From Natronobacterium texcoconense (GTDB lineage: Archaea; Halobacteriota; Halobacteria; Halobacteriales; Natrialbaceae), in NCBI RefSeq assembly GCF_900104065.1, contig NZ_FNLC01000001.1, positions 1,240,001 through 1,304,000 on the forward strand: DNA of 64,000 nucleotides, read 5' to 3'. The notes below the pieces were generated by a model, which was given only the letters and a program-made list of their open reading frames with translations, did not search any database and was not told the origin of the DNA. A program made the translations under genes and the position numbers. Below are positions 1-64,000 of this stretch, piece by piece. Position 1 is the stretch's first letter. The number at the start of each line of letters is the position of its first letter.

Positions 1-407
1 GCCACGGGTTCACGCAGGTCGCCGCTGATCCCCGTTCCCAGCATCGCGTCGACGATCACGTCCGCGTCGGGGAGGTCGAACCCGCTCGAGTCTCGGATCT
101 CTCGCGTGTCGTAGTCCGCCCGCTCGAGTGCCTCCCAGTTCTCGCGGGCGATCTCGGTGCCGATATTCTCGGCGCGGCCGAGCAGGAGAGTGGTGACGTC
201 GTACTCGTCCAAGAAGCGAGCGGCAACGAACGCGTCCCCACCGTTGTTTCCGCGACCCGCAACGATCGCCACGCTCGAGCCCGGGTCGGCGACTTCCCTG
301 ACCGCGCGGGCGACGGCGTTCCCGCTCGACTCCATGAGCTGCTTGCGCGGCACGCCGAGTGCCGCGGCGTTCTCGTCGACGGCGGCCATTCGCCTGCCTG
401 TGATCAT
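1..407 (-). CDS. nnrE: NAD(P)H-hydrate epimerase (YjeF_N domain), 3' end cut by the window edge
   Basis: About 135 N-terminal residues are visible, read leftwards off the window edge. The translation carries the YjeF N-terminal signature: an opening with ENAAALGVPRKQLMESSG, the glycine-rich GRGNNGGDAFVAAR loop, and VDAMLGTGISGDLR. The family epimerises damaged R-NAD(P)H hydrate to the S form for repair by the dehydratase. In archaea the gene is often fused to the dehydratase domain; whether that is so here cannot be seen. The ATG at 407 was chosen because the family motif starts soon after it; a second ATG at 389 (six codons in) is possible. It is divergent from the next gene. Confidence 0.85.
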   Translation of the reverse strand, partial: MITGRRMAAVDENAAALGVPRKQLMESSGNAVARAVREVADPGSSVAIVAGRGNNGGDAFVAARFLDEYDVTTLLLGRAENIGTEIARENWEALERADYDTREIRDSSGFDLPDADVIVDAMLGTGISGDLREPV

Positions 408-482
408 ACGTGAGCGTTCGACAGGCCGACCGTTCAAGATTGCGGACGACACGCTCATGGCCTACGAACTGCTAGAGATTGC

Positions 483-1004
483 GTGAACGTCTTCTGGCTC
501 GACGAAGAGCCTCGGCTCGCCGCCCGCTATCACTGCGATCAGCACGTCAACAAGATGCTTCTCGAGGCCGCACAGGTCCTCTGTACGGCAGCCCGCGAGA
601 ACGGCTACGACGCCGAGTTCCTCTACGCCGCGACCCACGTCGGCCACCCGGTCACCCGCTGGGCCGTCGAGTCGCGAGCCAACTGGCTCCGACTGCGCGA
701 GCACGCCGAGGCGCTCAACGCCGAGTTCGTCGAACGCTACGACAAGGACGCGGATCACGCGAGTTGGCGGGTAATCGACCGGATCGAGTCAGACGCAATC
801 ACGTTCCCGACCGCAGAGCCGACGCCGCGCCCGCAGGCGATGCCCGACGAGTACAAACGGCCTGGCGATCCCGTGGCCGCCTACCGTGCCTACTACGCCG
901 GCGAAAAGGCGGCCTGGGCCGAGTGGAACTACACCGCAGAACCGCCGTGGCTCGCCGAGTATCGGGACACGTCGGAGTCGTGCGTCGACCCTGATCTCGA
1001 GTGA
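483..1004 (+). CDS. Conserved protein of unknown function with a CDQHVNKM motif
   Basis: A 173-residue protein starting at a GTG. It begins MNVFWLDEEPRLAARYH, followed by CDQHVNKMLLEAAQ. From memory, similar short proteins with a C-D-x-H-V-x-K-M motif occur in haloarchaea and bacteriophages, with no established function. It is soluble, rich in Trp and Tyr and acidic, with no signal peptide or membrane segment. Codon use (strong G/C at third positions) matches real genes in the window. The conserved Cys, His and Lys near the N terminus could be catalytic or metal-binding, but that is a guess. The stop lies 54 bases before the next start. Confidence 0.7.
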   Translation: MNVFWLDEEPRLAARYHCDQHVNKMLLEAAQVLCTAARENGYDAEFLYAATHVGHPVTRWAVESRANWLRLREHAEALNAEFVERYDKDADHASWRVIDRIESDAITFPTAEPTPRPQAMPDEYKRPGDPVAAYRAYYAGEKAAWAEWNYTAEPPWLAEYRDTSESCVDPDLE

Positions 1005-1057
1005 CGGCCCCGCGAGACGCGGTACGTTTATACTGCTTCCGCTGTCATTTTCGGGCG

Positions 1058-1384
1058 ATGTCCCCCATCTCTCGAGGTTCGATCTTCGAAGGCGAACTGG
1101 ACGCGGACGACCTGGACCCCCTCACCCGCGCGTACCAGAACGTCGTTATCTACGCCGACGCGAACTCGGAAGAGGTCCTCTACGAAGGGCCGATCGTCGT
1201 CCACGCGAACGGCTGGCTCGAACTCGAGGGGAACCGGCTGCTCTCGCCGAGCGCGGTCCACCACGTCGACGTCTACGACGACGAAACCGAGAGCGATCGG
1301 TCCGACGACACTGGCAACGATACCGACGGTCGCGGCGACGACCGCGGAGACGACAACCGTACCAGCCGATTCAGCCCGCGCTAG
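1058..1384 (+). CDS. Small acidic haloarchaeal protein, function unknown
   Basis: A 108-residue protein. An in-frame GTG lies upstream at 1001, but the ATG at 1058 is preferred: a TATA-like GTTTATA at 1026-1032 sits 26-32 bases before it, the spacing of a leaderless haloarchaeal transcript. The first 75 residues look folded (a segment with YQNVVIYADANSEEVLYEG, likely beta strands). The tail is a low-complexity Asp/Gly/Arg/Ser stretch. No family was recognised. Its stop overlaps the stop of the convergent amidohydrolase gene inside a single CTAG. Confidence 0.7.
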   Translation: MSPISRGSIFEGELDADDLDPLTRAYQNVVIYADANSEEVLYEGPIVVHANGWLELEGNRLLSPSAVHHVDVYDDETESDRSDDTGNDTDGRGDDRGDDNRTSRFSPR

Positions 1385-2523
1385 CGAAGCAGGCGCTCGA
1401 TGTTACGATGCCGAACGTTCGCCCACGCCTCCCTGTCGAGGTCGAACCGATCGAACAGGCCGAACTGCGGGACGGCCTGACCGGGATAGAGGTAGTCAGT
1501 CCCGAAGACGATCTGATCGTGGTGGGTCTCGAGCAGTTCCTGTCCCAGTGTCTCGTCGCGGACGAGCGCGTTCCAGCCGGATCGCGTGGAGATGTCGCCA
1601 TAAATGTTGTCGTACTCCGCGAGTAACTCCCAGATCCGGCCACGAGACTCGATCGGTCCTTCCGGGATGCTTCCGAGGTCCGCCCGTTCCACGTCCGCAC
1701 CCATGTGTGCCCACCAGCCGTGAGCGTGAGCGACGAAGTCGACTTCCGGGTACGAGGCCAGCACGCTCTCGAGTCGTGGAAGCCCGATCTCGTCCGGCAG
1801 CGACTGGCGGTCGGTGTGAAAGAGGATCGGCAACTCGTACTCCGCACAGCGTTCGTAGATCGGCCCGAGGCGCTCGTCGTCGATCGGCATGCCGACTTTC
1901 AGTTCGCCGAACCCGCGTGCGCCGCGGTCGATGTAGCCCTCGAGCAGATCCTCGGCGGTGTCCTCGCCGTACACCAGCGTTCGGGGATCGATCGTACAGA
2001 AGGGAACGAGTCGCTCGGGGTAGGACGCGGCCTCCTCGAGGACCCACCAGCTCGGTGCCTGGACCGGGTACGCCTCGGGGGAATCGAACGCGAGGACGAC
2101 AGCCCGATCGACGCCGTAGGCATCCATCCAGTCGACGAGTTCGTCGGCAGAGAGAGGGTCGTGACCGCGAGTCGCCATTGGAACGACGTGAGTGTGTGCG
2201 TCGAACAGCGGGAGGTCGGCGAGCGGATCCTGGTCGTCTTCCTCCGTCTCCGTGTCCTCTTCTTCCGTCTCCGAATCGCTCTCGTCCGTCTCGGGATCGT
2301 CCGGCGGCGCGGCGCTCGGTTCCGGTGTTTCGGACGCCGGTGTCGACTCGTCGAGCCGATCGGTCGTACAGCCGGCACCGGTCGCGAAGAGCCCGCCTGC
2401 AGCTATGCCGAGATATCGGCGTCGCGTCGTGACTGCTCTCGAACGTGTGTCGTCGGCGTTTGAGTCGTCCGACTCGTCGCTACAGGAGGAAGAATCGCCC
2501 GACGGGGAAGCGAACCGGGTCAT
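1381..2523 (-). CDS. Tat-exported lipoprotein with an amidohydrolase (metal-dependent hydrolase) domain
   Basis: A 380-residue protein. A long N-terminal region ends in a twin-arginine signal (TTRRRYLGIAAGG) and a lipobox-like AGC at about residue 52. A Glu/Asp/Ser/Thr-rich linker follows, then a TIM-barrel amidohydrolase-2 domain from about residue 105. That domain starts with PLFDAHTHVVP (the HxH metal site) and includes a His in the VDFVAHAHGWWAH segment and FGTDYLYPG near the C terminus (the barrel-end Asp). Family members hydrolyse or decarboxylate small ring compounds; the substrate here is unknown. The signal implies folding in the cytoplasm, Tat export and surface anchoring. Upstream ATGs in frame were not found. 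Confidence 0.8.
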   Translation of the reverse strand: MTRFASPSGDSSSCSDESDDSNADDTRSRAVTTRRRYLGIAAGGLFATGAGCTTDRLDESTPASETPEPSAAPPDDPETDESDSETEEEDTETEEDDQDPLADLPLFDAHTHVVPMATRGHDPLSADELVDWMDAYGVDRAVVLAFDSPEAYPVQAPSWWVLEEAASYPERLVPFCTIDPRTLVYGEDTAEDLLEGYIDRGARGFGELKVGMPIDDERLGPIYERCAEYELPILFHTDRQSLPDEIGLPRLESVLASYPEVDFVAHAHGWWAHMGADVERADLGSIPEGPIESRGRIWELLAEYDNIYGDISTRSGWNALVRDETLGQELLETHHDQIVFGTDYLYPGQAVPQFGLFDRFDLDREAWANVRHRNIERLLR

Positions 2524-2800
2524 GCGCCGCGGTTGTACACGACCGTCTATAATGCTGGTGTGCGTAGACCGTAGCTACCCTCTCGCTCGGTTACGAAGGA
2601 ACTAGTTGCGAGCGGATAGGCCACTCCCCCGGTTCGTAGCGATCGGGTACGAACGCGGTATGGTGTCGTGGAAGCCCATAGCCGACGACTTCGGCCGCTC
2701 TACTCGAGGGCCCTGATCTCGACCTGTGAACCTGTCCCAGCAAACGAACAGACCGATTGCAGTTCGTGAAGCGACTGAAAAACTGCCCCTCCGCGATGAC
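2524..2800. other. Intergenic stretch without a supported gene
   Basis: About 280 bases between the amidohydrolase start and the acylphosphatase stop. A TATA-like CTATAAT at about 2548-2554 may serve the amidohydrolase gene on the minus strand. A short imperfect inverted repeat (GTTCGTAGCGATCGGGTACGAAC) lies near 2632-2654. An 18-codon plus-strand open frame begins at about 2660 but has no recognisable family. No RNA gene was recognised. Confidence 0.5.
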
Positions 2801-3079
2801 TCAGTACTGGATCTCGAACCCGTCCTCGCCCCGTGGCTCCTCGTACTCGACCACGACGTCTTCGACCTCGGCTGCGGGACTGCCCGTGTGACACCACTCG
2901 ATCATCTCCTCGACGACGTCTTCGGCCCCTTCGAAGATCGCCTCGACGCGGCCGTCGGCCAGGTTCTTCACCCAGCCGTCGACGCCCTTCTCGCGGGCCG
3001 TATCGCGAGTGTTCGCGCGGTAGTAGACGCCCTGTACTGTCCCCGAAACGAAGACGTGTGCGCGAGTGCGGTCGGACAT
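2801..3079 (-). CDS. acyP: Acylphosphatase
   Basis: A 92-residue protein, the normal acylphosphatase length. It has the two family signatures: SGTVQGVYYR, whose Arg21 binds phosphate, and GWVKNLADGRVEAIFEG, whose Asn39 positions the attacking water. The enzyme hydrolyses acyl phosphates such as acetyl phosphate or carbamoyl phosphate in the cytoplasm. The ATG at 3079 gives the canonical short N terminus; the open frame continues upstream without family similarity. It is divergent from the nuclease gene that starts at about 3207, so the 127 bases between them hold both promoters. Confidence 0.95.
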   Translation of the reverse strand: MSDRTRAHVFVSGTVQGVYYRANTRDTAREKGVDGWVKNLADGRVEAIFEGAEDVVEEMIEWCHTGSPAAEVEDVVVEYEEPRGEDGFEIQY

Positions 3080-3206
3080 GGTCGAGTCGTCGACCGCGAC
3101 TGTCAAAAATCCCGTCCGTCGCGGGCGGGCACCACCGGCGACGAATACAGGATCGAGATCGGGAGCGAGCGACAACGGGACGTGCCTCGAGTCCATATCG
3201 CCGCCA

Positions 3207-4232
3207 GTGACCGGAGCCGTACGCCACCGTGACGGGATCCACTTCGACTGCGGCGAGCGCGGGCGGATCGTCGCCGATGCACGAAGCGCGGTCGGCACGA
3301 TCAACGTCGTCAGCCACGCCCACGCCGACCACACCTTCCGTGCCGCGCCGGAGACGGTCGTCTGCTCGCCCGAAACGGCAGCCATCGCGGAGGCTCGCAC
3401 CGGGAACGGCTTCGAGTTCGTCGACGCTGTGCCGGGAGTCGAACTCGTCCCTGCGGGACACGTCGTCGGCTCTCGAGCGGCGATCATCGACGCCGAGCAC
3501 GGGGACGGGAGCCGACGCCGGTTCTGCTACACCGGTGACTTCTCGACTCGAGACCGCTGTTACCTCGAGGGGTTCGATCCCGAAGTCCTCGAGGGCGATA
3601 TCGACATCCTCGTGATGGAGACGACCTACGGCCGACCCGAGTACCGGTTTCCCGAGCAGGCGGATCTCGAGGCCGAGATTCGCGACTGGCTGGCCGACAA
3701 CGACGACCGACCGCTCTTTCTGTTCGGCTACTCGCTGGGCCGAGCCCAGAAACTCCAGTGGCTCGCCCGCGAAGCGATCCGCGAGCAGGGCGGCGACCGG
3801 GAGATTCTCGTCTCGGAGTCGATCGATGCAGTCAACCGAGCTATCGAGACGGCGACGGACCTCGCGTTTCCGGGGGAACCGTACGACTCGCTACGGGGCC
3901 TGACCGACGAAATCGTCGTCCTCCCATCGAACCAGGCACGATCCGACTGGATCGAGACGGCGGTCGACCGCGAAGACGCGCTGAAGGCAGGCTTCTCGGG
4001 GTGGGCCGTCGACGACTCCTTCCTGTACCGGGGCGGTTACGACGCGACCTTCCCGCTGACCGATCACTGCGACTACGACGAACTGCTCGAGACGGTGCAA
4101 GCGATCGATCCCGGAACCGTCTACACCCACCACGGCTTCGCCGAGGAGTTCGCGGACGGGCTCGCAACCGAACACGGCTACCGGGCACGGCCGCTGAAAC
4201 GCGATCAGCGAACGCTCGAGGAGTTTTGCTGA
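3207..4232 (+). CDS. Metallo-beta-lactamase-fold exonuclease (mRNA 3'-end-processing-like / beta-CASP type)
   Basis: A 341-residue protein with the zinc motif SHAHADH at residues 36-42 (motif 2), YTGDF (motif 3) and VMETTYG, and C-terminal His residues in LTDHCDYDELLETV and TVYTHHGFAEEF typical of the beta-CASP nuclease branch. Such enzymes process RNA or DNA ends; haloarchaeal members are usually annotated as mRNA 3'-end processing factors or ligase-associated exonucleases. Substrate choice cannot be read here. The GTG at 3207 is chosen because the conserved domain starts just after it; the frame is open back to 3066, but that part overlaps acyP and has no domain. Its stop overlaps the start of the next gene by one base. 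Confidence 0.82.
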   Translation: MTGAVRHRDGIHFDCGERGRIVADARSAVGTINVVSHAHADHTFRAAPETVVCSPETAAIAEARTGNGFEFVDAVPGVELVPAGHVVGSRAAIIDAEHGDGSRRRFCYTGDFSTRDRCYLEGFDPEVLEGDIDILVMETTYGRPEYRFPEQADLEAEIRDWLADNDDRPLFLFGYSLGRAQKLQWLAREAIREQGGDREILVSESIDAVNRAIETATDLAFPGEPYDSLRGLTDEIVVLPSNQARSDWIETAVDREDALKAGFSGWAVDDSFLYRGGYDATFPLTDHCDYDELLETVQAIDPGTVYTHHGFAEEFADGLATEHGYRARPLKRDQRTLEEFC

Positions 4233-4480
4233 TGGGCATTCTGGACCGACTCGAGGAGGAGTTCGTGGACGTCTCGACGAGTCGTGCGACCCTGAAAGAG
4301 TTGCTCGAGTTGGCCGTCGGATCGATCCTGTTCGTCCTGCTCGCCGGGGGACTCGCGTACTACCTCCTCGGGCGGACGGTGGCGCTCGCTGTCGTCGTCG
4401 TACTTGCACTCGTATTCGCGATTACGATCGTCTCACAGACCTACTGGGCGCTGACGGGTCGTTCGGACTACCGGGAGTGA
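4232..4480 (+). CDS. Small membrane protein coupled to the upstream nuclease gene
   Basis: An 82-residue protein. An amphipathic N-terminal helix (MGILDRLEEEFVDVSTS) is followed by two membrane segments at about residues 28-48 and 49-70, then a short charged tail. The start codon ATG shares its A with the TGA of the nuclease gene, so the two are almost certainly co-transcribed and translationally coupled. No named family was recognised. Coupling could mean membrane tethering of the nuclease, but this is inference. Confidence 0.75.
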   Translation: MGILDRLEEEFVDVSTSRATLKELLELAVGSILFVLLAGGLAYYLLGRTVALAVVVVLALVFAITIVSQTYWALTGRSDYRE

Positions 4481-4514
4481 CCGTCAACGGGAGTGTGGAC
4501 GTGGGCGCGTATAG

Positions 4515-4838
4515 TTACCTGCCGTCCTCGTACCGTCGAGCGCCAGCGATCATGCGAATCGCCAGCGCGAAAACACCGACGACGAACACGAGCCAGACGA
4601 CGTCGCTTCCGGTTCCGCCGAACGGGTCGGCGTACTCGACGATCGCTACGGCGAGTGTGAGTCCAGCGACGTAGAGTGCGTTCATCCCGACGAAATCGGC
4701 CAGCCCTTCTTCGTCGGTCACGCGGTCCGGATCGTATCCTGCGATCAACGACGTCATCCCGGCGTACTTGATCAGGGCACCGAGCGTTCCGACGAACGTC
4801 GCTGCGGCGAGAAGCGTGACCGATGTGCCGACGCTCAT
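4515..4838 (-). CDS. DUF3784-like membrane protein
   Basis: A 107-residue protein with three predicted membrane segments. The central motif LIKYAGMTSLIAGYDPDRV followed by DEEGLADFVG resembles the DUF3784 family of small membrane proteins, whose function is unknown. The ATG at 4838 is preferred over the in-frame ATG at 4865 because the hydrophobic domain begins there; the upstream codons would add nine residues. It is convergent with the small membrane protein gene. Confidence 0.75.
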   Translation of the reverse strand: MSVGTSVTLLAAATFVGTLGALIKYAGMTSLIAGYDPDRVTDEEGLADFVGMNALYVAGLTLAVAIVEYADPFGGTGSDVVWLVFVVGVFALAIRMIAGARRYEDGR

Positions 4839-5244
4839 GCCAATATAGAGACAGTAATTCGGCAAATTAGTTTCGGCGAGTGACGGGGACTCGAGCGGTC
4901 ACTCGCCAGTTCGCAGATATCCGGAGTTGAAGTTCCGACCACGAGCGGATTGTAGTCGGAGATAGACCTCGATGGCTGTCTTTCTCGTCCATCACCCCTG
5001 CCGAACGATACACGACAACTGAAAGTGACAGGCCAGAATCGGAGACTGACCTGTAAGCCAGTACGTTTAGGCAGGTATAGGCCGTCGGTTGATCTGGCAG
5101 GGGGGTTGGGGGAGCGGCAATCAACTCTCGATCACCGTGAGAGTCCTCCTGCCACTGGTTGTAAGCAACCACCACACCGATGCCGACCGCGGTCACCACC
5201 GGTATTTTGCAGTTCACTTTCCTCGCTGTACTCGTCTCGAGCCG
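4839..5244. other. 406-base intergenic region with only a doubtful ORF
   Basis: No well supported gene. A minus-strand frame from 5217 to 4867 starts with a hydrophobic stretch (IPVVTAVGIGVVVAYNQWQ) that looks like a membrane anchor. Codon bias collapses after about 45 codons and no family was recognised, so it is not called. The GGGGGGTTGGGGGAG run at about 5101-5115 is an unusual G tract on the plus strand. A TATA-like GGTATAGG occurs at about 5075. Confidence 0.5.
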
Positions 5245-6144
5245 TCAGCCGTTCGTTCTGAGTTCGTGGAAGACGTACGTCTGGGCGTAGCCCGCGTACT
5301 CGCCGCCGAACCGTTCGCGGATCGCCCGCGACGTCGCCGCGTAGGAGCCACAGTCACAGTCCGGATAGTAGTCTTCGATGGCCGACCTGATCCAGGTGTC
5401 CAGCGGGACGGCCTGGTCGAACCCTAACGAGAAGAGGAGGACACAGTCCGCGACCTTGTCGCCGACGCCGACGAACTGACAGAGGTAGTCGCGGGCCTCC
5501 TCGTAGGCGAGGTCTCGAGCCTCGTCGGGGTGGGCTTCGCCGTCGGCGACCATCTCGGCCGTCCGGACGACGTAGGGGGCACGGTAGCCGAGGCCTAACT
5601 CGCGGAGTTCCGCCTCAGTCGCGGCCGCGAGCTGGTCCGGCGTCGGAAAGGCGTAGTAGGTGCGGCCGTCGAATTCGAGCGGATTACCGTACTCGCGAGC
5701 GAGCGTCGACACCATCGAGTGGATGCGGCTCACGCGCATCTGGGCCGAGCAGATAAACGAGATCAGACAGCCAAACGGCGGATCCTCGATCAGCCGCATC
5801 CCACGGTGAGCTTCGTAGGCATCCCGTAACAACGGATCGTCGGGCGCGGCCGCGACGATAGACTCGAGGTCGTCGTCCAGTCGCAGGAGTCGGCGTACGG
5901 TCGCCTCGGCGTCGGTCGTCGCCTCCCACTCGAGGTAGCCGTCTCGCGTCCGCGCGCGGATCACGTCCTGTTCGGGGCCGCTCGAGGTGTCGACGACGGT
6001 GTAGTACCAGGCGTCGTCGGGTCGCTCGCCGGTGTACATGTCGCCGTCTTCGCGTCGCCAGAGGTACGTCTGTCCGCTCTCGAGGGTTCGATACAGGTCC
6101 AGGCCGCCGGAGAGGTCCGCAACCGGGATCGTGCCGGTTTCCAT
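5245..6144 (-). CDS. ogg: 8-oxoguanine DNA glycosylase/AP lyase (Ogg family)
   Basis: A 299-residue protein matching the OGG1/AlkA architecture. The N-terminal domain has SGQTYLWRR, near the 8-oxoguanine recognition region. The helix-hairpin-helix motif FVGVGDKVADC carries the Schiff-base lysine K230, and VPLDTWIR carries the catalytic D249. It removes 8-oxoguanine opposite cytosine and nicks the abasic site. Length and motifs look intact. A paired Cys motif (PDCDCG) near residue 263 is unusual but outside the active site. It is divergent from the UPF0212 gene, with 116 bases between the starts. Confidence 0.92.
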   Translation of the reverse strand: METGTIPVADLSGGLDLYRTLESGQTYLWRREDGDMYTGERPDDAWYYTVVDTSSGPEQDVIRARTRDGYLEWEATTDAEATVRRLLRLDDDLESIVAAAPDDPLLRDAYEAHRGMRLIEDPPFGCLISFICSAQMRVSRIHSMVSTLAREYGNPLEFDGRTYYAFPTPDQLAAATEAELRELGLGYRAPYVVRTAEMVADGEAHPDEARDLAYEEARDYLCQFVGVGDKVADCVLLFSLGFDQAVPLDTWIRSAIEDYYPDCDCGSYAATSRAIRERFGGEYAGYAQTYVFHELRTNG

Positions 6145-6260
6145 TCGTCGAATGCTTCGAGGGCGTGGGCTTGGACCTTTCGAAGGTGACCGAAGACGTT
6201 CGCGCTCCCAGGGGGTCCGGGAGGCGAACCTTGATACTGTAGGCGATAGAATGTCTAGGT

Positions 6261-6758
6261 ATGAACTGCAGGGTTGTCGTCGAAGCCGCAGTGCCGGTGT
6301 TCGACGTTGAGACGGAAGACGAGGCGATCCGTATCGCCATCTCGAAGACGGGCGAGATGCTGAACCCTGACCTGAACTACGTCGAGATCAACATGGGCGA
6401 GCGCACGTCACCGTCCGGGGAGGAACTCCCACCCGCGTTCATCGCGGCCGACGAAGCGCTCGTCGCTCTCGAACTCGAGATGACCGTCTTCAACGTCGAA
6501 CGCGAGGAACACGCCTCGCGTATCGCACGCAAAGAGATCGGTCAACGGCTCGAGAACATTCCGCTGGAGGTACAGTCCATCGAGGTCGTCGACGAGGAAG
6601 AGATCGACGACGAAACAGAAGACGACTCCGACGACGAATCCGAAACGAACGTCGACGAAACGGACGAACTCGAGTCGTCCGAACCGGAGACAGAGACTGA
6701 GACTGAGACGGAGTCAGACGACGAGGTCCTTCCCGAGTTCGAGGATCTGGTCGAGTAG
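6261..6758 (+). CDS. UPF0212 / DUF555 family protein with an acidic C-terminal tail
   Basis: A 165-residue protein. Residues 1-115 match the archaeal DUF555 (UPF0212) family: VPVFDVETEDEAIRIAISK, LNPDLNYVEIN, and a second alpha/beta half with VFNVEREEHASRIARKEIG. The function of this family is unknown. The last 50 residues are almost entirely Glu, Asp, Ser and Thr, including an ETETETETE run; such tails are common in halophile proteins. The ATG at 6261 matches the family start. The promoter probably lies in TTGATACTG at about 6230. Confidence 0.85.
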   Translation: MNCRVVVEAAVPVFDVETEDEAIRIAISKTGEMLNPDLNYVEINMGERTSPSGEELPPAFIAADEALVALELEMTVFNVEREEHASRIARKEIGQRLENIPLEVQSIEVVDEEEIDDETEDDSDDESETNVDETDELESSEPETETETETESDDEVLPEFEDLVE

Positions 6759-6860
6759 AGTGAGTCAACACTAACGTTTTCGCGCGTTTTGTCGGCGTTA
6801 CCCCTGGAACAGTCTCGCCACTGATGGGTATATTGGTTACCGTAGGATGCGTCGAGATTC

Positions 6861-7097
6861 TTAGTCAGCGGTAGCGGCGACTGCTTCCTGTTCGTCTTCA
6901 CGCATATTGGCCGTGATTCCGCCGGCAAGCGCAAAGACAGCGGTCTTGTGGTCGGTTTTCGATTTGTGGATCGATGTTGGTCGAATACCGAGCGATTCGT
7001 ACTCCTCCAGGTCAATCTCACAGTTGTCCCATTCCGCGCACTGGTTGGATACTTCAGCGAGAAGACCGTGAAGGTGAATGAGCTCCTGTTTCTTCAT
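6861..7097 (-). CDS. UPF0058 family protein
   Basis: A 78-residue protein starting MKKQELIHLHGLLAEV, the hallmark of the haloarchaeal/archaeal UPF0058 family, which has no established function. The ATG at 7097 is chosen because the family starts with MKKQEL; an in-frame ATG at 7103 would add MV. The sequence has the usual charged helical N terminus, a central SIHKSKTDHKTAVFALAGG segment and an acidic end. A TATA box lies 28-35 bases upstream. Confidence 0.88.
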   Translation of the reverse strand: MKKQELIHLHGLLAEVSNQCAEWDNCEIDLEEYESLGIRPTSIHKSKTDHKTAVFALAGGITANMREDEQEAVAATAD

Positions 7098-7454
7098 AAC
7101 CATGCTCTTCTATCCACTGCAGGGTTATATTATTATCTTGAGTCGCGTTACCATGCATGTCGCATAGGTGGCCGAGACTGTCGTTTTCGCGAATGGATCG
7201 AAGACTGTCTCTAGCCGGTTGAAACGAACGAACGAACGCGACTATAGCGTTCGAACGCACTCGTAATATACTCCTTATCGAGGGAGTGTCTCCGGCAGTG
7301 GTAGGTCTAGAACGTACGTTCAGGGATGGTTCCAGCGAATCTGGGACAGTCGGCGAGTATGCCGGAGTTACTCGAGTCAAAGCCGGGAGTAGACCGTCGT
7401 TACCGGCGTAATTCCGTCAAAATATTGTCCAAGTGACAAAAGAGACTACGAGCG
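7098..7454. other. Intergenic region between UPF0058 and the small zinc ribbon
   Basis: About 357 bases. The left edge holds the UPF0058 promoter. The remainder has no frame with haloarchaeal codon bias on either strand and lower GC than the genes around it. No RNA gene or repeat was recognised. Confidence 0.5.
7125..7132 (-). promoter_or_regulatory. TATA box of the UPF0058 gene
   Basis: On the minus strand the bases read TAATATAA, inside an AT-rich patch (GATAATAATATAACC), 28-35 bases before the ATG at 7097. That spacing fits an archaeal TFB/TBP promoter giving a leaderless or very short leader transcript. Confidence 0.65.
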
Positions 7455-7634
7455 TTAGCCGAGTTGTTTCAGCGTCTGGAGATCGCGGTCGGTCCGCATG
7501 AATTCGGCGGTCCGACGAGAGGCGTGACAGTTGGGACAGTGAAACGTGGCAGTAGATTCCGGAAGTTCGCCCGGGGAGACTTGCCAGTCTTTCGCACATT
7601 CGGGACACAACAATTGAACTGTCGTTTCATCCAT
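7455..7634 (-). CDS. Small zinc-ribbon protein (59 aa)
   Basis: A 59-residue protein reading MDETTVQLLCPECAKDW, then FHCPNCHASRRTAEFMRT, ending LQTLKQLG. Two CPxC knuckles 20 residues apart form a clear zinc ribbon. Small haloarchaeal zinc-ribbon proteins of this size are common and some are regulators, but the role of this one is unknown. It lies just downstream of the tfb gene on the same strand, with 118 bases between them. A shifted frame through the same bases has no zinc motif and poor codon bias, so this frame is preferred. Confidence 0.8.
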   Translation of the reverse strand: MDETTVQLLCPECAKDWQVSPGELPESTATFHCPNCHASRRTAEFMRTDRDLQTLKQLG

Positions 7635-7752
7635 GTTATGCTAGTACACACCAGGGATGAAAAACCTTGTCGCGCTCATCTGCCGTGACGAACGCCACTA
7701 ACAACCCGGCGTTACAGGGACGCCGACAGTAACCACCCGTCGTAATCGGCGT

Positions 7753-8727
7753 CTATGCCGGGGTCGCCGTGTCCGATGCCTCGAGGAGTTCCTTGTACCG
7801 GTTGCGGATCGTGACCTCGGAGATGTTCGCGACTTCGCTGACCTCGTTCTGGGTGACCTTCTCGTTGGTCAGCAGGGCCGCAGCGTAGACGCCGGCAGCC
7901 GCGAGGCCGACCGGCGACTTGCCGCTGTGGACGCCCTCCTGTCGTGCCGACTCGAGCAGTTCGCGGGCCATTCGCTCGGTCTCGTCGGGAAGGTCGAGGT
8001 CGCTGACGAACCGTGGGACGTAGCTCTCGGGATCGGCCGGCTGTACCTCGAGGCCGAGTTCCCGGATGACGTACCGGTAGGTTCGGGTCAGTTCCATCTT
8101 CTCGACGCGGCTGACCGCCGAAATTTCGTCGAGACTGCGGGGCGTGCCGGCCTGTCGAGCCGCAGCGTACAGCGACGCCGTAGCGACGCCTTCGATCGAT
8201 CGTCCCGGCAGGAGGTCCTCCTCGAGTGCGCGGCGGTAAATCACGCTTGCGGTCTCGCGGACGTTCTCGGGCAGGCCGAGCGCCGAGGCCATCCGGTCGA
8301 TTTCGCCCAGTGCCTGCTTGAGGTTGCGCTCCTTGCTGTCACGGGTGCGGAACCGCTCGTTCCAGGTGCGAAGGCGCTGCATCTTCTGGCGCTGGCGACT
8401 CGAGAGGGCCTTTCCGTAGGCGTCTTTGTCCTGCCAGCCGATGTTGGTCGAGAGCCCCTGGTCGTGCATCATGTTGGTCGTCGGGGCACCGACGCGGCTC
8501 TTCTGGTCTTTCTCGGCGGCGTCGAACGCTCGCCACTCGGGGCCGCGGTCGATCTCGTCTTCTTCGACGACGAGGCCACAATCGTTGCAGACGGTCTCTG
8601 CGTGCTCTGCGTCCGATACGAGTCGACCGCCACACTCCGGGCAGTGTTCCTGTTCGTCGGCACGCTCTCGCTCCGTGCGTTCCTCCTCCGCCTCTCGCTC
8701 GTTGGTATAGGTTCGAATGTTGGTCAT
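7753..8727 (-). CDS. tfb: Transcription initiation factor TFB (TFIIB homologue)
   Basis: A 324-residue protein with all TFB parts: an acidic/basic N-terminal extension, a zinc ribbon (C29-C32 and C47-C50, in HCPECGG and VCNDCG), the B-reader/linker region (GPEWRAFDAAEKDQKSRVG), and two cyclin-like repeats at about residues 125-215 and 220-310. It bridges TBP and RNA polymerase and reads the BRE. Haloarchaea encode several TFB paralogues; which one this is cannot be told here. The ATG at 8727 follows a leader of perhaps 60-70 bases, judged from the TATA box at about 8816. Confidence 0.95.
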   Translation of the reverse strand: MTNIRTYTNEREAEEERTERERADEQEHCPECGGRLVSDAEHAETVCNDCGLVVEEDEIDRGPEWRAFDAAEKDQKSRVGAPTTNMMHDQGLSTNIGWQDKDAYGKALSSRQRQKMQRLRTWNERFRTRDSKERNLKQALGEIDRMASALGLPENVRETASVIYRRALEEDLLPGRSIEGVATASLYAAARQAGTPRSLDEISAVSRVEKMELTRTYRYVIRELGLEVQPADPESYVPRFVSDLDLPDETERMARELLESARQEGVHSGKSPVGLAAAGVYAAALLTNEKVTQNEVSEVANISEVTIRNRYKELLEASDTATPA

Positions 8728-8815
8728 GGTGTATAGGGTTGGTTACTCGGGGCTCCCGGGTGGGGAAACCAGAAGAAACCCGGTCGCCTCGGCTAACATA
8801 GAGTAAGGCCGTAAC

Positions 8816-8889
8816 GCATATAAGTGTTTTGCCTTGTTTATAAACTAACCGGCAACACTGTTATATATGTTCCGGTTATATGTTTATTA
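8816..8889. promoter_or_regulatory. Cluster of TATA-like boxes upstream of tfb
   Basis: Within 74 bases there are four AT-rich elements: GCATATAAG (8816-8824), TTTATAAA (8837-8844), TTATATAT (8861-8868) and TTATATGTTTATTA (8876-8889). The first, read on the minus strand as CTTATATGC, is the best candidate for the tfb promoter and implies a leader of about 60 bases. The others face either way and lie 90-140 bases before the plus-strand gene at 8981. Confidence 0.55.
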
Positions 8890-8980
8890 ATCGTGTTGGA
8901 TTGGGTCGGGGACGGGACCGACTCGTCCCCGTCCAGCACGAGTCGAACGCTTTTCGGTCCCGTCCGTCGAACGGCCGAGC

Positions 8981-9688
8981 ATGAGCGTCCGCTTCGGCGC
9001 AGTAACCGTCGACTGGTTCGGACTCGCGACCGTCCGACTCGAGGGCGAGACCGGCGCGGTCATCTACGTCGATCCTGGGCCGGAAACGTACGGCTTCCTG
9101 GATGGGTACGACCCCCGCGACGGTGACCTGATACTCGTCTCGCACGACCACCACTACGATCCGGAGTCGATCCGGCGAGTCGCCCACGAGGATGCGATCG
9201 TCGTCGTCCACGAGTCGATCGACGTCGAAACGATCGACCACACGGACGAATCGCCAGAGGAACTCCCCTACGAGGTCGAACGCGTCCGTGCCGACGAGTC
9301 GTTCGTCCTCGGACCGCTGGATCTGTTCACGACGCCCGCGTACAACGATCCTGCGGGCCCGCACACCGACGAGGACGGGACACCACACCACCCTCAGGGA
9401 GAAGGGTGTGGCTTCGGCGTCACGGTCGACGGCGTCTCTGCGTTCTGGCCCGGCGATACGGACGTCCTCCCCTTCCACGAGGAGATGGACGTCGATCTGT
9501 TCTTGCCGCCGATCGGCGGGACGTTCACGATGGACCGCCACGACGCAGCGTCGCTCGCCGAGCGGATCGAACCCGGCCTCGTCCTGCCGGTTCACTACGA
9601 TACGTTTCCCGAAATCGAGGTCGACGAAGAAGCGTTCGTCGTCGACGTCGCCACTCGAGGCGTGCCGGTCGTTCTCGACAGTTCCTGA
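8981..9688 (+). CDS. MBL-fold metal-dependent hydrolase (UPF0173/lactonase-like)
   Basis: A 235-residue single-domain metallo-beta-lactamase-fold protein. Visible motifs are LVSHDHHYDPES (metal site), AFWPGDTDVLP, and LVLPVHYDTFP near the end. The pattern resembles the UPF0173 group and L-ascorbate-6-phosphate lactonase relatives; the substrate is unknown. There is no signal peptide, so it is cytoplasmic. The start at 8981 gives MSVRFGAVTVDWFGLATVR, a typical first strand for the fold. No promoter was recognised at the expected distance. Confidence 0.82.
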   Translation: MSVRFGAVTVDWFGLATVRLEGETGAVIYVDPGPETYGFLDGYDPRDGDLILVSHDHHYDPESIRRVAHEDAIVVVHESIDVETIDHTDESPEELPYEVERVRADESFVLGPLDLFTTPAYNDPAGPHTDEDGTPHHPQGEGCGFGVTVDGVSAFWPGDTDVLPFHEEMDVDLFLPPIGGTFTMDRHDAASLAERIEPGLVLPVHYDTFPEIEVDEEAFVVDVATRGVPVVLDSS

Positions 9689-9755
9689 TCGCTCAGGGAC
9701 GCAATTCGCCGAACCGAGTCGATGTATATGTCTGTACAATCAGAGACAAATCCGC

Positions 9756-9764
9756 GATTATAAG
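9756..9764 (+). promoter_or_regulatory. TATA box for the Nramp-like gene leader
   Basis: GATTATAAG lies about 145 bases before the transporter start codon but only 31-39 bases before an ATG at 9795. Transcription would therefore start near 9785-9795, giving the transporter mRNA a leader of roughly 115 bases. That is long for a haloarchaeal gene. Confidence 0.5.
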
Positions 9765-9835
9765 TAACGACTCGCAAATTACTGCATAGAACTCATGGGG
9801 AGTGCAGACAACTGTTCAAATTGTTGGGAGCTAAC

Positions 9836-9901
9836 ATGGGGCGTATTGCCGCCAGCGACTACCGGAACCGATTCCACCTGCGCGAGCACAAAAGGCGGTG
9901 A
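9836..9901 (+). other. Short upstream ORF overlapping the transporter start region
   Basis: Twenty-one codons (MGRIAASDYR, then NRFHLREHKRR) ending in a TGA that overlaps a GTG at 9898, nine bases before the preferred transporter start at 9907. A second frame from the ATG at 9795 (MGSADNCSNCWELTWG) runs to about 9917 and overlaps the transporter start in another frame. Whether either is translated is unknown; their position suggests possible translational control. Confidence 0.3.
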
Positions 9902-9906
9902 TCGGC

Positions 9907-11244
9907 GTGTCCACTGAGACGTCGGAAGGGACCGACCTCACCTATCCGTCCTCGGAATGGGCGGGCTTCTTCAAGAACCACTTCGGGCCGTCGATGCTCT
10001 GGGCGCTGATCAGCATCGGTGGGAGCCACATCGTTCTCGCGCCGACGCTCGGTGGCACCTTCGGACTCTTCGCTGTCTGGGTGTTCGCGGTCATCTACCT
10101 CGCGAAGTACGGCGGCTGGGAACTCGGCATCCGCTACAACTACGGCGTCGGCGGGAACCCCGTCGAGGCCTACGGCGACCTCCCCGGCCCCAAAAACTGG
10201 ATGCAGTGGTTCACCGTGGCAGTATTTACGATCGCCTACACCGGAATTACGGCCGCCGTCGGAATGAGCACCGCGGCGTTCGTCGAGGCGCTGACGCCGC
10301 TTTCGTTCGCACAGGCGTTCGTCACCTTCGTCGGTCTCGCGGGTGTGCTCGTACTCTTCACGCGGTACAGTCTCCTCGAGAAGATCCTGATGGGGTTTAC
10401 GATCGCACTCGGCGCCCTCGTCCTGATGGGCGTCCTCGCCGGCCCGCCGTCGGGTGAGGTCGTCGTCGCCACCACGTTCACTGCGCCGGACCTCACCGGG
10501 CCGCTGTTCGTCGGTCTGTTCGCCGCTGCCGCAGGGTTCGCCCCGACGGGATTCAGCACGAGCGTCCTCATCGGCAGCTGGAGTATGGCCAAAGGCGAGG
10601 GCGCCGGCGAACTCCGGGAACGAGGGCTCGACCCCGAAAACGAGAAACATCACGACTACATCCGTGCCTGGATCCGGACGGGCCGCCGGGACTTCAACAT
10701 CGGCTACGCCTTCAGCTTCGTGCTCATCGTCGCGATGGTGATCCTGTCGGCGAACGTCCTCTACCCCAACCCGCCCGAGGACGCGAACCTCGCGGTCGCG
10801 ATCGGAGACATCCTGAGCGCCTCCTTCGGCGAGTGGTCCTACTACGCGATGATCGTCGGTGCCTTCGCCGCGCTGTACTCGACAGTTATCACGCTGCTCG
10901 ACGGCGCGTCCCGCGCGGTCGGCGACGTCCTCCCGATGGCACTCGAGCGCGAGGACTTGGACAGCGAATCTATCCGAAAACTCGTCGTCGTGGGCATCGT
11001 CGCGGTCAGCTGTGGCGTCGTGCTGACGGTCGGCACCGTTCCCGTCACGTTCCTGATCTGGATCTCGGCGCTGCTCGCGATCACCGAAATCCTGTTCTAT
11101 CCCGCGAACTGGTACGTCGTCAGGGAACACCTCCCCGAACCCTTCCAGCCCTCCCGCACGTGGATCGCCTACTACGGCGTCAGCCTGGTGCTTGTGATCC
11201 TGTTCGGCGTCATGGGCGCAGCACACGAATTCGGCTATCTGTAG
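9907..11244 (+). CDS. Nramp-family divalent-metal transporter-like membrane protein, atypical
   Basis: About 445 residues with 11 or so membrane segments and the overall Nramp plan. The first helix region reads MLWALISIGGSHIVLAPTLGG, where characterised Nramp proteins carry the metal-binding DPGN; helix 6 reads TGFSTSVLIGSWSM, where they carry MPH. The standard Mn/Fe ligands are therefore missing and the substrate may not be Mn or Fe. A GTG at 9898 could also be the start; the GTG at 9907 (VSTETSEG) is preferred because relatives, from memory, begin MSTxT. The ends of helices match the LeuT-like fold, with a charged loop (AKGEGAGELRERGLDPENEK) after helix 6. Confidence 0.8.
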   Translation: MSTETSEGTDLTYPSSEWAGFFKNHFGPSMLWALISIGGSHIVLAPTLGGTFGLFAVWVFAVIYLAKYGGWELGIRYNYGVGGNPVEAYGDLPGPKNWMQWFTVAVFTIAYTGITAAVGMSTAAFVEALTPLSFAQAFVTFVGLAGVLVLFTRYSLLEKILMGFTIALGALVLMGVLAGPPSGEVVVATTFTAPDLTGPLFVGLFAAAAGFAPTGFSTSVLIGSWSMAKGEGAGELRERGLDPENEKHHDYIRAWIRTGRRDFNIGYAFSFVLIVAMVILSANVLYPNPPEDANLAVAIGDILSASFGEWSYYAMIVGAFAALYSTVITLLDGASRAVGDVLPMALEREDLDSESIRKLVVVGIVAVSCGVVLTVGTVPVTFLIWISALLAITEILFYPANWYVVREHLPEPFQPSRTWIAYYGVSLVLVILFGVMGAAHEFGYL

Positions 11245-11325
11245 CGTCGACCCATCTCGACCGGTGAGAGTCCACTTTTTCGACTGCTCGCAAGAGTTAG
11301 TGTCGTCGTCGCCGACGATTCGTCT

Positions 11326-12237
11326 ATGGGCAGCCAGCGGCGGAACCGACACGAGCGCCGAGCCGATACCTACTGTTCGAACTGCGGAACGGCTCTCGAG
11401 TCGTCGATGAACTACTGTCCGTCCTGTGGCGATCGGATCGACCGGGCGACCGCCGATCGGTCGGCGTCGACCACCGTCGACTCGGCCAGCCGGAACCGCC
11501 TCGAGTCCCGGATCGCCGCGGCAGTCCGCGACGGCTGGGAACTCGAGCACGACTTCGGCGATCACGCCGTGATGATCAGGCGGACGTTCGGCTCGACGGA
11601 CGAACACCTGGTGGTCGCGCTACTGACGATCTGGTGGACGATGGGACTCGGAAACGCCCTCTACGGCGTCTACAAGTACGTCGAAGACGCCGATCGGATG
11701 GTTCTCCGCTCGGAGCCGTACGGAGCCGACGACGCGGAACAGTCCGCCTCGAGCAGTCACCTGCTTCACCGTGTGACTGCTGTCGCCTGTTGGCTCACGG
11801 CTGCCGTCCTCGCAGCGATCGGCGTCGCAGTCGCCACATCCGGGCTGTCTCCGCTCCTGTACGTCCTCGCCGCTGGATTCGTCTTCCTCGGGATGGCATC
11901 ACTACCGTCGGTCTCGAGCCGCCTGGCCCGGCGACACTCCCTCCTGACCAACGGGCGAACGCGATCGGTCGAGGAACGGTCCGTCGTCGACTACGAACGA
12001 CCCTGTACCGCGTGTTCGGAACCGGTCGGGCGAGGGATCGAGCGAATCTACCGCGCAGAATTCTGTCTTCTCGGGGTTCCGCTAACGGGCTCCGAAGGCC
12101 GGAACTACTACTGTAGCCGGTGTGCGAACGCGGAGGTCACGGAACCGCCGACGGCCGCGTCCTCGAGCGAACCGCGGCAGGCGGACCCGGAACCCGAATC
12201 CACGGAGACGACCGCCGACGCGACGCGACTCGACTGA
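11326..12237 (+). CDS. Zinc-ribbon membrane protein
   Basis: A 303-residue protein. The N terminus holds a double zinc ribbon (YCSNCGTALESS and YCPSCGDRI, residues 17-36). A short alpha/beta region (AAAVRDGWELEHDFGDHAVMIRR) follows, ending in a hydrophobic stretch (TIWWTMGLGNALYGVYKY). Two membrane helices lie at about residues 148-190. A C-terminal Cys-rich domain (CTACSEPVG and YYCSRCANAEV) probably binds a second zinc. A Ser/Thr/Glu-rich tail ends the protein. The function is unknown. The stop is two bases from the next start, so it is probably co-transcribed with the PAP2 gene. Confidence 0.78.
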   Translation: MGSQRRNRHERRADTYCSNCGTALESSMNYCPSCGDRIDRATADRSASTTVDSASRNRLESRIAAAVRDGWELEHDFGDHAVMIRRTFGSTDEHLVVALLTIWWTMGLGNALYGVYKYVEDADRMVLRSEPYGADDAEQSASSSHLLHRVTAVACWLTAAVLAAIGVAVATSGLSPLLYVLAAGFVFLGMASLPSVSSRLARRHSLLTNGRTRSVEERSVVDYERPCTACSEPVGRGIERIYRAEFCLLGVPLTGSEGRNYYCSRCANAEVTEPPTAASSSEPRQADPEPESTETTADATRLD

Positions 12238-12239
12238 CG

Positions 12240-13166
12240 ATGGGACGAACGACCCTCGAAACCCTCCTGTTCGACGAATCGACCAACGAAGCAGTTCGAG
12301 CGGCACTGCCGGATCCCGCGATCCCGTTCTTCGAGACAGTCACGCACCTCGGTGACGGTGCGACGCTACTCGTACTGCTGGCGACGATGTACTGGTTCGG
12401 CGCGGCCTCGAGTCGACGCACGCGCGCGCTCGTCATCGGGATCGGGCTGCTGGGATTCTCCGTCTCGGCCGGACTGAAGGGGGCCATCGCCGCACCGCGA
12501 CCCGACGTCACCTTTACACACGCCGTCTTCAGCCCCTACAGTTTCCCGAGCGGACACGCGCTGGGGTCGGCGACGGTGTACGGCGCGATCGCGGTTTACG
12601 CGGAACTGTGGACGAAACGAGTGCGATACCTCCTCGCGGGGACGATCATCGTCCTCGTCTCGCTGTCGAGAGTCGTCATCGGGGCTCACTTCCTCGGTGA
12701 TGTACTGGCCGGGATGATCCTGGGAATCGCAATCGTAGCCCTCGTCTACTACGCCGATCCCGACCCTGGTTACACGTTCGTCCTCGCCGGCGCGATCGCC
12801 GTCCTCTCCTTTGCGTTCGGGTCGACTCACTACACGACGCTCACGACCGGCGCAGCGATCGGAGCGGCGCTCGCGTGGACGTACGCACGCGATCGCTCGA
12901 CGACGCCGCGTGGCGCGTCGCTGCTCGTCCTCGGGGCAGTCGTCGTTCCGATTCTGGTCGCCGTCCGTCTGATCACCGTCGACTGGAACCCTCACTGGAT
13001 CGGTGACGTCGTGGGCTACGCCGCCGTCGTCGGGTTCGCGGTACTGCTCCCGGAAATCGCAGCGACGCTCGACGACCGACCCGTCGTCGAGCGGCTACAG
13101 GAGACACTCCCATTTGCGGGCCGGACAGTCGATCCCGGACAGGTGCCGCCTCGAGAACGCGAATAG
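12240..13166 (+). CDS. PAP2-family membrane phosphatase
   Basis: A 308-residue protein with several membrane helices and all three PAP2/acid-phosphatase motifs: KGAIAAPRPD (motif 1, residues about 80-89), YSFPSGHALGSA (motif 2) and SRVVIGAHFLGDVLAG (motif 3). Members remove phosphate from lipid phosphates or polyprenyl diphosphates at the membrane. A C-terminal extension of about 140 residues adds further helices. The ATG at 12240 follows the previous stop by two bases; the open frame continues upstream only inside the preceding gene. Confidence 0.88.
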   Translation: MGRTTLETLLFDESTNEAVRAALPDPAIPFFETVTHLGDGATLLVLLATMYWFGAASSRRTRALVIGIGLLGFSVSAGLKGAIAAPRPDVTFTHAVFSPYSFPSGHALGSATVYGAIAVYAELWTKRVRYLLAGTIIVLVSLSRVVIGAHFLGDVLAGMILGIAIVALVYYADPDPGYTFVLAGAIAVLSFAFGSTHYTTLTTGAAIGAALAWTYARDRSTTPRGASLLVLGAVVVPILVAVRLITVDWNPHWIGDVVGYAAVVGFAVLLPEIAATLDDRPVVERLQETLPFAGRTVDPGQVPPRERE

Positions 13167-13185
13167 ATAGAAAACTCGTCGCTAC

Positions 13186-13409
13186 AGGACGCCCATCTCA
13201 CTGAGTCGCTCGGGTGCAATCTACCGGAACCTCGGCTCGAGGACGTCTATAGGACGCCCATCTCACTGAGTCGCTCGGGTGCAATCTACCGGAACCTCGG
13301 CTCGAGGACGTCTATAGGACGCCCATCTCGCTGAGACGTTCCGGAAATCATCTCCCAGACCGACGGTTCGATGGCCGTCTAGAGGACGCCCATCTCACTG
13401 AGTCGCTCG
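13186..13409. repeat. Tandem copies of the 3' end of top6A
   Basis: The block AGGACGCCCATCTC(A/G)CTGAG begins at 13186, 13251, 13316 and 13383. The last belongs to the top6A gene itself; the others lie downstream of its stop at 65- to 67-base intervals. On the minus strand each copy spells [10 protein letters not shown] and a stop, the end of Top6A. Copies at 13186 and 13251 match each other over a full 65-base unit and match the gene over its first 29 bases. The copy at 13316 encodes the same ten residues with four third-position changes. Confidence 0.9.
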
Positions 13410-14470
13410 GGGAGATACGTATCCGTCACGAAGTCAAGCCCGTGCGACGCCAGCGACTGCTGTTCGGACTTCTTCTCGATCTCGAGTTGCAACTCGATCT
13501 GTTCCTCCCAGTAGTCGGTCTGGAAGCGCGGGTCCGAGAGTTCGCTCTCGAGGGCGTTCTTGTCCGAGTCGCTGAGCGGGTCGGTCGGCAGGTCGTACTC
13601 GACGATGTCGGCGGGCTGGATGCCGATGAACTGCGCCTCCGGGGTCGCCAGGTACTCAGAGAGGTGGGCGGACTTGATCGAGCCGTAGGCGACGGAGCCG
13701 TAGATACGGTACGACCACGGGTCACCGTCTGTAAAGACCGTAACGGGCAGGTCGAGTTCGTCGTGGAGTCGCTTGGTGATCCGCCTGGTCGCGCGTGCGG
13801 GCTGACCCTTCAGGTGGACGACCAGGGCGTTGTACTCGTCGTCGAAGCCGTTCTCGACGAGTCGGTCGCGCATACCACCGGTCTCGACGGCCAGGATGAA
13901 GTCGGCGTCACAGTCGAGAAAGTCGATGGTGTCGGGGTTGTTCGGGATCTGGTAGCCGCCCTCGCCGACGTCTTCCTGGCAGTGAATCTCGCGTTCGCCG
14001 CGACGGGTCTGCTCGCGCAGATGGAGCGGCCCCATGATCGTCGCACCCGACTCCTCGGGACGCATATGGAAGTCCTCGCGAGTGACCCCCGAGACGATCT
14101 CTAAGTCCTCGATCAGGCTGTTCGACTCGTCCTGATCGCCGAACTGGGCTTCCTCGTTGTCCCAGCTCTCCGAGAGGTAGTAGAGTTCACGCAGGGTCGA
14201 CGAACGGTCCTCCTCTAACTGGTCCGCGAGGAAGTCGATCGTGTAGACGGCCTTCAGGAGCTTCCGGGCGCCGCGGACGGAGTTCGCCGACCGCGTCGAC
14301 TCGCGGTCGCCGTAAACCCAGACGTTGCTGTCTTCGTCGTACTCGATGTTGTTCTTCGTCCGCGTCGGGACGGACATGTGAGGGATCTCGCCCAGTTCGA
14401 ACTGGTCGTAGAACTGTGCCGCGAGATCGATCAACTGCTCTCGTGCTTGTTCGTTGTTGTCCGCGCTCAT
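13379..14470 (-). CDS. top6A: DNA topoisomerase VI subunit A (Spo11-like)
   Basis: A 363-residue subunit that makes the transient double-strand break. The catalytic tyrosine lies in the winged-helix segment LRELYYLSE (about residues 93-101). The Toprim domain shows the acidic metal residues in [12 protein letters not shown] and [13 protein letters not shown]. The protein ends [10 protein letters not shown]. The ATG at 14470 overlaps the stop of top6B by four bases (ATGA), so the two subunits are translationally coupled. The 3' flank carries three degenerate copies of the gene end, described as a separate repeat. Confidence 0.96.
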
Positions 14471-16929
14471 GCTGACACCGTGAGTTTCTCGCTTTCGACT
14501 CCCTTTACGTCCAGATCGAACGATGCGTCGTCGTCGACCTCGTACTCGAGGGTCGCCTCGTCACCGCTGTCGATGTCGGGTTCCCACTTGACGAACCACT
14601 CGCCGTCCATCTCGACGACCGACGCGCCATCGGAGAGGTCGGTGGGTTCGGCCGAGACGATGTCGGTGACCTCGAGCGATTCGTTCGTACTCGAGTTGTT
14701 CTCGACGACGACCGACACCGACTGGCTGTCGCCGTTTGCCTCGACCTGGCGTTCGACGAGCACGTTGTTCATGATGCGTGCGATGGCGTCGTCGATGTCC
14801 GGTTCCTCGCGACCGGTAACTTCGGCGACTTTCGTCGCCATCTCCGGGAGGATCTTGCCGAGGACGTTCTGTTTCTTGCGCCGTTTCTGCATCGAGCGGC
14901 GTTTGTTCAGGTAGCTCTTGAGTTCGCGAGCGGCCTCGCGGATCGCGAGTTCGATCTCGTCTTCCATCTCGGGGACGTTCGCGACGGCGTCCTTGGACTC
15001 GCTCGTGAACGGCACGTTCGTCGACGCGACGTGGATCATGATGACGACGGGGCCGTTCGGCAGTCCGGAGCCGCCGGGCTGGTCGAGTCCGTAGTTACGC
15101 CAGCCGATGTTTTTCACCACGTCCGTCGTCGCACATGCACCGCGCTGGTAGACCAGCGGGACGCGATTCGCAAAGCGGAGGACATCCGCACTGCCTTCAG
15201 CCCCGAGTTCGCCGCCGTAGGCGATACCGGCCTCGACGATGAACGGGTCACCGCCGTGAACCTCGGCGTCGCGGGTCGCGGAGGCATAGAAGTCGGCGTC
15301 GAACTCCTTCTCGAGACCTGCCTCGATCAGGTCCGCCGAGATGGGTGCGAGACACCGCGTCGGCGGTGCCATGATGTCGGTCGCGCGCATCCCGTCGACG
15401 AGGTCGCTGGTGGCGTCGCGGTCGTCCTCGAGTTCTCGAACCAGCGGCGGGTCGTCGGGGACGGTGACCATCACGCCCCAGATCGCCTCGACGACGTTCT
15501 CGCGGGCGGTGTCTCCGAAGGCGACGTCGTCGTACTCCTCGGTGAGTTCCGCGGCGCGGTCGACGGACTCCCGAACCGTATCGCGGGTGAACCGGTGGCG
15601 AACGTCCTCGTCGGTGGCGTCCTCGAACCGGCCGGCGAGTCGCTCGCTGAACGCGCGGACGACCTCGTCGTCTTTGCGCGTACTCGTCGCTTCGTCGGCG
15701 AGTGCGTAAACGTCGTCGACGAGCCGGGATTCCTCGGATTCGTCCTCGTCGCCGGACTCGTCGTCCGATTCCGGCGCGGCATCGATAAGCTCGAGCCAGA
15801 CCGCATCGACTGCGTTCTCCCGGACAGTGTCGCCGAACGTGGTTTCGTGCTCTTCCCCAACCGTCTCGGCCGCCGAATCGACGACCTCGAGCAGTTCGTG
15901 ATGAGAGATCCGGTCGTAGTCGTCGACCTCGTCGGCGATAGCTTCGGCGAAGGCAGCGGTCGCATCCGCCCCCTTGTTCGCCGTGGCGTCGGAGACTGCG
16001 GCGTGGAGGTCGACGTCTTCGTGTGCCGCCGGCGGCCGCCAGCGCATCTCACGACCGTAGTGGCGGTCGCGGAAGGCGTCGATGATCGAGTCGGCGGTTT
16101 TCTTCCCGACGCGGGTGAACTCCTCCTGCAAAAAGCCCGAGACGGTCTGGGAGTCGGTCGCCGTCAGCATCTTCATCACGGTCCCGAGTTCGACGCCGTG
16201 AGGGTGGGGTCGAATCTCCTCGGTCTCCTCGGGCAACTGGTCGGTCGCCCGCTCGAACTTGAAGTGGGCTTTCGGCTCGCGCAGTTCGAGCCGCGCGTGT
16301 GGGTTGACGACCGCCGTGTGCTTGATGTAGTCGTGAAGCTGCTGGCGGGCGCGCATGTTGGCTTCCATCTCGAGTTCGATGCGCGTCCCGTGCGGGCGAT
16401 CCCACGTGGTCGTCTCCTCGACGCTGATCTCGGGTTCGTTATCGTCAGTGTCGACGATGAGTTCGAAGTACTGTGCCTCGTCTGCCCCCTCGGTGCGGCT
16501 GGTGATCTTCGCCGGTTTGCCGCTGGTTAGCTGGGAGTAGAGAACGGCGGCGGAGATACCGATCCCCTGCTGACCACGGGACTGTTCGCGGGCGTGAAAG
16601 CGCGACCCGTACAGCAGTTTCCCGAACACTTTCGGCAGCGATTCCTTCGTCAGCCCGGGCCCGTTGTCCTCGACGATCAGCCGGTAGTAGTCCCCATCCT
16701 CCTGTATCTCGACGTAGATGTCGGGCAGAATACCGGCTTCCTCGGCGGCGTCCAGGGCGTTGTCGACGGCCTCCTTGACGGCCGTGACGAGGCCTCGAGC
16801 GCCGCTGTCGAAGCCGAGCATGTGCTTGTTCTTCTCGAAGAACTCGGCGATGGAGATCGCCTGCTGACTCTCCGCCAGCTCCTCGGCGATCCCCGGCTCG
16901 TCACCGAGTGTCGACTGAAACGACGTCAT
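14467..16929 (-). CDS. top6B: DNA topoisomerase VI subunit B with a duplicated haloarchaeal insert
   Basis: An 820-residue GHKL ATPase subunit. ATP-binding motifs are [16 protein letters not shown] (N box), VEDNGPGL (G1) and [14 protein letters not shown] (G2), followed by the H2TH and transducer domains and a C-terminal Ig-like region. Between about residues 303 and 500 sits an acidic insert absent from the core fold; it contains two copies of an 80-residue unit, each ending in FGDTxREN(A/V)V(D/E)A(V/I)W, about 106 residues apart. The ATG at 16929 matches the family start (MTSFQSTLG); a GTG one codon upstream is also possible. Confidence 0.95.
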
Positions 16930-17065
16930 CACCTCCCTGTACTAACGGCGGGGCTAAAAGGTGTGTGTTACCGGAGTGAAAGTGATCTCGGCTCCCCGCA
17001 GCGACGAAAACTCCCCTCACAAAGGTTTAACCTCGCGCGAAACTTCGTCCTACACGAGAGGACAT

Positions 17066-17686
17066 ATGGCTCCAGACGACACTGACGAGCACCGGGTAGA
17101 CGAGGACGACCTCGACCCGGACCGGGAACCAGCGTTCGAGGACGAAGAACGGATTCGAGCCACGGCAGCCGAGGAGGTCGACCAGCGGATCGTCGACCTG
17201 CTCTCGTGGATCCTGGATACGGAGACGCGAGCGAAGATCTACGTCCACCTGCTCGCGAATCCAGGAAGCACCTCCGAAGAGGTCGCGAAAGGGACCGGCC
17301 TCTATCCGAGCACCGTCCGGGAGGCGCTGGCCGAACTTCACGAGGAAGATCGCGTCACGCGCGAAAAACGAGCCAGCGAGGGTGCCGGGAACAACCCCTA
17401 CGAGTACACGGCAATCCAGCCAAGCGAACTCGTCGGCGGCGTCGTCGACCAGGTCCAGCAGGAACTGAACACCATCTTCACGCTGGACCAGGTCCTCGAC
17501 CGCGAGGAGGACGACCGGGACGAACCAGCGTTCGGCGAGGACGCCGAACCCGTCACGATCACCGTCGACGACACCGAACCGTTCGACGACGACACTGACG
17601 TCGACGTCGCCACTCACGACACGGAACCGGACGACGAGGACGACCTCGAGACCGAATCGGACGACGAAACAGAGAGCGACGAGTAA
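17066..17686 (+). CDS. Winged-helix transcriptional regulator with acidic ends
   Basis: A 206-residue protein. A winged helix-turn-helix spans about residues 45-120, with ETRAKIYVHLLANPGSTSEEVAKGTGLYPSTVREALAELHEED as a TrmB/MarR-like DNA-binding unit (the helix-turn-helix is near the ASxxEV and VREAL segments). Both ends are Asp/Glu-rich. No effector domain was recognised. It lies divergent to top6B, 136 bases apart, so it could regulate its neighbour or itself. A TATA-like TTTAAC lies about 35-40 bases before the ATG at 17066. The frame is open back to 16961, but that part is not family-like. Confidence 0.8.
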   Translation: MAPDDTDEHRVDEDDLDPDREPAFEDEERIRATAAEEVDQRIVDLLSWILDTETRAKIYVHLLANPGSTSEEVAKGTGLYPSTVREALAELHEEDRVTREKRASEGAGNNPYEYTAIQPSELVGGVVDQVQQELNTIFTLDQVLDREEDDRDEPAFGEDAEPVTITVDDTEPFDDDTDVDVATHDTEPDDEDDLETESDDETESDE

Positions 17687-17689
17687 CGA

Positions 17690-18799
17690 TCAGTCCTCGA
17701 GGTCGAGAATCCCCGGTCGCTCGAGTTCGAGCGTCCGTTCGTCGCCGACGGCCTCGACGGTCGTCGTCGGCCACCGGTCGCTCGCGGTGAGCACCTCGAA
17801 TCCCTTCTCGGTTACTAGCACGGTATCCTCGCTTTTCGCACCCTGTACCGTCGGGTTCCAGGCGTATGCCATCGGCACCTCGACGGCCGCGTCGTTGCCC
17901 GGCGTCGCGACCCACTCCCGGCCGTCGAAGCCTGCTGCCCCGCCCTGATGGTGGCGTTCCCACTCCTCTGCGTAGCCGATCGTCTCGTATGCGTCCTGGA
18001 TCGCCTCGAAGACGTCGCCAGCGGTTCCCTGTTCCTCGCCCGTCGCGGCCTCTTGTGTCGCCGCAAGCGCGGTCGCCTCGACTCGCGCCGCGGCCTCGTG
18101 GCGTTTCTCGAGCCACTCGGGTGGATCGAACGCGACGGTCCGCGTACAGCTTGCGTGGAGTCCGTCGCGTTCGGCTGTCACGGAAACGAGGACGTAATCG
18201 CCGAGTTCGGTTCGCTTGGGAGTGTAGTGGCGGTACTGCTGGGCGCGTGCTGCACTCCCGACGAGCACGACCGGTGCCTCTATCTCGCGAGCCGAGAGCG
18301 CGACCCGAAGCGCCGACGCGACCTCGTGTTCGGTGTCGCCGGACTGAAGTTCGCGACAGACCGCTTCGACTGCTGCCGCAGTCTGTCGTCCCAGTTCGCG
18401 GTATCGCTCCCGATCCCGTTCCGTCAGCGGCTGTCGCAACGGCGTCGGATCGACCGTCTCGAGCCCCGGCACGTCGACGTCAGCGGCCGCCTGTTCGTCG
18501 TCGACGTGGTCGGCGATAGCCTCCGACAGCGACGCCGCGTGCCAGGGGAACTGTTCGACCGACAGCTCTCCGGTGTCGATATCCGAGAGTTCCTCGTCGA
18601 CGATCCGCTCGAGTTCGACGTTGTTCGCCAGCAGGCGGAAGCTGCCGTCGTAGCCGATCGCCGCGATACCCGTGTCTCCCTCGCGGTCGACGACGTTCGA
18701 TCCACCCGTTAGCCAGGCGAAACTGTTCGGCCGTGCGAACCAGACCGAATCGAGGCCTGTTCGCTCGAGATACGACTCGAGTCGCTCGCGTTTCTCCAT
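17690..18799 (-). CDS. M24-fold protein lacking most metal ligands (pita-bread fold, probably not a peptidase)
   Basis: A 369-residue protein with a creatinase-like N-terminal domain (WFARPNSFAWLTGGSN) and an M24 pita-bread C-terminal domain. Against the M24 consensus, the two metal Asp positions read LVSVTAERDG and ASCTRTVAF (Asp replaced), and the IEPG Glu position reads AWNPTVQ; only the final SEDTVLVTEKG Glu and a His (RHHQGGAAGF) remain. It is therefore probably not an active metallopeptidase. The ATG at 18799 starts MEKRERLESYLERTGLD; an upstream ATG at 18859 would add 20 unrelated residues. Confidence 0.82.
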   Translation of the reverse strand: MEKRERLESYLERTGLDSVWFARPNSFAWLTGGSNVVDREGDTGIAAIGYDGSFRLLANNVELERIVDEELSDIDTGELSVEQFPWHAASLSEAIADHVDDEQAAADVDVPGLETVDPTPLRQPLTERDRERYRELGRQTAAAVEAVCRELQSGDTEHEVASALRVALSAREIEAPVVLVGSAARAQQYRHYTPKRTELGDYVLVSVTAERDGLHASCTRTVAFDPPEWLEKRHEAAARVEATALAATQEAATGEEQGTAGDVFEAIQDAYETIGYAEEWERHHQGGAAGFDGREWVATPGNDAAVEVPMAYAWNPTVQGAKSEDTVLVTEKGFEVLTASDRWPTTTVEAVGDERTLELERPGILDLED

Positions 18800-18911
18800 G
18801 GCGGGTGCTTGGCGGGGACTCTCTTGAATGGCACGAACACGGGGCGAAACGGCGGGCAACCGGACACGGGCAACCTAAATACGGCGGGTCCTAACCCTCG
18901 GCTGAACGACC

Positions 18912-19769
18912 GTGTCGTCCGATAGTACCTCCCGACGTCCGGGTATTCGTTCGCTGATCGACCGCGTTGGCTACCACCATCTGCTCGCGTCGACGCTCGT
19001 GCTCGTCACCGCGACGATTCTGCTTGGCGTCGCCGCGAAAGCGACCGGGTCGGGGCTGGCCTGCGAAGCGAACTGGCCCCAGTGTGACGCGGGCCCTTAC
19101 AACCTGTTTCCCGCGAATCTCCCGAGTTTCTACGAGTGGTTCCACCGCTTCGTCGCCATGTTCGCCGGGTTCGCGATCATCGGCTCTGCGGTCTCGGCCT
19201 GGCGGTCGCCGACCGTCGACAGACGCGTGACCGCACTCGTCGTCCTCGGAATGATTCTGACGCCGATCCAGGTCGTCCTCGGCTGGCAGACCGTCGCACA
19301 GTACACGATGGACATCCTGTCGCTGCACTTCTGGACGGCCGTGTTGATCTTCGCACTGTTCGTGATCGCGACCGTCCTGGTCTGGGAACACCGGCTGCAG
19401 GCGCGACACGTCACCGGCGCGCTCGCGCTCGGAGCCGTCGCGGTACCACTTCACGTCCTGTTTAGCCCACCAGTGATCACCGAACTCACCGAGTACTCGC
19501 CGACGGTCCAGATGATCCAGTACGGCGTGACGCTGGCCGTCGTCGCCGCCGCCATCGTCGCACCGATGATCGGCCGCTGGCACCTCGAGGACGACCGACT
19601 GACCGGCTACCTCTCCGGGACGGGCGTCCTGGCGCTCGTGGTCGTCTTCCTCGGCCGCCAGACAGGAATGACGTTCAACGCGGCGCTCGACCTGTTCTAC
19701 GTCGTTACCGCCGGCCTGCTACTCGTCGCGTTCCTGGCCGGGATCTACCTCGTTCGGCGGACCTCGTAG
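18912..19769 (+). CDS. ctaA: Heme A synthase (COX15/CtaA family)
   Basis: A 285-residue membrane protein with about eight helices. The first external loop has the Cys pair in GLACEANWPQCDAGP, and haem-ligand histidines lie in EWFHRFVAMFAGF and ILSLHFWTAV. A second-half Cys/His set is less clear. It converts haem O to haem A for the terminal oxidase. The GTG at 18912 is the start; a TATA-like CCTAAATAC at 18874-18882 lies 30-38 bases upstream. It is divergent to the M24 gene. Confidence 0.9.
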   Translation: MSSDSTSRRPGIRSLIDRVGYHHLLASTLVLVTATILLGVAAKATGSGLACEANWPQCDAGPYNLFPANLPSFYEWFHRFVAMFAGFAIIGSAVSAWRSPTVDRRVTALVVLGMILTPIQVVLGWQTVAQYTMDILSLHFWTAVLIFALFVIATVLVWEHRLQARHVTGALALGAVAVPLHVLFSPPVITELTEYSPTVQMIQYGVTLAVVAAAIVAPMIGRWHLEDDRLTGYLSGTGVLALVVVFLGRQTGMTFNAALDLFYVVTAGLLLVAFLAGIYLVRRTS

Positions 19770-19785
19770 TCCACCCAACGCTTTC

Positions 19786-20277
19786 TCAACCGACGACGGC
19801 AACCAGTGCTGCCGCGACGACCGTCGAACCGACGCCAAGCCCCAGCAACATGTAGTTCGCGACTGGGTTCGCCGCTCGAGTCACCTCGAGCGAGTAGTGG
19901 CGACTCGAGACCGGCCAGAACGGGCGGATTCCCATCGGCGTCAGCGCATCGGCGAGCAGGTGCGAGACGATCGATAGCGTGCCGACGACGAACGCGAACG
20001 TGACGAAGCCGACGCCGGCGAGTGCGGACCCCGACTCGACGAGGACGGCCGCGACGGCAGCGAGTGCGATGCCGACGAGCAGAGCGAACAGAAGGGTGTG
20101 AGTCGGGCCCCGGTGTTCGATCCCCGGAATCCGGTGATCGAGGTCGGGCAGCGTCGAGAGACTCACGCAGACGAGCGCACCGACGAGCGCCACTCCCTCG
20201 TAACCGAAGAGTGCGACGACGGTTCCAAGCGGCGCGTACGCGAGGAGAGACGCGCCGTAGTGGCCAGTCTGGTACAT
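19786..20277 (-). CDS. YdjM-family membrane-bound metal-dependent hydrolase
   Basis: A 163-residue membrane protein with the family features: an N-terminal MYQTGHYGASLLAYAPLG, DLDHRIPGIEHRGPTHTLLFAL with its conserved Asp and His residues, and SHLLADALTPMGIRPFWP further on. Relatives are predicted membrane-bound hydrolases (DUF457/YdjM); none is well characterised in archaea. The ATG at 20277 matches the domain start. It is convergent with ctaA, the stops being 17 bases apart. Confidence 0.82.
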   Translation of the reverse strand: MYQTGHYGASLLAYAPLGTVVALFGYEGVALVGALVCVSLSTLPDLDHRIPGIEHRGPTHTLLFALLVGIALAAVAAVLVESGSALAGVGFVTFAFVVGTLSIVSHLLADALTPMGIRPFWPVSSRHYSLEVTRAANPVANYMLLGLGVGSTVVAAALVAVVG

Positions 20278-20398
20278 TCTGGTTGGGTACCTGGAAAAGT
20301 GGAGCCATAAATCCACCGTCACATTCCGGTCAGAAACGAGATCGGAGGGGTAACGTGACGACCGTCGACTCTTTTTCGCCGGCGACCCAAGATCAGGT

Positions 20399-20803
20399 AT
20401 GCGGACGAGTCTCAACGTACCCGAAGAGATGTTGGCCGAGTTCGATCGAACCTGGCAGGCCGAAGGACTGGACTCTCGATCCCGCGCGTTGCGGGAGGCG
20501 ATCCAGGAGTACGTCGAGTCCCACCACACTCTGGAACGAGCGCGTGGCACCGTCGCGGCGACCGTCGTCTTCGACTACGTCCACGAGGAGATCATCGAGG
20601 ACCTCCACGAGATCCAACACGAGTTCCAGGCCGAAATCGACACGACCTGTCACGTCCACCACGGCGAGTGGTGTCTCGAGGCGATCTTCTGTCACGGCGA
20701 CGCCGACGAGATTCGATCGCTGGTCTACCGGCTGAAGGATTTCGACGCCGTCGGCCGCGTCTCGGTGACGCTGTTGCGCTCGGACGAACGGTCGACTCCC
20801 TAG
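20399..20803 (+). CDS. nikR: NikR-type nickel-responsive regulator
   Basis: A 134-residue protein. Residues 1-45 form a ribbon-helix-helix (MRTSLNVPEEMLAEFD) and the rest an ACT-like metal domain. Nickel-binding positions read H74 in EIQHEF, H85 and H87 in CHVHHGEWCLEA, and C92. The His-to-Cys spacing is one residue shorter than in the E. coli protein. NikR represses nickel uptake genes when nickel is bound; no nickel transporter is adjacent. The stop overlaps the convergent neighbour's stop in a CTAG. Confidence 0.88.
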   Translation: MRTSLNVPEEMLAEFDRTWQAEGLDSRSRALREAIQEYVESHHTLERARGTVAATVVFDYVHEEIIEDLHEIQHEFQAEIDTTCHVHHGEWCLEAIFCHGDADEIRSLVYRLKDFDAVGRVSVTLLRSDERSTP

Positions 20804-21174
20804 GTGGCAGACGACTCCGTCGAGGGTCCGTAGAACTGCGTTCGCGCGACCAGCAGGTACGCAAACGCGGCGATCGGAAGGACGAACAGTGGCACGCCCG
20901 TGAGACCGAAGACCGTCGCTCCGATCACCAGGTCAACCGACAATGCGGCGTACAGTATCACGGCAGCGATCCAGCCTGCGAAGTAGCCGCGCCACAGCAA
21001 GTACGCGACGACGAACCCTGCCATCGCCGAGACGAACTCCCCCTGGCCTGCCGGGTGCGGCGAACCGAGGATGGCGAAAAAACTCGCTGACGCTTGCCCG
21101 ATGGCAAACACCACCGTGAGCAAGACGACCGCGACGACGCCGGGCGGGCGAGAGCGCAACGGCTCCAGGTCCAT
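20800..21174 (-). CDS. Small membrane protein of unknown function
   Basis: A 124-residue protein with four predicted membrane helices. It has no named domain; features are a first helix with VVAVVLLTVVFAIGQA, a GSPHPAGQGEFVSAMAG loop and a polar C terminus. The ATG at 21174 has a TATA-like CTTATGTAC about 20-28 bases upstream. It is convergent with nikR, and the shared CTAG holds both stops. There is no evidence for a nickel role beyond that position. Confidence 0.7.
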   Translation of the reverse strand: MDLEPLRSRPPGVVAVVLLTVVFAIGQASASFFAILGSPHPAGQGEFVSAMAGFVVAYLLWRGYFAGWIAAVILYAALSVDLVIGATVFGLTGVPLFVLPIAAFAYLLVARTQFYGPSTESSAT

Positions 21175-21268
21175 ACCGACGGCTACGGTCGCGAGTACAT
21201 AAGCGTTGGTGACTGTCTCTTGGACTGAAGGAAAAACACCTTACCCGACGAGTCGCAACTCGACAGCC

Positions 21269-21751
21269 ATGCAAACGGTCTCCCGGCGAACCCTCCTCCA
21301 CACAGCCGGCGGCGTTTTGCTCGGACTGGCGGCGTACTCGAGCCGACCGAACTGGCCGGGGTTCTTCGGCGGATACCTCGAGGCGACGCCGCTCGAGCCG
21401 AGGATCGACGACGACGAGCACGACCAGTTGCCACCCGCGGAGTTCGTCACGCCACACGACGACGACCCACTCGCGTCCCTCGAGCCACTGCAGGAAGCGT
21501 TACGCAGGCCTTCGGATCGTATCGAACTCTCGCGTCGCGAGTTCGGGACGGCGTTCGACGCTCTCGAAGAGTTGCCGGTGTTCGAGCCATACCGTCACGA
21601 CGGATACGACCACTCGGTGGTCGCCAGGGGGATATACGTCGAGGATGCGGAGTACACGTATCGCGTTCGACTTCTACCGCAGTGTTCCGAGGTATGGTGG
21701 ATAGAGTCACTTGGGTCCCCCGACGGGAGGAACGCCTGTCACCGCTACTAA
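21269..21751 (+). CDS. Tat-exported protein of unknown function
   Basis: A 160-residue protein. It starts MQTVSRRTLLHTAGGVLLG, a twin-arginine signal without a lipobox Cys at the usual place. The mature part is acidic, with a DDDEHD cluster, then a globular half including IYVEDAEYTYRVRLLP. Two late Cys residues (PQCSEV and NACHRY) could form a disulphide after export. No family was recognised. The ATG at 21269 is the first codon that gives the signal peptide; the frame upstream is unrelated. Confidence 0.7.
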   Translation: MQTVSRRTLLHTAGGVLLGLAAYSSRPNWPGFFGGYLEATPLEPRIDDDEHDQLPPAEFVTPHDDDPLASLEPLQEALRRPSDRIELSRREFGTAFDALEELPVFEPYRHDGYDHSVVARGIYVEDAEYTYRVRLLPQCSEVWWIESLGSPDGRNACHRY

Positions 21752-21871
21752 CGGCCCGCTACGGTTTCTTGACGATCGCCGACGTGAATCCACTGCGGCC
21801 GCCGACCCCGTTTACGGGTACAGACGCGGTCAACCACGACGGTTATTTGAACGCGGCCACTCCGTTCACCC

Positions 21872-22504
21872 GTGAAAAACGTCACCGACAGGACGAGCAA
21901 CCCGTTCGGCCTCCGGCCACCGTTCGACCGCACGCCCGACGGCGAGCGCACTGCCGTCTTCGGCTACGGTGACGCCAACGCCGACTTCCACGTCATCGGC
22001 GACCATCCGGGCGTCCACGGCGGCAAGCGAACCGGCGTCCCGTTCACCGAGACCGAATCCGGCCGCGGCGTCCAGGACGTCTTCCGCGAGACCGGCTTCG
22101 TCACCGGGCCCGAAGAGAAACCCGAACTCGAGAACCTCTACCTGAACTACGTCCACATGTGCTGTCTGCCGAACGGCCACGAGCCGAGCCAGCGGGAGTA
22201 CGACGACCTAGAGCGGTACTTCGACGCGGAACTGCGCGCGATCAACGCACACATTCTCCTGCCGGTCGGCGAGACGGCGACCGATCACGTTCTCCAGGAG
22301 TACACGACCCAGCGCCGCCGGTTCGAACTGGATATGGCTAATCTCCACGCACGCCAACTCCGAGGGCGTGGGTTCATGGTCGTCCCGATCAGGGAGCCGT
22401 CCGAGTGGGACGCCGGGGATCGCGAAAAGATCGTTTCCTCGCTCGAGGAGATCCTCGCGAGCGACTATCGGCAGACGAAAGGTGTGGCGACGCTGGTGGG
22501 TTAG
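21872..22504 (+). CDS. Uracil-DNA glycosylase superfamily protein
   Basis: A 210-residue protein starting at a GTG. A TATA-like GGTTATTTG at 21841-21849 lies 23-31 bases upstream. The segment ADFHVIGDHPGVHGGKRTGVPF resembles the first catalytic motif of family 4/5-like UDGs (GxxPG...G.PF), and NYVHMCCLPNGHEPSQREY resembles the following (N...C.P..N..P). The usual four-Cys iron-sulphur cluster of family 4 is not evident; only CC is seen. It probably removes deaminated bases, but the enzyme activity is inferred from fold alone. Confidence 0.75.
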   Translation: MKNVTDRTSNPFGLRPPFDRTPDGERTAVFGYGDANADFHVIGDHPGVHGGKRTGVPFTETESGRGVQDVFRETGFVTGPEEKPELENLYLNYVHMCCLPNGHEPSQREYDDLERYFDAELRAINAHILLPVGETATDHVLQEYTTQRRRFELDMANLHARQLRGRGFMVVPIREPSEWDAGDREKIVSSLEEILASDYRQTKGVATLVG

Positions 22505-22546
22505 CAGAGTACCTTCCCAGGAGTCGACTGCCGGGGTTGACCGCCA

Positions 22547-24016
22547 CTATCGACCGAAGTGCTTCCTGATCGTCGCCCGCAGCGGAAGCCCGAACGCGCC
22601 CGCCAGCGGGAGGATCACGAACGCAAGCAGGTCGACAGCGAGGGTCGGCGTCCCGACGAGATCGGTCGCGAAGACGACGAGTGAAATCGCGGGCGCGAGC
22701 ACCGGCAACACGTACAGGTAGGACGGTTTCCAGCCGGGTTTGAGCCTGGTCTGGTGGACGATCACGGTAAACAGGAACGGCATGAGGACCGCGCCGGCGA
22801 GCAACGGCCCGCCGACGAGCGTCGTCGCCGTCGCGAGCGCGACCGACAGGAAGATCGTCTCGTCGATCGAGATCGGTTCCCAGGTGTCATCCCGCCGAAC
22901 GACTCGATCGATGGCGACGATACCGACGGCAGCCACGACGATACCCGCGACCCCAGCGTACCACTGGAGGGAGGCGACCGGCGGCGCGACGAGTTCGAGC
23001 CCGGCGACGAACTCGAACGGCGTGCCGACTCCGTGTCGGACCTCCGTGAGCGTCGTCCAGATGCCCTCGACGTCGGTCCCGACGGCACCTAGTTCGGCGA
23101 CGACTCCCGCGAGCGCGCCGACGTTCGTGAGGGCAAACTGGACGAGTCCGGAGAGATAGATCAGGACCGACAGCCAGATCAAGGGCAGCGAGAAGTTCTG
23201 GCGACGCCACCACCTGACGGCGGCGTTGTCCGCGAACCGTCCGCCGCTCGAGGCCGTCGACGTGCGTGCCGTCGTCCCGGTCGTACCCGAACTGACGGCT
23301 CGAGCCGTCCGGCCGCCGTCGCTTGTGGCTTTCCCTGCGGTTCCGGTCGTTTTGCCCGTGCTTGACGTCTTTCCTGCGTTACTGGTCGTCTTCTTTGTGC
23401 TGCTGGCCGTCTTCTCCGTCCCACTGGACGAGGTAGTCCTCGAGCCGCCAGTCGAACTCGAGGTGGACGTGCCACTCGACCCAGTCGTGGTCGATCGATC
23501 CGTCGTTTCACTACTGCTTTTTGAACCGGTTTCCGTCTCGTCGCTCGTCGTTCGACTCGAGTCCGTACGGCCACGACCCGTGGACGACGTCGAGGTCTCC
23601 GTTCCACTCCGCCCCGTTCCTCGAGCAGACGACCCCGACGTGGTACCGGACGAACCGGCGGTACGGGACCGCGTGCTCGAACTCGAGGTCGTCGTCCCGG
23701 TGGATGTCGACGTCGATCCCGAACTCGAGCGTGACGACGATCCGTCCTCCGAGCGCTTCCAGACGTCCGGCGACGGGATGCCGCTCGTTCGCTTCGCGAC
23801 GTAGTCTTCGTGTCCCAGTCGGTCGTAGGCCCGACGTTCGACCGGATCGCCGAGGATCTCGTAGGCTTTCTTGACCGCCGTGAACTGCGCTCGAGCGCGG
23901 TCGTCGTCGTTCACGTCGGGATGGTAGACCCGGACCTTCTCGCGGTAGGCGTCCTTGATCTCGTCCTGAGAGGCGTCAGAAGAGATTTCGAGAAGGTCGT
24001 AAAAGTCGTCTGTCAT
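22547..24016 (-). CDS. J-domain membrane protein with a Ser/Thr-rich linker
   Basis: A 489-residue protein. Residues 1-68 form a J domain with the HPD motif (REKVRVYHPDVNDDD) that would stimulate a DnaK ATPase. Residues about 85-260 are a low-complexity Ser/Thr/Gly linker. The C-terminal 220 residues hold five or six membrane helices. This is not the canonical DnaJ, which has a zinc domain. It would place a J domain in the cytoplasm next to the membrane. The ATG at 24016 has TATA-like AT-rich sequence about 30-60 bases upstream. Confidence 0.85.
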   Translation of the reverse strand: MTDDFYDLLEISSDASQDEIKDAYREKVRVYHPDVNDDDRARAQFTAVKKAYEILGDPVERRAYDRLGHEDYVAKRTSGIPSPDVWKRSEDGSSSRSSSGSTSTSTGTTTSSSSTRSRTAGSSGTTSGSSARGTGRSGTETSTSSTGRGRTDSSRTTSDETETGSKSSSETTDRSTTTGSSGTSTSSSTGGSRTTSSSGTEKTASSTKKTTSNAGKTSSTGKTTGTAGKATSDGGRTARAVSSGTTGTTARTSTASSGGRFADNAAVRWWRRQNFSLPLIWLSVLIYLSGLVQFALTNVGALAGVVAELGAVGTDVEGIWTTLTEVRHGVGTPFEFVAGLELVAPPVASLQWYAGVAGIVVAAVGIVAIDRVVRRDDTWEPISIDETIFLSVALATATTLVGGPLLAGAVLMPFLFTVIVHQTRLKPGWKPSYLYVLPVLAPAISLVVFATDLVGTPTLAVDLLAFVILPLAGAFGLPLRATIRKHFGR

Positions 24017-24129
24017 ATGAAGATCTGAGACGGGTGACTATGCCGAGTAGTTATAGACGGAGGGTTATAATTTCAATGTTCCGCTCTGTTCGACACGATC
24101 CGACCGCTATTGGCGCATACAAGCCTCAG

Positions 24130-25482
24130 TCACGAAAAATCCGCCAGTGAGGACTGGCCACTCGAGCGATCTGTCGACTCGTCGTCGGTATCGTCACCGC
24201 CTGGCTCCGGATCGGCCTCGTCGTTCGCGTTCGGTTCGGGAGCCGGAGCGTCCTCGTCGTTTCCGTCCGTCTCGGGCTCCGAATCGTCAGCCCCGTGTCC
24301 GCCATCGGTTCGTTCCCACCCGTCGAGACTCGCCTGATCCGCCGCTGCGAACTCGAGGTTCGCGACGCGGACGCCGACCTTCCGGACGGGTTCGGTCTCG
24401 AACTCGGTAAAGAGGTCGCGAGCGATCCGATCGACGAGGTCCGGATCGTCGATTGGGCCCGGAAGCGACTGCTCGCGCGTGTTGACGTCGTACGGTGGCG
24501 TGACGGCCTTGACGCCGACGGTCCGGTAGAGCGCGCCCTCTCGCTGTGCGCGGTCGGCGACGGCGGCCGCGAGCGTCTCGATCTGTTCGTACTTCGGCTC
24601 CGGGTCGGAGACGGGCTCCGCGAACGCTGACTCCCGCGAGAAACTCTTGGGGTCCCCTTTCGGTTCGACGCGGCGGTCGTCGTCACCGCGCGCACGGTCG
24701 TACAGTTCCCGGCCGCGCTCGCCGAATCGCTCGACGAGCGGCTCCGGATCCGCCTCGGCGACGTCGCCGGCCGTCTCGAGGCCCATCTCCCGAAGTTCAC
24801 GTGCTGTCACGGGGCCGACGCCGTGGAGCAGGTCGACCTCGAGCGGCGCGAGAAACTCCCGGAGTTCGCCAGGGCGGACGACGGTCAGTCCGTCTGGCTT
24901 GTCGTAGTCGCTTGCGATCTTGGCCGCACTCATGGTGGGTGCTGCGCCGACGCTGACGACGATGCCGACTTCCCGCCGAATTCGGTCCTTGACGTGGCGA
25001 GCGAAACCGTCCGCGACCTCCCAGGCGGTGCGTTCGGTGACGTCCAGGTAGGCCTCGTCGATGCTGACCTCGCGGACGACGTCGGCGCAGTCGTGGAGAA
25101 TCGACTGGACCTCCTCGGCGATCGACTCGTAGTAGTCCATGTCGACGGGCCGGTAGTAGCCGGTCTCCTCGCGCGTGAGGTCGGGATCGTAGTCGTCCGC
25201 GTCGGAGTCCAGGGCCGCACGACGGGGCAAGCGCTCGAGCGCCGTCGAAATCGCCTGCGCGCTCTCGACGCCGAACTCGCGGGCCTCGTAACTCGCGGTG
25301 GCGACCGCCCCGATCGTCTCGCCGGGTTCGTACCCCATCCCGACGACGACGGGTTCGCCCTCGAGTTTCGGCTCTCGTAGCCGCTCACAGGAGGCGTAGA
25401 AACAGTCGGCGTCGACGTGGAGGACGATCCGCTCTTCCTCCCGTTTCTCCTCGACGCCCGGTAACCGCGGCCCGTCGGACAT
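24130..25482 (-). CDS. dinB: DNA polymerase IV (Y family)
   Basis: A 450-residue translesion polymerase. Palm-domain acidic residues lie in LHVDADCFYASCE (residues about 20-32) and VSIDEAYLDVT. The thumb and little-finger domains follow. The last 60 residues form an acidic low-complexity linker ending GQSSLADFS, which fits a PCNA-binding PIP box (QxxLxxF). The ATG at 25482 starts MSDGPRLPGVEEK; the same frame is open far upstream but without family similarity. It lies next to the 147-residue partner gene on the same strand. Confidence 0.92.
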   Translation of the reverse strand: MSDGPRLPGVEEKREEERIVLHVDADCFYASCERLREPKLEGEPVVVGMGYEPGETIGAVATASYEAREFGVESAQAISTALERLPRRAALDSDADDYDPDLTREETGYYRPVDMDYYESIAEEVQSILHDCADVVREVSIDEAYLDVTERTAWEVADGFARHVKDRIRREVGIVVSVGAAPTMSAAKIASDYDKPDGLTVVRPGELREFLAPLEVDLLHGVGPVTARELREMGLETAGDVAEADPEPLVERFGERGRELYDRARGDDDRRVEPKGDPKSFSRESAFAEPVSDPEPKYEQIETLAAAVADRAQREGALYRTVGVKAVTPPYDVNTREQSLPGPIDDPDLVDRIARDLFTEFETEPVRKVGVRVANLEFAAADQASLDGWERTDGGHGADDSEPETDGNDEDAPAPEPNANDEADPEPGGDDTDDESTDRSSGQSSLADFS

Positions 25483-25537
25483 TCGTCCTATCAGTCGATT
25501 CGTGCGGACGGACGTGAACGTTGCGTCCGCTCGTTCG

Positions 25538-25981
25538 TCACGAGGTCCAGAAACTCCGCTGGCGCTCCTCAATCTCCTTGAGAACCATCGCGAGAACGTC
25601 GCGCCAGTCCTCGGGGTGGGAGTCGTCGAACCCTGGAGTCGGTGCGTCCGGTCCCGGGTGGACGTGATCGCGTTCGTTGTGGTCCGATGGATGCCGGTCC
25701 CACCGGTGGTCGAACCGTCCGTCCTCGTGATCTTCGTGATAGTGAATCGAGAAGTCGTCGTTCTCGAACCACGCGATTTCCAGGTGAGCCTCGTCGACGC
25801 TGCTTGGGTAGAACCCGTCGTCGTAGACGCAGAAGACCCGATCTGGTGCGAACCCGGGCTGGTGTTCGACCCGGTCAAACCGATCGTCGGTAGCGAGTCG
25901 CTCTGCGACGACCTCGAGTCGATCGAAATCGATCGGTGCACCGCTGTCCTCGTCGGCTGTTCCGTCTTCCCTGCCAGTCAT
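25538..25981 (-). CDS. Partner protein of the upstream HTH gene, function unknown
   Basis: A 147-residue acidic protein with many His residues in its middle (SIHYHEDHED, HRWDRHPSDHNERDHVHPG). Its ATG at 25981 overlaps the stop of the HTH gene by four bases (ATGA), so the two are coupled. The start FDRLEVVAERLATDDRFDRV and the AHLEIAWFENDDFSIHYH segment, followed by a helical end, superficially resemble small haloarchaeal proteins paired with HTH genes (such as TumE-like ones), but I could not confirm membership. The role is unknown. Confidence 0.65.
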   Translation of the reverse strand: MTGREDGTADEDSGAPIDFDRLEVVAERLATDDRFDRVEHQPGFAPDRVFCVYDDGFYPSSVDEAHLEIAWFENDDFSIHYHEDHEDGRFDHRWDRHPSDHNERDHVHPGPDAPTPGFDDSHPEDWRDVLAMVLKEIEERQRSFWTS

Positions 25982-26553
25982 ACCGCGGTTCGTTCCTCGG
26001 TGGCGTTTTCCGGACCGGCCGTTAGCGCTCGCTCGAGGAGGCCGATCCGCCGACGCGTCGTCTTCCAGGTCGACACGTCTTCCCACACGTCTTCCACCGA
26101 TCGTCCGGTTTCCGATGCTCGTGCCGCGATCGAAACTGCATCCGGCGAGTCGGTGTCGAAGGTTTCGGCGTACTCCTCGTCGCGTTCCTGCTCCGTCTCG
26201 AGCAGGGAGAGGAGTTCGTCGGTCGTGTACTCCTCGCGGAGTTTCTGGACGCGTCGCCAGCGCAGGTACTCTCGATTTCGCTCGTAGGTCGCCGGCGACT
26301 CGGTGACCCGGGTGACGATTCCCATTCGCTCGAACCACTCGAGGTACTCTCTCGCCGCGTCGACCCCGCGTCCAGCGCGGTCGGCAACCTCGCTCACCGT
26401 CGCCGGGCTGTCCAGTCCGAGAACGGCGTCAAAGAAGTCGTCACGCGTGCGATTACCGGAGACGAGTTCCTCCGGGTCCGTCAGCGCGTCGAAATCCGGC
26501 GACTCCGCGCGTTCGTCGTCCGTCGCCGTCAGCTCTGGACGGGGCTCTTTCAT
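25978..26553 (-). CDS. Winged-helix protein (DUF7342-like), upstream half of a coupled pair
   Basis: A 191-residue protein. The segment SPATVSEVADRAGRGVDAAREYLEWFERMGIVTRV is a winged-helix DNA-binding unit (residues about 55-95). A long helical region (LRWRRVQKLREEYTTDELLSLLETE) follows, probably for dimerisation. It resembles the haloarchaeal DUF7342/TrmB-like group, as far as memory allows. It is translationally coupled to the downstream 147-residue gene. Both could form a toxin-antitoxin-like or sensor-regulator pair; this is inference. The ATG at 26553 is preferred to an upstream ATG at 26718 that overlaps the TFS gene. Confidence 0.7.
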   Translation of the reverse strand: MKEPRPELTATDDERAESPDFDALTDPEELVSGNRTRDDFFDAVLGLDSPATVSEVADRAGRGVDAAREYLEWFERMGIVTRVTESPATYERNREYLRWRRVQKLREEYTTDELLSLLETEQERDEEYAETFDTDSPDAVSIAARASETGRSVEDVWEDVSTWKTTRRRIGLLERALTAGPENATEERTAV

Positions 26554-26621
26554 GTCCGTCCAATCGGCTCGAGACGGAATAAACCTTTGTGGTGCTGGAT
26601 ATTCCGGAAGCCTCTCGCCGA

Positions 26622-26951
26622 TCAGTTGTAGCCGCGCCAGCGATGGCCACACTCGGTACACTTGAAAAAGCGCGTCGGCGGTTCGTCGGCCGAAGCCGTC
26701 TGCTTGAGCGTGTACCACGCCTCCTGGTTACCACACTCGTCACAGATCACGTCGGTCGCCTTCGGCTTCCCCTCGAAGTTGGCGTCCTCGCTGGATTCGA
26801 TCACGTCTGTATCCGTCTGGGACTCGGTCGTGACGAACTCGTCTTCGCGGTCGCGGTCCCGCTCGCTCGAGACGCCACACTCGTCGTTCGTACAGACCAT
26901 GTGGTCGCCGTCGGCTTTCATCATCGATCCGCAGTCGTCGCAAAACTGCAT
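26622..26951 (-). CDS. tfs: Transcription factor S (TFS, TFIIS/RPB9-like)
   Basis: A 109-residue protein with an N-terminal zinc ribbon (FCDDCGSMM and VCTNDECG) and a C-terminal zinc ribbon (VICDECGNQEAW and FFKCTECGHRWRGYN). TFS stimulates RNA cleavage by stalled RNA polymerase. The expected acidic pair of the cleavage loop (DE, as in TRSxDEP) is partly present in TASADEPPTRFF. The start at 26951 gives MQFCDDCGSM, as in relatives. Length and spacing look normal. Confidence 0.95.
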   Translation of the reverse strand: MQFCDDCGSMMKADGDHMVCTNDECGVSSERDRDREDEFVTTESQTDTDVIESSEDANFEGKPKATDVICDECGNQEAWYTLKQTASADEPPTRFFKCTECGHRWRGYN

Positions 26952-26999
26952 GGCCGCCGGTACGCGCTCGAGCGAAAAAATTCCTCGTACTTCGGCCGT

Positions 27000-27980
27000 T
27001 TACTCGATCCGAACACGGGCACCGTCTCCTTTCGCGACGGGGCCGGGGAGCAACACGCGCCCGTCGTATCCGTTCTCGGCGAGTGCATCCTCGGCCGCGG
27101 CCGCGGCTTCGTCGGCGTGGTCGCGGTCCGTGACGCCGTAGACGACCGGCCCCCACGACGACTGGCCGACACCCGAGAGGACGGGACACTCCTCGAGCGC
27201 CTCGACGAGTTCCCCTGCAGGGGGCCGGAAGACGCCGCCCTGGACGTCGGTGTACCAGGTGCCGTTCTTGCGGCCGATCTCGCCGATCGCCTCGCCGAAC
27301 GCCTCGAGTCGGCCCTCCGCAGCGGCCGGCAGCAGTTTTCGGGTGACGACGCCGGCGATTTCGTCGGCGACGGTCGGGTCGGCGCGTTCGACGACCTCGC
27401 GCATGCTCGCGTCCTCGTCGTCCCCGTTCCGGCCGGGTTCGGCGTCGGGGACGACGACCAGGAACTGCCAGTCGTCGGGGAGGTCGTGGCGGGCGACGAC
27501 CGGCGGCACCGTCCAGTTTCCTTCAGCCGGCGGCTCCGTCGTAAAGCGGTTCGTCGGGTGGCCGGCGTCGACGACGAAGCCGCCGTCCTCGAACGTCGCG
27601 ACGCCGACGCCGCTGCGACCGCCACGCCCCATCGCCGGCGCGCGCTCTCGAACTCGCGGTTCGAGGCCGTGTGCGTGTGCGGTTGCTGCGAGTACTGCCA
27701 GCGCGAGCTGGGTGCCGCTCCCGAGACCGACGTGTCGAGGAAGTCGCTCCTCGATATCGATCGAGACGCCGGGAACGTCGAGAACGTCGACGGCACGACG
27801 CGCGTACTCGCGGGCCAGCGGGTCGTCGACCGCGAGTCCGTCCGCGGGTTCGGCGGTGACGGTGACGCGTGGCTCCTCGAGGCCGACACCGATCCCGCCG
27901 TAAATTCTTGCGCGCGCAAGGGAGAGGTTCTGGAAGCCGACGTGGAGGCGTGCACCTGCACTCACCGTCGCGTTCGCCAT
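27000..27980 (-). CDS. beta-ribofuranosylaminobenzene 5'-phosphate synthase (beta-RFAP synthase)
   Basis: A 326-residue GHMP-kinase-fold protein. Family features are SAGARLHVGFQNL at the start, the ATP loop LPRHVGLGSGTQLALA, GRGGRSGVGVATFEDGGFV and the late LSGVGQSSWGPVVYGV. Beta-RFAP synthase makes the first intermediate of methanopterin-type C1 carriers from p-aminobenzoate and PRPP. In haloarchaea its end product is debated. It is 48 bases downstream of the tfs gene's start region on the same strand but not evidently linked. The start at 27980 fits the family. Confidence 0.88.
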   Translation of the reverse strand: MANATVSAGARLHVGFQNLSLARARIYGGIGVGLEEPRVTVTAEPADGLAVDDPLAREYARRAVDVLDVPGVSIDIEERLPRHVGLGSGTQLALAVLAATAHAHGLEPRVRERAPAMGRGGRSGVGVATFEDGGFVVDAGHPTNRFTTEPPAEGNWTVPPVVARHDLPDDWQFLVVVPDAEPGRNGDDEDASMREVVERADPTVADEIAGVVTRKLLPAAAEGRLEAFGEAIGEIGRKNGTWYTDVQGGVFRPPAGELVEALEECPVLSGVGQSSWGPVVYGVTDRDHADEAAAAAEDALAENGYDGRVLLPGPVAKGDGARVRIE

Positions 27981-28129
27981 CCTGACCCCGGATAGGAAAT
28001 CCCACGGGAAGGGGGTTTCGACGGTGGCAACGCCTGACGGCGATCGAGCTGGTCGCTCGAAACTGCAGAAGAGATACCCGGCTTACCGGGTGTGGAAGAT
28101 CGACCTTCGAACGTACTCGTCGATCGAGA

Positions 28130-28459
28130 CTATCGCTCGGGGACGCCGTAGTCGACGTGGACGTTCGGCGTGCTCGAGGATTCGGGCGCGGGGACACCGT
28201 TCCAGTCGACGACGCGGACGTTCGCCATCTCGCCGGAGAAGCGGAATCGCTGGACGCCGGTGTCGATCGCGCCCTCGACGACCTTCTCGGAGACGATCGT
28301 CGCCTGTGCGACCGGGTCGTCCGCGACCATCTCGATCTCGCCGTCGACGGCGATCTCGAACTTCGATGGGACTCCTCGGCCGACGATAGTAACTAAATTC
28401 GGGAGTGAGTCGGTTTCGTTCGATGCTGTTTGGCTGCGTACCGGATCGTCGCGTGCCAT
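28130..28459 (-). CDS. Conserved haloarchaeal protein of unknown function
   Basis: A 109-residue protein with an extended N-terminal tail (20 residues) followed by a compact domain: LVTIVGRGVPSKFEIAVDG, then EMVADDPVAQATIVSEKVVEGAI and VQRFRFSGEMANVRVVDWNG. The beta/alpha alternation and haloarchaeal codon bias indicate a real gene; the function is unknown. The ATG at 28459 is the only candidate in frame. There is no signal or membrane segment. Confidence 0.68.
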   Translation of the reverse strand: MARDDPVRSQTASNETDSLPNLVTIVGRGVPSKFEIAVDGEIEMVADDPVAQATIVSEKVVEGAIDTGVQRFRFSGEMANVRVVDWNGVPAPESSSTPNVHVDYGVPER

Positions 28460-28735
28460 GCTTCGATGAGTCGAACGGTCGGGTATAAGCTTTTTTGCTC
28501 GGGAAACGGTCGGATCGAACGAATTAGACCACGTAGCGTATAAAATTCTCTGAGAGTCCCCATGGTTGTGAAGTGGTAGCAGTGCTATAGTAACAACTGC
28601 AACTATTTACACACTGATCGCACAACTGTCGTGCGATCAGGTGTGCATTGACTTGCAGTGGCTACTATGCTGGAACGGCAGTCGGAACGAATACCCTCGA
28701 CAGGTATTTTCACCACTCTACCGTTATCTACGGCC
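28460..28735. other. Intergenic region with a palindromic element and the mobA promoter
   Basis: 276 bases. The left part is AT-rich with a TATA-like TATAAGC at about 28481-28487 for the minus-strand gene. Positions 28586-28668 hold copy A of the 84-bp palindrome. A TATA-like GGTATTTT lies at about 28703-28710, 26-33 bases before the mobA start. Confidence 0.6.
28586..28668. repeat. 84-bp palindromic element, copy A (MITE-like)
   Basis: The 83 bases from TATAGTAACAACTGCAAC to GCAGTGGCTACTAT form an imperfect inverted repeat over the full length, with GATCGCAC and GTGCGATC in the inner arm. Copies B (59988-60071) and C (60375-60458) share this structure. It carries no gene. It lies 67 bases before the mobA start. 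Confidence 0.85.
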
Positions 28736-29356
28736 ATGACTACTCGAGCGCTCTCGGGGGTGATCATCGCCGGCGGCCACTCTACCAGATTCGGGGACGG
28801 GGACAAGGCCCTCGCCGACCTCGCGGGAACGCCGATGATCCGTCGTGTCGTCGATCGACTCGCGACCGTCACCGACGAGGTCGTCGTCAACTGCCGGGAC
28901 GAGCAACGCGAGGCGATCGATGCCGCACTCGAGGGCTGTGAGCCCGACGTTCGGTTCGCGATCGATCCCGTCGAGGACCGCGGACCCCTGGCCGGAATCC
29001 GGACAGGCCTCGAGGCGGCCTCTCGGGAGTACGCCGCAGTCGTCGCCTGCGACATGCCGTTTCTCGATCCGGCGCTGCTCGAGTTGCTCGCCGACCGTGT
29101 ACAGGGTCACGACGCGGCACTGGTCCGACTCGAGGACGGCTGGTACCAGACGACCCAGGCGGTCTACCGCACGGAGACGATGGCTCAGGCGGCCGAAACG
29201 ACGCTCGAGGGTGACGACGCGCGGATCGTCGTCGCGCTCGAGGACCTGAATTCCGTTATCGTCGACGAACGTGATCTCGAGGGCGTCGACGACGCGACGT
29301 TCGAGAGCATCGACACTCGAGAGGCCCTGAAAGAAGCGACCGCTCGACTCGAGTGA
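28736..29356 (+). CDS. mobA: Molybdenum cofactor guanylyltransferase
   Basis: A 206-residue protein with the MobA nucleotide-binding motif SGVIIAGGHSTRFGDGDK (residues 8-25), DPVEDRGPLAGIRTGL (around residue 80), and VVACDMPFLDPALLE, where the Asp binds metal. It attaches GMP to molybdopterin, or acts as a related nucleotidyltransferase. The ATG at 28736 starts MTTRALSG; the frame is open upstream back through copy A of the palindrome but without similarity. Confidence 0.86.
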   Translation: MTTRALSGVIIAGGHSTRFGDGDKALADLAGTPMIRRVVDRLATVTDEVVVNCRDEQREAIDAALEGCEPDVRFAIDPVEDRGPLAGIRTGLEAASREYAAVVACDMPFLDPALLELLADRVQGHDAALVRLEDGWYQTTQAVYRTETMAQAAETTLEGDDARIVVALEDLNSVIVDERDLEGVDDATFESIDTREALKEATARLE

Positions 29357-29363
29357 CGCATAC

Positions 29364-29438
29364 GGGTTGCTGTAAGTCATTTCCGCCACAGTCACCAACT
29401 GGGTCGCGGTTGCGCTGGGACATCGGTACAGCAAACCA
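29364..29438. repeat. Short imperfect inverted repeat upstream of ilvD
   Basis: GGTTGCTGTA (29365-29374) pairs with TACAGCAAACC (29427-29437), with one base of slip, around a 52-base GC-rich interior that includes CAACTGGGTCGCGGTTG. Only one copy was found in this window. It lies just after the mobA stop and about 70 bases before the ilvD promoter. Confidence 0.5.
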
Positions 29439-29539
29439 TAGCAGCTCTCGGCTTGGGTACCCGAACGAGTTCGCGTTCGTTCGGGCGCACTACTGACCGG
29501 GAAGAAGTGACTTATGATGGTCCGTCCCAAGGTCCGATC

Positions 29540-31279
29540 ATGAGCAGCGACGACGAGTTCGATTTCGGGAAAGATCAGCGCCTGCAGAGTCGCGACGTGA
29601 CCGAGGGCGCGGAGAAAGCACCCCACCGTGCGATGTTCCGCGCGATGGGGTTCGACGACGAGGATCTCTCCTCGCCGATGATCGGCGTTCCGAACCCCGC
29701 GGCCGATATCACGCCCTGTAACGTTCACCTGGACGACGTCGCGGAGTCGGCGATCGAAGGGGCCGACGAAGCCGGCGGGATGCCGATCGAGTTCGGGACG
29801 ATCACCATCTCCGACGCCATCTCGATGGGAACCGAGGGGATGAAGGCGTCGCTGATCTCCCGCGAGGTGATCGCCGACAGCGTCGAACTCGTCAGTTTCG
29901 GCGAGCGGATGGACGGCCTCGTCACCGTCGCCGGCTGTGACAAGAACCTGCCGGGGATGATGATGGCCGCGATCCGGACCGATCTTCCCTCCGTCTTCCT
30001 CTACGGCGGGTCGATCATGCCCGGCGAGCACGAGGGCCGGGACGTCACCATCGTTCAGGTCTTCGAGGGCGTCGGTGCGTACGGTACCGGCGAGATGGAC
30101 GCCGACGAACTCGACGACCTCGAGCGCAACGCCTGTCCGGGCGCAGGCTCCTGTGGTGGGATGTTCACCGCGAACACGATGGCCTCGGTCTCCGAGGCGC
30201 TGGGGATGGCTCCCCTCGGTAGTGCCTCGCCGCCGGCCGAACACCACGAACGGTACGCCGTCGCTCGTCGCGCCGGCGAACTCGCCGTCGAGGTCGTCGA
30301 GGAAGATCGTCGACCGTCGGACATCCTCTCGCGGAAGTCCTTCGAGAACGCCATCGCCCTTCAGACCGCCATCGGTGGCTCGACCAACGGCGTCCTCCAC
30401 CTGCTCGCGCTGGCCCGTGAAGCCGGCGTCGACCTCGAGATCGAGGACTTCGACGACATCTCGAAACGGACGCCCAAGATCGTCGACATGCAACCCGGCG
30501 GCGACAGCGTGATGAACGACCTCCACGAACTCGGCGGCGTCCCGGTCGTCGTCCGGCGACTGCTCGAGGCAGACCTCTTCCACGGCGACGCGATGACCGT
30601 GACGGGACGGACGATCGCGGAGGAACTCGCCTACCTCGAGGAAGAACACGGGCTGCCCGCGGACGACGAACTCGAGGCCGACTTCCTCTACACCGTCGAC
30701 GACCCCAAAGAGGAGGAGGGAGCGATCAAGATCCTCTCGGGCAACCTCGCACCCGACGGTGCGGTGCTCAAGGCGACTGGCGGAGACCAGTTCCACCACG
30801 AGGGGCCCGCTCGTATCTTCGAGAACGAGGAGGATGCGATGGCGTACGTCCAGGAGGGCCACATCGAGAGCGGCGACGTAATCGTCATCCGCAACGAGGG
30901 GCCGAAAGGCGGTCCCGGGATGCGCGAAATGCTTGGCGTCACGGCCGCCGTCGTCGGTGCCGGCCACGAGGACGACGTCGCGCTCATCACCGACGGCCGC
31001 TTCTCGGGTGGTACTCGCGGCCCGATGATCGGTCACGTCGCCCCCGAAGCGTTCGTCGGCGGCCCGATCGGCTTACTCGAGGACGGCGACGAGATCACGG
31101 TCGACATTCCCGACCGGACGCTCGAGGTCGACGTGGACGACGACGACCTCGAGCGTCGCCGCGAAGAGTGGGATCGGCCGGAGCCAGCCTACGAGGGTGG
31201 CGTGCTCGCGAAGTTCGGTCGGGATTTCAGTTCGGCTGCCGACGGTGCGGTGACGAACCCCGGCGTCAAGCGGGACTGA
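29540..31279 (+). CDS. ilvD: Dihydroxyacid dehydratase
   Basis: A 579-residue enzyme that dehydrates dihydroxyacids in valine, isoleucine and leucine synthesis. Iron-sulphur Cys motifs lie in [14 protein letters not shown] and [16 protein letters not shown]; the pattern [11 protein letters not shown] and [12 protein letters not shown] near the end are typical. The ATG at 29540 matches the family N terminus. A TATA-like ACTTATGAT lies about 24-32 bases upstream. No other branched-chain genes are visible in this window. Confidence 0.95.
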
Positions 31280-31375
31280 TCCCCGCAGGGGAGTCGAACA
31301 GGTCGTGGGTCGACTGCCACGCCCTTCCATGTCTTGCACGAGTCTTTCCCTCTCTTATCACAGAAGTCAGGACGA

Positions 31376-31531
31376 ATGTACAAATACTGTCTCCACTGTG
31401 ACTGGCACGCGAGCACGTCCGATGGATATACGGAACGTGAAGTCTCGAAGGAGGCAATCGAACACTTCGTCGAGACCGGTCACACCGTCGATTCGTTACG
31501 ACTCCCCCCGCCAGTCGTCGTCGAGAACTGA
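31376..31531 (+). CDS. Small zinc-finger-like protein (51 aa)
   Basis: A 51-residue protein: MYKYCLHCDWHASTSDGYTE, then IEHFVETGHTVDSL and a Pro/Val-rich end. The CxxC plus two His suggests a small zinc finger. Codon bias supports a gene. The frame extends to an ATG at 31334 (adding 14 residues), but the Cys motif is close to the ATG at 31376. The function is unknown. Confidence 0.62.
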   Translation: MYKYCLHCDWHASTSDGYTEREVSKEAIEHFVETGHTVDSLRLPPPVVVEN

Positions 31532-31566
31532 TCCGGGAAACGGCCGCGGGCGCGGCCTCGAGGCCG

Positions 31567-32934
31567 TTAGAACGGCGGCGAGGTGTCGATTCCCGTCTCG
31601 AACTCCTCGATCGGCCGGACGCCGATCCCGTGGAAGTCCGGCACTCGAGGGCCGTCTTCGTCCGGATCCTGGGCGAGTTCGACGTGCTCGTCGTCGAACT
31701 CGTCGATCGGGTACGGCTCGACGACGCTCTCGATCTCGCGGTCGTCGATGCTGAGAACCGAGAATCCGGGCGTGACGCCGGTCGAGGCGTGTGGGTCGCC
31801 GGACAGCGGTGCCGGGCCACGTAACGTGACGAACATGTACTCTCCGTCGGGCGAGGCCCACATGATGTCGGGTGCGTCTCGCTGTTCGGGGTCGTCGCTC
31901 TGGTCGGGACCGAACGAGTCGATCTCCTCGACGACGTCGTTGGTTTCGGGGTCGACGACGACGCCGTCGTTGGTCTCGCGGTTCAGCACCCACAGTTCCT
32001 CGCCGTCGGGTGTGAACCAGAAGCCGTGGGCGTCGATTCCCTCGGTACTCTCACCGTCGACGACGACCTCGTCTGCATCCGTGTCGTAGACGTAGAACTC
32101 GCCGACGCCTTCCTCGTCGCTCGAGGGGAGTCCCGCCGTGAGGTAGAACTCCTCGCCGGTCGGATGCGGCATCGTCCCGCAGTTGGTCGGCAGCGTCTCG
32201 TGTGGAATCGCCTTGTCGACCGAGAAGTCGTCGTGATCGACGATCACCAGCGCGCCGTCGTGGTAGCTCGGCCCGAGCGTGTGCAGCGAGCGGCCATCGG
32301 CGGCGTACTGGTGACAGATCGGTGCGCCCTCCTCGATACCCGCCTCGAGGACGGTCTCGTTCTCCCGCAGGTCGATCTCGTCGACCACGTCGAACTCCTC
32401 GTTCTCGAGGTCTGCGTCGACCCGGACGATCGACTCCTCGTCGATCGCGTCGACGTGGATGTACTCGTCGTCGGGCGAGAACGCTGCCATGTGCGAGCCA
32501 GCACCGGTGTCGATGTCGGCGACCAGTTCGTGATCCTCGGTCCGGAAGACGAGCGTCCGTCCGCCAGCTGTACAGGCGATAGCGGCGTACTCGTAGTCCG
32601 AACTGTAGTCGATCATGTGCGGGACGATTTCCTCCTCGGGGAGCCCCTCGAGATCGTTGAGGTCGACGTACTCCGTCAGCGCGAAGCCGTCGCCGTCGGC
32701 TGCGGGCTGGTAGACGAAGACGTCGTCTCGCCCCTGATCGAGCGCCCAGATCTCGTAGGAGCCGTCTCCCTCCTCGAGGTCGGGATCGATGTCGTAGTCG
32801 AATTCCACCTCGTCGCCGTCGTCGCCGTTTTCTTCTTCCCCTGTTTCGTCGCCACCGGTACAGCCGGCGACCGCAATCGCCCCAGCAGTTGCGCTTCCCG
32901 CGAGGAACCGCCTGCGAGTCTGATCCATTTCCAT
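31567..32934 (-). CDS. Tat-exported beta-propeller lipoprotein
   Basis: A 455-residue protein. The signal MEMDQTRRRFLAGSATAG carries a twin arginine, followed by a lipobox VAGC at about residue 25 and an acidic linker. The remainder reads as a seven-bladed beta-propeller (YncE/lactonase-like): repeating xxFSPDGExxxV elements such as AAFSPDDEYIHVDAI, FWFTPDGEELWVLN and MWASPDGEYMFVTL. Several His residues (HMIDYSS, GAGSHMAAF, DAHGFWF, PHASTG) lie at equivalent blade positions and might bind a metal. The substrate or partner is unknown. Confidence 0.8.
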   Translation of the reverse strand: MEMDQTRRRFLAGSATAGAIAVAGCTGGDETGEEENGDDGDEVEFDYDIDPDLEEGDGSYEIWALDQGRDDVFVYQPAADGDGFALTEYVDLNDLEGLPEEEIVPHMIDYSSDYEYAAIACTAGGRTLVFRTEDHELVADIDTGAGSHMAAFSPDDEYIHVDAIDEESIVRVDADLENEEFDVVDEIDLRENETVLEAGIEEGAPICHQYAADGRSLHTLGPSYHDGALVIVDHDDFSVDKAIPHETLPTNCGTMPHPTGEEFYLTAGLPSSDEEGVGEFYVYDTDADEVVVDGESTEGIDAHGFWFTPDGEELWVLNRETNDGVVVDPETNDVVEEIDSFGPDQSDDPEQRDAPDIMWASPDGEYMFVTLRGPAPLSGDPHASTGVTPGFSVLSIDDREIESVVEPYPIDEFDDEHVELAQDPDEDGPRVPDFHGIGVRPIEEFETGIDTSPPF

Positions 32935-33191
32935 GGGTCACACTCCGGACTCCGGATGGAAAAGTATGCCGGGTACAGACCCTGCAAGTGGCAAATTCGA
33001 CGTTTTAGCCGAGATAGGGGCAAGAGTTGACTCGGTTTTTCGGGTAGGGATTTCAGTTCGTTCCACTCCGATGCTGTCCCGACGTATAGTGGTCGTTTAT
33101 GACTCGAGATGCGGCAAGTGTTGCCCAGGCCTACGTCTACGAAACGAGTTGACAGTCACCATCGGCGACCAGTGAGAGACGAACGAACCGA

Positions 33192-33623
33192 TTACCCTCG
33201 CCGCTCGAGAATACGCTCGACGATCAGCCGCGTCGACAAAATCTCCTCGTCGGCGGCTGGCTCGCGGGCGCTTGCCCGTTCGACCACGCAGTCGATCCCA
33301 CGTCGCTCGAGTTCGCTCTCGATCGCCTCGTCGTCGTGGTGCTGGTCGTGACCCAGCGCGATCACGTCCGGATCGATCTCCTCGATCGGGACGAAGATGT
33401 CCTCCTCGTGGCCGAGGATTGCCTCGTCGACGGCCTCGAGCGCGCCGACCACGTCTCGTCGCTGTGTCGCCGGACAGATCGGTTCGGCCTTGTGGTCGAC
33501 GTTTACTCGGCGGGCGACGATCACGTACAGTTCGTCGCCCATCGCGGCGGCTTCCTCGAGATAGTGGACGTGGCCGGGATGGAGGATGTCGAACGTCCCC
33601 TGAGCGATTACGGTCCGAGTCAT
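33192..33623 (-). CDS. ribL: FAD synthase (RibL-type nucleotidyltransferase)
   Basis: A 143-residue cytidylyltransferase-fold protein with the ATP motif [21 protein letters not shown] (HxGH) and the [17 protein letters not shown] (R of the second motif), followed by [17 protein letters not shown]. The archaeal RibL group adenylylates FMN to FAD. The start at 33623 gives [12 protein letters not shown]; a longer frame exists but has no family match. It lies 19 bases downstream of the JAMM gene on the same strand. Confidence 0.85.
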
Positions 33624-33642
33624 AGTGTGTCGATAGCGAGAG

Positions 33643-34140
33643 TCATCCTCGAAGTTCCTCGTCGATGTCCGACTGCGTGAAATCGAAGAAATCATCGGAC
33701 TCGGGGAGGTCGACGTCGAGCACGTTCAGGGTCGTCGGCTGTCCCTGCGAGTCGAACGCCTTCCAGTCGTGTCGGCCGTACGGTGCACCGATGATGATGT
33801 GGACGCTTCCACGGCCGAACGTCTCCAGGTCCGCGCTACTGGGCCTGATGACGCCGTTCGGGTGGGAGTGGACGCTTCCGAGCGCCTTCACGTCGTTTGG
33901 AATCTGGTTCGTCTTGACGGTGGCGCTGACGCTGTTTGCCTCGGTCCCCGGCACCACCAGTATGTCGGTGATGACGAGTCCGTCCCGGTCCAGTCCCAGC
34001 AGATGTGCCTCGGTCCCGCGAAGAAAGCCCATGTACTCGTTGGGGTGGGCCGCCTCCGAGGACTCGATCGCGAACTCGAGGGTCTCCTCGGCGATGCCGA
34101 GGATCTCGTTCGAGCGAAACAAGGCGTCGAGCAGCCCCAT
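33643..34140 (-). CDS. JAMM/MPN-domain protein (possible desampylase)
   Basis: A 165-residue protein with the JAMM zinc motif: a Glu in [11 protein letters not shown], then [21 protein letters not shown] (HxH...SxxD). JAMM proteins cleave isopeptide bonds of ubiquitin-like modifiers; in Haloferax the SAMP-removing enzymes are of this type, and a JAMM gene beside the FAD synthase gene is, from memory, seen there too. Activity is inferred. The ATG at 34140 starts [10 protein letters not shown]. An upstream ATG at 34203 would add 21 unrelated residues. Confidence 0.8.
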
Positions 34141-34299
34141 GTCCCTACCTCTGGGCTTACGGTTGCTAAACGTTCCGATGAGCGACCCAGGGATTTGTGC
34201 CATCGCACGTGATGTTTTTCGCCGATCAAATAGGGCGTTCGTACCAGCGGAACGCGTACTAGCGAGGGTTTTTCTGGATAGGAATACGTACCCGAGTTA

Positions 34300-36552
<2,253 letters not shown>

Positions 36553-36631
36553 TCGACCCCGGTGCGTCGCCGGTCGTTTCGTCCCTTCTTGATAAGGGTT
36601 ATACGCGGCCGCCCCCAAACGATGGATCAAG

Positions 36632-38536
36632 ATGACACGAGCCTCCGCCGGGGACACCGGCGCGGACGACGGGGATTCCGTCGTCTACGATCTCGACCCT
36701 GATTGCACCGCAAACGACGTCGAAAAAGACACCGCGTATCTCGCCGAAATCAACGGTATCGTCGACTACGGCGTCTTCGTCGATCTCTCCGAATCCGTCT
36801 CCGGTCTCGTTCACGAATCCGTCCTCGAGGGCACGTTCGCCGTCGGCGACGAACTCGTCGTCGAACTCGAGAGCGTCCGCGACAACGGCGACATGGCCTT
36901 CGAGCCAGCCGACGTCGACGACTACACCCTCCAGTCGATCTCCCACGACTACGCGCTGACCGGCACCGACCGCCTCGAGGGTAACGTCGGCGACCAGATC
37001 CACCTCGAGGGCGAAGTCGTCCAGGTCAAACAGACCGGCGGCCCGACGATCTTCCACATTGCCGACGAGTCCGGCGTCGTCCCCTGTGCAGCCTTCGAAG
37101 AGGCCGGCGTCCGCGCGTACCCGAGCGTCGAGGTCGGCGACGTCGTCCGCGTCACCGGCACCCCCGAACACCGCGAAGGATCGGTCCAGATCGAGGTCGA
37201 CGGCCTCTCGAAACTCGAGGACGAAGCAGCCGAGGAAGCCCGCGAGCGAATCCAGACGGCCCTCGAATCCCGCTCCGAGCCCCACGACGTCGACCCGCTG
37301 ATCGACTGGCCCGCCTTCGAGAAACTCCGCCCGAACCTGCAGGAAGTCGCCACGCGACTCCGCCGTGCCGTCCTCGAGGGACGCCCCATCCGCGTTCGCC
37401 ACCACGCCGACGGCGACGGGATGTGCGCTGCGGTACCGGTCCAGATCGCCCTCGAGAAGTTCATCGCAGACGTCCACGAGGACGATAACGCGCCGCGTCA
37501 CCTCATCAAGCGCCTGCCCGCGAAAGCGCCGTTCTACGAGATGGAAGACGCGACCCGGGACCTAAACTTCGCGCTCGAGGATCGCGAGAAACACGGCCAG
37601 CAACTGCCGCTCCTGCTCATGCTGGACAACGGCTCGACGGCCGAGGACGTCCCGGCCTACGAGACGCTCGCTCACTACGACATCCCGATCATCGCCGTCG
37701 ACCACCACCATCCCGACCCCGACGCGGTCGGCGACCTGCTCGACGCCCACGTCAACCCCTACCTCCACGACGAGGACTACCGTATCACCACGGGGATGCT
37801 CTGTGTCGAACTCGCGCGGATGATCTACCCCGATCTGACCGACGAACTCCGCCACGTCCCCGCCGTCGCCGGCCTCTCGGACCGCTCGAAGGCCGACGCG
37901 ATGGACCAGTACCTCGAGCTCGCCGCCGAAGAGGGGTACGACGAGGACCGACTCCAGGATGTCAGCGAGGCGCTCGACTACGCGGCCTTCTGGCTGCGCT
38001 ACGACTCGGGCGACCAGCTCATCCAGGACCTGCTCCACGTCGACAACGGCGACGAACAGCGCCACCGCGACCTCGTCGAGTTCTTCGCCGACCGCGCCCG
38101 CGAGGAAGTCGACGAGCAACTCGACGCTGCGATGGCTCACTTAGAGCACGAGGACCTGGACAACGGCGCTCACCTCTACCGGATCGACGTCGAGAACTAC
38201 GCCCACCGCTTTACCTACCCCGCACCGGGCAAGACCACCGGCGAGATCCACGACCGCAAGATCGAGGAGACCGGTGACCCCGTCATCACGGTCGGCTACG
38301 GTCCCGACTTCGCCGTGCTCCGCAGTGACGGTGTCCGCCTCGACATCCCGCAGATGGTCACCGAACTCGAGGAAGAGGTGCCCGGCGGCGGCGTCTCCGG
38401 CGGCGGTCACCTCGTCGTCGGTTCGATCAAGTTCGTCAAAGGAAAACGCGAGGAAGTGATCGACGCACTCGTCGAGAAGATGGAGGACGCCGAGATCGAC
38501 GAGGCGCTCTCGAGTGCGGCGCCGATCGACGACTGA
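36632..38536 (+). CDS. DHH-family phosphoesterase with S1 and OB domains (RecJ-like)
   Basis: A 634-residue protein. Order of domains: an acidic start, an S1 RNA-binding domain (YLAEINGIVDYGVFVDL, about 33-90), an OB-fold nucleic-acid-binding domain (LEGEVVQVKQTGGPTIFHIA, about 120-195), a DHH domain (IRVRHHADGDGMCAA and IAVDHHHPDPD) and a DHHA1 domain (GGGVSGGGHLVV). The haloarchaeal protein is a predicted single-strand nuclease of the RecJ/GAN type, possibly linked to the replisome. Whether it is exo- or endonucleolytic is not evident. It follows maeB at 79 bases. Confidence 0.87.
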   Translation: MTRASAGDTGADDGDSVVYDLDPDCTANDVEKDTAYLAEINGIVDYGVFVDLSESVSGLVHESVLEGTFAVGDELVVELESVRDNGDMAFEPADVDDYTLQSISHDYALTGTDRLEGNVGDQIHLEGEVVQVKQTGGPTIFHIADESGVVPCAAFEEAGVRAYPSVEVGDVVRVTGTPEHREGSVQIEVDGLSKLEDEAAEEARERIQTALESRSEPHDVDPLIDWPAFEKLRPNLQEVATRLRRAVLEGRPIRVRHHADGDGMCAAVPVQIALEKFIADVHEDDNAPRHLIKRLPAKAPFYEMEDATRDLNFALEDREKHGQQLPLLLMLDNGSTAEDVPAYETLAHYDIPIIAVDHHHPDPDAVGDLLDAHVNPYLHDEDYRITTGMLCVELARMIYPDLTDELRHVPAVAGLSDRSKADAMDQYLELAAEEGYDEDRLQDVSEALDYAAFWLRYDSGDQLIQDLLHVDNGDEQRHRDLVEFFADRAREEVDEQLDAAMAHLEHEDLDNGAHLYRIDVENYAHRFTYPAPGKTTGEIHDRKIEETGDPVITVGYGPDFAVLRSDGVRLDIPQMVTELEEEVPGGGVSGGGHLVVGSIKFVKGKREEVIDALVEKMEDAEIDEALSSAAPIDD

Positions 38537-38651
38537 TACGGGTAGACAGACTCGCGTCCCGCGGTTTTCGGATACCGACCAGTTTCAGTGTCTAGAAGGC
38601 GTTTATGTTCTCCGGCATCCGAGAGATAGTGACGGATACGGAGTCACACTC

Positions 38652-39086
38652 ATGAACGTAGCCATTCTGGGGACCACGATCGAAATCGACGAATCAGCCA
38701 TCGCCGAACCACCGGCTAAAATCCGAGAACAGGTACGCGAGTACGAACACGGTGACCGGCAGACGTTCGACCTGCGGGTTACCGTTCCGGAGGGAATGAC
38801 CGGCGAAGTGATGGCGGCAATGGACGAGATTCCCTACGGAGAAACACGCACCTATGGCGAACTCGCCGCCGACCTCGACACGTCGCCAATCGTCGTAGGC
38901 CAGGCGTGCGGACGCAACCCCGTTCCGCTGGTCGTCCCCTGCCACCGCGTCGTCGGAAGCGATGGCGAACTCAGGGGCTACTCGGCGGCTGACGGTGTCG
39001 TGACGAAGAGACAGTTACTCGAGCTCGAAGCCCGAGAGACCGAGACGAAACCGGTGCAAACGAGACTCTCTGCGGACCGCTACTAG
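38652..39086 (+). CDS. ogt: O6-alkylguanine-DNA alkyltransferase (Ogt-like)
   Basis: A 144-residue protein with the alkyl-acceptor motif VVPCHRVVG (the Cys receives the alkyl group) and the preceding IPYGETRTYGELAADLD. It repairs O6-methylguanine by direct suicide transfer. The N-terminal domain is shortened, about 60 residues, as in some archaeal proteins. The ATG at 38652 starts MNVAILGTTI; a longer frame exists upstream without similarity. A TATA-like GTTTATG lies at about 38604-38610, 42-48 bases before the ATG. Confidence 0.88.
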   Translation: MNVAILGTTIEIDESAIAEPPAKIREQVREYEHGDRQTFDLRVTVPEGMTGEVMAAMDEIPYGETRTYGELAADLDTSPIVVGQACGRNPVPLVVPCHRVVGSDGELRGYSAADGVVTKRQLLELEARETETKPVQTRLSADRY

Positions 39087-39175
39087 ACGACTCGTGAGGC
39101 CCCGATATCCTGGAACGAACCACTTCCCATCGCGAGAAGGCGCGTTCCTGTGTGGCAGTATAACACTCGAACAGG

Positions 39176-40879
39176 CTAGTTATCGACCGTATTGTACAGG
39201 TACTCGTTGTCCCGGAGCCTGCTCGTCAGGTCGTCGTGGATGTGGCCGTTCGACGCGACGAGTTCCTGGCGGTCCTTCTCGCCGTACACTTCGAACGACT
39301 CACCACTCGAGTCGGTCACCGACGCCCCCGCCTCCCGCGCGATGACGATACCCGCCGCGACGTCCCAGGGGTAGGTGTCGTACTCCCAGACGGCGTCGGC
39401 GCTGCCGTTGGCGAGATAACAGAGATGGAGTGCGGCCGACCCCAGCCTGCGGACGCCACGAGTATCGTCGTAGAAGTACGAGAGGAAGATCCCCTCTGGG
39501 TCGTAGCCTGACATCAGCATGCTTTCCTCGAGTGCATCGCGGTCGGTCGTCGTGATCGGCGAGCCGTTCTTGTAGGCTCCCTCGCCAGCGATCGCGCTCC
39601 AGAGTTCGTCGGTTTCGGGCGCGTAGACGACGCCGACGATGGGTTCGTCGTTCTCGAGCAGGGCGAGCGAGACGGCGTAGTTGGGGTTGCCGTTGGCGTA
39701 GTTGCCGGTGCCGTCGAGGGGGTCGACCAGCCAGGTGTACTCGCTGCCGGTCTCGGTGTGGATGCCCTCTTCGGTCAGTATCGTGTGGGCGGGGTACTCG
39801 TTCTCGATGGCGGTCGTGATGATGTTCTCCGAGAGGTAGTCGGCCTCGGTGATGACGTCCGACGTGTCGGTCTTGTACCGCTCCGTCTCGACTTTCCCGT
39901 GGAGGTTCCGGAGCGGATTCCTGACGCTCCGGACGGCTTCCTTCGCGAGTTCACACGCCCGCTCCTCGAAGCAGTCGGGGCCGGCCTCGCTCGAGACGGT
40001 CGGCGGGAGCGACTCACCCTCGGCGTCGCGTGCGCCCCAGCCCAGCAGTTCCGTGATCGCCGTGAAGAAGTCGTCGTCGTGGCTCGTTCGCACGACGTTC
40101 GCCGTACTTGCGGCTCCCGTCACCGTGATCACGTCGTCGGCCTCGAGTTGTTCGTGGAACCGGCCGCCGTCGATCAGCATGTCCGCTCGCTCGGAGCAGA
40201 CGATGCAAATCTCCGTGTCCTCGCTGACGATCAGCGGCCGGACGCCCATCCGGTGGGTGTGCAGCGGGACGATCTGGAGACACGAGTTGTTCGTCGGATT
40301 GTGGACCGGCCCGTTCGCGGACAGCGAGATACCGGTCGACCCCGTCGGCGTCGCAATCGCCAGCCCGGTGCCGTCGTACTCGCCGACGTACTGGCCGTCG
40401 GCGAACACGTCGAGTTTCGTGATCTTTCGATCGACCGGCTCCTCCGGCTGGACGTGCTTGACCATGACGTCGTTGATCCCCGTTGCCTCGAGACCGTTCG
40501 CCTCGACGGTGATCTGTTGGCGCTCGTCGATCGTCGCCCGGCCCTGGACGACCTCCGTCAGCGCGGCCTCGAGGTCGTCGACGTCGACCCGGACGAGAAA
40601 GGCCAGCGTTCCCGTATTGATCCCCAGGATCGGCACGTTTCTGGGTTCGAACTGCTGGATCCCCTCGAGAAAGGTTCCGTCGCCGCCGATCGTCACGCCA
40701 AGCGTCTCGCTGTCGGGATCGTAGACGTCGTCGATGTCGTCGCCGACATCGACCGTCTCGAGTCCCAGACCGTTATCACTCGCCCACGACTCGAGTCGCC
40801 GGACAGCCGCTTCGCTCTCCTCGGCCGGGCTCACGATCGCGACGATCTCTTCCGTCGTAGCTAGCCGCCTCCCTCGCAT
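39176..40879 (-). CDS. NAD kinase fused to an inositol-monophosphatase-like phosphatase
   Basis: A 567-residue two-domain protein. The N-terminal half is an NAD kinase: TIGGDGTFLEGIQQF (the GGDGT motif), GINTGTLAFL, and TPTGSTGISLSANGP. The C-terminal half from about residue 300 is an IMPase/FBPase-like phosphatase: ITEADYLSENII, LTEEGIHTETG, TWLVDPLDGTGNYANGNP (metal site), and YPWDVAAGIVIAREAGA. In Methanocaldococcus the known bifunctional NADP phosphatase/NAD kinase has the phosphatase first; here the order is reversed. The ATG at 40879 is preferred over a GTG at 40891. A TATA box lies 26-35 bases upstream. Confidence 0.88.
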   Translation of the reverse strand: MRGRRLATTEEIVAIVSPAEESEAAVRRLESWASDNGLGLETVDVGDDIDDVYDPDSETLGVTIGGDGTFLEGIQQFEPRNVPILGINTGTLAFLVRVDVDDLEAALTEVVQGRATIDERQQITVEANGLEATGINDVMVKHVQPEEPVDRKITKLDVFADGQYVGEYDGTGLAIATPTGSTGISLSANGPVHNPTNNSCLQIVPLHTHRMGVRPLIVSEDTEICIVCSERADMLIDGGRFHEQLEADDVITVTGAASTANVVRTSHDDDFFTAITELLGWGARDAEGESLPPTVSSEAGPDCFEERACELAKEAVRSVRNPLRNLHGKVETERYKTDTSDVITEADYLSENIITTAIENEYPAHTILTEEGIHTETGSEYTWLVDPLDGTGNYANGNPNYAVSLALLENDEPIVGVVYAPETDELWSAIAGEGAYKNGSPITTTDRDALEESMLMSGYDPEGIFLSYFYDDTRGVRRLGSAALHLCYLANGSADAVWEYDTYPWDVAAGIVIAREAGASVTDSSGESFEVYGEKDRQELVASNGHIHDDLTSRLRDNEYLYNTVDN

Positions 40880-40904
40880 CGTCCCATACACGCGAGCGGA
40901 CCAC

Positions 40905-40914
40905 GATTATATTC
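40905..40914 (-). promoter_or_regulatory. TATA box of the NAD kinase-phosphatase gene
   Basis: On the minus strand GAATATAATC lies 26-35 bases before the ATG at 40879, a standard archaeal spacing. Confidence 0.6.
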
Positions 40915-40969
40915 ACGGTTCGAAGAAACAGTAGTTTTTAGACGCGTTCGACGGTCGGACGCAAGCTCG

Positions 40970-41293
40970 TCAGAACTGATAGCGTCGTTCGTCGTCCATC
41001 GACGGGTACTGGTCCGCTCCCGTCATCTCGTCGAAGGTCATCCCGGAGAGATACTCGTCGTAGGTAACGTCGAACCCCGAGCGCAGGTGGAAGTCGAGTT
41101 TCCCAGTCTCGACGTTGCTCTGGAACAGCATGTGGATCGCCCGCCGGACGAGTTCGTCGGTCTCCTCGGGCTCGAGAGCCGTCTCGAGCAGGGCGAGTTC
41201 GTTCTTCGTCTCCCGGTCCAGCGACACCGCGAGTTCGTCGCCGAACGCGGAGTACGATTCCTGTACGTCCTCGTTGAGATCCTCGAGGCTCAT
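40970..41293 (-). CDS. Conserved haloarchaeal protein of unknown function
   Basis: A 107-residue acidic, helical protein (MSLEDLNEDVQESYSAFGDE, then ETDELVRRAIHMLFQSNVETG and a compact YLSGMTFDEMTG end). There is no signal or membrane segment. No known family was recognised. The ATG at 41293 is preferred; another ATG at 41305 would add four residues. It lies upstream of the NAD kinase gene on the same strand, with 90 bases between them. Confidence 0.65.
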   Translation of the reverse strand: MSLEDLNEDVQESYSAFGDELAVSLDRETKNELALLETALEPEETDELVRRAIHMLFQSNVETGKLDFHLRSGFDVTYDEYLSGMTFDEMTGADQYPSMDDERRYQF

Positions 41294-41565
41294 GCCCGGG
41301 AGCAAGGTAGCGTAGTGGATAGTCCTTTCGTGGTCGACTCGCGGGCACCTATCGTGAGCGCCATGTTACATTAGCAGGTGAGTTCAGTACCTCTCTCGTT
41401 TATTCCGGACGATTACGTCAGATCGACTGGCAAAAAGCCCTGCGTACTGACTGCCGACCGAATCCAGTTGCGATGGATACTCTCTTCGCCTTGCAAGACA
41501 CAACGCGCAAATCCCGAAAAAAGCCGACTCGGACTGGAGCAGTCCAACCGACCAGTAACGTGATA

Positions 41566-43986
41566 TCAGGTCTCGTCACCGCTTGCAGCAGGGAGCGAAA
41601 ACGAAAACGTCGCGCCCTCGCCCGGTTCGGACTCGACCCAGATGTCACCACCGTGGCGTTCGACAATGCGCTTACAGAGCGCGAGCCCGATTCCCGTTCC
41701 AGAGTGCTCGTCCTGTGCGTGCAGGCTCTGGAACACCTCGAAGACACGCTCTCTGTCGTCCGGGTCGATGCCGATCCCCTCGTCGGTGACCGAGACGAGT
41801 ACCTCCGAACCGTTCCGCACGGCCGAGATATCCACCTGTGGCGGATCGTCACCACTGTACTCGATCGCATTGGAAAGCAAGTTCTGGAACACCTGGCGTA
41901 ACTGTCCTGGGTCCCCCTCGACTCGAGGCAGCGCCTCGGCCGTGATCTCGGCATCACTCTCCTCGACTGCCACCTGGAAATCAGCGCAGACGTCCGCGAG
42001 AACGGCGTCCAGGTCGACCGACTCGAACGGATCGCCACGCGTTTCGACCCGTGAATACTCGAGCAATCCCTCGATCATGTTGCGCATCCGGTCTGCGCCG
42101 TCGACGGCGAATTCGATGAACTCCACCCCGTCCTCGTCGAGTTCGTCCGCGTAACGGCGCTCGATCAACTGGAGATAGCTCGTGATCATCCGCAAGGGTT
42201 CCTGTAGGTCGTGCGAGGCAGCGTAGGCGAACTGTTCGAGGCGCTCGTTGGATTTTTCGAGTTGCTGCTCGAACTGCTTGCGCTCGGTGATATCGGTCAG
42301 GGCACCGGGAAACGTCACCGGATTCCCGTCGTCGTCGTACTCGACGTGACCACGCGCGACGACCCAGCGGAGTTCGCCGTCGTCGTCCCAGACGCGGTAT
42401 TCCTCTTCGTACTCCTCTCCCGATTCGATGACGTCCTCGATCTTTCGTTCGACCCGCTCTCGATCGTCGTCGTGGATCGCCGAGAGAAACTGCTCGAGGG
42501 GGACGCCCTCGGTGGCCGCGTCCGGATCGATCCCGAACTTATTGGCGAACGACGCGCTCGTGACCATCACGTCGTCGGGAATATGCCATTCCCAGGTTCC
42601 GACCGCACCGGCTTCAGCCGCCGCCTCCAGTCGTTCTTTTGAATCCTCGAGATAGCACTCGCGTTCGACCCGTTCGGTTACGTCGTCGGCCGCTCCCAGC
42701 CATCGAGTGATTTCGCCGTCCTCGTCCAGAAGCGGTGTCGCACACGAGACGATCCAGGCGACCGTGCCGTCGTCACGAACGATCCGGTGTTCCAGTTCGA
42801 AGCTGCTTTTCGTGCGAACGGCTTCGTCGATGGCGTCCCGAACCCGTGGCTGGTCTTCGGGCGGAACGTATTCGTCGACCCACGACGGCCCTTCCTCGAC
42901 GGTGTCGGGGAGGAAATCCGACCCCTCCAAACTGTGCATCTCGCTCCAGTCCGCGTTCGTACTGAACACTACATCCGACGTGGTGGTGACCAACGCGCGA
43001 AACCGTTGCTCGCTCTCGCGCAGCTGTTTGTACGCTTCTCGCTTTGCCTGCTGGAGCAACTCCTGTCCACGTAACACGACGTCCGATGCGAGCTGTGAAT
43101 CCGCCGTATCAGGCTCCTGCAGTAACTCCTGTTCACGCTCTGTCTGGAGTTCTTCGACGATCGGGGTCACGTCCTCGACGCTGTGAACGATGTAGTCGAG
43201 GTCGCCAGCCGTGTCAAACACCGGTGAATTGACCGGACTCCACCACCGCTCCTCGAACTCGTCGCCACCGGAGTCGCGGTCGGGGATCGGATAGTGCGTC
43301 ACCGGCATGGTATCTGTCTCCCCGGCCTCCGCCACCCGCTCGAGCGACTCGCGCAGATTCTCGACGCCGTCTGCTGGATCGTCGGGATTGTTCGGAAAGA
43401 TTTCGAACAGCGTCTTCCCCAGAATGTCCGCCCGATCGGTCATCGTCGCGTCCAGATATGCATCGCTCACAGCCACGATTTCGTAGTCTTCGGGCTGTAC
43501 GATGAGATAGTTTCCGGGGACGTTTTCGAAGAGTCGACGAAAGGTCGCTTCGGTAGTTTCTGTTTCCGTCTGCTCGCGCTCGCCAGTTTCGTGGACGATT
43601 CCGACTGTTTCCTGTGTGATATCGCCCGCATCGATCACGTTCAGCCGTACGTCACAGCGAATCTGTTCCTCCTCGGCGGTCTTCAGGGTGAGATCGAGTA
43701 CCTCGCTCTGGTCGGCGGCGTTCGTTCGGATCCGACTGATCTCGTGTTCGATCGTCGCACTGTCGCCGCCGAAGAGCACGGACACGTGTTCATCGAGCAA
43801 TTCACCGCGCGTGTACCCGGTTAGCTCGAGGATGACGTCGTTGACCGAGACGAACCGACCTTCGGCATCGAGTCGATAGATCCCGTCGTCGATCGCATTG
43901 ACGAGAGCACGGTAGTACTGCAGGGCCTCGGTGTCGTCCGCATCTCCCCAGACCGTCATCTCGGATGGGTCGGCCCGTTCACTCAT
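41566..43986 (-). CDS. Multi-PAS sensor histidine kinase
   Basis: An 806-residue soluble kinase. Four PAS-type domains occupy about residues 22-140, 155-270, 330-450 and 455-570. The HisKA domain carries the phospho-acceptor His in FAYAASHDLQEPLRMITSYL. The HATPase shows NLLSNAIEYSGD, VTDEGIGIDPDD and GTGIGLALCKRIVERHGG. No receiver domain is visible and no transmembrane helix, so it senses a cytoplasmic cue. The ATG at 43986 starts MSERADPSEM; an ATG at 44073 would extend it. The kinase core resembles that of the MEDS kinase at 53449-54936. Confidence 0.88.
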   Translation of the reverse strand: MSERADPSEMTVWGDADDTEALQYYRALVNAIDDGIYRLDAEGRFVSVNDVILELTGYTRGELLDEHVSVLFGGDSATIEHEISRIRTNAADQSEVLDLTLKTAEEEQIRCDVRLNVIDAGDITQETVGIVHETGEREQTETETTEATFRRLFENVPGNYLIVQPEDYEIVAVSDAYLDATMTDRADILGKTLFEIFPNNPDDPADGVENLRESLERVAEAGETDTMPVTHYPIPDRDSGGDEFEERWWSPVNSPVFDTAGDLDYIVHSVEDVTPIVEELQTEREQELLQEPDTADSQLASDVVLRGQELLQQAKREAYKQLRESEQRFRALVTTTSDVVFSTNADWSEMHSLEGSDFLPDTVEEGPSWVDEYVPPEDQPRVRDAIDEAVRTKSSFELEHRIVRDDGTVAWIVSCATPLLDEDGEITRWLGAADDVTERVERECYLEDSKERLEAAAEAGAVGTWEWHIPDDVMVTSASFANKFGIDPDAATEGVPLEQFLSAIHDDDRERVERKIEDVIESGEEYEEEYRVWDDDGELRWVVARGHVEYDDDGNPVTFPGALTDITERKQFEQQLEKSNERLEQFAYAASHDLQEPLRMITSYLQLIERRYADELDEDGVEFIEFAVDGADRMRNMIEGLLEYSRVETRGDPFESVDLDAVLADVCADFQVAVEESDAEITAEALPRVEGDPGQLRQVFQNLLSNAIEYSGDDPPQVDISAVRNGSEVLVSVTDEGIGIDPDDRERVFEVFQSLHAQDEHSGTGIGLALCKRIVERHGGDIWVESEPGEGATFSFSLPAASGDET

Positions 43987-44185
43987 ATACACGTTGAGGT
44001 CCTCGAACCGGATAAGTTCCTTGCTCAGGCCGCTCACTGTGGTATTTGCCGAGTTGAGGGAGGTGAGTACCACATCGTTGTCTCGTCGTTGCGATGCCGT
44101 AAGTCGTCAGTCGAACGGTTTGCCTGCCGTAAGCCTCCGCTCAGTGATGAGACACAATACTGTTGCGTAAACGATAGAAACCGGC

Positions 44186-44686
44186 TTACTCGACGGCTGA
44201 ACCACTCAGTCGGGCCAGTGGTCCCTCCGGGAACAACCGAAAGAACACGACTCGTCCCAGGACGAGGGCACCGAGTACCCCGCCAAACAACGGCGGCCAG
44301 ATCACTGGGGATACGCCGCCTACTGCCACCAGATAGTGGACGAACAGGCTCGCGACGACCCACCACAGGGTGTACGCGGCGAGGGCTCCGAGCACGACCG
44401 AGGCGAGGATCCGGGTAACCGCCATATCACCAGGCCTGATCCGATCGCCGGGGCCGAACAGTGCCGAGCCGAGTCGGAGTCCGTGTGCTAGCACGCCGAC
44501 CAGCACGGAACAGGCGAGGAGACCGGGAACGAGTATCGTCGCTGGGATCCAGATCAGTTCGAGGACGGACTCGAAGAGAAGCCTGGATTCGTTGACTATC
44601 GCGGCTGCCAGGAGGATCGTGAGGGCGGCGAGAACGGGTTCGACTGCGCGTCTCTCGACTGGACTATCGAAATGGAGGGCGGACAT
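44186..44686 (-). CDS. Membrane protein of unknown function
   Basis: A 166-residue protein with about four membrane helices: one at about residues 15-33, one at 42-65, one at 92-115 and one at 128-150. No family was recognised. The ATG at 44686 has a TATA box (TTTATATGTA) 25-34 bases upstream on the minus strand. Confidence 0.7.
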   Translation of the reverse strand: MSALHFDSPVERRAVEPVLAALTILLAAAIVNESRLLFESVLELIWIPATILVPGLLACSVLVGVLAHGLRLGSALFGPGDRIRPGDMAVTRILASVVLGALAAYTLWWVVASLFVHYLVAVGGVSPVIWPPLFGGVLGALVLGRVVFFRLFPEGPLARLSGSAVE

Positions 44687-44710
44687 GACATTCCTCCAGT
44701 TAGTGTGTTA

Positions 44711-44720
44711 TACATATAAA
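44711..44720 (-). promoter_or_regulatory. TATA box of the membrane protein gene at 44186-44686
   Basis: On the minus strand TTTATATGTA lies 25-34 bases before the ATG at 44686. Confidence 0.6.
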
Positions 44721-44840
44721 TTCACTGTGGATGAAAGGTTGGTAACCAGCTCGAGTGTGCCGACTCGTTTCTGACCGGGCGAATGACGACGATCGACCGC
44801 GATGGGCATCTTCTTGAAACGTGCGGACCACCTCCTGGCC

Positions 44841-45824
44841 ATGTATCAGGTCGGAATCGTCGGCTGTGGCGTCATCGGGTCGCGGCTCGCGGAGGCGTTC
44901 GACGAGCACGGACGGACCGAAATCCGGGCAGTCTGTGATCGCGTCGCCGAAAAAGCGGCGTCGATGGCGGAGACGTACGACTGTGAATCGGTCACCGCGG
45001 TCGAGGGCCTCGTCGATATCGACGCGGTCGATATCGTCTACGTCGGCGTGCCGCCGAAGCACCACGCGGCCGTCGTTCGCGCTGCACTCGAGGCGGACAA
45101 ACACGTCATCTGTGAGAAACCGATCGCGGAGAACGCGGTGGTCGGGGACGAGCTAACCGCCCTCGCACGCGAGAGCGACCGAACGACCGCGATCAACTTC
45201 CCGTTTCGCTACACGCAGGGGTTCGTCGAGATGCGCGAGCGGATCGCAGCCGGTGAGATCGGCACGCCGAAACGCGTCGCGCTCCGCTTTCGCTTCCCGC
45301 AGTGGCCCCGCGAGTGGCAGGACGTCGACTGGCTCGCCGGCCGCGAACAGGGTGGCCCGCTCCGGGAGGTCGGGAGCCACTTCGTGTTCGGAACCCAGGA
45401 ACTGTTCGGCGACCTCACTGACGTCACTGCGGACGTCCGGTACACGGCCCCGGAGAAGTACGAGGAGTCCATCGTCGGCACGTTCATCGCGGGTGGCGAC
45501 GAGAGCGAGGCGGGCCGAGTGGACGACGAGAGCGTCCACGGAACGATCGACCTCCTCTGTAACTGTGCCGGTAGCGAGGAAAACAGCATCACTGTCGAGG
45601 GGACCGACGGTTCGCTGTCGCTACAGGCGTGGCGTCGACTCGTTGCGAACCCCGGCGAGGCGGACGAGCGCGTGATTACCGAGGAGGCGGGCGAGACGAC
45701 GCTTGCGCTGATCGACGAGTTCGTAACCGATCTCGAGGGCGGCGACGGCGACCTCGTCTCCTTCGCGGAAGCGACGCGCGTCCAGCGGGTCATCGACGAG
45801 GTGCTCGGCCTCGGGGACGACTGA
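44841..45824 (+). CDS. Gfo/Idh/MocA-family oxidoreductase
   Basis: A 327-residue protein. The N-terminal Rossmann fold carries YQVGIVGCGVIGSRLAEAF (GxGxxG) and VYVGVPPKHHAAVV; HVICEKPIAEN is the family EKP motif. The C-terminal domain is the alpha/beta half that binds the sugar-like substrate (GGPLREVGSHFVFG). It oxidises or reduces a polyol or sugar with NAD(P); the substrate is unknown. The ATG at 44841 begins the Rossmann strand directly; an ATG at 44802 would add 13 residues. Confidence 0.87.
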   Translation: MYQVGIVGCGVIGSRLAEAFDEHGRTEIRAVCDRVAEKAASMAETYDCESVTAVEGLVDIDAVDIVYVGVPPKHHAAVVRAALEADKHVICEKPIAENAVVGDELTALARESDRTTAINFPFRYTQGFVEMRERIAAGEIGTPKRVALRFRFPQWPREWQDVDWLAGREQGGPLREVGSHFVFGTQELFGDLTDVTADVRYTAPEKYEESIVGTFIAGGDESEAGRVDDESVHGTIDLLCNCAGSEENSITVEGTDGSLSLQAWRRLVANPGEADERVITEEAGETTLALIDEFVTDLEGGDGDLVSFAEATRVQRVIDEVLGLGDD

Positions 45825-45861
45825 GCTGTCTTGATCGTCACCCGGCCGAACCGGACGACCG

Positions 45862-46176
45862 TTACCGGCGGCCGAACCAGTAGACGACCAGAACCAGTGC
45901 GGTAAGCCCGATTCCGATCGTCAGATGCAGTGCCTGTGCTTCGTACGGCGAGGAGGCGATCACGTCCCCCGGCTTTACGTTCCGAACGTAGAAGTACTCG
46001 ATTCGATGCTGGAATACGGCAGGAACCAGGAAACCGACGAAGCTTCCGGCGCCCGTGAGGGAGGCCGAGAGGAGTCGACTCGAGACCGTCGTTTCACGCC
46101 TCGTCGCGTCGAGGTACACGAGGAGGGCGACGACCGGAGCGACGAAGAGTCCTGCGAGCGGGGCGAGCGAGGACAT
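45862..46176 (-). CDS. Small membrane protein of unknown function
   Basis: A 104-residue protein with three membrane helices and a short soluble loop (FQHRIEYFYVRNVKPGDVIASS). Codon bias and a TATA box 24-32 bases before the ATG support it. No family was recognised. It is convergent with the oxidoreductase gene. Confidence 0.7.
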   Translation of the reverse strand: MSSLAPLAGLFVAPVVALLVYLDATRRETTVSSRLLSASLTGAGSFVGFLVPAVFQHRIEYFYVRNVKPGDVIASSPYEAQALHLTIGIGLTALVLVVYWFGRR

Positions 46177-46199
46177 AGTTACCGGTCGTTTTAGTTAGA

Positions 46200-46208
46200 C
46201 TATAAATA
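46200..46208 (-). promoter_or_regulatory. TATA box of the small membrane protein gene at 45862-46176
   Basis: On the minus strand TATTTATAG lies 24-32 bases before the ATG at 46176. Confidence 0.6.
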
Positions 46209-46256
46209 CGACGGTGGATCGACGGTTCGGGTAGCTGTCTCGCTGGCGAGAACACA

Positions 46257-47000
46257 TTACGGCGTTCCCGTCACGAGTCGCCGCTCGACGGCCTCGAGCA
46301 CTCGCTCGAGCACGACCGGATTATCGCTCGGTCGGCCGACGCTGACCGCGTCGGCTCCGTACTCGACGTACTCGCGGACGGTTTCGTCGTCCCGGACGCC
46401 GTTGTTGGCGATCACGAACAGGTCCGAGGCCTCGGCGACGCCTTCGATCACCGACTCGGTGTCCATCGCGTCGACGTGGACGAAAGATGCGCCCGCGTCC
46501 TCGAGCCGTCCGGCGAGCGACGGTAGATCGACGCCCGGAACCTCCGCACGGACTTTCACGCCGACGGTCGCGCCGGTGTCGGCGGCCGTCTCGACGTATC
46601 CGGCGAGCCGCTCTGTGTCTTTTAGCAGCGTCTCCCCGCAGCCGACTGCACACAGTTCCTCCTGTCGGCAGTGGGCGTTGATCTCGAGGGAGGCGTCCCG
46701 ATCCCGACAGATGCGAGCGGCCTCGGCCACCGGTTCTCGAGTCGCGCTGCGGACGTTGAACGCCGGCTGAATGGGGGCGTCCTCGAGCGCGGCGAGTTGC
46801 CGGTCGATAAACGCCAGCGGATCGTCCGGGAGGAACTCGGTTCGGTCGCGTTCGACCAGTTTTCGGGCTGCTTCCCTCGAGTCGTCGTCGAGTGCGATCC
46901 CGCCGAGAAAGGCTGCGCCGGCGTAGTCGGCACCCTGGCGTGCCCACTCCGCGTCGGCTTCGCCGCTGAGACTCGCGAGGGCAAGCGGTGGTCGGAACAT
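46257..47000 (-). CDS. Dus-like TIM-barrel protein (tRNA-dihydrouridine synthase family)
   Basis: A 247-residue FMN-barrel protein. Features are FRPPLALASLSGEADAEWA at the start, INAHCRQEELCAVGCGETLL (the central Cys region), TVGVKVRAEVPGVDL and FVIANNGVRDDETVREY, then the phosphate-binding GADAVSVGRPS. The archaeal group is annotated as tRNA-dihydrouridine synthase; it is shorter than bacterial Dus. Its start lies one base after the stop of cofD on the same strand, so they are probably one transcript. Confidence 0.82.
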   Translation of the reverse strand: MFRPPLALASLSGEADAEWARQGADYAGAAFLGGIALDDDSREAARKLVERDRTEFLPDDPLAFIDRQLAALEDAPIQPAFNVRSATREPVAEAARICRDRDASLEINAHCRQEELCAVGCGETLLKDTERLAGYVETAADTGATVGVKVRAEVPGVDLPSLAGRLEDAGASFVHVDAMDTESVIEGVAEASDLFVIANNGVRDDETVREYVEYGADAVSVGRPSDNPVVLERVLEAVERRLVTGTP

Positions 47001-47001
47001 C

Positions 47002-47994
47002 TCACTCGACGATGGTGATGGCCTCGTCGATGGCTCGAACGACGCGTTTCGCGTCCTCGGGACCGTCGATTCGAATGTCGGTCGCGATGGTCGGCCGGTC
47101 GAACTCCGCGTCGTCGTCGCTGTCGATCACGTAGGCGTCGGCGAAGGGATAGGCAGTCGCCAGCCCTTCCGTGCTCGGTTCGGCGTCGACGGCTTCCATC
47201 AGTTCGCCCGCGGGACCGGAGAACGCGTCGTCTCCGAGAAACGGCGAGACGACGACGACGGTCGTCTGGGCGAGCGCGTCCGCCACACCCGGCAGGGCGA
47301 GCATCGGCCCGATGCTGGTGACGGGGTTCGAGGGACCGATGACGACGGTGTCGGACAGCGCCTCGAGGACGCCCGGCGCGGGTTCGGCCGTCGAGGAGCC
47401 ACGGAACTCGACGGTCTCGACGTCGGGTTCGGCCCGGTGGCCGACCCAGTACTCCTGGAAGTGCATCGTTCCCTCGGTGGTGTGGATGAGACTCGCGACG
47501 GGATCGTCGCTCATCGGAAGCAACTCGACGTCGAGGTCGAAGGAGTCGGCGAGTCGCTGCGTCGCCTCGCTCAGCGTGTATCCCTGGTCGAGGAGGCTCG
47601 TCCGCGTGATGTGGACGGCCCGGTCCTGGTCGCCGATCGTCATGAACTCGGCGACGCCGGAGAAGCGCCGCCAGTTCGCGATCCGTCGCCCCTCGGTCTG
47701 TTTCTCGTCGGGGAGATACTGTGGTCCTTCGGGCAGATCCGCAGCCTCGGCCAGATCCATCAGGGCCGTGTTCGTCCGGTGTGTATCGTCCTCGATCCCC
47801 CACCACGTCTCCCGGTCGAGCAGGCCACCGCCCTGAAAGAGAAGCGTGTCGACGTCCGGCGAGACGAAGAGACCGCCGATCTCGACGTCGTCGCCCGTGT
47901 TGGCGACGATCGTGGTCTCCTCCGGCGAGAACACTGCCCCGGCACCGTCGAGAAGCTTCGGCGTTCCGGTGCCCCCGGAGAGGAAAGTAACCAT
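47002..47994 (-). CDS. cofD: 2-phospho-L-lactate transferase (F420 synthesis)
   Basis: A 330-residue protein. It has [39 protein letters not shown] and [18 protein letters not shown], all CofD landmarks. CofD joins a phospholactate (or PEP-derived) unit to the deazaflavin Fo to make F420-0. The ATG at 47994 starts [10 protein letters not shown]. The downstream Dus-like gene follows directly. Other F420 genes are not visible in this window. Confidence 0.93.
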
Positions 47995-48060
47995 ACGTAA
48001 CAGTTCTTCCCTGGGGCTACTTAATCGCTTATGCCCGAACCCAGCACCGGCCTACGACTG

Positions 48061-48861
48061 TTACCGGTTCCAGGCCGCATCGTCCGGATCGATCAACCGC
48101 TCGCCGCGATCGAGGTCGTCGATCCGCTCGCGTTCGTCCTCGGAGAGATCGATCTCGAGTGCGTCGTAGTTCTCCCCGATGTGGTCGCCGGTCGCTTTCG
48201 GGATCGGAACGACGCCCTCCCGCTCGTAGTGCCACGCGAGTGCGATCTGGACCGGCGTGGCGTCGTGGTCGTCTGCGATCTCCTGGAGCGTCCCCATCTC
48301 GAGAACGTCACCCTGTGCGATCGGACAGTACGCGACCGTCTCGATGTCGTGTTCCAGTCCGACGGAGACGAGTTCGTCCTGCTGGAGCCGCGGGTGGAGC
48401 TCGATCTGATGGACGGCGATCGGCGACTCGAGAATATCGACGGCCTCCTCGAGCAGGTCGACGGTGAAGTTGCTGACGGCGACGTTGCGGGTCAGGCCGC
48501 GGTCGCGAACCTCGTCGAACGCGGGCAGCGTCTCCTCGGCGTCGTAGGCATCGATCGGCCAGTGGACGTACAGCAGGTCGACGGCGTCGACGCCGAGTCG
48601 CTCGAGGCTCTCCTCGGTCGTCTCGAGCACGTCGTCGTACGCGAGGTTCGACGGGTGGACCTTCGTCGCGAGGAAGACGTCATCGCGGTCGACGTCGGCT
48701 TGCTCGAGCGCACGGCCGACCTCGCGTTCGTTGTCGTACATCTGGGCGGTGTCGACGTGGCGATAGCCCATCTCGAGCGCCTCGATTACCGACTTGGTGC
48801 AGGTCTCGCCCTCGTGACCCGACGTGCCGAAGCCGGGCTGTGGGAGGTGTGTGTCCGTCAT
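48061..48861 (-). CDS. Aldo/keto reductase
   Basis: A 266-residue TIM-barrel oxidoreductase. Catalytic residues are seen in YRHVDTAQMYDNEREVG (Asp and Tyr), LATKVHPSNL (Lys) and LLYVHWPID (His). The NADP-binding end reads VVPIPKATGDHIGENYDAL. The N-terminal motif LPQPGFGTSGHEG is a shortened version of the usual LGxGTW. The substrate is unknown. The start at 48861 is the only suitable one. Confidence 0.9.
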   Translation of the reverse strand: MTDTHLPQPGFGTSGHEGETCTKSVIEALEMGYRHVDTAQMYDNEREVGRALEQADVDRDDVFLATKVHPSNLAYDDVLETTEESLERLGVDAVDLLYVHWPIDAYDAEETLPAFDEVRDRGLTRNVAVSNFTVDLLEEAVDILESPIAVHQIELHPRLQQDELVSVGLEHDIETVAYCPIAQGDVLEMGTLQEIADDHDATPVQIALAWHYEREGVVPIPKATGDHIGENYDALEIDLSEDERERIDDLDRGERLIDPDDAAWNR

Positions 48862-48925
48862 AGCCAGTCGTACGAAAGAGGTCTACTCGGTGGTAGGGAA
48901 AGCGGCAAAACGGGGGTCGTGGTCG

Positions 48926-50476
48926 TCAGTCGCCGTCGATGATCCAGTCGGCGAAGCTCCCGTCCAGAAGCGTCTCGCGCTGTCGGTCGACGTACCGGCG
49001 CTGCATTCGCTCGAGCGCCTCGGGGAACGTCGCGCCGTCCTCGAGGGCCGACCGGACCAGATCGCGTTTCCAGCTGGCCGGCGTCACCTTCTGCCGGACG
49101 CGGCGCCGCAGCGGGTAGAGGTACTTCGCGGCCTGTTCCTCTGAGAGGCCGCGGTTGGTCAGCCCGTCCTCGGCGTGGGCGAGCAGGTCCTCGTAGAGGG
49201 CAAGCGAGTCGGTCGTCTCCTTGCCGTCGTTCGTGATCCAGGTCAGGTCGGCTTCGAGACCGTCCCGCATCGCGGCGTAGAAGTTCTCGCGGGCAACCGG
49301 CCAGTCGAGTTCGTGGACGGGGTGCTCGAGCCGGACTAGACTCTCCATCAGGCCAGCGAAGGCCGCGAGGAAGGAGACGGAGTCCCGGACGGTCGGCTGG
49401 GCCGGGATCGGACGGAACTCGATGCGGGCGTTCGCGGCCGACCGGGTCGGACCGCCGAAGACGGGACGGACCCACCGCCAGTAGGTGCCGTGCTTGCGCC
49501 GGAAATGGGGGAACTGGTCGTCGAACCGTTCGCCGGCCTCGACCGGCATCGGGACCATCGTATCGTCGGTCGCGACCCGATCGATAGCCTCGTCGACGCT
49601 CGAGAGGTCGCGGGGGAACCGCACTTTCCCCTCGCCGGTCGCGGGATCGTTGAGGACGGTTTCGAAGACGCTGATCCGGTGTTCCATCCAGCCGTCCGCG
49701 AGGATGTCGTCGGGCGTCGCGTCGTCGTCGTAGAGGTCCGCGGGGAAAAACGGCGAGTTGGCCCCGAGCGCGAGCAGCGGGCCTGCAACGCGGAGGGCGT
49801 AGTTGAAGTAGGTCGGGAGGTCGATCGCGTGGGGGACCTGGTAGTGGGGCTGGATCGACGTGATGACGCTCTCTGGCATGACGGTATCCGCCTGCAGGGA
49901 GACGTGGGGTGCCTCGATGCGCATGCCGGCGGCCTGAGCCTGGTCGGTGTTGGCCATCGCGTGGTAGCGCGCCGAGTCGCTCATGTTCGTCGCAACCCGG
50001 ACCGTCTGGTCGGTGTCGCCGACCGTCCGCTCGACGCTGTCGGTCAGGTACGTCGCTGCGTCCTCACCCTCGGGCGGCAACGTCCAGAGAGCGTCGCTGA
50101 CCAGCCGCATGCGCTCGGACTGGGTTACGTCCAGCGCCGTCCGCAACCGGGCCTTGACCTCCGACTCCTGAGCGACGATCCCGTCCTCGTTCAGCGGCTG
50201 CGGGCTGGTCGTCATCTCGGCGTTGTGCAGCCCCAGTTCCTTCTCGAACCCGATGAGTTCGAGCAGCCGCCGTGGAACGCGACGGAGGGTACAGTCGTCG
50301 TCCTTGATCGCGTAGAACTCGTACTCGAGGCCGACGATCGCCTGGGGGTTGTCGAATACGCCGTCCTCGACGGCCTCTTTGATCACCTCGGCGTCCTCCT
50401 CGGCCTGCCGCCGGAAGTCCTCGGCGTCGACGCTCAGGACGTCAGCGACCCGCGTTGCGAGCTCCGGCTCTCTCAT
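48926..50476 (-). CDS. Glutamate-cysteine ligase-like protein (GCS2 superfamily)
   Basis: A 516-residue protein. The region VGLEYEFYAIKDDDCTLRR resembles the glutamate/Mg-ATP site of GCS2-type carboxylate-amine ligases, and the central IEAPHVSLQADTVMP and RIEFRPIPAQPTVRD segments resemble the ATP and metal region. No specific substrate is evident; haloarchaea make gamma-glutamylcysteine, and this could be a related ligase. It is also much longer than the minimal YbdK form. The ATG at 50476 is supported by codon bias. Confidence 0.7.
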   Translation of the reverse strand: MREPELATRVADVLSVDAEDFRRQAEEDAEVIKEAVEDGVFDNPQAIVGLEYEFYAIKDDDCTLRRVPRRLLELIGFEKELGLHNAEMTTSPQPLNEDGIVAQESEVKARLRTALDVTQSERMRLVSDALWTLPPEGEDAATYLTDSVERTVGDTDQTVRVATNMSDSARYHAMANTDQAQAAGMRIEAPHVSLQADTVMPESVITSIQPHYQVPHAIDLPTYFNYALRVAGPLLALGANSPFFPADLYDDDATPDDILADGWMEHRISVFETVLNDPATGEGKVRFPRDLSSVDEAIDRVATDDTMVPMPVEAGERFDDQFPHFRRKHGTYWRWVRPVFGGPTRSAANARIEFRPIPAQPTVRDSVSFLAAFAGLMESLVRLEHPVHELDWPVARENFYAAMRDGLEADLTWITNDGKETTDSLALYEDLLAHAEDGLTNRGLSEEQAAKYLYPLRRRVRQKVTPASWKRDLVRSALEDGATFPEALERMQRRYVDRQRETLLDGSFADWIIDGD

Positions 50477-50587
50477 ACTACCCGGATGCGGGCCCGACTG
50501 TCTTTAAAGCACGCCACTCGAGCGATCATCCTTCCAATGGGGACGAGCTACAGAAAACATTTGCTGTCTCACAGGAAACCAGCGTGT

Positions 50588-51547
50588 ATGTATCGACGCA
50601 GCGTCATTTCATCGCTGGCGGTGCTTTCAGCCGGCGCGCTCGCGGGCTGTCTCGGCGGCAGCTGTACCGGCGGTACCGACGTCCGGTTCGAACCCGTCGA
50701 CGCGGCCACCATCGCCGACCGGGAAGCGACGAACGACTTCGAGGAGACGCCGGCGGTGATGGCGGATCTCGCCACGCGAGCGCTCGCAGGCGAGGAGCCG
50801 ACGATCGAAGTCACCCACCGGTCCCCGCTGGGCTGGCTCGGGTACGTCCACTGGAACGGCGCGTTCTACGAAATCACGACGAAAACGGTCGCGGAGGGGC
50901 AGGTGGCCGGACCCGAGTACGAACTCTCCCGCAACCGCGAGATGGACGACGAGGAACTCGCGGGAGTCGACGCGCTGTCGTACGCCGTCCTCCCGACGCA
51001 CGACCGACGGCGGGTCGACGAAGCAGTCGACTACAACGCCGAACGGGTAGAGACGATGGGGTTCTCGATTTCGACCGTCGCCGGCTACCTCGAGGCCGAC
51101 GACCAGGACGCGTCGGTTCTCGCGGCCGGCGTCGACGAGCCGTACCTCGAGATCGAGGGGAGTTACGTCGAACTCGAGCGGCTAGGTGAGGGAACGACGA
51201 CCGCGAAACAGCTTCGATACGGCCGCGAACGCGTCGCCGACGACGTCGAGGCGTTCGCCGACTACGTTCTCGACCGCCGCGGTGCCGAGTTACCCGAACT
51301 CAGCGATGACGCTCGGGCGTTGCTCGCGGAAGCCAGGGAGGAGGACGGTCGTGTGAACGTCTGCGAGTCCGGATACGAGGACGAGGAGGGGGACGAAGAA
51401 GCGATGGAAGCCCGTCGGGAAGCAGTCGAGGAACTGCGGACGATCCTGTCCGATCTCGAGGCACAGGACGAGTCGCCGGATCGGATCGACTACGTCCGGT
51501 ACGAGGACGAGTGGTATCGGCTCTCGCTTTCGGGATGGGCCGTTTGA
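50588..51547 (+). CDS. Lipoprotein of unknown function
   Basis: A 319-residue protein with MYRRSVISSLAVLSAGALAGC, a Tat-like signal (RR) ending in a lipobox Cys at residue 21. The mature part is acidic, with no recognised domain, but includes RSPLGWLGYVHWNGAFYEIT and LRYGRERVADDVEAF. It would be anchored at the cell surface. The ATG at 50588 was chosen because it supplies the signal peptide directly. It is divergent from the GCS2-like gene, with 111 bases between the starts. Confidence 0.75.
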   Translation: MYRRSVISSLAVLSAGALAGCLGGSCTGGTDVRFEPVDAATIADREATNDFEETPAVMADLATRALAGEEPTIEVTHRSPLGWLGYVHWNGAFYEITTKTVAEGQVAGPEYELSRNREMDDEELAGVDALSYAVLPTHDRRRVDEAVDYNAERVETMGFSISTVAGYLEADDQDASVLAAGVDEPYLEIEGSYVELERLGEGTTTAKQLRYGRERVADDVEAFADYVLDRRGAELPELSDDARALLAEAREEDGRVNVCESGYEDEEGDEEAMEARREAVEELRTILSDLEAQDESPDRIDYVRYEDEWYRLSLSGWAV

Positions 51548-51626
51548 ACCGACCAGTGTCGGTGCTCGGTCGCTGCCTGGCCGGATCACAGAATCGTTTT
51601 ACTGCTACCGGCGGTAGGCGACACCG

Positions 51627-53348
51627 ATGGAGTTCGCCACGTTCGCCGACCGAGCCGCCGCGATCGAAGCCGAGCCTGCCGATCTGGAGATCATCGAACA
51701 CGTGCGGGACCTCCTCGAGGACGCCGGAGGCAGCGAGGAGTCCAGTGAGCCCCGGACCATCGAAATCGTCGCCCGATTCGTCCAGGGACGTGTCTTTCCT
51801 GCCTGGGACTCGACGACGCTCGATATCGGTCCGAGCGCCTGCTACGCGGCGATCGCACGCGCGGCCGGGCAGAACGTCGACTCCGACGACGTCGAGGACC
51901 GGCTCGCCGATGTGGGTGAGATCGGCGAGGTCGCCGCGAGCTACGAGTTCGGAGGACAGCAAGGGCTGGACGCGTTCGGCGCCGGCAACGGGAGCGACGA
52001 CCTCACAGTCCGCGAGGTATACGACGACCTCGTCGACCTCGCGGCCACCGAAGGAGAGGGGAGCGAGGACCGGAAGATCGACATTCTGTTCGGCCTCTTC
52101 AATCAGTGCTCGAGCGACGAGGCACGGTACCTCGCCCGCCTCGTCCTCTCGGAGATGCGTATCGGCGTCGGCGAAGGCACGGTTCGAGACGCCATCGCTG
52201 CGGCCTTCGACGTCCCCGAGGAACGCGTCGAACGGGCGCTACAGGTCTCGAACGACTACGGCGAGGTCGCACAGGTCGCCCGCGAGAAGGGACTCGAGGG
52301 GCTGGACGCGATGGACCTCGAGGTCGGCCGTCCCGTTCAGGCGATGTTAGCCCAGGCCGGCACCGTGACCGACGCACTCGAGGAGTGGGAAGAGGTCGCC
52401 GTCGAGTGGAAGTACGACGGGGCCAGAATACAACTGCACCACGATCCCGCGGATAACAGCTCCGGCGGTGAAATCCGCGTCTTCTCGAGAAACATGGAGG
52501 ACGTCACCGACGCGCTCCCGGAGGTCGTCGAGTACGCCGAGGAGACGCTCGAGGGGCCCGCCATCCTGGACGGGGAGGTCGTCGCGGTCGACGACGCCGG
52601 CGAGCCGCTGCCGTTCCAGGAGGTGCTCAAGCGATTCCGCCGGAAACACGACGTCGAGAAGGCTCGCGAGGACGTCGCCGTTCGCCCGGTCTTCTTCGAC
52701 TGTCTGCACGCCGACGGTGAGGACCTGCTCGAGGAGCCACTGACGACCAGACACGAGCGTCTCGAGGGCGTCCTCACGGACGGCGAGGATCGGCCGGAAG
52801 ACGTCGACGGTCTCTCCCTGCTGTGGCTGACCGACGACCCCGACGAGATCGAGTCGATCGACGCCGAGGCGCTCGAGTCGGGCCACGAGGGGATCATGCT
52901 CAAGAACCCCGAGTCGACGTACTCGCCGGGGCGACGCGGGAAGAACTGGCGCAAGCGCAAGCCCGACGTCGAGACGTTAGACTGCGTGGTAACGGGTGCG
53001 GAGTGGGGTGAGGGTCGGCGGGCGACCTTCCTCGGCACTTTCGAACTCTCGGTCCGGAACGAGTCGACGGGTGAGCTAGAGACTGTCGGCAAGGTCGCGA
53101 CCGGGATCACCGACGAGAAACTGGCCGAACTGACGGAGCTACTCGAGCCCCATATCGCCGCGGAAGAAGGACAGGAAGTCGAGATAGAGCCCGCGGTCGT
53201 CTTCGAGGTCGGCTACGAGGAGATTCAGTCCTCACCGACGTACTCGTCGGGCTACGCGTTGCGGTTCCCGCGGTTCGTCGCCGTTCGGGACGACAAAGAG
53301 ACGGTGGACGCGGACACACTCGAGCGGGTCGAACGGTTGCAGTCGTAG
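51627..53348 (+). CDS. lig: ATP-dependent DNA ligase
   Basis: A 573-residue archaeal-type ligase. The adenylation lysine is in the motif EWKYDGARIQLH (motif I). Further motifs are FLxxxxDxEVVA-like DGEVVAVDDAG, EGIMLKNPES (motif IV) and KNWRKRKPD (motif V). The N-terminal DNA-binding helical domain fills residues 1-230, and the C-terminal OB fold the last 130. It seals nicks during replication and repair. The start at 51627 gives MEFATFADRA; the 79-base gap before it is short. Confidence 0.95.
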   Translation: MEFATFADRAAAIEAEPADLEIIEHVRDLLEDAGGSEESSEPRTIEIVARFVQGRVFPAWDSTTLDIGPSACYAAIARAAGQNVDSDDVEDRLADVGEIGEVAASYEFGGQQGLDAFGAGNGSDDLTVREVYDDLVDLAATEGEGSEDRKIDILFGLFNQCSSDEARYLARLVLSEMRIGVGEGTVRDAIAAAFDVPEERVERALQVSNDYGEVAQVAREKGLEGLDAMDLEVGRPVQAMLAQAGTVTDALEEWEEVAVEWKYDGARIQLHHDPADNSSGGEIRVFSRNMEDVTDALPEVVEYAEETLEGPAILDGEVVAVDDAGEPLPFQEVLKRFRRKHDVEKAREDVAVRPVFFDCLHADGEDLLEEPLTTRHERLEGVLTDGEDRPEDVDGLSLLWLTDDPDEIESIDAEALESGHEGIMLKNPESTYSPGRRGKNWRKRKPDVETLDCVVTGAEWGEGRRATFLGTFELSVRNESTGELETVGKVATGITDEKLAELTELLEPHIAAEEGQEVEIEPAVVFEVGYEEIQSSPTYSSGYALRFPRFVAVRDDKETVDADTLERVERLQS

Positions 53349-53448
53349 GGCGTCGCCGCGACGGAAACCAGTCCGTCACCGTGAGTTACCAAAATTCCAC
53401 ACGAAATTCGACGAAGGTTACTTACGAGTCCCTCTCCTCCACTCGACG

Positions 53449-54936
53449 ATGAGTCAGGAGGCAGATTACGGTCCTCGGGCGGAGTCGGTGACGGCGGACA
53501 CGATCGATTTCGACTCGCTGACCGTCGAGAGCGGACTCGAGGCGCTTCGATCGAGTCCGGAGTTTCACGGCACGGTCGAACCGCTCGACGGCCTCGAGGA
53601 TCTCGAGACCTGCGAGCACATCGCCCTGTTCTACAGGAATCGCGAGGAACGGTTCGGGACGGTTACGCCCTTCGTTCGACAGGGCATCGAGAAAGGAGAC
53701 CGAATCATGTACGTCATCGACGAGTTCTCCGAATCGGAGATCCTCGACGAGATCCGTGGCGGAACCGCCGACGTCGACGCGGCACTCGAGTCGGGCCAGC
53801 TAACCTTTCACTCGCTCGAGGAGACCTACCTCCGGTCGGGTCGGTTCGATGCCGACGACATGCTCGAGGTGTACGGCGACGCGATCGAGGAGGCGAAAAC
53901 GGCGTATCCGGGGCTTCGAGTCACTGCGAGTACGAACTTCATTCTCGACGAGCACGTGACGATCGAGGAGTTCATGGCCTACGAGAGCCGGGTGAACGAC
54001 CTTTTCGAAGGCGAAGACTGCATCGCCCTCTGTCACTACGACTGCGAGCAGATTCCGGCGGAGACACTCGTCGACGTCGTCCGGACCCACCCACATCTGG
54101 TCTACGAGAACACGGTCTGTCACAACTTCTACTACACCCCGCCGGAGAAATTCCTCGAACCCGGTGAACCCACCAGGGACGTCGAGCAGATGCTGAACAC
54201 GCTGGCGGATCGTTCCCAGGCACGGGCCGAACTCAGCGAGACGGTCGAGGAACTCGAGGAATCGAACGAGCGACTCAGACGCTTCGCGTACGTCGCCTCC
54301 CACGACCTCCAGGAGCCGTTGCGAATGATCTCGAGCTATCTCCAGTTGCTCGAGTCCCGCTACGGCGACGACCTAGACGAAGAAGCCCAGGAGTTCATCG
54401 ACTTCGCCGTCGACGGCTCCGACCGGATGCGCGAGATGGTCCAAGGATTGCTCGAGTACTCGCGGATCGACATGGCCGACTCGACGCTCGAGTCCGTCTC
54501 GTCCGAGCGCGTACTCGAAGACGTCCTGACCGATCTCCAGGTTCGAATCGAGGAAACCGACGCCACGGTAGCCGTCAGTGATCTACCGGCTGTCCGTGGC
54601 GACGAATCTCACCTTCAGCAACTGTTCTCCAATCTGGTCGCGAACGCGATCAAGTACAGCGGCGACGGGCCGCCCCGTATCGAGGTAACTGCCGAGAAAC
54701 AGGGGAGTCGCTGCGTGTTCGCGGTAGCCGACGACGGGATCGGGATCGAATCGGACTACACCGACCAGATCTTCGAGGTGTTCAACCGCCTCCACTCGAC
54801 CGACGACTACGAGGGAACCGGCATCGGTCTTGCACTGTGTCGAAAGATCGTCGACCACCACGACGGGGACATCTGGGTCGACTCCGAACCGGGCGAGGGG
54901 ACGACGTTCTACTTCACGCTCCCGACAGCCGCGTAG
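53449..54936 (+). CDS. MEDS-domain sensor histidine kinase
   Basis: A 495-residue protein. Residues about 50-215 form a MEDS (DcmR-type sensory) domain: CEHIALFYRNREERFGTVTPF and ECMALCHYDC-like ALCHYDCEQIP. A short coiled coil at about 235-275 links it to HisKA with the phospho-acceptor His in FAYVASHDLQEPLRMISSYL, then a HATPase (NLVANAIKYSGDG, DDGIGIESDYTD, GTGIGLALCRKIVDHH). It is soluble. The MEDS domain is thought to bind small ligands or hydrocarbons. The kinase part is closely similar to that at 41566-43986. Confidence 0.85.
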   Translation: MSQEADYGPRAESVTADTIDFDSLTVESGLEALRSSPEFHGTVEPLDGLEDLETCEHIALFYRNREERFGTVTPFVRQGIEKGDRIMYVIDEFSESEILDEIRGGTADVDAALESGQLTFHSLEETYLRSGRFDADDMLEVYGDAIEEAKTAYPGLRVTASTNFILDEHVTIEEFMAYESRVNDLFEGEDCIALCHYDCEQIPAETLVDVVRTHPHLVYENTVCHNFYYTPPEKFLEPGEPTRDVEQMLNTLADRSQARAELSETVEELEESNERLRRFAYVASHDLQEPLRMISSYLQLLESRYGDDLDEEAQEFIDFAVDGSDRMREMVQGLLEYSRIDMADSTLESVSSERVLEDVLTDLQVRIEETDATVAVSDLPAVRGDESHLQQLFSNLVANAIKYSGDGPPRIEVTAEKQGSRCVFAVADDGIGIESDYTDQIFEVFNRLHSTDDYEGTGIGLALCRKIVDHHDGDIWVDSEPGEGTTFYFTLPTAA

Positions 54937-55022
54937 GATCGTTCGTCGCTTTTACTGGTGGTCCCCCGAGCACCTCGAGACAGGTGAGCATCCTTAAGAG
55001 CCATCGGAAACAGAATTCGCGT

Positions 55023-56159
55023 ATGCAACCGAGAGACCTCTCCGATCACGTCGCGTACGAGGCGGGTCGGGGGATCGAGGAGGTGGCCCGGGAACTCGGC
55101 CGGGAGCCGTCCGAGTTCGTCAAACTCGCCTCGAACGAGAACCCCCACGGCCCCTCGCCCGCGGCCGCCGTCGCAATTCGCGAAACAGCCTCGAGCGCCA
55201 GTTCCTACCCGAAAGCCGCCCACGCAGACCTCACTGCCGCCATCGCCGAGCGGTGGGACGTCACCGACGAGCAGGTGTGGCTGGCAAACGGCGGCGACGG
55301 CGCGATCGACTACCTCTCGCGGGCCGTCCTAGAGCCTGGCGACAGCACGCTCGTTCCCTCACCCGGCTTCGCCTACTACGGGATGAGCGCGCGCTTCCAC
55401 CACGGCGAGGTCCGCGAGTACGCCCTCGAGAAGGACGACGACTTCGAGCAGTCCGCCGAGACGGTACTCGAGGGCTACGACGGCGACCGCGTCGTCTACC
55501 TCACCAGCCCGCACAACCCCTCGGGGTCGACGATCCCGCTCGAGGAGATCGCCGAGATCGCCGAACGGACGGACGAGGAGACGCTCGTCGTCGTCGACGA
55601 GGCCTACGGCGAGTTCGCCGACCGCGAGAGTGCGGTCGCACTGATCGAGGGCCGGGACGGGTTCGACGCTCGCGACGACGTCGCCGTCCTCCGAACCTTC
55701 TCGAAGGCGTACGGACTGGCCGGTGTCCGACTCGGCTACGCCGTCGTTCCCGACGAGTGGGCCGATGCCTACGCCCGCGTGAACACGCCGTTCGCCGCGA
55801 GCGAACTGGCCTGCCGTGCTGGACTGGCCGCGATCGACGACGACGAACACGTCCAGCGGACGGTCGAGACCGCCCGCGAGTCACGCGAGTACATGCGCGA
55901 CAACCTCGAGACCCACGTCTGGGAGAGCGAGGGTAACTTCGTCCTCGTCGACGTCGGCGACGCCGAACGCGTCGCCGAGGAAGCGCAGGAACGGGGCGTC
56001 ATCGTCCGCGACTGTACGAGTTTCGGGCTGCCGGGCTGTATCCGCATCACCTGCGGCACGGAAGACGAGACCGAGCGGGCGGTCGAGACGGTAAACGAGG
56101 TGCTCGCGGACCTCGACGTCGATCCCGACCGCAACGACACGGAGGTGCCCGACGCGTGA
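55023..56159 (+). CDS. hisC: Histidinol-phosphate aminotransferase
   Basis: A 378-residue PLP enzyme of the aminotransferase I fold. The PLP lysine is in LRTFSKAYGLAGVRLGYAV, and FVKLASNENPHGPSP and YLTSPHNPSGSTIP are family motifs. It converts imidazole acetol phosphate to histidinol phosphate with glutamate. The start at 55023 gives MQPRDLSDHV. Its stop overlaps the GTG of the next gene by four bases (GTGA), and that gene overlaps a third, so hisC leads a translationally coupled operon of unrelated functions. Confidence 0.93.
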   Translation: MQPRDLSDHVAYEAGRGIEEVARELGREPSEFVKLASNENPHGPSPAAAVAIRETASSASSYPKAAHADLTAAIAERWDVTDEQVWLANGGDGAIDYLSRAVLEPGDSTLVPSPGFAYYGMSARFHHGEVREYALEKDDDFEQSAETVLEGYDGDRVVYLTSPHNPSGSTIPLEEIAEIAERTDEETLVVVDEAYGEFADRESAVALIEGRDGFDARDDVAVLRTFSKAYGLAGVRLGYAVVPDEWADAYARVNTPFAASELACRAGLAAIDDDEHVQRTVETARESREYMRDNLETHVWESEGNFVLVDVGDAERVAEEAQERGVIVRDCTSFGLPGCIRITCGTEDETERAVETVNEVLADLDVDPDRNDTEVPDA

Positions 56160-56692
56160 GGGTCGCCGTCACCGGCACGCCCGGCACCGGGAAGACCACT
56201 GCGACCGGGCTCCTCGAGGACCGACTCGCGGAAGACGACTCGCTACCCGACCTCGAAGTGATCCACCTCAATCGCGTCCTCGAGGACGAGGAACTGTACA
56301 CCGAGGTCGACGCCGACCGCGAGAGCAAGGTCGCCGACCTCGATGCGCTGTCGGCGTGGCTCGCTGGCCGCGACGACGTCGTCGTCGAGTCTCACCTCGC
56401 ACACCACTTCGACGCCGACCGCGTGGCCGTCCTGCGCTGTGCACCCGAGCAACTCGAGCAGCGGCTACTCGAGCGCGGCGAGACCGAGGCGAAGGCCCGC
56501 GAGAACGCCGAGAGCGAGGCACTCGACGTCGTCCTCTCGGAGGCCGTCGAGGAACACGGCCTCGAGTCGGTCTACGAGATCGATACGACCGACCGTGAAC
56601 CCGAGGGCGTCGCGGACGCACTCGAGGCCGTCGTCACCGGGGATCGTGAGCCGAGTGCCGGCGAGGTCGACTTTATGGGGTATCTCGCATGA
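56156..56692 (+). CDS. Adenylate kinase 6-like nucleotide kinase
   Basis: A 178-residue P-loop kinase starting at a GTG that overlaps the hisC stop. The Walker A motif VAVTGTPGTGKTT lies at residues 3-15, followed by ELYTEVDADRESKVADLDAL (AK6-like), VVVESHLAHHFDADRVAVLRCAP and the LID region LEQRLLERGETEAKARENAES. The AK6/Fap7 group has broad NMP kinase or ATPase activity. The stop overlaps the next start by four bases. The length is typical. Confidence 0.87.
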   Translation: MRVAVTGTPGTGKTTATGLLEDRLAEDDSLPDLEVIHLNRVLEDEELYTEVDADRESKVADLDALSAWLAGRDDVVVESHLAHHFDADRVAVLRCAPEQLEQRLLERGETEAKARENAESEALDVVLSEAVEEHGLESVYEIDTTDREPEGVADALEAVVTGDREPSAGEVDFMGYLA

Positions 56693-57300
56693 CGCTCGAT
56701 CAGCTTCGTCCCTACGTCTCACGGTTTCTGGACCCGTTCGTCGCCGGCTTCGACCGGATCGGACTGACGCCCAACGGGGTAAGCGTCATCGCGTTCGGGA
56801 TGGCAGTCCTGGCCGGCGCTGCCTTCCTGCTGGGCGGTCGCGCCCACCCGGTCTGGTATCTCGTCGGGGCGATACTGGTCTTCCTCAACGGTTGGCTCGA
56901 CATTATCGACGGCGCGCTCGCCCGCGAACAGGGCGTCGCCTCGGCCGGCGGCGACCTGCTGGATCACGTCCTCGACAGGTACGCCGACATCGTCGTCATC
57001 GGCGGCCTCGCGGCCGGCATCGGCAACTACTATCTCGGATTCCTCGCCGTCACCGGCGTCGTCATGACCTCGTACCTGGGGACCCAGGCCCAGGCGGTCG
57101 GACTGGACCGAGTGTACGGCGGCGCCGTCGGCCGAGCGGATCGGCTAGCGATCATCGGCATCGTCGGCGCGCTGGCGTACCCGATCACCGGCAGCTACGG
57201 TGGGCTGGAACTGGTCGGCTGGCTGTTGCTCTTTCTCGCAATCGTCGGCCACCTGACCGCACTCCAGCGGTTCTTCTACTCCTGGTCGGCGCTGGACTGA
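56689..57300 (+). CDS. CDP-alcohol phosphatidyltransferase (archaetidylinositol-phosphate synthase-like)
   Basis: A 203-residue membrane enzyme with six helices. The CDP-alcohol phosphotransferase motif is complete: DIIDGALAREQGVASAGGDL, then LDHVLDRYAD, giving the four essential Asp residues. The haloarchaeal group joins CDP-archaeol to inositol-1-phosphate or a related alcohol; the specific alcohol is inferred. It overlaps the kinase gene by four bases. A terminator was not recognised. Confidence 0.85.
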   Translation: MTLDQLRPYVSRFLDPFVAGFDRIGLTPNGVSVIAFGMAVLAGAAFLLGGRAHPVWYLVGAILVFLNGWLDIIDGALAREQGVASAGGDLLDHVLDRYADIVVIGGLAAGIGNYYLGFLAVTGVVMTSYLGTQAQAVGLDRVYGGAVGRADRLAIIGIVGALAYPITGSYGGLELVGWLLLFLAIVGHLTALQRFFYSWSALD

Positions 57301-57421
57301 GCGAATCGAGGGTCGTTCTATCGAAGCCGAATTTCGGTGCGTTCGATCGTATCGCAGGAAAAATCCCACGGCAAGAGAGCGCGCCGCATGCTTTATCACT
57401 CGCCGCGATATAGCTTCGGGC

Positions 57422-57967
57422 ATGGTTCAGTGCGAGATGTGTGGCGCCGAGACGTCGTCCCCGAAGACCATCAAAGTCGAGGGCGCGAAGTTGGACGTGT
57501 GCTCTAACTGTACCGACTTCGGCACTGAGGTCAAACAACAAACGAGCTCCAGTTCCTCGACGAAGTACTCGACCTCGAGTTCGTCGTCAAGTTCGAGCTC
57601 CTCCAGCAGCGGGTCGACGAGCACGAGTTCGAGTGCCTCGGGCGGCTCGAGCAGTCAGCCCCGCTCGGACATGTTCGACGACATGGACGAACTCGCGACC
57701 GACTACGACGATCTCGTCCGCAAGGCTCGCGAAGAGAAAGGACTTAGCCAGTCCGATCTCGCCAACGAGCTAAACGAGAAGTCCAGCCTCATCCGGAAGA
57801 TCGAACGCGGTGACACGCTTCCAAGCGACAACGTGCAGTCGAAACTCGAGCGGTTCCTCGAGATCAACCTCAGCGCACAGAGCGGCTCGAGCGAGGATTC
57901 GGAGTGGTCTGGTGGCTCGTCGTCCGGCAGCTACACGCTGGGTGACGTCGTCAAGCGAAAGGACTGA
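57422..57967 (+). CDS. mbf1: MBF1-like transcriptional coactivator
   Basis: A 181-residue protein. An N-terminal zinc ribbon (VQCEMCGAETSSPKT and VCSNCTDFG), then a long Ser/Thr/Gly tract (about residues 40-80), then a Cro/C1-type HTH (VRKAREEKGLSQSDLANELNEKSS, then IRKIERGDTLPSD), and a Ser/Gly-rich end with SYTLGDVVKRKD. Archaeal MBF1 interacts with TBP-like factors or the ribosome. The Ser tract is unusually long and of low complexity. A TATA-like CTTTATCA lies at about 57391-57398, 24-31 bases upstream. Confidence 0.9.
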   Translation: MVQCEMCGAETSSPKTIKVEGAKLDVCSNCTDFGTEVKQQTSSSSSTKYSTSSSSSSSSSSSSGSTSTSSSASGGSSSQPRSDMFDDMDELATDYDDLVRKAREEKGLSQSDLANELNEKSSLIRKIERGDTLPSDNVQSKLERFLEINLSAQSGSSEDSEWSGGSSSGSYTLGDVVKRKD

Positions 57968-58050
57968 CGAGCAACGTAGCCACCGTCTATTCTCGCCGTG
58001 GCCGTCGGTGACTCGCAAGCTATTTCTTTCGCGCGGGCCGTCTCATGCCC

Positions 58051-58695
58051 ATGTTCGTCCTCGTCAACCTGAAGACGTATCCGTGTGATCCACTCGAGGT
58101 CGCGACAGCCGTTCGCGACGTCGACGAGACGACCGACGCGCGACTCGCCGTCGCTCCGCAGGCGACCCACGTAGAGCGAGTCGCGGAGACGGGCGTCGAG
58201 ACCTGGGCACAGCACGTCGATCCGATCGACCACGGCAGCAACACCGGCCATACGCTCGCCGAGTCGGTCGCAGACGCGGGTGCCGTCGGGACGCTGATCA
58301 ATCACTCCGAGCGGCGGCTGAAACTGGCCGACATCGACGGTGCAGTGCAGGCAGCACAGCGGGCCGACCTCGAGACGGTCGTCTGTGCCAACAACCCCGA
58401 ACAGATCGGCGCTGCGGCGGCGCTCGGCCCGGACGCCGTCGCCGTCGAGCCACCGGAACTCATCGGGACGGGAACGCCGGTCAGCCAGGCCGACCCCGAC
58501 ATCGTCGAAGACGCCGTCACAGCCGCGGAGAACGTCGACGACGACGTGTCGGTGCTATGTGGTGCCGGTATCAGTACCGGCGACGACGTCGTCGCTGCCG
58601 GCGACCTCGGGGCCGAAGGCGTGTTGCTCGCGAGCGGCGTCGCGAAGGCTGACGATCCGCGGGACGCACTCGAGGATCTCGTCGACCCACTGTAG
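58051..58695 (+). CDS. tpiA: Triosephosphate isomerase
   Basis: A 214-residue archaeal-size enzyme of glycolysis and gluconeogenesis. Catalytic positions are the Lys in LVNLKTYP, the His in TLINHSERR, and the Glu in [17 protein letters not shown]; the phosphate-binding GAGISTGDD follows. The ATG at 58051 ([11 protein letters not shown]) is the usual family start; an in-frame ATG at 58045 adds MP. It runs on from mbf1 on the same strand with 83 bases between them. Confidence 0.93.
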
Positions 58696-58735
58696 CAGCC
58701 AACCACTTTTCTCACCGCTCGTCCAACGAGTAGGC

Positions 58736-59119
58736 ATGACCGACGAGCGGCCCGTCAGCGTCGCGCTCGAGAATCGACTCATGAGCCACGGAATCTACGT
58801 GAACGACTGTAGTCCAGAGGGAGACGACGCGAGCGTCGACGACGGTACCGACCTCGAACTCGAGTACGAGACCGTCGCCGAAGCGCCCGTCGTAACCAGC
58901 GACGAGGTCGGTGCAGTCGTGCGGACGCTGCTCGCCGTCGCCGAGGAACGTAACTGGACGCCCGGCCGACTCGAGGCGACGTCGCTCTCGACCGATGGCG
59001 AGGTTCGGGGCCGGTGGCACGTCGAGGCAGCGTGGTTCGACCGGCTTTCGGCGGATCTCTCGGAGGTCGAGTTTTCACAGCGGGTGCTCGAGACGGTGTC
59101 GACGGGACAGGAACGATAA
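58736..59119 (+). CDS. Conserved haloarchaeal protein of unknown function
   Basis: A 127-residue acidic protein (MTDERPVSVALENRLMSHGI, then DEVGAVVRTLLAVAEERNWTPG and GRWHVEAAWFDRL). It has two helical segments and no signal. The fold RTLLAVAEERNWTPGRLEATSLSTDGEVRGRWHVEA looks like a compact alpha/beta domain. It follows tpiA at 40 bases and may be co-transcribed. It is convergent with the zinc-ribbon/J-domain gene, stops about 10 bases apart. Confidence 0.7.
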   Translation: MTDERPVSVALENRLMSHGIYVNDCSPEGDDASVDDGTDLELEYETVAEAPVVTSDEVGAVVRTLLAVAEERNWTPGRLEATSLSTDGEVRGRWHVEAAWFDRLSADLSEVEFSQRVLETVSTGQER

Positions 59120-59128
59120 GTCGTCCGA

Positions 59129-59926
59129 TCAGTCCTCGGCGTCTCGAAGCCGTTCGTAGGCCTCGGTGACGAGCCGAAACGCCGACCGGCTACCGCTCTT
59201 ACGGTCGGGATGGGCGCGTTTGACCTGCGTTCGGTAGGCGCTGTGGATCTTCTCCATGGAGGCGTCACTCGAGACGCCAAGCACCTCGCGGGCTTTCGTC
59301 TTGCGCATGGCGACCGATTCGACGATCCCGTTGCGTTCGGCCTCGTCTTTACAGGAGGGACAGAGTCGCTCGGTTCGCCCGTCGACGGTCGTGACGCGGA
59401 ATCGTTCGTCCGACACCCGGTCGCGACACTGCGTACACCGGCTGTACTCCTCGGTTGCGAGGTCCTGGTTCTCGTCACCGTCCGCTCCATCATCGGGCTC
59501 CTCGCTGTCGGTCGGGGTAGACGCCGCGTTCGTGCTCTCGGTCGTCGGTTCGGATCCTGACTCGAGTCGCGATCGGGAGCGTCGTTTCACGTCGTCCCTG
59601 CTCGTGGCTTCGGTGACACAGGCCGGACAGCAGGCGAGGACGGTTCCGTCGGCGACGACGATCTCCTCGAGGTCGCGTTCGGGGAGTGGCTGTCCACAGC
59701 CGTCACAGGCGGTTCGCTGGTGGTCGACCGAGCCGGTCGATCCGTCGTCCGAGAGCCGCTCGGCGGCCGCTCTTGCGTACTCCTCACACTGCGGGCAACA
59801 GGCGACGCGACTTCCGTCGGGCATCGATACCGCCGTCAACTTCGCGCGGGGGACCGTACGGTCACAGCCATCACACGTCACTCGAACGTTCTCACCCACA
59901 GTTCGGGGTTGGTGGCGGTCCTTCAT
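59129..59926 (-). CDS. Zinc-ribbon protein with a C-terminal J domain
   Basis: A 265-residue protein. Three zinc ribbons occur in order: VTCDGCDRTVPRAKL with CCPQCEEY (about 17-48); ACDGCGQPLPERDL with CCPACVTE (about 73-105); and RCTQCRDRVSDERF with LCPSCKDEAER (about 163-194). The C-terminal 60 residues are a J domain (VLGVSSDASMEKIHSAYR, then AHPDRKSG and AFRLVTEAYERLRD), with the HPD intact. The middle is an acidic linker. The J domain would recruit DnaK to substrates that the ribbons bind; the target is unknown. Confidence 0.82.
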   Translation of the reverse strand: MKDRHQPRTVGENVRVTCDGCDRTVPRAKLTAVSMPDGSRVACCPQCEEYARAAAERLSDDGSTGSVDHQRTACDGCGQPLPERDLEEIVVADGTVLACCPACVTEATSRDDVKRRSRSRLESGSEPTTESTNAASTPTDSEEPDDGADGDENQDLATEEYSRCTQCRDRVSDERFRVTTVDGRTERLCPSCKDEAERNGIVESVAMRKTKAREVLGVSSDASMEKIHSAYRTQVKRAHPDRKSGSRSAFRLVTEAYERLRDAED

Positions 59927-59987
59927 TAGTCCTCCGTGGTGGTTTCACGGTCCGATACTGCCACCGGCGGCCGGGTTACGGCCCGCC

Positions 59988-60071
59988 TATAGTAACAACT
60001 GCAACTATTTACACACTGATCGCACAGCTGTCGTGCGATCGGGTATGCATTGACTTGCAGTGGCTACTATA
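59988..60071. repeat. 84-bp palindromic element, copy B (MITE-like)
   Basis: The outer arms read TATAGTAACAACTGCAAC and GCAGTGGCTACTATA; the inner arm has GATCGCAC and GTGCGATC. It differs from copy A at only a few positions and from copy C at more. It lies 62 bases upstream of the zinc-ribbon/J-domain gene's start. Confidence 0.85.
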
Positions 60072-60374
60072 CCTGCAACTCCTGCTGAGCCGGGCATGCC
60101 GGGAACGTCGAACGCACTGGATAACGAAGTCCACACGACCGAACCCACCGCATGCGAGGACACCACCTCGCACGTCGCACACTCTCCGTTGGACAATGCC
60201 ACCCGACGGTGACCGTCCGTCGGGTTCCTCCTCCCTGTCATCCGGAACGCCGTACCGATTTACCGGCGTGACCGCGATTCGTCCGCCAGTCCCATCAAGA
60301 ACGACGGACAGACAGTCCCACCGGAACCGACTTACAGCGTCCGTATCAGTTCTCGCTCGAGAAACCAACACACG

Positions 60375-60458
60375 TATAGTAACAACTGAAACTGTTTGCA
60401 CACCGACCGCACAGCCGTCGTGCGATCGGGTGCGCACTGACTTTCAGTGGCTACTATA
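60375..60458. repeat. 84-bp palindromic element, copy C (MITE-like)
   Basis: The outer arms read TATAGTAACAACTGAAAC and TTCAGTGGCTACTATA, so the C in ACTGCAA of copies A and B is A in both arms here. The inner arms GACCGCAC and GTGCGATC carry one T-to-C change. It lies 24 bases before the DUF3054 pseudogene. Confidence 0.85.
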
Positions 60459-60481
60459 GTCTCCCGACACCGAGTTCCGGT

Positions 60482-60899
60482 ATGGACACGGCAGCTCGAG
60501 CAGACGTCACCCGGAACGTCTTCGACCGCGAGTCGCTCCCGCTCGGAGCGGTCGACCTCGCGCTTCTGGTCGGTCTGATCCTCTTCGGACAGCTATCGCA
60601 CGACATCAACCCGATCCTCGAGCCGCTCGCGTCGGCGGAGACGGTCGTTCCGTTCGTCGTTGGCTGGCTCGTCGTCTCCCTTTCTGTCGGGGCTCTACGC
60701 GCGTGGCGTCGCGTCCTCGCCGACCCGTGTCGCCCGCCTCGCGACGGTAACCTGGCTCGGGGCGGCGAACGTCGCGTTCCTCCTGCGTGGGTCGCCGCTA
60801 TTCGCGGGCGACGCCCCGTGGTCGTTTACGGTCGTCATGACGGGACTCGGCCTCGTCGTTCTGGTCGGCTGGCGGATCGGGTACGCAGTCTACCGTTGA
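60482..60899 (+). pseudogene. Frameshifted DUF3054-like membrane protein gene
   Basis: The first 70 codons (MDTAARADVTRNVFDRESLP, then VDLALLVGLILFGQLSHDINP and VVPFVVGWLVVSLSVG) are continuous. A run of four G at 60689-60692 shifts the frame; the following frame reads GLYARGVASSPTRVARLATV, then NVAFLLRGSPLFAGDAPW, VVMTGLGLVVLVGWRIGYAV and a stop at 60899. Removing one G gives a single 138-residue protein with four membrane helices. This may be a natural disruption or a sequencing error. The TnpB element begins within about five bases of the restored stop codon. Confidence 0.82.
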
Positions 60900-60970
60900 C
60901 CTCCTCCTCCGCGTGAACGCGGAGGAATCCCGCCACGGGATTTCAGGCCGAGCGAAGCGGCCCTAAGGTT
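60900..60970 (-). ncRNA. Possible omega-RNA / right end of the TnpB element
   Basis: Downstream of tnpB (minus strand) are three stem-loops: CCTCCGCG with CGCGGAGG at 60906-60925, TCCCG with CGGGA at 60928-60940, and GGCCG with CGGCC at 60946-60962. In IS200/IS605 elements the tnpB 3' end and right end form the guide RNA scaffold. The guide would be the flank beyond about 60900-60905, which reads into the end of the DUF3054 remnant. The exact boundary and expression are not shown. Confidence 0.4.
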
Positions 60971-62335
60971 TCAAGACGCATACGTTCCAGGCGTCTTCTG
61001 CTGGGTTTCAGCATCGTCCCCAGAAATCGAAGATTTCTGGTGTGCGAACGAATCGCTACGCGATTCGTTAACGGCCTGGCTGTCTTGTGGCCCGGTCAAA
61101 GAGGCCCCATCCGTAGCCGAGTCATCATCACCGGCCTTCTGCCGGGAACTCCGGTCGCTTCGGCGGTGACTCTCTCCACTACGGTAGCGGTCTGCAATAT
61201 TTATCGCCCCGTTCACGTCGGCTTGATACTCACCGACCCAACAGCCGTCGTTCGAGCATCGGAACGTCGCCTGTCGTGGTCGGTAGCCGTGTTCACCGCA
61301 GGCGTGGCACGCCTTCGACGTTTTCCGGGGATTCACCGTCTCGACGGGAATCCCCTTCTCGGCGGCTTTGTAGCGAATCTGTGCGTGAAGCTTCGCAAAT
61401 CCCCATCCGTGCAACCGCCGATTCATGTACTCGCCGTAGTCCATGTTCTCGCGGATGTACGTCAAGTCTTCCAGCACCAGTACCGGGTTCTCAACGGACT
61501 CGGCGTACTCAACGACCTCGCGGGTCACACGGTGGAACACATCGTCAATCTGGCCCCACAGTGCGTCACCGTAGGACTCTACGATTCGCTCACTGCCACG
61601 CTTCTGAAGGCGTCTCTTGGCGGTGAAGTAGGTTTTGCGGAGCCGACGAACGGTTTTGCCGTCGTCGGCCCACAGTCGGGGGCGAACCGGAGAACCGCTC
61701 TCGTCGCGGTGACACACCGTGACGAGGCTCGCTTCTCCGATGTCCACGCCGATCGGCGTCCTGTCGAGCCCAGCGAGACAGGGCTCGCCAGACTCGTCTG
61801 GCGGCGTCCGCTCATCGGCGGACGCCACAGATTGATCCTCCACATTGCGGGTAGCGGTGACGTGGAGATACCACGACCCGTCCCGCTCGAGCAGTCGACT
61901 CTCACCCATCTCGGCGTCGTCTGCGTACACCGCTTCCAGCCACTCCCGCTGATCAGGATTGGCGTGTGCCGGGATCCAGAGATGGTAATCCTCGTGATGC
62001 GGGATTTTGGCGTACCACTCGATGGTGTTCTGTGGTTTGTGATCGAGTTGGATACCGTCGTTGGTGAACTTCACCGGGTGATCGTCGTGAAGTTCGTCGG
62101 CATCGTAACTGTCACCACAGAGTTGCGGGACGTACTGTTTGAGCGCGTTTTTGGCGTAGCCAGAGAGGTCGTATTCGACCACGACATCGTTTGTTGCTGA
62201 CTTGGTGGTGCAGTCGGCGTCGAAGGCTGCCTGCAGTGCCTGCTGGTACGCCTTGCGGGTCTCACACAACTTGCGTTCTTTGTGCGTGTTGGGCTCGGCG
62301 AGGTGCAACTCCAGCGTCTTCGTAACTGCAGACAT
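60971..62335 (-). CDS. tnpB: TnpB RNA-guided nuclease (IS200/IS605 family, no TnpA seen)
   Basis: A 454-residue protein (470 if the ATG at 62383 is used). RuvC residues lie in IGVDIGEASLVTV (Asp), VLVLEDLTYIRE (Glu) and QADVNGAINIADR (Asp). The zinc ribbon reads KACHACGEHG and FRCSNDGCWVGEY. The N-terminal part is less conserved. A further Ser/Arg-rich tail of about 60 residues follows the RuvC domain. No tnpA is present within the visible element, so movement would depend on an enzyme supplied in trans. The start ATG at 62335 (MSAVTKTLELHL) is preferred. Confidence 0.88.
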   Translation of the reverse strand: MSAVTKTLELHLAEPNTHKERKLCETRKAYQQALQAAFDADCTTKSATNDVVVEYDLSGYAKNALKQYVPQLCGDSYDADELHDDHPVKFTNDGIQLDHKPQNTIEWYAKIPHHEDYHLWIPAHANPDQREWLEAVYADDAEMGESRLLERDGSWYLHVTATRNVEDQSVASADERTPPDESGEPCLAGLDRTPIGVDIGEASLVTVCHRDESGSPVRPRLWADDGKTVRRLRKTYFTAKRRLQKRGSERIVESYGDALWGQIDDVFHRVTREVVEYAESVENPVLVLEDLTYIRENMDYGEYMNRRLHGWGFAKLHAQIRYKAAEKGIPVETVNPRKTSKACHACGEHGYRPRQATFRCSNDGCWVGEYQADVNGAINIADRYRSGESHRRSDRSSRQKAGDDDSATDGASLTGPQDSQAVNESRSDSFAHQKSSISGDDAETQQKTPGTYAS

Positions 62336-62383
62336 CCGTTCTGTGTCCTCACTACGCTCCGCGAAAGGATATACGTCAGCCAT

Positions 62384-62909
62384 GCGGACTGAAAGTAAAC
62401 GTGGGAAATCCAGGTATCGCCATGCTCGTATACTGGACGACCACTGCCTATCGCTCGATCTGCGCCTGAAGACGCAGGTATGCGCTAATAATCTTTATCA
62501 CAGTCGTAGTTTCGAGGACCGGAACTGTTCGGTCTCGCATCGACCGATCACTCATCAGTATATTGCTCGAGTTGATCACACGTCACGAACGTATCAGAAT
62601 ACGGATGCAGGAGGTCGAGGGTTCGAGTAGTGTACATCAACAATTATCGTGGTTTTCGAGCGACCGGTCGTTCTCGAAACTCGATTGGCCGTCTCCCATC
62701 CCCCGGTTAATAAAATAGAAGTGGTTTTCACACAACTTTCCCGACAGTAACCAGCGCCAACTGCGAAAATTGTAATCGTAATCAGTCCCTAATAAGCAAC
62801 TCATAACTTATGAGAATCCGACGCAGCAAATACGAATTATAGATTGATCTTGTACTGGCCAGTTATGGGAAACGCTTATATACTTATTCCTCATACTATT
62901 AGATAGATT
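62384..62909. other. AT-richer intergenic region with the left end of the TnpB element
   Basis: 526 bases. The first 100 bases probably contain the left end of the TnpB element, but its boundary was not located. From about 62640 onward the GC content is much lower than in the genes (AATAAAATAGAAGTGG, AATTGTAATCGTAATC). No frame with haloarchaeal codon bias was seen. The right end holds the promoter of the next gene. Confidence 0.55.
62875..62882 (+). promoter_or_regulatory. TATA box of the small membrane protein gene at 62910
   Basis: CTTATATA lies 28-35 bases before the ATG at 62910, preceded by a purine-rich BRE-like GAAACG. Confidence 0.65.
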
Positions 62910-63125
62910 ATGACTGGATATTACGACATCGTTCTCGGCCTCATCCCAGTCGCACTGATCGGGATCACTGCAGCCCTCCTGCTCGTAGGACTGTCGTTGA
63001 CGTCCGCAGTGCCGATCGGCGCATTCGTCGCCATGGGAATCATCGGCCACGCGATGTTCGTCAATACGCCAGCTGACGCCTCCGACGAGGCCCAGTCCGC
63101 ACGGCCGCCGATGAACGCGGACTAA
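62910..63125 (+). CDS. Small two-helix membrane protein of unknown function
   Basis: A 71-residue protein. Two membrane helices (about residues 7-29 and 34-52; IVLGLIPVALIGITAALLLV and PIGAFVAMGIIGHAMFV) precede an acidic 20-residue tail. Small proteins of this plan are common in haloarchaea; none has a known function. The TATA box at the right distance and good codon bias support it. Confidence 0.75.
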   Translation: MTGYYDIVLGLIPVALIGITAALLLVGLSLTSAVPIGAFVAMGIIGHAMFVNTPADASDEAQSARPPMNAD

Positions 63126-63214
63126 CTGCCGTCGCTATCCAGTCACCGCCGATTCGACGTTTTCTCGCTCGATTTCGGATGCAGTGATACCCGAACCACC
63201 TTCCGTACGGCAGA

Positions 63215-63240
63215 CCGCGATCACCGGAGTGTGATCGCGG
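63215..63240. terminator. Perfect inverted repeat, possible terminator or binding site
   Basis: CCGCGATCAC and GTGATCGCGG form a perfect ten-base stem with a six-base loop (CGGAGT) between the small membrane protein and the DHH phosphoesterase. No U-tract follows on either strand, so it is not a typical archaeal terminator. It could be a protein-binding site or an RNA hairpin. Confidence 0.4.
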
Positions 63241-63318
63241 CCCGTTCTCCACCGATCCCATTTTAGTGTAGAGCGAACCGACCGTGGGTTCAAGCGTTTC
63301 CTACCCCTATGCTAGGAT

Positions 63319-64000
63319 ATGTCCCGCGCGGCCGAGCTCGCCGAGGTCCTCGAGACGGCCGATTCGCTCGCTATCGTCTGTCACGACAACCCCGATCCGG
63401 ACTGTCTCGCGAGTGCGCTGGCACTCGAGGCGATCGCGCTCGACCGAGGTCTCGAGGACGTCACCATCGCCTACGGCGGCGAGATCTCCCACCAGCAAAA
63501 CCGGGCGTTCGTCAACATGCTCTCGATCTCGCTCGAGCACGTTGCCGACGTCTCCCTCGACGACTACGACTGTATCGCGTTCGTCGATCACACTCGCTCC
63601 GGATCGAACACCGAAGTAGCAACATCCGTCGTCCCCGACATCGTCGTCGACCACCACCCCGACGATCCAGGTAACGTCACGTTCGGTGACGTCCGGACGG
63701 AGTACGGCGCGACGGCGACGATCTTCGTCGAGTACCTCGAGGAACTCGCGGTCGAGACGACGACGCGACTGGCCTCGGCGTTACTCTTTGCCTTGCACCG
63801 CGAGCGCCTCGACTTCGTCCGGGAGCCGACACGCCGAGAGTACGAGGCGGCACTGGCGCTCTATCCCGATGCCGACCTCGAGATCCTCGAACAGCTGTAC
63901 GGCAGCGCCTTCTCGCCGGGAACGCTGGATGCGATCGGGCGAGCGATCGCCACCCGAAAGCGTCGTGGCTCGTCGATGGTCGCGAGTGCAGGCAAGACGG
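63319..64000 (+). CDS. DHH-family phosphoesterase (NrnA/bifunctional oligoribonuclease-like), 3' end off the window
   Basis: 227 codons are visible. The DHH landmarks are all present: AIVCHDNPDPDCLASALALE, IAFVDHTRSGSN and IVVDHHPDDPGN. Members degrade nano-RNA or 3'-phosphoadenosine 5'-phosphate. Haloarchaeal relatives are sometimes fused to a TrkA-N domain downstream, which cannot be checked here. The ATG at 63319 starts MSRAAELAEVLETADS. Confidence 0.85.
   Translation, partial: MSRAAELAEVLETADSLAIVCHDNPDPDCLASALALEAIALDRGLEDVTIAYGGEISHQQNRAFVNMLSISLEHVADVSLDDYDCIAFVDHTRSGSNTEVATSVVPDIVVDHHPDDPGNVTFGDVRTEYGATATIFVEYLEELAVETTTRLASALLFALHRERLDFVREPTRREYEAALALYPDADLEILEQLYGSAFSPGTLDAIGRAIATRKRRGSSMVASAGKT

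Follow-up and report, generated by a model that had tools for sequence, protein, structure and literature searches.

The closest described systems are MJ0917 of Methanocaldococcus jannaschii (574 aa) and MMP1489, which excerpts of a review report as NAD kinase/NADPase enzymes with opposing activities (PMC8553519). In both, a single chain, similar in length to the protein described here, combines an NAD kinase with an IMPase-family phosphatase, and in the MJ0917 type (family model NF010678) the phosphatase is N-terminal and the kinase C-terminal. The same excerpts state that the MJ0917 phosphatase also acts on fructose 1,6-bisphosphate and that promiscuity is a known trait of the IMPase family (PMC8553519). 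For Haloferax volcanii, excerpts of a further source list nadK1 (HVO_2363) and nadK2 (HVO_0837) as probable NAD kinases and as paralogues, with no phosphatase domain mentioned in that text (PMC8305020), and our comparison with these two is by description rather than sequence. Here we describe a gene of Natronobacterium texcoconense, found in a stretch of 64,000 nucleotides that was analysed as a whole and is called the window below, in which the same pair of predicted functions is joined in the reverse order.

A kinase-first fusion in the window

The gene lies at 39176..40879 on the minus strand and encodes 567 aa plus the stop from an ATG at 40879. An in-frame GTG is present 12 bases further upstream at 40891, and the frame 39176-40891 (minus) is open for 571 aa; the ATG is the likely start, because the start of most relatives falls at the same position. 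An NAD kinase domain spans residues 1-285 (40025..40879) and an IMPase-fold phosphatase domain residues 304-567 (39179..39970), with a flexible linker, variable in length among relatives, between them (residues 286-303, 39971..40024), all on the minus strand. In residues numbered from the GTG, Pfam NAD_kinase (PF01513) was found at 66-118 with 45.4 bits against a cut-off of 25.5, NAD_kinase_C (PF20143) at 156-268 with 54.9 bits against 23.7, and Inositol_P (PF00459) at 308-560 with 208.3 bits against 27. The sequence-only reading had proposed an NAD kinase and an IMPase-type phosphatase in a single protein, with the kinase leading and hence opposite to MJ0917; Pfam and Foldseek agree on the first point, and the Pfam layout, together with the same order throughout our alignment of relatives, bears out the second.

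That reading also held that both active sites look intact, and this was confirmed, as the motif sets of both halves are present. The window protein contains GGDGTFL and WLVDPLDGTGNYANG; its kinase side holds GGDGT (residues 65-69, 40673..40687), N136-D137, TPTGST and DGGR, and its phosphatase side holds TEAD (344-347, 39839..39850) and DPLDGTGN (386-393, 39701..39724), as well as EE (370-371, 39767..39772) and WD (505-506, 39362..39367), again on the minus strand. We take these motifs to have their usual catalytic roles, those of the TEAD/EE/DPLDGTGN/WD type being presumably the metal-site motifs of the inositol monophosphatase family. The protein thus shows the features of NAD kinase membership (scores above the Pfam cut-offs, the GGDG motif and the fold) and equally those of the inositol monophosphatase family (score above the Pfam cut-off, the metal-site motifs and the fold).

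An AlphaFold2 model built from a 40-row alignment (mean pLDDT 80.6, pTM 0.59) consists of two mostly confident domains joined via a low-confidence stretch at residues 281-301, where pLDDT falls below 50. Foldseek matched one half of the model to solved NAD kinases (7mh7; 7qvs with NADP) and the other to IMPases (5zhh), while VIA-align gave matches for the phosphatase half; the kinase fold was taken from Foldseek, because the phosphatase half filled the VIA-align matches. The NADK of Pseudomonas aeruginosa (7mh7, 7qvs) resembles the N-terminal half in fold and motifs, with 110 bits and, as aligned by Foldseek, 25-27% identity, and the inositol monophosphatases 5zhh (Anabaena), 2p3n (Thermotoga) and SuhB share fold and motifs with the C-terminal half, 5zhh_A reaching a Z of 35.1 at 38% identity. 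Unlike the fusion, however, all of these are stand-alone proteins, the phosphatases having no kinase domain. Elsewhere the same genome has two more NAD kinase matches, along with three more from the IMPase family, of which one is marginal. Because of those two NAD kinase matches, the fusion is predicted to be an addition and not the sole source of NADP.

Distribution and origin of the fusion

Domain searches across archaea, which had been suggested as a check, placed the kinase-first fusion in 68 of 391 Halobacteria genomes evenly drawn from the class, and a full-length kinase-first match in none of 241 genomes sampled from the rest of the phylum, where the best match was a lone phosphatase frame. 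The 68 genomes hold 76 loci in total; eight genomes carry two copies, and one such copy has an internal stop codon. The fusion is frequent in the window's family (51 of 101 genomes) and genus (5 of 5) and less so in the rest of the class (17 of 290). Scoring in these searches was limited to a few top candidates in each genome, and the counts of 68, 76 and 51 were made by hand and checked for duplicates. A scan of named genomes yielded 41 loci: 39 are intact kinase-first fusions, L042 is a copy whose frames are broken, and L047 is an IMPase standing alone. Ten of 72,556 plasmid records cover at least 80% of the fusion and all ten are haloarchaeal, so at that coverage these records hold no kinase-first fusion in bacteria. 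The fusion has a patchy distribution within the haloarchaea, and some copies sit on secondary replicons. In five loci (L012, L016, L017, L030 and L034; three plasmid-titled records, one chromosome 2 and one contig) it sits among similar genes, with CofH-like radical SAM, luciferase-like and amidohydrolase genes as neighbours in L012.

For comparison of residues, 78 distinct fusions were aligned, with the window's included and L042 excluded. Sequences with a single residue difference or more were counted as distinct, and close relatives are among them, so the motif counts, and the counts of CBS-domain neighbours given below, are not independent. Within this set GGDGT is kept in 75 of 78, N136, always with D or E adjoining, in 78 of 78, and TPTGST in 75 of 78; on the phosphatase side, D347 and EE are kept together in 72, EE is found in 72, and WD in 77. 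That the fusion is an artefact of chance, assembly or annotation has a negligible probability: it is already refuted by 78 distinct full fusions that come from a wide range of genera, several of them in records whose titles read complete genome, and we found nothing in its support. A standard kinase-first order in well-studied relatives, which had been set against the novelty of the arrangement, turned out to be half true, since the order is standard within a haloarchaeal family but no studied member was found in the literature. Titles and abstract beginnings of open-licence papers yielded no haloarchaeal or kinase-first fusion, and the family is apparently uncharacterised.

The relation to MJ0917 was approached through family model NF010678 and the review, not through MJ0917's own sequence. 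Against this model the whole window protein scored 200.1 bits in two stretches, below the cut-off of 493; none of 294 phylum genomes lies above that cut-off, and one of 14 control genomes does. The best phylum matches to the model are adjacent gene pairs. In 20 of 20 inspected loci outside Halobacteria, which were the best scorers against the MJ0917-type model and not a random draw, the two genes share a strand, the phosphatase precedes the kinase and a stop separates them, and one Halobacteria genome (G021), chosen for its side-by-side matches, also has such a pair. These adjacent IMPase and NAD kinase genes link the same two predicted functions in the genome, and as in the Methanocaldococcus fusion the phosphatase leads; they are, however, two genes, whereas the fusion is one kinase-first chain.

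In our trees the kinase rows of the fusion form one clade (support 100 in two earlier trees, 100/100 in the later one), as do its phosphatase rows (96 in the quick tree, 100/99 in the later one). Since each domain's fusion rows fall in a single clade, the kinase-first fusion most likely arose once. The broken copy L042 falls inside the fusion clade in both quick domain trees, and a lone Haloprofundus IMPase (L047:4776-5591) sits on a long branch inside the fusion phosphatase clade and is perhaps a fission product of the fusion.

The later trees and the AU tests used fusion rows thinned to 19 and a kinase set from which the long bacterial row L204 was dropped, and MJ0917 itself is absent from all trees. 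The best kinase trees separate the archaeal kinases from a group of fusion and bacterial kinases (95/83, and 90 in an earlier tree), as a bacterial origin of the kinase would have it, but in the AU tests both alternatives to this tree survived, one grouping the fusion with haloarchaeal kinases (p 0.158), the other keeping the bacteria in a single clade (p 0.512). The best phosphatase tree groups the fusion half with haloarchaeal lone IMPases (81/80). Another account is that an ancestral phosphatase-first arrangement, as a gene pair or a fusion, was rearranged into the present order, rather than the protein being newly put together from unrelated genes. AU tests allow either half to be sister to the phosphatase-first pairs (kinase p 0.174, phosphatase p 0.362), and such a pair still exists in G021; yet the best trees point the other way for both halves, in a data set from which MJ0917 is missing, and we regard rearrangement as unlikely. 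Assembly separate from the Methanocaldococcus phosphatase-kinase fusion is the simplest reading, and not proof, because the AU tests leave sisterhood to the phosphatase-first pairs unsettled. The earlier claim of an independently evolved domain order therefore stands in part: a single origin of the reverse-order family is backed by the trees, while separateness from the phosphatase-first pairs is not secured by the AU tests.

Predicted substrates of the two halves

Every NCBIfam model matched by the kinase half is an NAD kinase. The phosphatase half alone scored 164.5 bits with the FBPase/IMPase model, 148.0 with HisN, 125.1 with CysQ, 122.4 with IMPase and 84.4 with the MJ0917-type model, all five below their cut-offs. 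Aligned by VIA-align to 5eyg, which is titled as an IMPase/NADP phosphatase with NADP, this half gave a Z of 28.6 over 260 aligned residues at an rmsd of 2.8, but many plain IMPases lie above 5eyg (best Z 35.2), so the match does not identify the substrate. NADP is, by analogy with MJ0917 and not through family membership, the likeliest substrate, and only the likeliest because the phosphatase half scores higher with the FBPase/IMPase model than with the MJ0917-type model.

The same ranking of scores is what one would expect if the protein were a true NAD kinase whose phosphatase acted mainly on inositol phosphate, fructose 1,6-bisphosphate, PAP or histidinol phosphate, and the grouping of the phosphatase half with haloarchaeal lone IMPases, not with phosphatase-first pairs, would fit this too. 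The fusion would then couple two functions under common control and not two opposing activities. A family score, though, leaves room for NADP, because the IMPase family is promiscuous and the phosphatase of MJ0917 itself takes fructose 1,6-bisphosphate (PMC8553519), and under this reading the joining to an NAD kinase is left to be explained on other grounds. We judge a different main substrate to be a minority prospect, to be taken seriously but improbable, and hold the same view of a fusion for common control.

Less probable again, and rather remote, is that both halves act on one metabolite other than NAD, the kinase having changed its acceptor and the phosphatase reversing the reaction. Two other NAD kinase genes are already present in the genome, and the fusion kinases form a separate, long-branched clade, which would suit such a change. 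Against it, the kinase half scores above the Pfam cut-offs, its NAD kinase motifs are kept in nearly all members, its NCBIfam matches are as given above, and the closest structures to it found by Foldseek are solved NAD kinases, one of them NADP-bound. NAD for the kinase half and NADP for the phosphatase half remain our preferred assignment.

Degenerate copies, neighbouring genes and proposed function

Both halves are under purifying selection. Among 18 pairs, where computable, pairwise dN/dS was 0.034 to 0.337 for the kinase half and 0.039 to 0.261 for the phosphatase half, and the two halves of the window gene gave 0.225 and 0.259 against Natribaculum breve; these are simple pairwise estimates, with synonymous sites saturated in several pairs and four half-gene values lacking. 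Loss of an essential residue, which the sequence-only reading had counted as evidence against two working sites, is absent from the window protein and occurs in a few relatives. Six of the 78 distinct fusions have a degenerate phosphatase site, in which D347 and EE are not kept: the Halovenus copies in L038, L039, L040 and L044 have lost TEAD and read EG in place of EE, and the second copy in L019, as well as L168, show more phosphatase-site loss than these. On the kinase side L041 is without GGDG, and L035 and L175 read GGDGA. Because six fusions have a degenerate phosphatase site and one lacks GGDG, the two predicted activities appear not always to be kept together in the family. In the three Halovenus pairs computable in both halves, dN/dS of the phosphatase (0.058 to 0.095) was below that of the kinase (0.144 to 0.196), while a fourth pair gave a kinase value of 0.080 only, and Halovenus synonymous sites are partly saturated. 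As the phosphatase half is more constrained than the kinase half in these pairs, the comparison points to its retention in a putative non-catalytic role.

A pyridine nucleotide-disulphide oxidoreductase gene, thioredoxin-reductase-like, follows the degenerate fusion in L038 (6793-7839), L039 (6765-7814), L040 (6846-7853) and L044 (6763-7800), and likewise the broken second copy in L042, whereas in L019 the second copy is followed by a DUF5783 gene. The product in L038, L039, L040 and L042 carries an HRR stretch, which we take to be an NADPH-binding motif. On the upstream side, a relative of a CBS-domain protein lies 51 to 325 bases away in 17 of 61 distinct fusions, 12 divergent and 5 on the same strand (in L013, L019, L038-L040, L044, L056, L063-L065, L068, L070, L072, L074, L075 and L077). 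The 61 are those for which 700 bases or more of upstream sequence were available, and the query was a 149-aa CBS protein, Pfam-tested in L039 only. The other 44, which include the window's copy, have no such gene upstream; in the window's genome the strongest CBS match (35% identity) is located away from the fusion. CBS domains are adenine-nucleotide sensors, and from gene position we infer that a neighbouring CBS-domain protein may set the direction of the fusion in some lineages. In L019 (2445-6701) two divergent fusion copies have a CBS gene between them. A CBS-domain gene also stands 15 bases before an NAD kinase gene in Parabacteroides distasonis (L216:1134-2684); none was found at that place in Bacteroides finegoldii.

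An operon with the window's own neighbours was considered and rejected: among loci L008-L098 only L046 showed a relative of ORF111 and only L035 one of the oxidoreductase, and the malic enzyme, DHH, OGT and ORF166 proteins had no match near the fusions in these loci, with histidine kinase matches considered only at 300 residues or more. Just upstream of the fusion the window has a 111-aa frame without Pfam match (40970-41305, minus), to which a stretch about 1.7 kb upstream of the L046 fusion, on the opposite strand, is 56% identical. The window also holds a phosphate acetyl/butyryl transferase domain fused to malic enzyme (34300-36552, plus).

By its sequence, the fusion is a real and conserved reverse-order counterpart of the known bifunctional enzyme, and by analogy a function in opposing activities is plausible. 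What follows on the two activities, on their opposing one another and on an origin separate from MJ0917 is inferred. The N-terminal half would convert NAD(H) into NADP(H) by phosphorylation, the C-terminal half, of the IMPase type, would most likely strip the 2'-phosphate off again, and the NADP(H) pool would be set by whichever activity dominates, in a protein derived from a single kinase-then-phosphatase fusion that stands, most simply, apart from the Methanocaldococcus one. An accessory haloarchaeal enzyme making and removing NADP in one polypeptide, by way of that one separate fusion, is the account we favour by a modest degree. We are doubtful of, but would put forward, a wider scheme of a haloarchaeal NADP-setting module, in which an adjoining CBS-domain protein would set the direction of a kinase-first dual enzyme, and in a derived form the phosphatase would have turned into a conserved regulatory domain, no longer catalytic, of an NAD kinase dedicated to supplying the neighbouring thioredoxin reductase.

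Annotation has tended to obscure this family, as in the ten haloarchaeal plasmid records the fusion is named 'inositol monophosphatase family protein' in seven and left unannotated in three, a product name that misses the kinase half. Halovenus genomes in which intact and phosphatase-degenerate copies occur together offer a natural experiment on the effect of the phosphatase half on the kinase. The arrangement described here suggests that the same two opposing predicted activities have been joined twice, in opposite order, which if true would support the usefulness of physically coupling the making and breaking of NADP.
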